Shown piece by piece: positions 1 to 27,724 of a stretch of 27,724 nt of DNA. The notes beneath the pieces are model-generated. The model ran no database searches. It was not told the origin of the DNA and saw nothing but the letters and a program-made list of their open reading frames with translations. The stretch covers positions 1-27,724 of IMG/VR virus record IMGVR_UViG_3300028365_000013. One strand, 5' to 3'. The stretch is from a virus. A program made the position numbers and the translations under genes. The number at the start of each line of letters is the position of its first letter. The first letter of the stretch is position 1.

Positions 1-3000
1 GGCTATTTGTGCCACTTGAGTCAGTAACATCGGAATATCCTGTAACTTTGTGTAGCTTTCCTGCCCATGTAAAGACCATGCCTAGAATTCTGTCTTGATC
101 AATTGGTAAAAGTGTACCAATTGCTAGATTAAGGTCACCTTGTGTTTGGCCTAGATTAGTACCGCCCGAGGCTGCCGCGCCGATATTTGAGTCAACTGTG
201 TAATCAGCACCAATTGCATATCCTGCTCTGGCATTTGAAGTTAATAAGTCAAGGTATTCAAAGTTTGTATCAAATGTAACTCTTGACTGAATTCCAACTA
301 CTGAAATATTTCCAACAATTGTGTTTTCAAATGCAATTGTTCTATATGTAAAATCGTACTCGTCGAATACAAGTGCAGTACTTGGACGAGTAAATGTATC
401 CGAATCGATACCATTAATTAAGAAGTTTTGCTTTAATCTATAAACACCCATTGTGCCAAACGATGTTGCTTCTTGTAGTCCAGTATCACCAGTGACAACT
501 CCACTTGACAGATCAAGTCTCCAAATCTTTGCTTGAATTGCACTTCCACTGTTGCACAATGATGTAATTGATGCAGCTGGTATTTCTACAACAGTTTCTG
601 ATGCATTTACCACGTCGTATGGTTGATACAATCCGCTGTCGTGTAGAATTTCTATTTCGCTTGCATTTAACGGATAATTTTTTAAGTCGTATACATATAT
701 TGATATATCCCCGGCTGCGCCTGTAAATCCTCGATTTACAACCGAACTAGGCACACCAAGTGACCCCCCTCCTTGTTCGGTTACACTATCAGTTGAATTA
801 AATACGCCACCTGTCGAACTTTGTATGAATAATGTAGTATCTGTTCCGTCATAGTTGGCAAACGCAAGAATGCCAACTGTCGAATTTTGGCTAATTTCTT
901 CGCCGTTGGTTAGACTCGATGTTTGGTCGCCAGCAAACACTAATTCTTGCGAAACTGCAAATATCTTAGCTGGCTGAACATGATCCTGTGCAAGAGTAAT
1001 AGCAGTCGCTTCTTCGTCCGGGTCACTATCGGCAGCAATCATTCCAAATGTACCGTAACTGTTGTTACCAGTTAGTGATCGAATCTGTGAGCCTGTGCCT
1101 GCATAGTAACCAATATGACAATAATAAGTAAATACAGATACCAATTCGGCTAGTGCGTTATTAATAACTACAATACCGTATCCCAAATCGTTAATTTGGG
1201 TATAGTCGTTTGCCAGCATTGACTTGTTGCCAGCACCTTGCAGGACAATCTGCTGAGACGATGCGCTGGCAGTAAAGCCGTTGCCATTGTTGCTGTTTTC
1301 ACTTATGATTAAAGTTGCGCTAGCAACGCCAGATCCGTTGTCTGCAACATAGTTTGCAATAGCATTAATTTGGTATCGCACTCCGTTAACAAAATACGAT
1401 GCAGGAGTCTTGGGACGCCTAATTCCTAATCCAGATGTTGAAGCTGCTTCAACATCTATTGTAAAGTTGTTGCTTTTACTAGTAATGGTAACAGGCATAT
1501 TGTAGGTATATCCGTCAACAAACATTCCTCCTGCAAACGTCTTAATATTTTTACTTGCACTAAAACTTGAACATGTTTGTACGTACGGTGATTTAGTTTG
1601 GATCGATCCTTCGGGATCAAGCACCATCATAAATCCGCCTTGGCGCTGCGCTGTTAAGTTTCTTACAATGGTACCGTCATTCGCTAAGAATACATCTATC
1701 TCGCTGTTGTTCTTTGGCGTACTCAAAGGATCCGTTGGATCGGTTAAATAGTGATATCCGTAATGTCCGGCAGTAACACCGGTGTCTGGATCTATTTGTG
1801 CTTCACCGGAGTTAGTTAATATAAGTCCGTCGAGCACTGCGTCTCTATAAAAATATGTTCTAGCTGATGCACTTTGACTCACACCAGGCGCAGGTCGAAT
1901 AATTACACGTCTAAATTCGTCACCCTTGACCGAAGTGTTGTTAGGAATACGTATAGGAAGTTGCTCTTCGTATATGCCCGATTCGATAATAATTGTAATT
2001 TGTGTTGCTTTAACCAAGTTACCAAAATCTAATTCTTCGTTGGCTGTAAATTCAATTGATGACAATAGTTCTAATTCAACTGTGTCATAAGTAGGATTAC
2101 CGGGTGTTTCGGATCCTCTTGCATAGGTTACGATTCTGCCAACAGCGCCGCTGGTCTTTCCTAGTATAACTTTACCCGGAATAAGATCGGCATTTGGTGT
2201 AAGATCAGACGGATTGCCGGATTGAATAGTATATTTGTCCGGTCCGCTGTGAATCCACAAATTATAGTAGTTAGGTGCTTCGACTAACATTGGATCGTCA
2301 GTAGTCTGGTCAATTGTATTTAGAACATCGTCAAACCTGTTGCTAACAGCAGTATACCACTGATCAGAAGTTGTGCCCAATGCACTTGCAATTTCTGCAA
2401 GTATAAGAGTCTTGGCTTGTAAAATTCCAAATGCTGTTTCGGTGTATTGCCCATTTGGGTCAATTGCAATTTCGGAATTTGGATTTGCAAAGTACCGAAG
2501 TCCTGCAAATCTTGACAAATAGTTATGTTTAATCGTTGTAGTACTTGCTTCGATGTCTAACTTAACGCTGTCTAGTATTAGTCCAATATCTCTACTGTAA
2601 GTCGCTTCAGAATAAACAAAATTAGGAAATTCTGCATTGACAGCTAACATTGTAGCTGTAATGATCTTGGCACGTTCAGACTCAATTGTTGTTGCAACAA
2701 TTGTCTGATTTCCTGCAGTTTGGTATCCAAATCCAGTTAACGAATTATCTGTTGGCAGCAAATAAGAATTAAATGTATCTGTGCCGTCTTGGTATTGAAT
2801 TACTTGAACATAAGGACCTGCTTCAACCTCGGATGCTTCCTGTATTCGTGCTGCTTTAGCACACGCTGCTTCGACACTAGCAAACGAATAGCTGTTGCTA
2901 CGGCCTTTTTTACCAGGAGGAGACAGCGTTTGGGCATCATTGCCTGCTTTTGTAACATAAAGATTTACGGTGCTACTATAAGAACTGCTGTCAACATAAA

Positions 3001-3646
3001 ATTTTGTTGCTGCTTGTAAGTCATGCTGACTGTTTGGCGTTCCTAGTCCTGCAAACGGTGTAGGGTGGTCGAATAAATCCAGTGCTCCAGTCATTGTATC
3101 GCCGCCTAAATTTACATAATTTATATCAGCATAACCTTTTGATATCAAAAGGTTATTTTCATTAATTACCGGGGCGCCGTGTGTGTTATTAAATGCATTA
3201 ACAAGAGAAGTAGTATTGCCGCTGACTAATGCATCCTGTATAAAATTACTGTATGCCGCTACTGTACCGATCCTAAACGGACTTTGCACAGATGGCGCAG
3301 GATCGGTACTTATTTTAGCATTAATTGATTTAACTATTAATTTATCCCCTGCAACTTCAAAGCTCACAGTGTTTTTAGGATCACTTGGGTCGTTTGTGCC
3401 AGCATCTGAAACAAATTCAAAGAATCCAATTCCGGTGCTGTCTTGCTTTACTAAAGTAACTTTGCCTTCGTTGCCAATTAATGTATCGGGTGTATCGGTA
3501 AGAGTGGTAAAATCAATATTCCCACCGAGACCAAAGATTGCATACAGTTCTGTAAAGTTTTCATTAACTTTGCGAAAACTTTCTCTAATACTGTCTCCGG
3601 TGCCGTCGTTTCCTTCTACTCCGGTATTAACATCTTGTTTTGCCAT
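1..3646 (-). CDS. Large tail/baseplate-type virion structural protein (3' end outside the window)
   Basis: An open frame of 1215 codons runs without a stop from ATG at 3646 to the left edge, so the C-terminus is missing. A GGAG ribosome site sits just before the ATG and iscA ends 13 bases upstream. The N-terminus reads GNDGTGDSIRESFRKVNENF, a pattern seen at the start of large structural proteins of T4-like marine phages. Around residues 555-580 it reads like the entry to a right-handed beta-helix (IPNNTSVKGDEFRRVIIRP). The rest is rich in Gly, Thr, Ser and Asn, with short repeated strands and few Cys, as expected of a fibre or baseplate-periphery protein. The late-gene role is inferred from family resemblance; a more exact virion position cannot be assigned. 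Confidence 0.85.
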   Translation of the reverse strand, partial: MAKQDVNTGVEGNDGTGDSIRESFRKVNENFTELYAIFGLGGNIDFTTLTDTPDTLIGNEGKVTLVKQDSTGIGFFEFVSDAGTNDPSDPKNTVSFEVAGDKLIVKSINAKISTDPAPSVQSPFRIGTVAAYSNFIQDALVSGNTTSLVNAFNNTHGAPVINENNLLISKGYADINYVNLGGDTMTGALDLFDHPTPFAGLGTPNSQHDLQAATKFYVDSSSYSSTVNLYVTKAGNDAQTLSPPGKKGRSNSYSFASVEAACAKAARIQEASEVEAGPYVQVIQYQDGTDTFNSYLLPTDNSLTGFGYQTAGNQTIVATTIESERAKIITATMLAVNAEFPNFVYSEATYSRDIGLILDSVKLDIEASTTTIKHNYLSRFAGLRYFANPNSEIAIDPNGQYTETAFGILQAKTLILAEIASALGTTSDQWYTAVSNRFDDVLNTIDQTTDDPMLVEAPNYYNLWIHSGPDKYTIQSGNPSDLTPNADLIPGKVILGKTSGAVGRIVTYARGSETPGNPTYDTVELELLSSIEFTANEELDFGNLVKATQITIIIESGIYEEQLPIRIPNNTSVKGDEFRRVIIRPAPGVSQSASARTYFYRDAVLDGLILTNSGEAQIDPDTGVTAGHYGYHYLTDPTDPLSTPKNNSEIDVFLANDGTIVRNLTAQRQGGFMMVLDPEGSIQTKSPYVQTCSSFSASKNIKTFAGGMFVDGYTYNMPVTITSKSNNFTIDVEAASTSGLGIRRPKTPASYFVNGVRYQINAIANYVADNGSGVASATLIISENSNNGNGFTASASSQQIVLQGAGNKSMLANDYTQINDLGYGIVVINNALAELVSVFTYYCHIGYYAGTGSQIRSLTGNNSYGTFGMIAADSDPDEEATAITLAQDHVQPAKIFAVSQELVFAGDQTSSLTNGEEISQNSTVGILAFANYDGTDTTLFIQSSTGGVFNSTDSVTEQGGGSLGVPSSVVNRGFTGAAGDISIYVYDLKNYPLNASEIEILHDSGLYQPYDVVNASETVVEIPAASITSLCNSGSAIQAKIWRLDLSSGVVTGDTGLQEATSFGTMGVYRLKQNFLINGIDSDTFTRPSTALVFDEYDFTYRTIAFENTIVGNISVVGIQSRVTFDTNFEYLDLLTSNARAGYAIGADYTVDSNIGAAASGGTNLGQTQGDLNLAIGTLLPIDQDRILGMVFTWAGKLHKVTGYSDVTDSSGTNS

Positions 3647-3658
3647 ATTATAACTCCA

Positions 3659-4021
3659 TTAAACAGCAGATTGTGCTAGCTTATCCATATCAAAATTTAC
3701 CGAAACGCCGCAACCACATGCCGATGCAGCATTTGGATTGTTGATCTCAAAATTAGAACCTACCAAGCTGCGCACATAATCAATCTCAGTGCCAATTAAA
3801 AACATTAAACTCGTTGAACCGATTATAAATTTTCCAGTGCCTGCCTCGACCACTTCGTCGCCGGCGCGAACCTCTGACTCAGAGCCAACTGTTCCCCAAT
3901 CGTACTCAAATCCGGCGCAGCCACCACCTTTTAAATTAAGACTAATTCCATAAACGTTATTCTCGTCACAGATTGCATTAATTTGTGTTTTTGCTGACTC
4001 AGTTAGTGTGCAAATATTCAT
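3659..4021 (-). CDS. iscA: IscA/ErpA-type (HesB family) iron-sulfur carrier protein
   Basis: The 120-residue product is a normal-length A-type Fe-S carrier. The three conserved cysteines are present: Cys35 in GGGCAGFEY and Cys102/Cys104 in the C-terminal ACGCGVSV motif. In this family these bind an Fe-S cluster and pass it to target apoproteins in the cytoplasm. The start has an AGAAGGAA ribosome site, and an AATAAATA late-promoter-like box lies at 4038-4045. The gene is immediately upstream of the giant structural gene, so both could be transcribed late. Such genes are known in marine T4-like phages. Its use here (a virion Fe-S protein, or support of host metabolism) is inference. Confidence 0.9.
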   Translation of the reverse strand: MNICTLTESAKTQINAICDENNVYGISLNLKGGGCAGFEYDWGTVGSESEVRAGDEVVEAGTGKFIIGSTSLMFLIGTEIDYVRSLVGSNFEINNPNAASACGCGVSVNFDMDKLAQSAV

Positions 4022-4037
4022 AATAATTCCTTCTATA

Positions 4038-4045
4038 TATTTATT
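4038..4045 (-). promoter_or_regulatory. T4-type late promoter box ahead of iscA
   Basis: AATAAATA on the minus strand, one mismatch from the T4 late consensus TATAAATA, 17 bases before the iscA ATG. Functional assignment is by resemblance and position. Confidence 0.5.
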
Positions 4046-4077
4046 GCTATTTTTTATAATCTTAATGTAAATACAGT

Positions 4078-4365
4078 ATGTTCATTAAACAAAGTACCAT
4101 TGAGACATCCTATATAAGAAAAAGCAAGCTTGGTGCGGAACATGTCTATTCTAGGAAGAAAACAATTGTACATTTCCGTTGCGATAATTGCAACTCGGAA
4201 TTTACTAGATCACGCGGGAGCATGGATCCAAAGAGACTAAGTAATAATTATTTTCATGTTTGTTCTGCATGTAACGTAAAGCAGTTCGCCCAACGCAAGG
4301 GCGTCGAGCGTAAAAGTGTATGGACAATGAGTGCTAGCAGCAACTTGCCAATTGGCAAGTTATGA
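4078..4365 (+). CDS. Small Cys4 zinc-ribbon-like protein of unknown function
   Basis: A 95-residue basic protein, one of only two plus-strand genes. Two CxxC pairs (Cys35/Cys38 and Cys62/Cys65), about 24 residues apart, are the layout of a zinc ribbon or treble-clef zinc site. The region between them holds SMDPKRLSNNYFHVC. Many Lys/Arg and the zinc site suggest nucleic acid binding, but no catalytic HNH residues are evident. There is no good Shine-Dalgarno site at the ATG; a TGTAAATAC box lies just upstream. It is divergent from iscA, and its stop codon overlaps the stop of the convergent minus-strand gene by 6 bases inside a perfect palindrome. Confidence 0.75.
   Translation: MFIKQSTIETSYIRKSKLGAEHVYSRKKTIVHFRCDNCNSEFTRSRGSMDPKRLSNNYFHVCSACNVKQFAQRKGVERKSVWTMSASSNLPIGKL
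4342..4361. terminator. 20-bp perfect palindrome at convergent gene ends
   Basis: The sequence from 4342 to 4361 is a perfect inverted repeat (AACTTGCCAA / TTGGCAAGTT) spanning the last codons of the plus-strand zinc-ribbon gene and touching the stop of the convergent gene. It could be a bidirectional terminator, but it lacks a clear T-run on either side. Confidence 0.45.
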
Positions 4366-4647
4366 AGGCTTGCGCAATGTGTTAACTGTGGTTGCAGTTG
4401 CTTTTTGATCGTTGCTTACGCCGCGGATCTTTTTCTCCAGAGTCTGCATTCGCTGATCCTGTTCGCGCAGCTTTTGCTCTAGGCCTTGTACATATTTCTG
4501 TGTAGGAACACTGCGTTCAACGCCGTCTTCGCCTAACATAGAATAATGGTCTACTCCTTGGCCACGGAGTCCTCCAAGTACTCGGTTTGGATTTTTATCA
4601 GCAGCAGGTGCATTTACGCGACTATACATTTGTTTTATATGATTCAT
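4360..4647 (-). CDS. Small protein with C-terminal coiled coil, unknown function
   Basis: About 95 residues. The first half is polar and contains a conserved-looking stretch (NRVLGGLRGQGVDHYSMLGE). The second half is heptad-like and charged (YVQGLEQKLREQDQRMQTLE), most likely a coiled coil. An ATG at 4662 also exists in frame, but a GATAAATA late-promoter box (4653-4660) overlaps it, so the start is more likely 4647 or 4629; none has a strong ribosome site. It is convergent with the plus-strand zinc-ribbon gene. No function recognised; a structural or oligomerising role would fit. Confidence 0.7.
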   Translation of the reverse strand: MNHIKQMYSRVNAPAADKNPNRVLGGLRGQGVDHYSMLGEDGVERSVPTQKYVQGLEQKLREQDQRMQTLEKKIRGVSNDQKATATTVNTLRKPS

Positions 4648-4652
4648 ACTGA

Positions 4653-4660
4653 TATTTATC
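4653..4660 (-). promoter_or_regulatory. T4-type late promoter box
   Basis: GATAAATA on the minus strand, directly upstream of the coiled-coil gene. It argues that the first in-frame ATG at 4662 is not the real start. Confidence 0.4.
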
Positions 4661-4682
4661 ATGCACGCATTACCAAATAATA

Positions 4683-5039
4683 TTATTTGAGCAACATATA
4701 AACGGTATAATATTTGGGCTTAAAGTAAAATTTCTGACGGATAATGTCTCCAGGTCCATCGACAACTGTCATTACCGTTGTTGCCTTGCGTAGAAACATG
4801 TTCTTGCCAGTGTACCAGCAAAACGCAAAAGGATTAAAACAACGACAGTCATTGGTATCCATTGTCCGATACTTAATCATCCAGTCGCAAATAGTTTGAT
4901 GATCTGGGTTGTGCCAGTTATCTGATTCAAGTTTTGGCACGAATGCAGCCTCTCCGAACATTACGAACATGCATTCCAGCATCGCTATTCGAAACTCCGG
5001 TCGGCCTAGCCACTTTTGTTTTCTGTTGTGCATGCTCAT
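4683..5039 (-). CDS. Conserved-looking phage protein of unknown function
   Basis: 118 residues, rich in aromatic residues and Met/Cys (for example CRCFNPFAFCWYTGKNMFL, then FYFKPKYYTVYML at the end). The ATG at 5039 has an AAAGG ribosome site with good spacing. It overlaps the 3' end of uvdE by 113 bases in another frame, which is unusually long for this genome. No domain recognised. The block NWHNPDHQTICDWMIKYRTMD looks like a constrained fold rather than a chance frame. Confidence 0.7.
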   Translation of the reverse strand: MSMHNRKQKWLGRPEFRIAMLECMFVMFGEAAFVPKLESDNWHNPDHQTICDWMIKYRTMDTNDCRCFNPFAFCWYTGKNMFLRKATTVMTVVDGPGDIIRQKFYFKPKYYTVYMLLK

Positions 5040-6048
5040 GTAACCTTTCGCAGGACAAATTTTTCATTTTGCTTTCTACCATAATATCTGCATGTGGAGA
5101 AAATTCTAAGGCCCAGTCATTGACTGCATGATTCCACATAAAATCGCTGTGTGCGCGTAGTTTGCCTTTTTTGTAGCCCTGTGCTAGCAAAGTCGGCATG
5201 TTGGGTCTTACAGAGTCGCTATGACCGTCTAAGACGTCTGCACGGCTCACGCTATAATGTATAGCAGGCCTAATGCCGCGCCAGCTGTCGATCACACGCT
5301 TGAATCTGTCATCAGACGGCAATATGTATTCGCCTTCTCTGCACCAATGGTGATGTATATCTAGGACCAGGGCCAAGTCTTTGGATAATTCAAGGCTGTC
5401 TTCGATGCCCCACTTGTTTTCATCGTTCTCAATGGTAATGCAGTTTCGTGCTTCTGTAGACAATCGTTGAAGCGCACGCTTGATACCGGCTGGACCTTCG
5501 CGTCCTGCGATGTGGACGTTACACTTGAAATCTTGGAACTTCTGTCCATAGCCCATCCACCTGATGAGATTCGCATGATATTCAAACTCCGCTATACTTC
5601 TATTTACAATTTCCGGGTTATCACTGGCAAGGACGACGAATTGTCCGGGATGCATTGATATTCGCACATCAAGGGCTCGTGCCGCGTCGCCGACTTTTCT
5701 GTAATGGGTATCACAGTACGCAACCACGTCACTACGAGTCCAAAAATAACTCCAATCAGCATGGGTAGCACAAGGAAGCTGATTGCTACCCAATCTAACC
5801 ATACGAAGTTCAGGAATAAGGGTTCCAACATATTCTACCAATCTCTTTGCAGCAGCTGAGTTGTGTACCATAATGTCCCATAGCCGCTGTTCTGCGACAT
5901 CACGTGTTTGTCTGTTAAGCCATGCAACTGTAGTGGCCCGCTCGGTTAGAGGACGTTGTAATTCCTCTAGAATCTTTGTCTTCTGTGTCTGATCCGGATG
6001 CAAGTATTTACAGGCCCAACCAATCCGCTTTATATCTTGTTTAAACAT
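4927..6048 (-). CDS. uvsE: UV-damage endonuclease UvdE
   Basis: A TIM-barrel UV endonuclease that nicks DNA 5' of UV photoproducts and so starts alternative excision repair. Numbered from ATG 6048 (373 residues), the metal-site signatures are visible: MHPGQF near 132-137, IENDE near 206-210, DIHHHW near 230-235, HYS at 264-266, HSD near 276-278 and ADIMVESK near 320-327. The ATG at 6093 adds 15 unrelated residues; 6048 matches where the family begins (FKQDIKRIGWACKYLHPDQ). The last ~45 residues after the conserved VESKMKNL run into the frame overlapping the next gene and look like an unusual extension. A TTGACT-N16-TATACT promoter lies upstream. Family members occur in marine T4-like phages. 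Confidence 0.93.
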   Translation of the reverse strand: MFKQDIKRIGWACKYLHPDQTQKTKILEELQRPLTERATTVAWLNRQTRDVAEQRLWDIMVHNSAAAKRLVEYVGTLIPELRMVRLGSNQLPCATHADWSYFWTRSDVVAYCDTHYRKVGDAARALDVRISMHPGQFVVLASDNPEIVNRSIAEFEYHANLIRWMGYGQKFQDFKCNVHIAGREGPAGIKRALQRLSTEARNCITIENDENKWGIEDSLELSKDLALVLDIHHHWCREGEYILPSDDRFKRVIDSWRGIRPAIHYSVSRADVLDGHSDSVRPNMPTLLAQGYKKGKLRAHSDFMWNHAVNDWALEFSPHADIMVESKMKNLSCERLHEHAQQKTKVARPTGVSNSDAGMHVRNVRRGCIRAKT

Positions 6049-6075
6049 ATTTTTTTCCGTATTTGCAAGCAATTG

Positions 6076-6083
6076 TATAAATA
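6076..6083 (+). promoter_or_regulatory. T4-type late promoter for the GIY-YIG gene
   Basis: A perfect TATAAATA on the plus strand, 28 bases before the ATG at 6112. It matches the T4 late consensus exactly. Confidence 0.6.
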
Positions 6084-6084
6084 C

Positions 6085-6112
6085 AGTATACACTATTTAC
6101 AAGGGAAGTCAA
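6085..6112 (-). promoter_or_regulatory. Sigma70-like promoter of uvdE
   Basis: Minus-strand TTGACT (6107-6112), 16-base spacer, TATACT (6085-6090), about 37 bases upstream of the chosen uvdE start. The -35 box overlaps the ATG of the divergent GIY-YIG gene. Confidence 0.6.
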
Positions 6113-6876
6113 TGGCAAACTTATCAAAATCAAGAAAAAACAAATATCATCTAATATACAAAACTACAAATTTAATTAACAGTAAGGTTTATATAGGCGC
6201 ACACTCTACTAACGACATTAACGATGGATACATGGGTAGTGGAAAAATGCTACACTATGCAATTAAAAAATACGGTGCAGAAAACTTTAAAAGAGAAATT
6301 TTGCATCTGTTCGATTCTCCTGAGGAGATGTTCGAAAAAGAAAAAGAAATTGTCACTGAAGAATTTGTTAGCAGGTCTGACGTTTACAACATTGTAACTG
6401 GAGGTTTCGGAGGATTTAATAAAGGATCAAAGAATCTTAGACATATTACTAATACCAACACAGGCGAAGTTATAGCAGTTGACAAAATTAAATTAAAAGA
6501 ATTCTTAAACAATGGTTGGTTTTTAGGAGGAGTAGAACCGTCTAACAAAGGAAAGGTTTATGTTTATAAAGGTAATAACCGAATAGCAATAGATTCTCTT
6601 GAAGTAGACAAATACCTTAAGGAAGGCTGGCAGTTGGGTTATGCCAAATCTCCTACTAAAGGAAAAATATGGATATACCATAAAATCAAAAATAGATATA
6701 CTTTATGCGAAGAAGCTGAACTTGAAGATTATATAAATCAAGGATGGATTAAAAAGAAGTGGGCACCAATTAAAAAAGGATCAGTTTGGATTAATAAAGA
6801 AGGACAAAGGAAAAGAATAGATAAAGATTTATTAGACGAATATTTATTATTAGGATGGACTAAAGGCAGAAAATAA
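6112..6876 (+). CDS. GIY-YIG homing endonuclease with C-terminal repeat domain
   Basis: 254 residues from ATG 6112, which has an AAGGGAAG ribosome site. The N-terminal GIY-YIG nuclease domain shows LIY (14-16), YIG (27-29), GSGKMLHYAIKKYG (about 43-54), a Glu-rich helix (about 71-84) and YNIVTGGFGG (92-101). The C-terminal half consists of about four copies of a roughly 30-residue unit of the form GKxWIxxxxxxxxIxxxxLxxYLxxGWxxG. Such units act as DNA-recognition modules in phage-borne homing endonucleases. The gene is much more A-rich than its neighbours, is on the opposite strand, and sits across the uvdE promoter, all consistent with insertion of a selfish free-standing endonuclease gene. 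No intron is seen around it. Confidence 0.92.
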   Translation: MANLSKSRKNKYHLIYKTTNLINSKVYIGAHSTNDINDGYMGSGKMLHYAIKKYGAENFKREILHLFDSPEEMFEKEKEIVTEEFVSRSDVYNIVTGGFGGFNKGSKNLRHITNTNTGEVIAVDKIKLKEFLNNGWFLGGVEPSNKGKVYVYKGNNRIAIDSLEVDKYLKEGWQLGYAKSPTKGKIWIYHKIKNRYTLCEEAELEDYINQGWIKKKWAPIKKGSVWINKEGQRKRIDKDLLDEYLLLGWTKGRK

Positions 6877-6879
6877 AAT

Positions 6880-7098
6880 TTATACTTTACCTGCTAGTAT
6901 TTTAAAGATTTTATAATACGTATTCTTACATTGTTGTAAGGCCCAATCCAGTTGTTTTGCTGGCATGTCGTCGACAACCAAGTCAATATCCTTTTCTAAG
7001 TTATTATTTGAATACATCCTTTTGAACATCAAACGGTTGTGATCGTCTAGCTTAAATAGGATGCGCTTGATTTCAGATCTCTTTTGTTTTGGTGTCAT
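6880..7098 (-). CDS. Small basic protein of unknown function
   Basis: 72 residues, Lys/Arg-rich and probably helical (KRSEIKRILFKLDDHNRLMF, then DMPAKQLDWALQQC). No membrane segment or known motif. No good ribosome site precedes the ATG at 7098; the glycosyltransferase stop is 16 bases upstream, so coupling is possible. It ends 3 bases from the convergent GIY-YIG stop. Confidence 0.65.
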   Translation of the reverse strand: MTPKQKRSEIKRILFKLDDHNRLMFKRMYSNNNLEKDIDLVVDDMPAKQLDWALQQCKNTYYKIFKILAGKV

Positions 7099-7114
7099 GC
7101 TGTATTATATACTC

Positions 7115-7912
7115 TTATTTCCAATTTTGAAGAGGCCATGCATCAATACAATCGTGGATGTTAGGTTCGCCATGAAACACTGCTATACTAGTATCTGGCA
7201 AAATAGTCGGATTACCTGGTGATTTAAATGTGCGCTTGCCGTTGACTATTACAAGTTCCTGGCGTCCGCGCATTTCCCATTTGTAACTTTGCATCCATTC
7301 GTCAGGCCAAAACGCATAATCTTTTATGTTCTTGTACATAAAGTCTTGATCCCCAGGATATCTTCGTGTATGGACTTGTATATTTGAAGTAAAGTCTTTG
7401 TAAAGTGCATTGTGTGTGCCTGTAGTAACTCGAAATACACTGCTGTTCATCCTGTCCCAATTTTGTCGGACTTGGCGGTTGAAGTCTCTAATGATCAAAA
7501 AGTTGTTGTTTGGCTTGTAGGTAAACAGTTTATCGATACTTCTAAAAATAATCAAATCTAGGTCTAAAAACAAAACAGTTCCGTCAAACGGCAGATCGCT
7601 GCTGAGAAAGTAAGGCTTGTACCACCATCCTGTTACAGGCAGATCAGGCAAGGACTCTATTCTAATATTTGGATCAATGCCCTTGCTGTTTTCAGTAAAG
7701 CAAACAAACTCATGATCCACACTGAGATTTCGTTTAACCATGTTGTACAAGTTGTTGACATATTCTGGGCTGTACTTTGTACCCCACTTTAGACAGACGA
7801 CATATCTTTTGCAGTCGGCTACCAAAGGAAGGCCTGCTCTAACACTGGCCTTCCTTTGTCGCTTTTCGTCCTTGGTTTCAGTCAATGGAAAAGATTGCAC
7901 TGTTCGCGCCAT
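7115..7912 (-). CDS. Glycosyltransferase-like protein with DxD motif
   Basis: Up to 265 residues. YVVCLKWGTKYSPEYVNNLY (about 37-56) resembles the first Rossmann strand and helix of GT-A fold transferases. FLDLDLII (115-122) contains the DxD motif that binds metal and sugar nucleotide. GDQDFM (187-192) and FHGEPNIHD (246-254) match the acceptor and C-terminal motifs of GT8-like proteins. The likely role is sugar transfer to a phage or host acceptor. Start choice is uncertain: ATG 7912 overlaps the QueD-like gene by 35 bases and places an 11-bp hairpin inside the first 30 codons; the first strand begins only near residue 36, and a TTG at 7825 is the only start-like codon just ahead of it. Confidence 0.8.
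   Translation of the reverse strand: MARTVQSFPLTETKDEKRQRKASVRAGLPLVADCKRYVVCLKWGTKYSPEYVNNLYNMVKRNLSVDHEFVCFTENSKGIDPNIRIESLPDLPVTGWWYKPYFLSSDLPFDGTVLFLDLDLIIFRSIDKLFTYKPNNNFLIIRDFNRQVRQNWDRMNSSVFRVTTGTHNALYKDFTSNIQVHTRRYPGDQDFMYKNIKDYAFWPDEWMQSYKWEMRGRQELVIVNGKRTFKSPGNPTILPDTSIAVFHGEPNIHDCIDAWPLQNWK
7824..7857 (-). terminator. 11-bp hairpin just downstream of the QueD-like gene
   Basis: Perfect stem AAAGGAAGGCC / GGCCTTCCTTT with a 12-base loop, 21 bases past the stop at 7878. On the minus strand the 3' arm ends in CCTTTGG, a weak U-run. It may terminate or attenuate transcription, or control translation of the glycosyltransferase whose longest frame contains it. Confidence 0.55.
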
Positions 7913-8327
7913 GTTCGGAACACTCTGCGCTTACACACCAGCAACGGTCAAGTGTTGCCTCGCGAATAAGCTTATCAGCAAATAAAAACGCATGTTCTGC
8001 AAATTTCTCTGCTCCTACACCGTTGAATACTCTTATCTCAGCCAATCCCAATTGTTGTAATTCAAGAAACTTGTACAAGAATGGATCGTCTTGGTCGATT
8101 GCAGTCTTGTGATCAAAGTTATCTTCTAGCCATGCCTTTAATGGTTTGAGACCACCAAAGTCCACAGCCCAATTTTTATTATCAAGATTGTTACATCCAA
8201 ATATAAATTTAAATCCCAAACTGTATCCGTGTAGTAGATGACAATGCGAATGGTCTGCGTTGGGTTGTCGAAACACTGCCGATAAGCCAATTTGGTGTCC
8301 GTATGTTTTAGTTGAATAAAATGCCAT
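7878..8327 (-). CDS. QueD / 6-pyruvoyl-tetrahydropterin synthase-like enzyme
   Basis: 149 residues from ATG 8327, which has an AGGAG ribosome site (an upstream in-frame ATG adds 18 unrelated residues). The fold family makes 6-carboxy- or 6-pyruvoyl-tetrahydropterin from dihydroneopterin triphosphate. Seen here: a His-rich motif DHSHCHLLHGYS (25-36) carrying Cys29 and the zinc-type histidines 28 and 33, VDFGGLKPLKAWLEDNFDHK (substrate-pocket helix and Asp-His) and a C-terminal SAECSEHGANSA with the family's Glu. Marine T4-like phages carry such genes. Whether it feeds queuosine-type modification or pterin supply cannot be decided; no other queuosine genes are in the window. Confidence 0.85.
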   Translation of the reverse strand: MAFYSTKTYGHQIGLSAVFRQPNADHSHCHLLHGYSLGFKFIFGCNNLDNKNWAVDFGGLKPLKAWLEDNFDHKTAIDQDDPFLYKFLELQQLGLAEIRVFNGVGAEKFAEHAFLFADKLIREATLDRCWCVSAECSEHGANSAIFSID

Positions 8328-8424
8328 TATAACTCCTATGTTAATGGAGTGTGCGGAATATTTTGAGTGGGGCGAACACATAGTCCACTTCTATTCTTTA
8401 TAATAACATGAAATAAAGGCCACG

Positions 8425-8715
8425 TCAACTAATTTCGTCTCTAACTTTTTTAACTTCGGTCTTTACATCGACTAAATCAATGGAATTTTTTATCATCATT
8501 TTAACTAAAAACATAATAGTAATCATGGTCCAGAACCACCATGAAACTGCAATCACAGACCACGCAATTAATACCACTAAAAATATATTGTGTTCGCCAA
8601 TTAGATTTAGGTGGTAGAGTGCACCACTGCCACCTACGAATACTACAGGAATAATAAAGGCCAGGCGGCTCCATATTCTGGCTTGTATTCTGACATTATT
8701 TAATTTGTGTTCCAT
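8425..8715 (-). CDS. Small two-helix membrane protein, unknown function
   Basis: 96 residues with two hydrophobic spans, LAFIIPVVFVGGSGALYHL (about 18-36) and IFLVVLIAWSVIAVSWWFW (about 44-62, continuing in TMITIMFLV), then a charged C-terminal helix. A membrane role such as lysis or membrane association is possible, but no family is recognised. A TTGACA lies at 8735-8740, but its best -10 would overlap the start codon. Confidence 0.7.
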   Translation of the reverse strand: MEHKLNNVRIQARIWSRLAFIIPVVFVGGSGALYHLNLIGEHNIFLVVLIAWSVIAVSWWFWTMITIMFLVKMMIKNSIDLVDVKTEVKKVRDEIS

Positions 8716-8768
8716 ATATGTATTTAAATCTTATTGTCAATTGTTAAACTAGCCGTATTACACATCAT

Positions 8769-8797
8769 GAAAATAGCGCCCGATGGGCGCTATTTTC
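8769..8797 (-). terminator. Rho-independent-like terminator after the WYL_2 gene
   Basis: Perfect 13-bp stem GAAAATAGCGCCC / GGGCGCTATTTTC with a 3-base loop, 15 bases past the stop at 8812. The 3' arm ends ATTTTC on the minus strand. Confidence 0.8.
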
Positions 8798-8811
8798 CTT
8801 ATTATTAGATG

Positions 8812-9099
8812 TTATGCAGGTGACTGCGGCTGCGCCCCACCTGCATTTGCAGGGCTAACTCTTGTTACACGAACGTAATGAAAGCTGCGCCAGCCTTCGG
8901 CGTTTAGGTCCCATACTGTGACATTTTTAGCGTCCACTGGGTTTGTTTCCTTGACATCCTGTCCAATGTCCGCTTCGCTTTTCCACTTGTGTTCGGGCAA
9001 GTATTGAGGAGCAAGTGTGCATGTCATTACACGCTGGTCTCCATTTAACTTATTGAACGTAACTTGGTATACATCTTTGTATAGCATCCCCAACAACAT
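8812..9099 (-). CDS. WYL_2 (former DUF2693) small SH3/Sm-like domain protein
   Basis: About 95 residues. The pattern VTFNKLNGDQRVMTCTLAP followed by DAKNVTVWDLNAEGWRSFHY matches the WYL_2 family common in T4-like phages, a small beta-barrel thought to bind ligand or nucleic acid. Start choice: a TTG at 9171 in frame would overlap clpP by 35 bases, while ATG at 9099 or 9087 gives the usual family length; I chose 9099 although AAAGGA abuts it too closely. It follows clpP and ends at a strong hairpin terminator, so the two probably share a transcript. Confidence 0.8.
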   Translation of the reverse strand: MLLGMLYKDVYQVTFNKLNGDQRVMTCTLAPQYLPEHKWKSEADIGQDVKETNPVDAKNVTVWDLNAEGWRSFHYVRVTRVSPANAGGAQPQSPA

Positions 9100-9136
9100 T
9101 CCTTTGGTAGGAATATCCTTTAGTGTTGCCAATGAT

Positions 9137-9754
9137 TCATCGGGTTGTGATAAGTTTGTCTGCGAGTCCAAAATCTACTGCCTCCTGTGCTGATAAGAAT
9201 GTGTCAAACTTCATGGTTTCATAAAATTCGTCGTATTCTTTGTTTTGACTGTTGTGTTTAACGTAGAGCTCTGTCAAGCGTTCATTAAGACGCTTAGATT
9301 CTGCATGACTTCGAATAGTATCTTCAATCTGCAGTTCTGTAACGTGTACAGATCCGCTGGTGCCGCGTGTGCCACTGCTCACGCGATGGATCATTGTGCG
9401 ACTTTCAGGTAACACAAACCGCTTTCCTGGTGTTCCGGCTTGTGCTAACAAGCTTCCCATGCTAGCAGCTTGACCTATTACAATTGTTTTAACGTCGGGC
9501 TTGATAAACTGCATTGTGTCGTAAATGGCAAGTCCTGCTGTAACTGCGCCGCCACCGGAATTAATGTAGAGACTGATATCTTTGTCGCTGTCAGCAGCCT
9601 CCAGAAACAGTAATTGTGCTACTATCAAGCTGGACATTGTATCTTCTACAACGCCTTGCAACATAATAATACGATCCTTGAGTAGGCGACTAAAGATATC
9701 GTATGAGCGTTCTCCTCGACTGTCTTGCTCGACGACCATTGGTACTAGTGGCAT
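9137..9754 (-). CDS. clpP: ClpP-like serine protease
   Basis: 205 residues, the usual ClpP length. The catalytic triad is intact: Ser98 in [10 protein letters not shown], His123 in TMIHRVS and Asp184 in KFDTFLS. The oligomer and substrate-groove motifs YINSGGG (63-69) and [13 protein letters not shown] (188-200) are present. The loop after His123 ([12 protein letters not shown]) differs from the cellular HQPLGG form. ClpP forms a barrel that degrades proteins fed by a Clp ATPase; no ATPase is encoded nearby, so it would need the host partner or act on prohead proteins (inference). Ribosome site AAAGGA at good spacing. Confidence 0.95.
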
Positions 9755-9765
9755 TGGATTCCTTT

Positions 9766-10947
9766 CTAATGCATTACTTTTAAAATGATGGTATCTGCGT
9801 TGATACGACCGTTTAGTTTCGTGTCGGTGGTTTTGATTACTTCCATGAACTTGCGCAGCTTGATCTTGCCCGCTGCTTTAAATTCCTTAAGTTGGTCTTC
9901 AGTTTTGCGCAATGTCTTTTGCACGCTTTTTGTTTCGTCAAATCCAATAATTGTAGTTCCTTTAACAGTCATTGTATTTGTATACTCGTCTGCAACATAC
10001 TTCCCGAGCTTGCGCGTCTTGGTATTGAAGATCCAGATCTCTGTAGAGTTAATAAGTTCTGTTGGGTTGACCGAAGTAAGCTGATACTTGTCATCCTTAT
10101 CTTTGTACTTCAACTTTGCAATCAATTTGTCTGCACTAACTGCCTTCTTGACACGCGGCTTACGAGTAGCTTTTGCAGATTCAATTACCATCATGCACGC
10201 ACCATCTACTGTTTCCAATGCATCAAGGTATGCCTTTGCATCTTTCTTAGCAAGGTGATTATACCCTTCTCTAAATTGCGATGCAAGTTCTTTTTTAATA
10301 GGGTCCTTAATCTTGGCAATCGACTGAGGAGTAGGCATATGATTGGCTATAAGCCGAGCTTCGTTGAGTTCGCTTTTGTAAAATCTTTGAATTTTACGTG
10401 CATGGGCTTGCGAAACTTTCTTGGTTGCAAAATGTGCAGTAAAGTCAAACCCTTTTGGATTGAAATTCTTTTTGTCGGTTATAAAACTATCAAGCCATTC
10501 TTCGATAGCGTCACATGCGTCTTTGGATTGCTCTGTAATGCGTTCTTGTATCGAAGGTGCAACCGTAGATACCTTTTTAGTTTCAGTTTTCTTTTCTTCT
10601 ACAATTGCTTGTCCTTGTTCGATCAAACCTTCTACAAATTTAACAATTCCAAGTTTGTAGTCATCGGGTACGATATCGGCCTGAACTCTTAACAAGTAGG
10701 CAGTTGTGGCCCAGTGACTGTGGTTCGAGATTCTCCAATCAGTGAGCTTGTTGATAACAGCAACTGTCTTTTTGTCGTAATGTGTCTTAATATACAACTT
10801 AATCTCTTCGCCCCAGCCTCTAGAGTCAACTTCGTAATGGATGTACCATTTTGCCCATATCCAACTGTCGGTTGGTGTTAATGCAATTCCGCTTTTACGA
10901 ACTGCCCGTACTGTTTTTTTCTTTTTTGGCATAAGCGATTTGGCCAT
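9766..10947 (-). CDS. 393-residue lysine-rich protein of unknown function
   Basis: Strongly basic N-terminus ([13 protein letters not shown]). A Trp-rich block ([20 protein letters not shown]) is followed by a long, mainly helical, charged middle and a C-terminal beta-like part containing [19 protein letters not shown]. No enzyme motif. Good AGGAG ribosome site and a clear TTGACA-N17-TATACT promoter, so it is probably transcribed early by host-type polymerase. It stops with TAG, with a second in-frame TAG seven codons on, and lies 12 bases before clpP. Nucleic acid binding would fit its charge but is inference. Confidence 0.8.
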
Positions 10948-10971
10948 GCAATTCTCCTAGTGTTAATATAC

Positions 10972-11000
10972 AGTATACAGTTATCTCTGTAGATTGTCAA
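10972..11000 (-). promoter_or_regulatory. Sigma70-like promoter of the 393-residue gene
   Basis: TTGACA (10995-11000), 17-base spacer, TATACT (10972-10977) on the minus strand. The -35 overlaps the stop codon of the preceding gene. Confidence 0.75.
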
Positions 11001-11251
11001 TACGAACCGTAGTTGAGATTGTAAAATGTTTCTTGTTTTTTTGTAATAGTAAAACAATACACTACTACAGTCAAATGAGGCGCAGGGTCATAGAATGCTT
11101 GTACAGTTGTCTCAGTGGACGTTTTGCACAAGTATGCAAGCCAAGGCATTCGGGGTGTCATATCTTGCAATTTACCTAGATACACTTTGCTGTCAGAAAT
11201 TGCCAGAGATTTAGGGTCGTAGTCAAAGTTAAAAGTTACAGATATTTTCAT
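10997..11251 (-). CDS. Small unknown protein, fourth gene of a coupled block
   Basis: 84 residues from ATG 11251, chosen because it overlaps the previous stop as ATGA; the longer frame to 11326 adds an Arg-rich segment lying wholly in the upstream gene. Contains ISVTFNFDYDPKSLAISDSK and PWLAYLCKTS; beta-rich, no motif recognised. Confidence 0.65.
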   Translation of the reverse strand: MKISVTFNFDYDPKSLAISDSKVYLGKLQDMTPRMPWLAYLCKTSTETTVQAFYDPAPHLTVVVYCFTITKKQETFYNLNYGSY

Positions 11252-11514
11252 TCTACATCTTCTACGTTGCACATATCTCCAAACCTGAGCCGAAAATAAG
11301 TCTCGTATTCTGCAGGCAGATTCCACGTTGTTACACAGTGTCGAATAGTACCAGTGCCGTCGGTTAACACAGTTTTATCCTCCATTGCACCATGGGCCCG
11401 AAGGTACTTTACCCATTCAAGCTCTTCCCAGTTGCGCAATGCATCACAGACTGCCTTTTCTTGCCCGTACAACATAAGATTGTATCGTTGTAACTTTAAC
11501 GTAACCTTAATCAT
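11248..11514 (-). CDS. Small unknown protein, third gene of a coupled block
   Basis: 88 residues, coupled to both neighbours by ATGA overlaps (11511-11514 and 11248-11251). Begins MIKVTLKLQRYNLMLYGQ, includes NWEELEWVKYLRAHGAM. The start MIKVTLKLQRYN resembles the MKISVTFNFDYD start of the next gene in strand pattern. Function not recognised. Confidence 0.65.
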   Translation of the reverse strand: MIKVTLKLQRYNLMLYGQEKAVCDALRNWEELEWVKYLRAHGAMEDKTVLTDGTGTIRHCVTTWNLPAEYETYFRLRFGDMCNVEDVE

Positions 11515-11894
11515 TCTACAAGGTGTTGTCCGTTTGCTACCAACACCATTAATATTTTATAGTTGTTGTATGCTTTCATCACAGCTGGATTATTGTCTCT
11601 TATCTTTGCTTCAAACTCTAATTTCTTTATATATTCACTTTCCCAACTGTGCCGGGGATGAAATACCAATGATTCTATACTATAACATAAGTCAGTAAAG
11701 TTTGATTCCGACAGCGTAATTTCTACTCCGTTGGATGTTTGATAATTAATAGGAGAGATCAGTGAACCTGGTGTTTGTGTCTGCCAATAGTCTTGAGGGA
11801 CTGCTGTATGGTAGGTGCGATGGCTGGGTTGAATTATTGCGCCAAACCGCTCCTGTAGAATGTCTTGACCAGATTTGTTATGTACGCTGTCCAC
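11511..11894 (-). CDS. Small unknown protein, second gene of a coupled block
   Basis: 127 residues; its ATG overlaps the previous gene's TAG by one base. Contains SPINYQTSNGVEITLSESNF and a helical C-terminus (YIKKLEFEAKIRDNNPAV). No signal peptide or known domain. Translational coupling along the four-gene block suggests the proteins are needed together. Confidence 0.65.
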   Translation of the reverse strand: MDSVHNKSGQDILQERFGAIIQPSHRTYHTAVPQDYWQTQTPGSLISPINYQTSNGVEITLSESNFTDLCYSIESLVFHPRHSWESEYIKKLEFEAKIRDNNPAVMKAYNNYKILMVLVANGQHLVE

Positions 11895-12193
11895 TAATAT
11901 TTTTCATTTTCTAAATTTTCAGAATCCTTAATGTCATCCAGCAACAATAGCGTCGAATAAGCTGCGGATAAATCTTGTTGTGCTTTAACTAAAGCTTCCA
12001 CTGCAGAATCTGTCCTGCGAAGGTCCACGCTACGAAATCTTCGTATTTTTTCTAGAGTTTGTGTCGCCAACGAAATGTCAAATTCGTCACCTAACTTTAC
12101 TAAATAGCCTCTATCTGGATTTAAGAGCTTAACTTCTTTGTGTGTTAGTTCACACAAGTATGCACCACCTGCTGTTTGTGCAATAATCTTCAT
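11894..12193 (-). CDS. Small unknown protein, first gene of a coupled block
   Basis: 99 residues with an AAGAGGTAG ribosome site ahead of ATG 12193. The N-terminus GGAYLCELTHKEVKLLNPDR and the helical middle (FDISLATQTLEKIRRFRSVD) look like a genuine folded protein. It lies 40 bases after the ligase stop, so it probably sits on the ligase transcript. Stops with TAG. No function recognised. Confidence 0.65.
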   Translation of the reverse strand: MKIIAQTAGGAYLCELTHKEVKLLNPDRGYLVKLGDEFDISLATQTLEKIRRFRSVDLRRTDSAVEALVKAQQDLSAAYSTLLLLDDIKDSENLENEKY

Positions 12194-12232
12194 TTTATTC
12201 TACCTCTTTTTAATTTTAATCCATCCAAAGCT

Positions 12233-13564
12233 TTAGATTTTCTCTCCGACTTTAAATCCCCTGAATGTTTTGAATCTTGGGAAGCGCAAGCTGTATGTGC
12301 CGTCTTGGTTTTGTGTCACAGCGTCTGCACGTATTTCAGCCAACTGACCAAGAAGGCTATTACGATTATTCCAAAAGTCGGCTCTCTGAGCGTCAGAGAA
12401 GCCGCCGCCGCAATTGACCACAATATCTTTCCCGTCATCTTCCCCAGCGCATATGATAGCCCCGAGTCTTCCTTCATTTCGCCCAGTTCCTTCTTCAAAT
12501 CCAGTAATTGTCAATGTAACTTCGATAAATGGCTTGGACTTCAACCAAGCGTGCACTCGTTTGCACTTGTATGGTGCATCGGGGTCTTTGATCATCACAC
12601 CTTCGTACTTTTCCTTAACAGCCTTGGCATTAATTTCTACAAAGCGGGCCTGGCCTACTTCGGTATCCAAGTCAACTTCTTCCCAATCCAGTGCCTGTAC
12701 ATGCGGCATTTCTGCAGCATGCAAGTCCGCCCACGCTTTGGTGATAGCACTACGATATGTCTGTGTCTTATTCCACTCTCCTAGTACAAAAGCATCTAGC
12801 GGAATAGTATCAAACAAGTGCAGTACAGCATCTGTTGCTTTCTTGCCGTCTTTGCGCTGCAATTGCTTCATCAAGTCCTGAAAATCAGCACTCATTATTT
12901 CGCCATCGAGCACAACTGGATAAGGGGTTGGGTTATTTTTTACCACCCCGCGGATTTCATCGATAATATGATCAAAGTTGTGAAACTGTTTGCCGTTGCG
13001 GCTAAATATCTCAATCTTGTCGCCATTAACGTCATGTATAACAACATTGCACCTAACGCCGTCAAGTTTGACTTCGATCTGCTTTTTACCAACCATCTTG
13101 CTTGCGTGGTTTGCGCTGTCGTGTGCAAGCTGACATGCAAATACATCAACTCCCCAGTCAGCACGTCCTGCTGCTTTGCAAGCCTTGTTTACAGTACTCT
13201 CGCTAAACCCTGCTCGCATGTCTTTGATAAGAATGCGACGATACCAGCCGTTCCATTGCTCCTGTGTTGCTACATCCATGCAAAGTGCAATAGCGTCTCT
13301 TGCAGCGTGTCCTGTAAGCTCGCGCTTGTACAGCATAGTTGCTAAGTCTTTGAATGCTGGCCATGCTAGTCCTTGGCCACCCGATGCTGTCTTCTCGGGC
13401 ACTTTCTTAACGCCAAACGTAACCATCTTGTCAAACGTAAAACGCAGACCTTCAAAGAACTCTGCTATGTTGTCGTCGAGTGCAGTTGTAATAATTGCCT
13501 GCTTGTCAAGCCTGCCACTGGTTTCTTCTATCTGTTTGATGATGTCTTGGGGTTGTTTGCGCAT
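12233..13564 (-). CDS. ATP-dependent DNA ligase
   Basis: 443 residues from ATG 13564 (GGAG ribosome site; the ATG at 13576 is too close to the promoter). The nucleotidyltransferase motifs are clear: motif I KLDGVR with adenylated Lys166, motif III FSRNGK (187-192), motif IV LDGEIM (219-224), motif V YEGVMIKD (320-327) and KSKP (342-345). An OB-fold C-terminus follows (ITGFEEGTGRNEGRLGAI). It seals nicks in duplex DNA with ATP during replication, recombination and repair. Its own TTGACT-N17-TATAGT promoter suggests early expression. Confidence 0.95.
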   Translation of the reverse strand: MRKQPQDIIKQIEETSGRLDKQAIITTALDDNIAEFFEGLRFTFDKMVTFGVKKVPEKTASGGQGLAWPAFKDLATMLYKRELTGHAARDAIALCMDVATQEQWNGWYRRILIKDMRAGFSESTVNKACKAAGRADWGVDVFACQLAHDSANHASKMVGKKQIEVKLDGVRCNVVIHDVNGDKIEIFSRNGKQFHNFDHIIDEIRGVVKNNPTPYPVVLDGEIMSADFQDLMKQLQRKDGKKATDAVLHLFDTIPLDAFVLGEWNKTQTYRSAITKAWADLHAAEMPHVQALDWEEVDLDTEVGQARFVEINAKAVKEKYEGVMIKDPDAPYKCKRVHAWLKSKPFIEVTLTITGFEEGTGRNEGRLGAIICAGEDDGKDIVVNCGGGFSDAQRADFWNNRNSLLGQLAEIRADAVTQNQDGTYSLRFPRFKTFRGFKVGEKI

Positions 13565-13585
13565 TGGATTCTCCATTTATAATGT

Positions 13586-13614
13586 ACTATAGCACTTTAC
13601 AGCACAGCAGTCAA
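13586..13614 (-). promoter_or_regulatory. Sigma70-like promoter of DNA ligase
   Basis: TTGACT (13609-13614), 17-base spacer, TATAGT (13586-13591) on the minus strand, immediately after a hairpin terminator. Confidence 0.75.
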
Positions 13615-13615
13615 G

Positions 13616-13640
13616 ACAAAAGGCGCAATGCGCCTTTTGT
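13616..13640 (-). terminator. Rho-independent-like terminator of the 63-residue gene
   Basis: Stem ACAAAAGGCGC / GCGCCTTTTGT with a 3-base loop, 14 bases past the stop at 13654; the minus-strand 3' arm gives CCTTTTGTCTT. Confidence 0.8.
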
Positions 13641-13653
13641 AATACATTGGATA

Positions 13654-13845
13654 TTAATTAGATAATTCAGCTGCAACTGGCGCCCGCGAGCTTGAGAATT
13701 CACCGTCAACTAATCTGATCAGCCGACGCATCTTACCGGGTGCTTTATCCTGCGTTTCAAAATTAGTGTATGCACGAGTCACAGCAATTGGGCTAAGAAA
13801 TGTCCAGATAATATTTTCCTTGGGTGTTGTTGTCTCGGTTATCAT
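13654..13845 (-). CDS. Small unknown protein (63 residues)
   Basis: Starts MITETTTPKENIIWTFLSPI and ends SSSRAPVAAELSN. No ribosome site of note before ATG 13845. It lies between a compact structured RNA candidate and its own terminator. No function recognised; the clean terminator supports that it is expressed. Confidence 0.55.
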   Translation of the reverse strand: MITETTTPKENIIWTFLSPIAVTRAYTNFETQDKAPGKMRRLIRLVDGEFSSSRAPVAAELSN

Positions 13846-13925
13846 GGCTGTACAAACGGAGCCTTTGATGTAATTTCCTGATGTTCTGTATTCGAATAGT
13901 TTTATGTTCTTCCTTTTATAAGTTA

Positions 13926-14062
13926 TTTTTCAAAGCTGACAGCAGCTACAATGTCTAGTACAATTTACGGGCCCAAGCTGCTATTCTAAAGACTATGTCT
14001 TCGGTTGTCACGCCATTTAAGCAAGGACTAGAATATTTTTTTCCTCGCTTCACTTTGAAAAA
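13926..14062 (-). ncRNA. Candidate four-stem structured RNA
   Basis: A perfect 10-bp closing stem (13926-13935 with 14053-14062) encloses three hairpins: 13941-13947 with 13976-13982 (7 bp), 13989-13993 with 13997-14001 (5 bp, 3-base loop) and 14019-14026 with 14043-14050 (7 of 8 bp). No ORF uses the stretch. Strand is inferred from the surrounding minus-strand transcription. No known family was recognised; an attenuating leader for the 63-residue gene or a phage small RNA are both possible. Confidence 0.5.
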
Positions 14063-14069
14063 TTTAAAA

Positions 14070-14152
14070 TTGTGTTAACGATAGCCTATAGCAGTGTCAC
14101 CGGATCGTTGCTCGAGCAAACTTTCCAATGCCCTTCACAGGGGCCAACACAA
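14070..14152 (-). ncRNA. Second structured element next to the four-stem RNA
   Basis: Closing stem 14070-14076 with 14146-14152 (7 bp), inner stem 14077-14082 with 14104-14109, a 12-base palindrome TTGCTCGAGCAA at 14108-14119 that competes with it, and a GC-rich hairpin 14130-14144. It starts 15 bases past the HNH gene stop. Together with the neighbouring element it forms about 225 bases of structured sequence. Confidence 0.4.
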
Positions 14153-14166
14153 AATTGATGCAGTTG

Positions 14167-14457
14167 TTATCTGTTATGGTATTGCCACATAAGCGCGTTG
14201 CACCTTGCGTGGACAGCACCTTCAGTTAAATCACTGCTGTGATCGTGCTGTAGGTGAATTGGGTGTTTTAAGAAACCTGGCGGAAACAATTTGAGATTTA
14301 TCTTTGTTTCTTTGATAGACTTTGGCGGCGACTTTGCCAGGTTGCTGTTGCACCAGTAACACATATTGCCCTGCTCTGCTGCATACTGTTCGCGTATTTC
14401 TCTGCGTTCTTTTGAGTTAGCTTTGCTGTATAACACAGGCAATTTGTAATTGTACAT
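14167..14457 (-). CDS. HNH nuclease, endonuclease VII-like
   Basis: 96 residues. Zinc pair Cys33-xx-Cys36 (MCYWCNSNL), catalytic-type HDH at 71-73 (LQHDHSSDLTEG) and a second zinc side HARCN at 83-87 are arranged as in the recombination endonuclease VII/HNH family of phages. It would cut branched or nicked DNA; in T4 the larger endonuclease VII resolves Holliday junctions during packaging. It is short compared with T4 gp49 (157 residues), so it may be a core HNH nuclease of another role. It follows tRNA-Asp by 19 bases. Confidence 0.85.
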   Translation of the reverse strand: MYNYKLPVLYSKANSKERREIREQYAAEQGNMCYWCNSNLAKSPPKSIKETKINLKLFPPGFLKHPIHLQHDHSSDLTEGAVHARCNALMWQYHNR

Positions 14458-14476
14458 ACATACTTTCTTTTAATGT

Positions 14477-14552
14477 TGGCGAGAATGACGAGATTTGAAC
14501 TCGCAGCCTTCGGATAGACAATCCACTGCTCTACCAATTGAGCTACATCCCC
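14477..14552 (-). tRNA. tRNA-Asp (GTC)
   Basis: Complete cloverleaf with encoded CCA: acceptor GGGGATG/CATTCTC, D stem GCTC/GAGC, anticodon loop TTGTCTA (GTC), T stem GCGAG/CTCGT (last pair G-T) with loop T-T-C-A-A-A-T, discriminator G. The 27-43 pair is G-A. Confidence 0.93.
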
Positions 14553-14625
14553 ATTTTACGTTGTGCTGCCCATTTCAGGCATGTTGCTATGCTTACACTA
14601 AAGGGTTCACAACGTAGTTTTATCT

Positions 14626-14717
14626 TGGCAGAGAGGCAGGGATTCGAACCCTGGGAACTCGTTAAAGTTCGTCGCATTTCAAGTGCGGTGCCTTAAGCCA
14701 GACTCGGCCACCTCTCC
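14626..14717 (-). tRNA. tRNA-Ser (TGA)
   Basis: Class II tRNA of 92 bases with a long variable arm and encoded CCA: acceptor GGAGAGG/CCTCTCT, anticodon loop CTTGAAA (TGA), T loop TTCGAAT, discriminator G as usual for Ser. Confidence 0.95.
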
Positions 14718-14726
14718 GTATTACTG

Positions 14727-14993
14727 TTATTTACCAAGAGTTCCTAAAAATTCAAGTCTTTTGAATCTTTTGAATTCTGCTTCTGCTGTAGCGAATATTT
14801 TTTCCGAGGCAAGTAACACGCTCTTTTTCTTGGTCTGTCTGTATTCTGTTGTTAATCTAAAGTAATCAAGTTTGTATTTTTCAAAACGCTTTTTAATCAG
14901 TGTGGTTGTTCCGGGAGATGTGCCTCTGTGGTACTTGTGCCACTTTGCAATCTCCTGTTCCCATTCTTCAAACTGTTTTAACTTTTGATCCAT
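14727..14993 (-). CDS. Small charged coiled-coil protein, unknown function
   Basis: 88 residues, very rich in Lys/Glu/Arg with heptad-like helices (KQFEEWEQEIAKWHK, then ASEKIFATAEAEFKRFKR). No motif. A TTGACA-N17-TAAATT promoter places transcription start at or next to the ATG, so the message may be leaderless, or the promoter may mainly serve the two tRNAs just downstream. Confidence 0.6.
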   Translation of the reverse strand: MDQKLKQFEEWEQEIAKWHKYHRGTSPGTTTLIKKRFEKYKLDYFRLTTEYRQTKKKSVLLASEKIFATAEAEFKRFKRLEFLGTLGK

Positions 14994-14999
14994 AAAAGC

Positions 15000-15028
15000 A
15001 ATTTAACACATTTCTTGTGATGTGTCAA
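15000..15028 (-). promoter_or_regulatory. Sigma70-like promoter ahead of the coiled-coil gene and tRNA-Ser/Asp
   Basis: TTGACA (15023-15028), 17-base spacer, TAAATT (15000-15005). The -10 ends 7 bases before the ATG at 14993. Confidence 0.6.
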
Positions 15029-15708
15029 CGACTAAGTAATTCATTGGCCATCTGATGGTTTGTTTCTGAGTGACCTTGTTCGTCTGCTCTTACCTTGAGT
15101 ACAACGTCTCTTAGTGTTGCGGATTGGCTTAACTTGTAATAATCAATTGCAATTTGTGGCGCAGGCACGTTTTCGACTGTGCCCACATCAATTTCTGCAA
15201 GATACTGAGTATAACTTATAACAGCTTCTTCTTCAAAGTATCCTACCAGTCGATGTGCAGTTTTTGGAAACAGAGCGTACATTACAAAATAGAAATGCCA
15301 AAATAGAAATTGTGCTAGCAACACCAAGCATCTTTCGAAGCGACTAGGCTGTGCAATCTCAATAAAGATCATGAGGTGCATGCGTTCGTTTTCTGCTTCG
15401 TCCAGCAGCACCTTGATCCACTTTCGGTCATCGGGCGCCATGTTTCGTAGACTTCTTAGGTGATTCCACATTCCTGCAACCATTCCAGGAACACCAGCAA
15501 CTGTTTCAAGTACAACAGCACGGTGTCCATAACGTTTGGCAAAAAAGGTATCAGCAAACCATCTAAAAACTTTGGTTAACCCTAGCGCAATGTGGTCGGA
15601 AATGTTTTGTGGTTCTGTATGCTTAAACTCTAACAATTGCTTTTCTCTTCTTCTTCTTGCGTGTCTTATCAAGTTCTCTTTGGAGCTCAAGGTTGTAGCT
15701 ATCAACAT
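15025..15708 (-). CDS. Diiron alternative / plastoquinol terminal oxidase (AOX/PTOX)
   Basis: Up to 227 residues. All diiron ligand motifs of the membrane-bound alternative oxidase family are present: LETVAG (Glu68), NERMH (Glu108, His111), FEEEAV (Glu160) and DEQGH (Glu210, His213). The enzyme moves electrons from quinol directly to oxygen, bypassing the cytochrome chain. PTOX genes are known auxiliary metabolic genes of cyanophages; here the host and hence the quinone are unknown. The N-terminal ~25 residues from ATG 15708 overlap a small membrane-protein gene by 86 bases; a TTG around residue 25 with a purine-rich run before it is an alternative start. Confidence 0.93.
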   Translation of the reverse strand: MLIATTLSSKENLIRHARRRREKQLLEFKHTEPQNISDHIALGLTKVFRWFADTFFAKRYGHRAVVLETVAGVPGMVAGMWNHLRSLRNMAPDDRKWIKVLLDEAENERMHLMIFIEIAQPSRFERCLVLLAQFLFWHFYFVMYALFPKTAHRLVGYFEEEAVISYTQYLAEIDVGTVENVPAPQIAIDYYKLSQSATLRDVVLKVRADEQGHSETNHQMANELLSR

Positions 15709-15808
15709 CGTTCTTGTGTGTTATCCATACAAGGAACAATGCTGGCCAAAATACTAATAACCAAAATACCCACCACGCCCAATGTACTCCTGGAGTTCTA
15801 ACTTGCAT
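15623..15808 (-). CDS. Small single-span membrane protein upstream of the oxidase
   Basis: 61 residues with one very hydrophobic Trp-rich span (WAWWVFWLLVFWPALFLVWI, about 10-29) and a basic tail (KTRKKKKRK). Ribosome site AGGA before ATG 15808. Its 3' end overlaps the oxidase frame. The pairing with a membrane-associated oxidase suggests, but does not prove, a joint membrane role. Confidence 0.65.
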   Translation of the reverse strand: MQVRTPGVHWAWWVFWLLVFWPALFLVWITHKNDVDSYNLELQRELDKTRKKKKRKAIVRV

Positions 15809-15822
15809 ATTATTTCCTAAAA

Positions 15823-16464
15823 TTAATCTTCGTTGTGTTCGTCTTTAATGGTTCTAGATGATTGATTACAATCACCAAACGGAATGCCATCAATGTGAAC
15901 TAAAACACCCAGCTTGTTAGCAAGGTTCGCTATTTCAATAATTGCAATGTCTGGAAATGCAACAAGTGGAAGGTTGTTTGTATTGTAACTTGTTGTCATG
16001 TAGTCTTCCTTGGTTTCTGTTGTCCGGTTATCGTACTCGACAAGACCTTTCAAATTAATATCATCTTTCATCAATCGAGCCAACGCCGTGAGCTCTGTAC
16101 GGTAACGACGCATAATAGCATTTTGTGCTGTACCATGGTGGTAGCCATTTTTGGCTTCAAGCTGCTTGACTCGACTAATTTCCTCATCTAAGTCAGTGAT
16201 CATATCTTTAAGATTTTTCATCGTAGATTCCAATGGTAATTGAGGCAAACTTGCCAATTGTGTCTGAGTGATTGTGATTGAACTTTTTGCCGCAACTGTC
16301 AGAATGCGTTCTTTGTTTGCAAGAGTTTCTAATGCGTTGATTTCATCCTCTAACTCAACAGTAACGTCAAATCCATGTTCACTTAGAAATTTGTATAGAA
16401 GAGCAGTAACAGTAGTCTTCCCCATTCCAGCGACAGCAGTTACGTTAATGTTAATATCTGACAT
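15823..16464 (-). CDS. P-loop NTP-binding protein of unknown role
   Basis: 213 residues from ATG 16464 (AAGGAAA ribosome site). A Walker A motif AVAGMGKT at 10-17 fits the pattern [AG]x4GK[ST] and follows a beta strand (ININVTAV). A charged coiled-coil region (about 80-115, including DLDEEISRVKQLEAKNGYHH) and a C-terminal strand-rich part follow. The longer frame to 16533 starts inside tRNA-Met and is not credible. No Walker B was assigned with certainty. It could be a small kinase-like or chaperone-like NTPase. Confidence 0.7.
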   Translation of the reverse strand: MSDININVTAVAGMGKTTVTALLYKFLSEHGFDVTVELEDEINALETLANKERILTVAAKSSITITQTQLASLPQLPLESTMKNLKDMITDLDEEISRVKQLEAKNGYHHGTAQNAIMRRYRTELTALARLMKDDINLKGLVEYDNRTTETKEDYMTTSYNTNNLPLVAFPDIAIIEIANLANKLGVLVHIDGIPFGDCNQSSRTIKDEHNED

Positions 16465-16483
16465 AAAGTTTCCTTTATAAAGT

Positions 16484-16561
16484 TGGTTGCGCGGGCAGGA
16501 TTCGAACCTACGACCTTTGAGGTATGAACCCAATGAGCTGACCGGACTGCTCTACCGCGAC
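16484..16561 (-). tRNA. tRNA-Met (CAT) with initiator-type signatures
   Basis: 78 bases with encoded CCA. Anticodon loop TTCATAC (CAT). Three features typical of bacterial initiator tRNA are visible: an unpaired 1-72 (G-A, with 2-71 T-C also unpaired), a purine-pyrimidine A11-T24 pair in D stem GAGC/GCTC, and three consecutive G (29-31) in the anticodon stem facing C-T-C. Discriminator A, T arm GTAGG/CCTGC. Elongator Met or Ile2 tRNAs normally lack these. Confidence 0.9.
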
Positions 16562-17020
16562 ATAAAGACAATTTAAAAAAAACAGTTACTGAATATTTCA
16601 TTACTCTATTTACATATACGAGCAATGTGGGTTAGTGCTTAGTGTGTTAATCAACTGCTTTATTAAAAGTATCAAACTTTGTTTCCTTAGGTTGAGATTA
16701 CACCTTAGGATGGAAGTCTTTGGACCTTACCGTAATCCTTGCGAGGTTAGTTAATCCGTTATCCACATACCAGCCGGACAGCTTATGTATGTATCTTCCA
16801 ACGCTGCCTTTTTTAGCGTGTGGCGTTTCACGCATCATATACTGCTACTCGTCTATCGATCCTACGTTAGCCTTGCGAGCTATTTGGATCCGCTAAGATC
16901 CGACGTTATATTTCCAAACAAACACGTCTGCCTTGCGAGCTTCTGTGCGCCATATTCTACTAGGTAGTATGGCATTAAGCGTCTTTAACAGTACACTGGA
17001 GCAGACTCTTGCATTTTAAT

Positions 17021-17083
17021 CAAAGTTGGATTTGAACCAACACCGATTCCAGAAAAAGAATTGCTCTACCAGAGAGCTATTTG
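17021..17083 (-). pseudogene. Degenerate tRNA-like domain inside the candidate giant RNA
   Basis: Good T arm (GTTGG, loop TTCAAAT, CCAAC) and D arm (GCTC/GAGC), but only four acceptor pairs (CAAA/TTTG) and an anticodon stem that closes on a 6-base loop. No CCA. Either a decayed tRNA or a structural tRNA-mimic module. Confidence 0.6.
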
Positions 17084-17610
17084 CAACCTACTATGATGTG
17101 CTACTCCTGTTGCTTCATACCTTGTTAGATACAAAATACAACACATCATCTGTTTTTCACCTTGCGGGCTAATAAACCTTACTTCAAGTCTTGGGTATAT
17201 TAATTAACCTTCAACTCTTGTAATGCTGCGTTGCCTTTCCGCGCGAACGGTCAGACTATGCAGCTACCTGTTAGTAATCAGCAATCATTAGTTTGGTACA
17301 TCATAGCTAAACCACCACAGTCTATTAACACTCACCGATCGGCTCCGTGTATATCCTTTCGGACTATAATACTAACTTACTGCCTACCGCCTTTCTACGG
17401 ACGGACTGCACCTACGAACTAGTCGGTTGCAGTTAACTCAGGCTTGTATAGATGGACAATATAAGAGCAAGCTCTTATAGTGCGGAAGTTTATAGGAAAA
17501 CTTCCTTTTATCACATTGCTGTGACTACCCTATCAACAAACACCCGAGGATGCCTGTTGCAAGCGGACTACACTCCGCAAATCTTTTTAGTACGTTTAGT
17601 TCTTACTAGC

Positions 17611-17639
17611 AGCGTAACACATGTTTAACAGCGTGTCAA
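17611..17639 (-). promoter_or_regulatory. Promoter P3 of the 16.6-17.9 kb RNA region
   Basis: TTGACA (17634-17639), 17-base spacer, TACGCT (17611-17616). It lies in a ~50-base direct repeat (17601-17651) nearly identical to 17838-17888. Confidence 0.55.
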
Positions 17640-17847
17640 CTACTTTAATTTATGTTCTATGAAACCATTGGTTTCATACTTTAAGTAGGAAGTTAACCGC
17701 TCGAATTTTGTGATTACACAAGAATAAGATTCTTGCCACTCGTCGTTTTGACCTATTTACTCTCCTATGACACTTCCCTGAGACTCTGCAATCAATAGTT
17801 CTGTATGTGTTATACTCTGCAAATAGAGCAGCTTACTTCTTACTAAC

Positions 17848-17876
17848 AGTGTAACACATGTTTAACAGTGTGTCAA
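17848..17876 (-). promoter_or_regulatory. Promoter P2 of the RNA region
   Basis: TTGACA (17871-17876), 17-base spacer, TACACT (17848-17853), inside the second copy of the direct repeat. Confidence 0.6.
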
Positions 17877-17936
17877 CTACTTTAATTTTATTTGTAAAAG
17901 CATCATCAACAACGTGTTAACTAACTCTATATAAAC

Positions 17937-17965
17937 ACTATAGCACTAGTTAACAACGCTGTCAA
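17937..17965 (-). promoter_or_regulatory. Promoter P1 of the RNA region
   Basis: TTGACA (17960-17965), 17-base spacer, TATAGT (17937-17942), close to sigma70 consensus. A perfect 16-base palindrome (17976-17991) sits 10 bases upstream and could be an operator. Confidence 0.75.
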
Positions 17966-18068
17966 TAACTTTTTAGAAATAAGCTTATTTCCAGTCTATG
18001 ACTGCTTACAACTTACCGCCATTGCTGACTGGGCCACATACTTGATTTCAAGAGTGCCTGATATTTTA

Positions 18069-18091
18069 CAACCCTGGGCCTAAAGTAGGGT
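18069..18091 (-). terminator. Hairpin after the small fibre-domain gene
   Basis: CAACCCT / AGGGTTG (7 bp) with an 8-11-base loop just past the stop at 18102; no T-run, so termination is uncertain. Confidence 0.4.
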
Positions 18092-18101
18092 TGACGTGAT
18101 A

Positions 18102-18413
18102 TTATGGGTTCCAGTATCCCATTTCTCCAGTTGTTGGATTGTAAATAGTGTAGAAGAAACCTGTGGGCAGTGTGCTAGTTGGTGCTGTACCTGTGGTGTT
18201 TTCTCTAACTGGTTTGATGACTAATATATCTTCAACTGTGTTTTGTAGCACACCACCAGTTGCATTAATGACAATACTATTTGCTGCTTGAGCGTCCTGT
18301 CCAGTAAATGCACCAATTGCTATTGACGCTGCGCCTTGGTTAATTCTGCCTGCTTCAAGAACAGTTGCACCTGTGGCCATAGTGTGTTTTCCGTATAATA
18401 CTCTTCCTGACAT
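18102..18413 (-). CDS. Small fibre-type virion domain protein
   Basis: 103 residues. The SIAIGAFTGQDAQAANSIVI segment resembles the repeated head motif of trimeric adhesin/fibre beta-rolls, and VEDILVIKPVRE followed by YTIYNPTTGEMGYW is the typical end of phage tail-fibre proteins. As a stand-alone short gene it may trimerise as a virion decoration or fibre tip. A GATAAATA late box lies 21 bases upstream (18434-18441), consistent with late expression. Confidence 0.7.
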   Translation of the reverse strand: MSGRVLYGKHTMATGATVLEAGRINQGAASIAIGAFTGQDAQAANSIVINATGGVLQNTVEDILVIKPVRENTTGTAPTSTLPTGFFYTIYNPTTGEMGYWNP

Positions 18414-18433
18414 GTTCTGATATGTGTTTTATA

Positions 18434-18441
18434 TATTTATC
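18434..18441 (-). promoter_or_regulatory. T4-type late promoter box
   Basis: GATAAATA on the minus strand ahead of the fibre-domain gene at 18413. Confidence 0.5.
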
Positions 18442-18462
18442 AGAAGCATTAGAGATATGTGT

Positions 18463-18536
18463 TGGTGCCCTCGGGGAGAATCGAAATCCCGTCGACGGAT
18501 TACTAAACCGTTGCTAAACCACTCAGCTACGAGGGC
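18463..18536 (-). tRNA. tRNA-Thr (anticodon reads AGT)
   Basis: 74 bases with CCA. Acceptor GCCCTCG/CGAGGGC perfect. Anticodon loop TTAGTAA gives AGT. The 31-39 pair is T-T and the 53-61 pair T-C, so two stem ends are open. A34 is rare in bacterial Thr tRNAs; a second, normal tRNA-Thr (TGT) lies at 23764. Discriminator A. Confidence 0.75.
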
Positions 18537-18540
18537 AATT

Positions 18541-18630
18541 TGGTATCAGTGAGGGAATCGAACCCTGCTTGGATAATTGTGCTATAACGCCTGTAGTAGC
18601 ACACACCGGTTAAACCTAACCAATACTGAC
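18541..18630 (-). tRNA. Class II-sized tRNA of uncertain identity
   Basis: 90 bases with CCA; 6 of 7 acceptor pairs, D stem GGTT/AACC, T arm AGGG/CCCT (4 bp) with loop TTCGATT. The anticodon region does not close on a 7-base loop; the best reading is a TGT/ACA stem with an 8-base loop containing GCT. Discriminator A argues against Ser. Possibly decayed or unusually folded. Confidence 0.55.
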
Positions 18631-18640
18631 ATAGGTAATT

Positions 18641-18715
18641 TGGAGCGGGTGAAGAGATTCGAACTCTCGACATTTTGATTGGCAACCAAATGCTCTACCC
18701 CTGAGCTACACCCGC
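18641..18715 (-). tRNA. tRNA-Gly (GCC)
   Basis: 75 bases with CCA: acceptor GCGGGTG/CACCCGC, D stem GCTC/GAGC, anticodon loop TTGCCAA, T arm GAGAG/CTCTT, discriminator T. Confidence 0.95.
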
Positions 18716-18716
18716 G

Positions 18717-18899
18717 TTATTTGATAATACTCATATCTGTATCTGATAATGTTAGTAGAAACAAACTATCGTATCTATTAGTATATATGAACATACGATA
18801 AGTATTGGGCAATTTGTGAAACGGTCCATGCCGCATTTTAAATCGCCCAATAACTCCAATAAGAAATTTGAGATGCCGATGTCCTATTTCAATTTTCAT
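18717..18899 (-). CDS. Small basic unknown protein
   Basis: 60 residues from ATG 18899, overlapping the end of the preceding gene by 11 bases. Begins MKIEIGHRHLKFLIGVIGRF, ends in a Ser/Asp/Leu-rich segment. It stops 1 base before tRNA-Gly. No motif; moderate confidence because the frame is short. Confidence 0.5.
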   Translation of the reverse strand: MKIEIGHRHLKFLIGVIGRFKMRHGPFHKLPNTYRMFIYTNRYDSLFLLTLSDTDMSIIK

Positions 18900-19446
18900 A
18901 GAAATCATCAAATTCATCATCCAGGTCGATCTCCTGGCTACTGCCACCTGTGTCATATGCTTTGTAGTAATATTCGTTGGGCATCAAAACTCTCACATCT
19001 GGTAATACCAGTTGTGCCAGCAGCAATGTTCTGTCACTGATTTCAGTTACATGCCAAGCTGTGCCACATCCGCCACCGAAGCAATGAATTGAGCCATGGG
19101 CCCGACCTTTTAAAAATTCTTTAAGCTTGTAACCAGCTGACGTGATTATGCGGTTGACCCGTTTTTTACCGCTTAGTCTTTCTGCATCATCCTCGGTGAG
19201 TGTTGTAATCTCAGCACAGTTATCGTTGCCAATGGTAAGTAAACATCTCTTGATTTTGATGCTGCCCTTGGTGCCTGGATTGTCCGGAGTTTCTTTTGTG
19301 CTCCATGGCAATTCACAAGTCACGTGGTCGACGTAAAATGTCTGGCCCTTGGTTTTCACAGCCCACATTGGGATGGTTGGGTCTGTTAGGTGTCCTTTGT
19401 TAAAGTGGAACACCAAATCTTTGCATGCTATTTCTACCTATGACAT
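18889..19446 (-). CDS. Unknown phage protein with an in-frame TAG at codon 3
   Basis: From ATG 19446 the frame reads M-S-TAG-VEIACKDLVFHFNKGHLTDP and then continues open to 18889 (185 codons plus stop). The ATG has an ideal AGGAG site (7-base spacing) and a perfect TATAAATA late box at 19486-19493, so 19446 looks like the true start. The protein has a Gly/Cys-rich centre (HCFGGGCGTAWHV) and an acidic tail (EIDLDDEFDDFYEN). Without readthrough only a TTG (19416) or GTG start would serve, with no ribosome site. Function not recognised. Options are amber suppression, a null mutation or a sequencing error. Confidence 0.75.
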
Positions 19447-19485
19447 TATTTCTCTCCTGTTATATGTCTTTTAATTATTTATATT

Positions 19486-19493
19486 ATGGCAAC
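19486..19493 (-). promoter_or_regulatory. T4 late promoter, perfect TATAAATA
   Basis: Perfect minus-strand TATAAATA, 39 bases before the ATG at 19446 of the amber-containing gene. Confidence 0.65.
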
Positions 19494-19572
19494 CTAACTG
19501 ACGATCTTAATGGGTATTGACTTGCGTCGCAGGGTTTCAGGATTGTTGCCTTTACTACAAACCCTTGTTCGA

Positions 19573-20043
19573 TTAGCAGTTGAGCAAGTTGCACCAGTTT
19601 TTAAAATACTGGTGCAACTGCGTTGTTCGTTTGTGTACGCCGTAATGATACAGCATAAAGTCTTTGGAATTTTGCTTCTTGTCAGCAATCAACATATCTT
19701 TTACTTCGGGCAACAACAGTCCAACAACTCGGCAAATGTCATCAAGTGTAAAATCATCTGTGCCTGGCCTGCATAGGTACGAGTTAGCTGTACGACGATA
19801 TTCCATGGTTAGCATAATTACATACGGGTCAAACAGTTTGATCGCTGCAACGTTTTTTGTTAAGTCTGCATCATTTTGAAAAATTGGATGCAGACAATAT
19901 GCTGCAATTGCAGCCGGGGTCGCGCCTAGTTGGTTGAGAATTTCAATACCTTCATCGATGTGGTTCATTAATTTGACGCCGCTTCGATCAGTGATATCAT
20001 CTTTATAATAATCGGATATCGCCGAGTATTCTAAGGACCGCAT
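19573..20043 (-). CDS. Conserved-looking phage protein, HD-hydrolase-like in part
   Basis: 156 residues from ATG 20043, chosen for its GGAG ribosome site; the ATG at 20097 adds a segment without one. Mostly helical. YYKDDITDRSGVKLMNHIDE, AAIAAYCLHPIFQNDADL and KDMLIADKKQNSKDFMLYHY are arranged like a helical-bundle hydrolase with His/Asp clusters (HID at 28-30, HP near 52, DADL), recalling HD/MazG-type helical folds, but no complete signature is present. Function not assigned. Confidence 0.7.
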   Translation of the reverse strand: MRSLEYSAISDYYKDDITDRSGVKLMNHIDEGIEILNQLGATPAAIAAYCLHPIFQNDADLTKNVAAIKLFDPYVIMLTMEYRRTANSYLCRPGTDDFTLDDICRVVGLLLPEVKDMLIADKKQNSKDFMLYHYGVHKRTTQLHQYFKNWCNLLNC

Positions 20044-20219
20044 TATGTATATCTCCATTGTTGTTTCGATAGCATTTTTACAACAGGCTTCAGCCATACT
20101 GCTAAGGTTGAATACAGTTTTGCGACAAGTCGTTAATAACTACTGTTTAGGTCGAATTGTTATCAACTTAGTTGATTTCTTATCTAGAATCAATCAACGG
20201 CTCAGAGGTTGTAACAAAT

Positions 20220-20293
20220 TGGTGCCCCCAATGGGATTTGAACCCATATACGCGGGGTTAGAAGCCGATGCATAACCGTCATGCTCCGGGGGC
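20220..20293 (-). tRNA. tRNA with ambiguous anticodon: CTA (amber suppressor) or TCT (Arg)
   Basis: 74 bases with CCA, perfect or near-perfect acceptor (GCCCCCG/TGGGGGC), D stem GCAT/ATGC, T stem ATGGG/CCCAT with loop TTCAAAT. Counting from the D stem, the loop is TTCTAAC with anticodon CTA, closed by CGG/CCG but with 31-39 C-C and 27-43 T-C mismatches. Allowing a 5-base variable loop gives CTTCTAA, the usual Arg TCT loop, with only two good pairs. Position 8 is G instead of the near-universal T. The stem defect makes the register undecidable by eye. Confidence 0.7.
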
Positions 20294-20349
20294 GTTGTTT
20301 AGCGAAAGAGGAGTCGATTTTTGAGTTCACACTGCACTTCTGTATTTGT

Positions 20350-20421
20350 TGGCATCGGCGGAGATAATCGAAATCTACCTTTTGGGTTTTGGAGACCCAT
20401 CTGCGTCCTACGCTCACCGAC
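20350..20421 (-). tRNA. tRNA-Trp (CCA)
   Basis: 72 bases with CCA: acceptor GTCGGTG/CGCCGAT, D stem GCG/CGC, anticodon stem TGGGT/ACCCA with loop CTCCAAA, discriminator G. T-stem AGAT/ATCT. Confidence 0.88.
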
Positions 20422-20458
20422 AATAATTTTCTGTTCCTAATGTCATACTAAGTTGTTT

Positions 20459-20537
20459 TGGTCGGAGTAGAAGGATTCGAACCTTCGACCCTCTGCTCCC
20501 AAAGCAGATGCGCTAAACCAGACTGCGCTATACTCCG
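20459..20537 (-). tRNA. tRNA-Pro (TGG)
   Basis: 79 bases with CCA: acceptor CGGAGTA/TACTCCG, D stem GCGC/GCGC type, anticodon loop TTTGGGA (TGG), T arm GAAGG/CCTTC, discriminator A. Confidence 0.95.
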
Positions 20538-20552
20538 TATATTTGAAGTTAG

Positions 20553-20572
20553 CGAACTGCGCCATACTCCGT
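20553..20572 (-). pseudogene. Fragment of a second tRNA-Pro 5' half
   Basis: CGGAGTATGGCGCAG on the minus strand repeats the first 15 bases of the adjacent tRNA-Pro with one change, 16 bases upstream of it. It looks like a remnant of tandem duplication. Confidence 0.6.
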
Positions 20573-20611
20573 TATTAATAGCTTCGGCACCTAAAACTGT
20601 TTTATACATTG

Positions 20612-20640
20612 ACTGTACAGTATTTAGTTGAGCGTGTCAA
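20612..20640 (-). promoter_or_regulatory. Sigma70-like promoter ahead of tRNA-Pro/Trp
   Basis: TTGACA (20635-20640), 17-base spacer, TACAGT (20612-20617), minus strand. Confidence 0.65.
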
Positions 20641-20645
20641 CAAGT

Positions 20646-21012
20646 ATTTACGAGAAGATTCGAACTTCTACCTCCGGTTCCAAATGCTGCAAGGCGTCCG
20701 GCGAACTACCATTATTCTACATAACTACTGCTCGTCCGTTCCTACGTTAGTTTCTTCCGACATCGCTATACAGTAGTGTCCCTGCTTTCCTGCCAGGTTT
20801 ACTTCGCTTTGCCAGTGTGCCTGCCTAGCCCTGCCCTAGTTCACGGTTTTTACGCTTTGCAACATGTTACACACTGGTTCCACTCTGCTCTCCCGGCGCT
20901 GCCGCCCGGTCTTTCAGTATGGGTCTTTCGTTGCCCCCTAACGCGGTGACTTTCGATCTCTTAGCGGATAATTTAATCCGCGTTTAACTTATAGCTTCGA
21001 CTAACTAAAATG
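20646..21012 (-). ncRNA. Structured spacer ending in a degenerate tRNA-like T arm
   Basis: No credible gene in this stretch downstream of tRNA-Gln. It is G/A-rich on the minus strand with hairpins such as 20964-20969 with 20976-20981 and a GC-rich CCGGGCGGCAGCGCCGGG segment. At its 3' end, 20653-20669 forms a perfect T arm (AGAAG, TTCGAAT, CTTCT), but no matching acceptor stem is found. It resembles the 16.6-17.9 kb region in design: structured RNA plus tRNA-like element. Confidence 0.45.
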
Positions 21013-21013
21013 C

Positions 21014-21089
21014 TGGATGGTCGGGTAGGATTCGAACCTACAACCTTCTGTACCAAAAACAGATGCTCTACCAATTGAGCTACTGACCA
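21014..21089 (-). tRNA. tRNA-Gln (TTG)
   Basis: 76 bases with CCA: acceptor TGGTCAG/CCGACCA (T1-A72 as in Gln), D stem GCTC/GAGC, anticodon stem TCTGT/ACAGA with loop TTTTGGT (TTG), T arm GTAGG/CCTAC. Discriminator T and G37 are unusual for Gln. Confidence 0.85.
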
Positions 21090-21215
21090 ATATTCTTATA
21101 AAATTCCACAACACAAGGCAGTCCGTATATCTTTAAGATACTGCTCTTCGGTAGGAGTAAAAGCTTGCTGCACCGATTAAATGTTCTTTCCTTGACTAGC
21201 TAAGGAATTCTAGGG

Positions 21216-21290
21216 CTGGAGGAGAAGGAATCGAACCTCCCAAAAATCAGATTCAAAGTCTGATGCATCGCCATTCTGCTACGTCCTCCA
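21216..21290 (-). tRNA. Second tRNA-Gln (TTG), no encoded CCA
   Basis: Acceptor TGGAGGA/TCCTCCA, anticodon stem TCAGA/TCTGA with loop CTTTGAA (TTG), discriminator G, T loop TTCGATT. The next three bases are CCC, so CCA must be added or repaired. Quite different in sequence from the neighbouring tRNA-Gln. Confidence 0.9.
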
Positions 21291-21296
21291 ATGTTC

Positions 21297-21500
21297 TTAT
21301 AATGTTTCGTGTTGCGTACTTGTGCCAACTGTTGTGTCTGTCATATATCTCAGCACCAAGTTAGCAATGCTTACTGCTAGAATAATACTTGCGCTTGCGC
21401 CAGGCGCAAGTATATCAACTATTCCAACAATTTCGACCAAGCTTGCAACAAATAATGCTATGTTGAAAATAACTGTTCTGTAACCTTTTAAAAAATTCAT
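21297..21500 (-). CDS. Small membrane protein, holin-like
   Basis: 67 residues from ATG 21500 with an AAGGAG ribosome site. A short basic start (MNFLKGYRT) precedes two hydrophobic segments, VIFNIALFVASLVEIVGIVD (about 10-29) and ASIILAVSIANLVLRYM (about 37-53), and a polar tail. The layout fits small phage holins, which open the inner membrane for lysis, but no lysin gene is adjacent. A CATAAATA late box lies at 21529-21536. Confidence 0.65.
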   Translation of the reverse strand: MNFLKGYRTVIFNIALFVASLVEIVGIVDILAPGASASIILAVSIANLVLRYMTDTTVGTSTQHETL

Positions 21501-21528
21501 AATACCGTCTCCTTGTTGATGGTACTTA

Positions 21529-21536
21529 TATTTATG
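21529..21536 (-). promoter_or_regulatory. T4-type late promoter box
   Basis: CATAAATA, 28 bases before the ATG of the holin-like gene. Confidence 0.45.
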
Positions 21537-21573
21537 TGTAGTAAACTTCATACCACGCGGCGCGTATTGTATT

Positions 21574-21658
21574 TGGTACGGGCGGGGAGACTCGAACTCC
21601 CAAACCTTGCGGTGTCACGACCTAAACGTGATGTGTCTGCCAATTCCACCACGCCCGC
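21574..21658 (-). tRNA. tRNA-Leu (TAG)
   Basis: 85 bases, class II with CCA: acceptor GCGGGCG/CGCCCGT, anticodon stem TCACG/CGTGA with loop TTTAGGT (TAG), variable arm containing ACCGCAAGGT, T arm GGGAG/CTCCC, discriminator A. Confidence 0.95.
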
Positions 21659-21760
21659 ATATTCAAATACTTTCTATTTAAACAAGACTCGTTTTACTGT
21701 ATCTCTAGAACCTCAATTCATATTGAGATTTTTTTAATGTAGCATTCGTACTACCGCAAA

Positions 21761-22093
21761 TTATTCAGGAGCGCAAATCCAGCCTGTGCTACCTGTTTCA
21801 AAAGCGTCCATTGTGATTTCATCACCTGCATCGAGCGCGGCTTGATATGCTGCTACATCTGCTTCATATGTGGCAGCATTAATAAGGTATCTGTTGCCTG
21901 ATGCAGACATGAATACAATTGTTGGTGTTGAAGTCAACTTCTTGCCCATTTTTTTGAGCATCTTGTTGATACGTTTGACTTGTTTTTTACCCATTTCTTC
22001 TTCCATCTCGCACCGATGATCATCAGTGATATAGACATCTTGATCATTGATGTGATTCAGCATGTCTCGAAGTTCTTTGCGTTTGATTTTCAT
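21761..22093 (-). CDS. Small paralogous protein A, unknown function
   Basis: 110 residues, ribosome site AAGAGGC before ATG 22093. The first ~52 residues (MKIKRKELRDMLNHINDQDV, then MGKKQVKRINKMLKKMGKKL) align with the next upstream gene product; the C-terminal half is different and ends in an acidic, Gly-rich segment (AFETGSTGWICAPE). The helix with the GKKxVKRxxxxxKKM pattern is basic and could bind nucleic acid. Unknown role. Confidence 0.7.
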   Translation of the reverse strand: MKIKRKELRDMLNHINDQDVYITDDHRCEMEEEMGKKQVKRINKMLKKMGKKLTSTPTIVFMSASGNRYLINAATYEADVAAYQAALDAGDEITMDAFETGSTGWICAPE

Positions 22094-22133
22094 AATAGCC
22101 TCTTGAGTTACAGTTAAAAGTTGATACCGTATT

Positions 22134-22319
22134 TTAATTAATAGTGTATTGCGCGTCGTCGAGCTTGTCAGACATTTTCTTATATAGCCTACGCATGCGC
22201 TTGACTTCTTTTTTGCCTAGGCGTCCCTCTAATTTAGTCATAGCAGCATCATTAATATGATCAGACTGTGTGTCAATGTAGTCCATTAAGTCAGCAAGTT
22301 GATTGTATTTGATTTTCAT
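22134..22319 (-). CDS. Small paralogous protein B, unknown function
   Basis: 61 residues from ATG 22319. MKIKYNQLADLMDYIDTQSD and LGKKEVKRMRRLYKKMSDKL parallel the N-terminal part of the downstream paralogue, so the pair arose by duplication and one copy lost or the other gained a C-terminal domain. An in-frame ATG at 22412 would add a hydrophobic leader (LYWTIAAILLLTATTFNLTL); the paralogue has no such leader, so 22319 is preferred. Confidence 0.7.
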   Translation of the reverse strand: MKIKYNQLADLMDYIDTQSDHINDAAMTKLEGRLGKKEVKRMRRLYKKMSDKLDDAQYTIN

Positions 22320-22544
22320 TGAGCGCCTTTTTGATTGGGTTAGAGTTAAATTAAAAGTAGTAGCTGTTAACAATAGGATTGCTGCTATAGTCCAATATAG
22401 ACCGGCAGTCATTCCGTGGCGTTAACAGCCACTACATTTACTATTTGTACCAGGTTCTCATAAAGTCTGGGCTTCCCGCTGCAATTGCCTACGGAGTGTG
22501 CTTTGCGAATTCACGCATGACCGTCTACACTATACAAATTCTTT

Positions 22545-22931
22545 TTAGTCTCCTATGTAATCACCTAAGTGAAGGATACCATTATGATCTTCTAACACTA
22601 CAAATGCAACACTGTCTTCGTATGTGTCTGGTGCAAGGCAGAACCCTCTCTCGGATATAAAGTCAGATACATCTCGTTTTGGCATTCTATCATATCCCAT
22701 TCTGGAAATTGTAACGTCTTTGCTAAACATAGAATATTCATCAAACGCTTGTAACCCGCCACCAGGCTTGCATTTATATTCACGTTTCCATTTGTTAGGT
22801 GCTGTTGCATCCGTGACCAACTTACTAAGAAATTCAGCTTCAAAAACGATGCCGTAAATCGAAAGGACAATGCTAGGATTATCTTTGATAATAGTTGCAA
22901 TAAAACTTTTACAATGTTCTGTGCTGTTCAT
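22545..22931 (-). CDS. Unknown protein (128 residues)
   Basis: Starts MNSTEHCKSFIATIIKDNPS, with a central basic, Gly-rich segment (KWKREYKCKPGGGLQAFDEY) and an acidic strand-rich end (VVLEDHNGILHLGDYIGD). No motif. A structured leader with an 8-bp closing stem lies just upstream (22963-23008). Confidence 0.7.
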   Translation of the reverse strand: MNSTEHCKSFIATIIKDNPSIVLSIYGIVFEAEFLSKLVTDATAPNKWKREYKCKPGGGLQAFDEYSMFSKDVTISRMGYDRMPKRDVSDFISERGFCLAPDTYEDSVAFVVLEDHNGILHLGDYIGD

Positions 22932-22962
22932 AGTGTGCCTACCTAGTTTGTTGTTTATAGTC

Positions 22963-23008
22963 GCTTCGGGGATAATGGATACGCATTAATCCCATTCCTA
23001 CCCGAAGC
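22963..23008 (-). promoter_or_regulatory. Hairpin leader between tRNA-Cys and the 128-residue gene
   Basis: GCTTCGGG (22963-22970) pairs with CCCGAAGC (23001-23008); inside it, GGATAATG pairs with CATTAATCC apart from one bulge. It may mark the tRNA 3' processing boundary or regulate the gene 32 bases downstream. Confidence 0.45.
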
Positions 23009-23060
23009 TGGCAAAGGTTTAAAGCAGACAGGTGCACCAGCTGCTTAGCCTTGCGTATTT

Positions 23061-23135
23061 TGGAGTCGCGTTGAGGAATCGAACCACCAACTTCTACCTT
23101 TGCAGGGCAGCGCATTACCATTTTGCTAACGCGAC
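23061..23135 (-). tRNA. tRNA-Cys (GCA)
   Basis: 75 bases with CCA: acceptor GTCGCGT/ACGCGAC, anticodon stem CTGCC/GGTAG with loop CTGCAAA (GCA), discriminator T as usual for Cys. Confidence 0.92.
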
Positions 23136-23142
23136 ATATTCT

Positions 23143-23457
23143 TCATGAGTGACGTACACTGCCACCAGCTTTGACCGAACCGCCGACGTTGTCACATCTA
23201 ACACTTCCACCAGCTTTAACATTGCCGCCGACATCATCACTTCTAACACTACCGCTGGCTTTAATGTCGCCGTTGACTGTTGTGCAATTAACAGATGCAC
23301 TGGATGTTAAATTATTAATAACACCTTCTAGTACTCGTATCTCTACAATTCCAGTTGCGTGAATTTCTTCACCGTTGATTGTAATTACATCTCTCGTTAC
23401 CGACACGTCTCCAGTTTTTGAAGTGTATGTAACGCCGTTAATACTAACCGTATTCAT
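23143..23457 (-). CDS. Beta-helix repeat protein, bactofilin-like
   Basis: 104 residues, AAGAGG ribosome site. The C-terminal half is built from about five copies of a ~11-residue unit, xVGGxVKAGGSVRxD (for example GGNVKAGGSVRCDNVGGSVK), the signature of a short right-handed beta-helix as in bactofilins and polymer-forming repeat proteins. The N-terminus (SINGVTYTSKTGDVSVTRD) is also beta. Probably a self-assembling or structural protein. It has its own TTGACA-N17-TAGTAT promoter. Confidence 0.75.
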   Translation of the reverse strand: MNTVSINGVTYTSKTGDVSVTRDVITINGEEIHATGIVEIRVLEGVINNLTSSASVNCTTVNGDIKASGSVRSDDVGGNVKAGGSVRCDNVGGSVKAGGSVRHS

Positions 23458-23484
23458 TGTAAGCCTCTTTGTTGTTGTTAACTT

Positions 23485-23513
23485 ATACTAGCATTTCTGC
23501 ACAGTGTTGTCAA
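23485..23513 (-). promoter_or_regulatory. Sigma70-like promoter of the beta-helix gene
   Basis: TTGACA (23508-23513), 17-base spacer, TAGTAT (23485-23490), 28 bases before the ATG at 23457. Confidence 0.7.
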
Positions 23514-23663
23514 CCTCTTGTAAGTAGCAAGCTACGGTAACGATCCGTATATAAATGATTGCATTTTCAATGGACTTATAGCTAATATCCCCACTTACTA
23601 ATATCACTTGATCAGCCCCTTCCGCGGCCTGCTTCACCTTTAGCTTAACTTGCTGTAATTAGG

Positions 23664-23757
23664 AGCACAGGGCAAGATTCGAACTTGCATTTGGCAGTAA
23701 AGGATCACCCGCTGCCTCTTATGGATTCAAGGCTTCCAATTGCCTATATCTCCGTGC
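23664..23757 (-). tRNA. Class II-like tRNA of uncertain identity, possibly decayed
   Basis: 94 bases, no CCA (CCT follows). T arm GCAAG/CTTGC with TTCGAAT is perfect; acceptor GCACGGA/CCTGTGC has 6 pairs, D stem GGC/GCC. A long variable arm GGCAG/CTGCC is clear, but the anticodon arm (around TTGAATCCATAAGA) does not form a standard stem. Two acceptor registers are possible. Confidence 0.5.
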
Positions 23758-23763
23758 ATAATC

Positions 23764-23840
23764 TGGTGCCGCAGGAAGGATTTGAACCCTCGACCTTTTC
23801 CTTACAAGGGAACTGCTCTACCGGACTGAGCTACAACGGC
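23764..23840 (-). tRNA. tRNA-Thr (TGT)
   Basis: 77 bases with CCA: acceptor GCCGTTG/CTGCGGC (one mismatch), D stem GCTC/GAGC, anticodon loop CTTGTAA (TGT), T loop TTCAAAT, discriminator A. Confidence 0.92.
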
Positions 23841-23841
23841 G

Positions 23842-24247
23842 TTATTATTAAAGCTAGGCGGTAAGTGTATCCTTGCGGTCCCCATGGATTCCGAGGTGAC
23901 AAACATCGCTCATGCAATGCGTCGCTTTCTTACTCTTTGCTATCCCGTATGCCTATGTTAATTTTGGCAGTCTAACATGCTGTCTCTTCGTCCACCTGCC
24001 CTATGTCATAACATTTGACGCCACGGTGGATACCAAAAATAATACACACTTGCTGGACACCATATACTATCGTTCCAGGTTTACCTTACGGCTTAGGTGG
24101 TCCAATCTTTGCAGTCTCAGACAAGTGATGTTCAAACAGTGATTGATCACGGAGTCCTTGCATTATATACATTGCCTCACACGGATCACTGTAACGCCGT
24201 AGTGAATAATTTATTGCTTGATAATAAATCACATACGGTCGGGTTAT
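23842..24247 (-). ncRNA. Structured spacer between tRNA-Gly and tRNA-Thr
   Basis: About 400 bases without a credible gene. Just past tRNA-Gly, 24197-24238 folds as a long hairpin: CCGTA/TACGG, GTGA/TCAC and TTTATT/AATAAA in register with one 4-base bulge. A CGCAAGG motif occurs at 23871-23877. Probably processed out of the tRNA transcript or a member of the same structured RNA set. Confidence 0.4.
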
Positions 24248-24248
24248 T

Positions 24249-24324
24249 TGGAGCGGGCGATCGGGATCGAACCGACGACATTTAGTTTGGAAAACTAACG
24301 CTACTACCACTGAGCTACGCCCGC
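24249..24324 (-). tRNA. tRNA-Gly (TCC)
   Basis: 76 bases with CCA: acceptor GCGGGCG/CGCCCGC, anticodon stem TTAGT/ACTAA with loop TTTCCAA (TCC), T arm CGTCGG/CCGATC type, discriminator T. Confidence 0.95.
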
Positions 24325-24325
24325 A

Positions 24326-24754
24326 TATAAAATTACAATCCAACATTTACACTACACTGCGCCGAACGCAGCTCGGTCATCCAATTTCCGATCTTCTTGG
24401 GTGTGAGCCAAGCGTGCTTTCTGCGCGACAACGCAATGAACTATGTTGTGTCACTTGATTACAAGTTGTCGCCTGTAATCAAGCTAGGATATTCTGTTTG
24501 AATAGGACCCAATGCTTAAAACATTATATGTTAAAAGCAAACTTTATCACGTCTATGCCTAGCAATTGACGCCTATTCTTTCCCACCACTTGGGTGTTTA
24601 GTGCGTAGACTAAACACCTAACTCTAATATTTTGATAGCCGCTGCCTATCGTGTACTACTTGATCTTTACAATCTGGCTGTACTGCGCTACGCGGAATGC
24701 TTCTGATGTTTAAACAGTGAGGCATCTCAAGCGCACTGTGTCTGGTAGGGGATC
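24326..24754 (-). ncRNA. Hairpin-rich spacer between tRNA-Val and tRNA-Gly
   Basis: 430 bases without a gene. Two perfect 10-bp hairpins: 24454-24463 with 24474-24483 (10-base loop) and 24593-24602 with 24609-24618 (6-base loop). A further long imperfect stem lies around 24695-24725. Perfect long stems are far above what spacers elsewhere in the window show. Confidence 0.45.
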
Positions 24755-24829
24755 TGGTAGTCCGAGAGAATTTTGAAATCTCAACCTTTGGTATGTAACA
24801 CCAACGCTCTTCCTTTGAGCTACCGAACT
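24755..24829 (-). tRNA. tRNA-Val (TAC)
   Basis: 75 bases with CCA: acceptor AGTTCGG/TCGGACT (with G-T pairs), D stem GCTC/GAGC, anticodon stem TTGGT/ACCAA with loop GTTACAT (TAC). The T arm is weak at 53-61 (T-T). Discriminator A. Confidence 0.88.
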
Positions 24830-24831
24830 AT

Positions 24832-25143
24832 TTTTAGATAGTTAAAAACTTTGTTACTGTTGACTCAATTGTATATTGTTTTTCTTAAACAGTTATTTGC
24901 TATAGCAGCATCGTTAGGATTATTAAATACCCCAACTAAGCTAACCCCTAATCTCTCAGGAAGGGCATAACCTTCCTTTCCTCACCAAGGCAATGTATGC
25001 ATCCTTTAGTGAGAGTATCTTATGTTAGGCATAAAGTGGTGTCTGCCAGAGCAACCCGAGAAGGGGTGTCTATCCGGCAGTCCAATGCAGTATCTTAAGT
25101 TGTTGTGGCATCAACTATGTTTACATGGCACAAATCTAACGTT
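24832..25143 (-). ncRNA. Structured spacer between tRNA-Ala and tRNA-Val
   Basis: 310 bases, no gene. Hairpin 24958-24964 with 24971-24977 (AGGAAGG/CCTTCCT) lies inside a longer-range pairing 24953-24958 with 25010-25015; further CTGCC/GGCAG pairing near 25046-25079. Confidence 0.4.
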
Positions 25144-25145
25144 GT

Positions 25146-25221
25146 TGGTGGAGAATGTCGGTCCCGACCCGACCACCTCTACATTGCAAATGTAGCGCTC
25201 TCCCAGATGAGCTAATCCCCC
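25146..25221 (-). tRNA. tRNA-Ala (TGC)
   Basis: 76 bases with CCA: acceptor GGGGGAT/ATTCTCC, anticodon stem CTACA/TGTAG with loop TTTGCAA (TGC), discriminator A. The T arm is GTCGG/CCGAC with loop GTCGGGA instead of the standard TTCGANT, which is very unusual. Confidence 0.9.
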
Positions 25222-25308
25222 GTATTAGTGGATGTATATTACTATACTTCTAAAGGACCTACCTGTTGCACCAGTTTGGTGTGTGGGCCCATAATAACTT
25301 TTAATTTA

Positions 25309-25398
25309 TGGCAGACAGACAGGGATTCGAACCCTGGGTACCGTTTCCGGTACGACGATTTAGCAAACCGTTCCTTTCGGCCTCTCAGGCACCTGTCC
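25309..25398 (-). tRNA. tRNA-Ser (GCT)
   Basis: 90 bases, class II with CCA: acceptor GGACAGG/TCTGTCT, anticodon loop TTGCTAA (GCT), variable arm GTACCGGAAACGGTAC, T arm CAGGG/CCCTG, discriminator G. Confidence 0.95.
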
Positions 25399-25399
25399 T

Positions 25400-25736
25400 T
25401 ATTTATAGCAGGTGTCACCGTTGCTACGCAATGAGACTGCCGTGTTTGCACACCTGCTTGCGTTTGCTACCCTTGGGGAACAAACAATAGTTTAACTTAG
25501 CGGATTCGTATTTACAGCCTTAGTGGACTTTGCAATGAATCTCTTATCTAAGTGGTGGGCTCAACCATAGCAGGCGATTTAACTAGATAACGACTAATCT
25601 AGTACCGTTATTGAATTTGCAATCCAACGTCTCGATTGAGACTTTTATGTATAGCCACTATTACCAACTATTCGGTAAATTGTCGCGGTCAAATACAACC
25701 ATATAGGAAAGTCATACATTGCAAAGCTCTTGTTAT
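25400..25736 (-). ncRNA. Structured spacer between tRNA-Asn and tRNA-Ser(GCT)
   Basis: About 335 bases, no credible gene. A 9-bp stem joins 25407-25415 (AGCAGGTGT) and 25450-25458 (ACACCTGCT). The remainder has several shorter inverted repeats. Confidence 0.4.
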
Positions 25737-25737
25737 T

Positions 25738-25812
25738 TGGCTCTCCCCTCTGGAATCGAACCAGACTACAACTGATTAACAGTCAGCTCGCACACCTTGC
25801 GCGCCGGGGAGA
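25738..25812 (-). tRNA. tRNA-Asn (GTT)
   Basis: 75 bases with CCA: acceptor TCTCCCC/GGGGAGA (T1-A72), anticodon stem GCTGA/TCAGT with loop CTGTTAA (GTT), T arm TCTGG/CCAGA, discriminator G. Positions 8-9 are GG rather than T-purine. Confidence 0.9.
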
Positions 25813-26310
25813 ATATTTCTTTTGTATTGCCTTAGACTCACGTCCTCTCCACCCTTCACGGATAGTGTTTTAAGCTTCGCTGGTGATTAACTTGTATGTG
25901 TTTCGAACTACATACAACTCATCAACAACCATGCAACTCAATGCCACCGCCGCTAAACAGTCGCGCACCAAGTTTCTCTAAACTAGCCAGCAAACTCTAC
26001 TTTCATCTGCATATTGTTTAATTATCGTCGACTGGTGTACAATGTGGTTAATCATTGCACTGCTGGTCTATTGTCGTTTGGTGCTCTCCTGCGTGTTTCA
26101 CAGAAAAACCACTTTCTGATACTAATCTCGGGTGCTGCCCAATATGCATGTGAAAGTAGAGTTATGAACGCACATTGGTGTGTGCGTTCCTCTACTTTCT
26201 CTCACTATTATCGACTTGAGTCTAAGCGAGTAGTTGTTTTGTGTATCTTTCGATACTAACAACTGCATCTAGTTAGTTTTAAAGAGCGTGCAAACATTGC
26301 TGTTTGCCTT
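25813..26310 (-). ncRNA. Leader RNA with two competing long helices ahead of the tRNA array
   Basis: About 500 bases between a promoter and tRNA-Asn. Segment 26140-26161 can pair with 25995-26016 (20 of 22 bp, 123 bases apart) or, through its GAAAGTAGAG part (26152-26161), with 26190-26199 (10 bp) enclosing a further perfect 9-bp stem (26166-26174 with 26181-26189). The two folds exclude each other. A third hairpin, 25890-25897 with 25908-25915, is independent. The plus-strand frame at 26014-26259 is judged an artefact of this inverted-repeat sequence. Confidence 0.55.
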
Positions 26311-26316
26311 ATTAAT

Positions 26317-26345
26317 AATGTAACACTTTTTATAGTGTGTGTCAA
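26317..26345 (-). promoter_or_regulatory. Sigma70-like promoter of the tRNA/leader transcript
   Basis: TTGACA (26340-26345), 17-base spacer, TACATT (26317-26322). It resembles promoters P2/P3 at 17.6-17.9 kb in the TTGACACAC...GTGTTAC context. Confidence 0.6.
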
Positions 26346-26422
26346 GCACTTGTTTAGTATTCTAACAAACAAGTTTTGCTTTTAATTTGCGTCTACGTTG
26401 TTTGTTGTCCTACTGTTTAACT

Positions 26423-26451
26423 GTTGTACGCTATGTTGTGAGCCTTGTCAA
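26423..26451 (-). promoter_or_regulatory. Possible second upstream promoter
   Basis: TTGACA (26446-26451), 17-base spacer, TACAAC (26423-26428); weak -10. Confidence 0.35.
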
Positions 26452-26471
26452 TGCCTATTTTAGGAGAACAT

Positions 26472-26506
26472 AAAAAAACCTTCCTAAGCAGTTACGCGTG
26501 GAAGGT
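26472..26506 (-). terminator. Rho-independent terminator
   Basis: ACCTTCC / GGAAGGT stem (7 bp, 15-base loop) followed by a run of T on the minus strand (26472-26478). It separates the 26.5-27.7 kb genes from the tRNA transcript. Confidence 0.8.
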
Positions 26507-26538
26507 GTTTCAGAACTTTTAGTTTTTAAAGTAACTAT

Positions 26539-26631
26539 CTAGTTTTTAACACCCTTTACACATAGATTCAAGACAGGATTAGATTGCCCTGGTGTCCATG
26601 AATTGATCGCTGTGGCAAGTATGAGTGTCAT
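26539..26631 (-). CDS. Possible very small protein (30 residues)
   Basis: MTLILATAINSWTPGQSNPV, then NLCVKGVKN and a TAG stop. It has an AAAGGAA site (11-base spacing) and a GATAAATA late box at 26657-26664, and lies between a gene and a terminator. Short, so uncertain. Confidence 0.35.
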   Translation of the reverse strand: MTLILATAINSWTPGQSNPVLNLCVKGVKN

Positions 26632-26659
26632 TGAAAGTAGTTTCCTTTGTTGTATTTAT

Positions 26660-26878
26660 TTATCTCTTTGAGACAAAAACTGGATCTAAAGTGGCTGTAG
26701 GATCTACGTCGACTGTTGCCCAAACTCCAGGAACAGTAAACACTTGATAACTACCGTTTATTCGTTGGGCAACTTGCTTTCCGTGTTCAATGCCATCGCC
26801 TTTGTAAGTGCCGAGCCAGGATTGAAAGTATCTTGCGTTACTGTCCCAGACAACTATTACATCTTCTCTGTTGTTCAT
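26660..26878 (-). CDS. Small unknown protein (72 residues)
   Basis: MNNREDVIVVWDSNARYFQS, then a Gly-rich turn (LGTYKGDGIEHGKQVAQRIN) and a strand-rich end. Coupled by an ATGA overlap to the preceding gene. No motif recognised. Confidence 0.7.
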   Translation of the reverse strand: MNNREDVIVVWDSNARYFQSWLGTYKGDGIEHGKQVAQRINGSYQVFTVPGVWATVDVDPTATLDPVFVSKR

Positions 26879-27243
26879 TTGTCTTCTCCTTTGAACGGCG
26901 CCAGGACCTGTTTGCAGTAATGTGCATCAGCTTTGGCCTGGGCACCCTCTACGGTCTCTGCGGAAACATCGAACCCACCATAAGAAAATGATACAACTAT
27001 TCCATCTTCGGCCGAGGAAGAAATACAATAATTAAATCCAAATTGCGCCTGTGCCTTACAATGAATTACGCCTGCACCGTTTGGAAAGACCTGCGCGCAA
27101 GTGGTATCCCACACTAGAGGCACAATCATCTTAGGCAAGACAGAGGCTATTGTATCGGCTGCATCTTCGATACCTATCACTGTGCCTTCGCTGTTATAAA
27201 TGTTGCTCCACAGTATCTCTGAAATGCGATCTCTAATGTTCAT
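26875..27243 (-). CDS. Unknown protein (122 residues)
   Basis: Starts MNIRDRISEILWSNIYNSEG, with an ACAGGAAA ribosome site and an ATGA overlap with the previous frame. Helical N-terminus (IEDAADTIASVLPKM) followed by beta strands (IVPLVWDTTCAQVFPNGAGV) and a repeated-Ala helix (VEGAQAKADAHYCKQVLAP). It resembles small phage proteins built from a clinical-type DUF fold, but none is named. Confidence 0.7.
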   Translation of the reverse strand: MNIRDRISEILWSNIYNSEGTVIGIEDAADTIASVLPKMIVPLVWDTTCAQVFPNGAGVIHCKAQAQFGFNYCISSSAEDGIVVSFSYGGFDVSAETVEGAQAKADAHYCKQVLAPFKGEDK

Positions 27244-27442
27244 GTTGTTTCCTGTGTTAAGTACGAGTGTGTGCCTGCAGCAAGCTTGTCTAGATCATTG
27301 TAGCATGGAAACGCACACCACACCTCCATCGGATGTATCTTTAATACCTGAGCTGCAAACTGTATTGTCTCTGTGGTGCCTAGTGCAAAGTTACTGTCTC
27401 TTCACACTCTAATATAAAGGGCACAAATTGTTTCCTTGTCAT
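27240..27442 (-). pseudogene. Small gene with a -1 frame disruption
   Basis: ATG 27442 opens MTRKQFVPFILECEE, but this frame soon meets TAG. The frame one base back carries SNFALGTTETIQFAAQVLKI and WCAFPCYNDLDKLAAGTHSY to a TGA that overlaps the next ATG as ATGA, yet has no start codon of its own after an upstream TGA. The two halves read as one protein if joined near codon 14-16. A one-base deletion, programmed frameshift or sequencing error would all explain it. Confidence 0.5.
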
Positions 27443-27445
27443 GTT

Positions 27446-27667
27446 TTATTTCAATTCGTACACGCTGCCGCAAAAGGTTAGTACATCTTCTTTCATCAGT
27501 GTTGCTTTAGCTTGTAACGCTTCTTCCTTTGAATAAAAACTTCCAATTTTTTTCCATATTCCGTACCACGTTTTTTTGAACTTTCCAGTTGTATATTGAC
27601 ATGCTGCTGTTTTTATACCACATTCTCCACCGCTTTGAAACTATGGCTGCTTTTGCTTGCTCGTCAT
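27446..27667 (-). CDS. Small protein frame interrupted by TAG, overlapping a competing frame
   Basis: ATG 27667 opens MTSKQKQP, then TAG (27641-27643), then an open, protein-like frame to 27446 (FQSGGECGIKTAAC, KKTWYGIWKKIGSFYSKEEA, TFCGSVYELK). A competing frame from ATG 27683, coupled TAATG-style to the upstream stop, runs 58 residues to 27507 (MDEYMNDEQAKAAIVSKRW first). The start of the competing frame plus the later part of this one could be a single gene broken by an indel. Which is real cannot be settled by eye. Confidence 0.45.
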
Positions 27668-27682
27668 TCATATACTCATCCA

Positions 27683-27724
27683 TTAGTACCACATCTCGTA
27701 TCCAGTTCCTGTAAGCGCGTGCTT
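27683..27724 (-). CDS. C-terminal end of an upstream gene (5' part outside the window)
   Basis: The last 13 residues, KHALTGTGYEMWY, and a TAA that overlaps the next ATG. Too short to identify. Confidence 0.5.
   Translation of the reverse strand, partial: KHALTGTGYEMWY

Follow-up and report, generated by a model that had tools for sequence, protein, structure and literature searches.

We asked what is encoded by the gene-poor interval 16562-17965 of a viral DNA (IMG/VR record IMGVR_UViG_3300028365_000013; the analysed stretch of 27,724 nucleotides is referred to as the window) and whether the tRNA-like module within it serves as a tRNA. A preliminary description had proposed a giant structured RNA in a phage tRNA cluster, either a member of the GOLLD or ROOL families or a new class. 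The setting was as described: ARAGORN called 16 tRNAs in the window. Other genes include those for a ClpP-like head maturation protease, a DNA ligase and a homing endonuclease. An 11.6-kb match at 99.98% identity links the window to L030, a viral contig of 251 kb in which GOLLD was also found; the window is thus a piece of a large phage. A cyanophage origin was tested by looking for psbA in the 251-kb contig, and none was found. Positions 15025-15705 (-) of the window encode an alternative oxidase (Pfam AOX, 275.5 bits); of 50,697 phage records, only that of Phage C48C1 contained a relative, at 59.9% identity. A tRNA-Thr called by ARAGORN at 18463-18536 (-) has the anticodon AGU and therefore A at the wobble position, which is unusual in a tRNA-Thr of bacteria or phage. 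Both ARAGORN and Rfam missed a cloverleaf-like fold at 18539-18631 (-), whose closing stem has 7 bp and precedes a CCA, and whose anticodon arm is enlarged.

The family of the RNA was evaluated by running Rfam over the whole window at relaxed thresholds. RF02032 (GOLLD) was the sole large-RNA family returned: it matched 17149-16689 (-) over model positions 1-416 of 416 with a score of 179.4 bits, as compared to a gathering score of 150. No match to the ROOL or HEARO models was obtained up to E = 10 in 16400-18450. All of the relatives run against Rfam (18/18) exceeded the GOLLD gathering score. Further features of the family were found as well: a predicted length of ~918 nt, in the range above ~800 nt, and a variable linker separating the two regions (variable tRNA-like columns ~562-660 of the alignment); covarying structure in the 5' and 3' regions; and a viral record with tRNA genes nearby. 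It is as good as certain that the RNA at this locus is an ordinary member of GOLLD, one of hundreds already known; of the families first proposed, GOLLD held and ROOL and a new class did not. The coordinates of the features are summarized in the table.

Features of the GOLLD locus in window coordinates
Feature	Position	Strand	Basis
tRNA-Met(CAU), downstream, same strand as the RNA	16484..16561	-	ARAGORN; Rfam 51.1 bits
GOLLD RNA gene, predicted whole RNA ~918 nt	16685..17602	-	alignment of 31 GOLLDs (A1), covariation, fold z-score
Terminal hairpin with the nearly invariant GTAATCTCA motif	16688..16702	-	A1; helix 44, 100% of cells paired
3' region conserved in all GOLLDs, linker included	16689..17149	-	Rfam RF02032 model 1-416, E = 3.7e-49
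Degenerate tRNA-like domain within the linker, with an acceptor stem of 4 bp, an irregular anticodon loop and no CCA	17017..17086	-	Rfam tRNA
GOLLD 5' region	17150..17602	-	homology to relatives; helices 1-23 with two-sided changes
56-bp direct repeat, copy 1, carrying the proximal promoter	17596..17651		repeat comparison
Proximal promoter TTGACA-N17-TACGCT, TG before the -10	17611..17639	-	position shared with promoters of relatives
56-bp direct repeat, copy 2, carrying the second promoter	17833..17888		93% identical to copy 1, 237 nt apart
Second (middle) promoter TTGACA-N17-TACACT	17848..17876	-	duplicate of the proximal one
Distal (third) promoter TTGACA-N17-TATAGT (11/12), not part of the 56-bp repeat	17937..17965	-	promoter scan

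Covariation was evaluated in relatives that were viral contigs fetched by a GOLLD 3' motif and by a 5' motif. Their alignment (A1) comprised 31 sequences and 1030 columns at a mean identity of 63%, and the RNAalifold consensus contained 200 base pairs in 44 helices. Counted separately, 96.1% of the cells were paired, versus 75.2% in shuffled and 34-42% in slid alignments. Two-sided changes were present in 163 of the 200 pairs, as compared to 111.8 in shuffled and 59-76 in slid alignments; the consensus structure was drawn from A1 itself and thus has an advantage over the slid alignments, yet two-sided changes still far outnumbered those in the shuffles. The covariation score was 0.619, versus 0.217 ± 0.005 in shuffled and at most 0.094 in slid alignments, and none of 500 shuffles scored as high. 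Covariation across related phages was therefore decisively present, and it extended into the 5' region, for which Rfam has no model. That this region lies outside the model, and that this phage carries a private insertion of ~30 nt, could be taken to favour a new giant-RNA class, or ROOL or HEARO; the full-length RF02032 match over threshold, the lack of ROOL or HEARO matches and the homology of the 5' region throughout the set make such a reading exceedingly improbable, and these candidates were ruled out by the RF02032 match together with the covariation.

GNRA-type loops (GCAA, GAAA) recurred and were conserved in A1, in agreement with the GNRA-like capped stems noted earlier. As GTAATCTCA served to pick the motif-chosen loci, its conservation there is partly due to selection. 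An isolated hairpin at 19200-19217 (+), GTGTTGTAATCTCAGCAC, resembles the GOLLD terminal hairpin; there was no GOLLD match around it, and the likeness is possibly due to chance. GOLLD-like genes at L161:6475-6915 and L205:11653-12050 have the promoter, the 5' region and the terminal hairpin and lack the linker together with most of the 3' region. In L161, no GOLLD match exceeded the Rfam gathering score. These genes can be read either as deletion relics or as cap-only RNAs. A bacterial genome contig, L333, contains a tandem pair of GOLLD 3' regions (6587-7030 and 7558-7996), one of which exceeds the gathering score. An exact-pattern scan for the GOLLD 3' motif in genome contigs otherwise returned mostly chance matches, L333 being the only genome locus to match the profile.

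The extent of the RNA was established from the alignment and the upstream sequence. Distant relatives matched the window from 16682 to about 17404-17460 using blastn and, after alignment, up to a hairpin near 17575. This hairpin is the first conserved one of the 5' region and is followed in A1 by the private insertion, itself a hairpin. Based on the aligned relatives up to ~17575 and the proximal promoter, the RNA was placed at about 17602-16685, its start being inferred from the promoter and its end set by the conserved terminal hairpin. The 918-nt strand 17602-16685 folded at -276.8 kcal/mol (z = -5.3; 0/20 shuffles as low), and the only ORFs of at least 60 aa inside the region were two of 60 and 63 aa on the plus strand, antisense to the RNA. 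The proposal of a gene-free, highly structured minus-strand RNA was thus borne out, but the RNA occupies only part of 16562-17965: the conserved portion starts near 17600 and ends near 16685, and the predicted length, ~0.92 kb, is somewhat shorter than the 1.2-1.4 kb predicted on the basis of the distal promoter. The ~360 nt at 17603-17965 are upstream promoter DNA outside the RNA body, and 16562-16684 is a spacer between the GOLLD RNA and tRNA-Met, in which a generic terminator scan found no terminator. Counts from the generic terminator and promoter scans were at chance or little above it.

All three of the TTGACA-N17 promoters reported in the preliminary description are present, but their number is not above chance: the generic scan yielded 7 promoter-like sites versus 5.3 ± 2.3 in shuffles. 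Near the proximal-promoter position, relatives have 12/12 consensus promoters (L065, L082, L091, L018) or 11/12 matches (L116, L138, L039, L211). On the strength of this shared position, the proximal promoter is the one most likely to start the predicted GOLLD RNA. Its -10 element, TACGCT, is weak, so the start could lie further upstream. Between the promoter duplicates, the ~200 nt at 17640-17842 (-) folded better than shuffles (z = -3.3) and may possibly be a separate small RNA.

The tRNA-like module was recovered as a partial Rfam tRNA match at 17083-17021 (-) of 38.1 bits (model 4-67 of 71); ARAGORN called no tRNA at this position of the window. The domain sits between the two strands of the linker-closing stem. 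Of the features of a functional tRNA, the D, anticodon and T arms were found by the Rfam match and as helices 26-28 of A1, the window copy keeping the D and T arms and having an irregular anticodon loop, and the anticodon stem being kept in relatives. The 7-bp acceptor and 3' CCA were lacking: the acceptor stem of the window copy is CAAA/UUUG.

A tRNA-like domain was detectable in the linker of 30 of 38 GOLLD loci. None of the 30 had a full 7-bp acceptor, versus 244 of the 338 tRNAs that were parsed elsewhere in the same loci, outside GOLLD, although the parsing mis-registers some tRNAs and about 28% of these controls scored <7. Similarly, a CCA end was present in 2/30 linker domains versus 303/338 of the other tRNAs, and a cruder acceptor-end count gave 0/30 versus 287/361 controls; given the relatedness of the sequences, neither the acceptor nor the CCA counts represent independent events. 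The acceptor was 4-6 bp in most relatives and near-complete in L063, L163 and L176. By contrast with the acceptor, the D, anticodon and T stems were 90-97% paired in A1, with two-sided changes in every pair. The anticodons reported by ARAGORN corresponded to Lys, Arg, Leu, Ser, Ile, Glu and Gly, together with non-standard ones. Although an enzyme can add CCA, the acceptor and CCA counts give good support for reading the linker domain as a mimic that takes no part in translation, and not as a tRNA.

The linker domain was kept in 25 of the 31 aligned GOLLDs. On a tree built from the RNA without its linker, presence or absence of the domain changed 5 times, and at least 4 of these gains or losses must fall on strongly supported (starred) branches. 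The label was not clustered beyond chance (178/500 shuffles as low), indicating that the domain comes and goes. Pairwise comparisons revealed bodies more similar than their linkers: 97.3% versus 69% identity for L103/L174, 92% versus 37% for L082/L045, and 87% versus 29% for L118/L116. The close pairs L121/L122 and L116/L138 share the same linker. In many cases the linker domain evolves more quickly than the shell, and repeated gain or loss of the domain has occurred.

Based on the abovementioned data, we consider it fairly probable that the locus specifies a promoter-driven, cage-forming GOLLD RNA of ~918 nt with a tRNA-like, probably non-translating, passenger in its linker. A large tRNA-rich phage would transcribe this RNA from the minus strand using at least one strong sigma-70-type promoter. 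Extrapolating from the one solved relative, env-38 (PMC12286853), copies of the RNA may assemble into a closed 14-mer cage in which the 3' regions would form rings and the 5' regions, by analogy with the cryo-EM structure, would be cap domains, the linker lying inside. On that view, the lumen would hold the tRNA-like domain as a tethered passenger. With an acceptor of 4-6 bp and no CCA, the domain should be excised and charged inefficiently; the RNA would accordingly stay in one piece, and the elbow of the tRNA would remain on display in the cage. We hypothesize that this elbow acts as bait or anchor for a factor that recognizes tRNA bodies, such as the ribosome, a tRNA enzyme or a tRNA-cutting nuclease. 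More tentatively, this branch of GOLLD may possess a dedicated tRNA mimic that is under selection, escapes processing through its shortened acceptor and is quickly swapped between some near-identical cages. If so, the fast exchange of a selected mimic would fit bait for a host tRNA-targeting factor.

The main rival holds that the same GOLLD RNA carries a functionless, decaying tRNA-gene insert, the shell alone performing the work of the cage. The strong degradation of the window copy, in its anticodon loop and acceptor, is consistent with such an insert, as are the absence of the domain from 6/31 sequences, the repeated flips of its label on the tree and the different kinds of linker within near-identical shells. 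A neutral remnant would nevertheless be expected to decay equally in every stem, whereas the pairing and two-sided changes persist in the D, anticodon and T stems, most of the aligned sequences retain the domain, and close relatives swap D stems, for example GTCT/AGAC and GCCT/AGGC, in an otherwise shared background. This stem-specific conservation speaks against a functionless insert, which we regard as unlikely. The covariation of the D, anticodon and T stems could in part be a trace of distinct real tRNAs that were captured and later decayed.

It is also conceivable, if quite improbable, that the linker holds a genuine phage tRNA, with GOLLD as the precursor from which it is cut out for use in translation. 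ARAGORN detects a cloverleaf in relatives, the GenBank entries of DSS3_MAL1 and MD18 annotate the domain as tRNA-Arg, and the locus lies in a tRNA island. However, most neighbouring tRNAs have the full acceptor and CCA that the linker domains lack, excision would cut the cage monomer, the anticodons drift, and the window copy is not called by ARAGORN. Judging from these sequence features, the domain most likely does not serve as a tRNA in translation. Tethered-mimic cargo is instead favoured by tRNA bodies that are kept while acceptor ends are lost (30/30), a combination that argues against ordinary tRNA cargo and renders the question of GOLLD cargo testable by processing, charging and pull-down experiments. 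Among the papers compared, none joined 'GOLLD RNA' with 'tRNA-like'; an earlier study reportedly covers GOLLD in Mycobacterium tRNA arrays. The pattern of acceptor loss may be new, and we do not claim priority.

Finally, we compared the locus to known systems. Cryo-EM revealed env-38 GOLLD to be a hollow, closed homo-14-mer cage with a disordered linker in its interior; in other GOLLDs, expression rises at lysis, and phage tRNAs, which are sometimes located in the linker, have been proposed as possible cargo of the cages (PMC12286853). The window RNA resembles GOLLD (RF02032, env-38) over the whole 416-position model, with a conserved 3' region and a less conserved 5' region, and in its length of >800 nt, linker position, phage tRNA-island setting and tRNA-Met neighbour. 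It differs in its acceptor-truncated linker domain, the ~30-nt hairpin insertion near the 5' end and the duplicated promoter. ROOL, which also forms cages with a variable inner linker (PMC12286853), is likewise a giant phage RNA near tRNA islands, but the window has no match to its covariance model. The linker domain shares with tRNAs the D, anticodon and T arms and a TTC-type T loop, and differs from them in its 4-bp acceptor, lack of CCA and embedding in a larger RNA. The GOLLDs of the roseophages DSS3_MAL1 and MD18 (160.5 and 169.6 bits), whose linker tRNA-like domain is the one annotated as tRNA-Arg, are about 70% identical to the window at the DNA level over part of the 3' region only; tRNA-Met lies upstream of GOLLD in these phages and downstream in the window.
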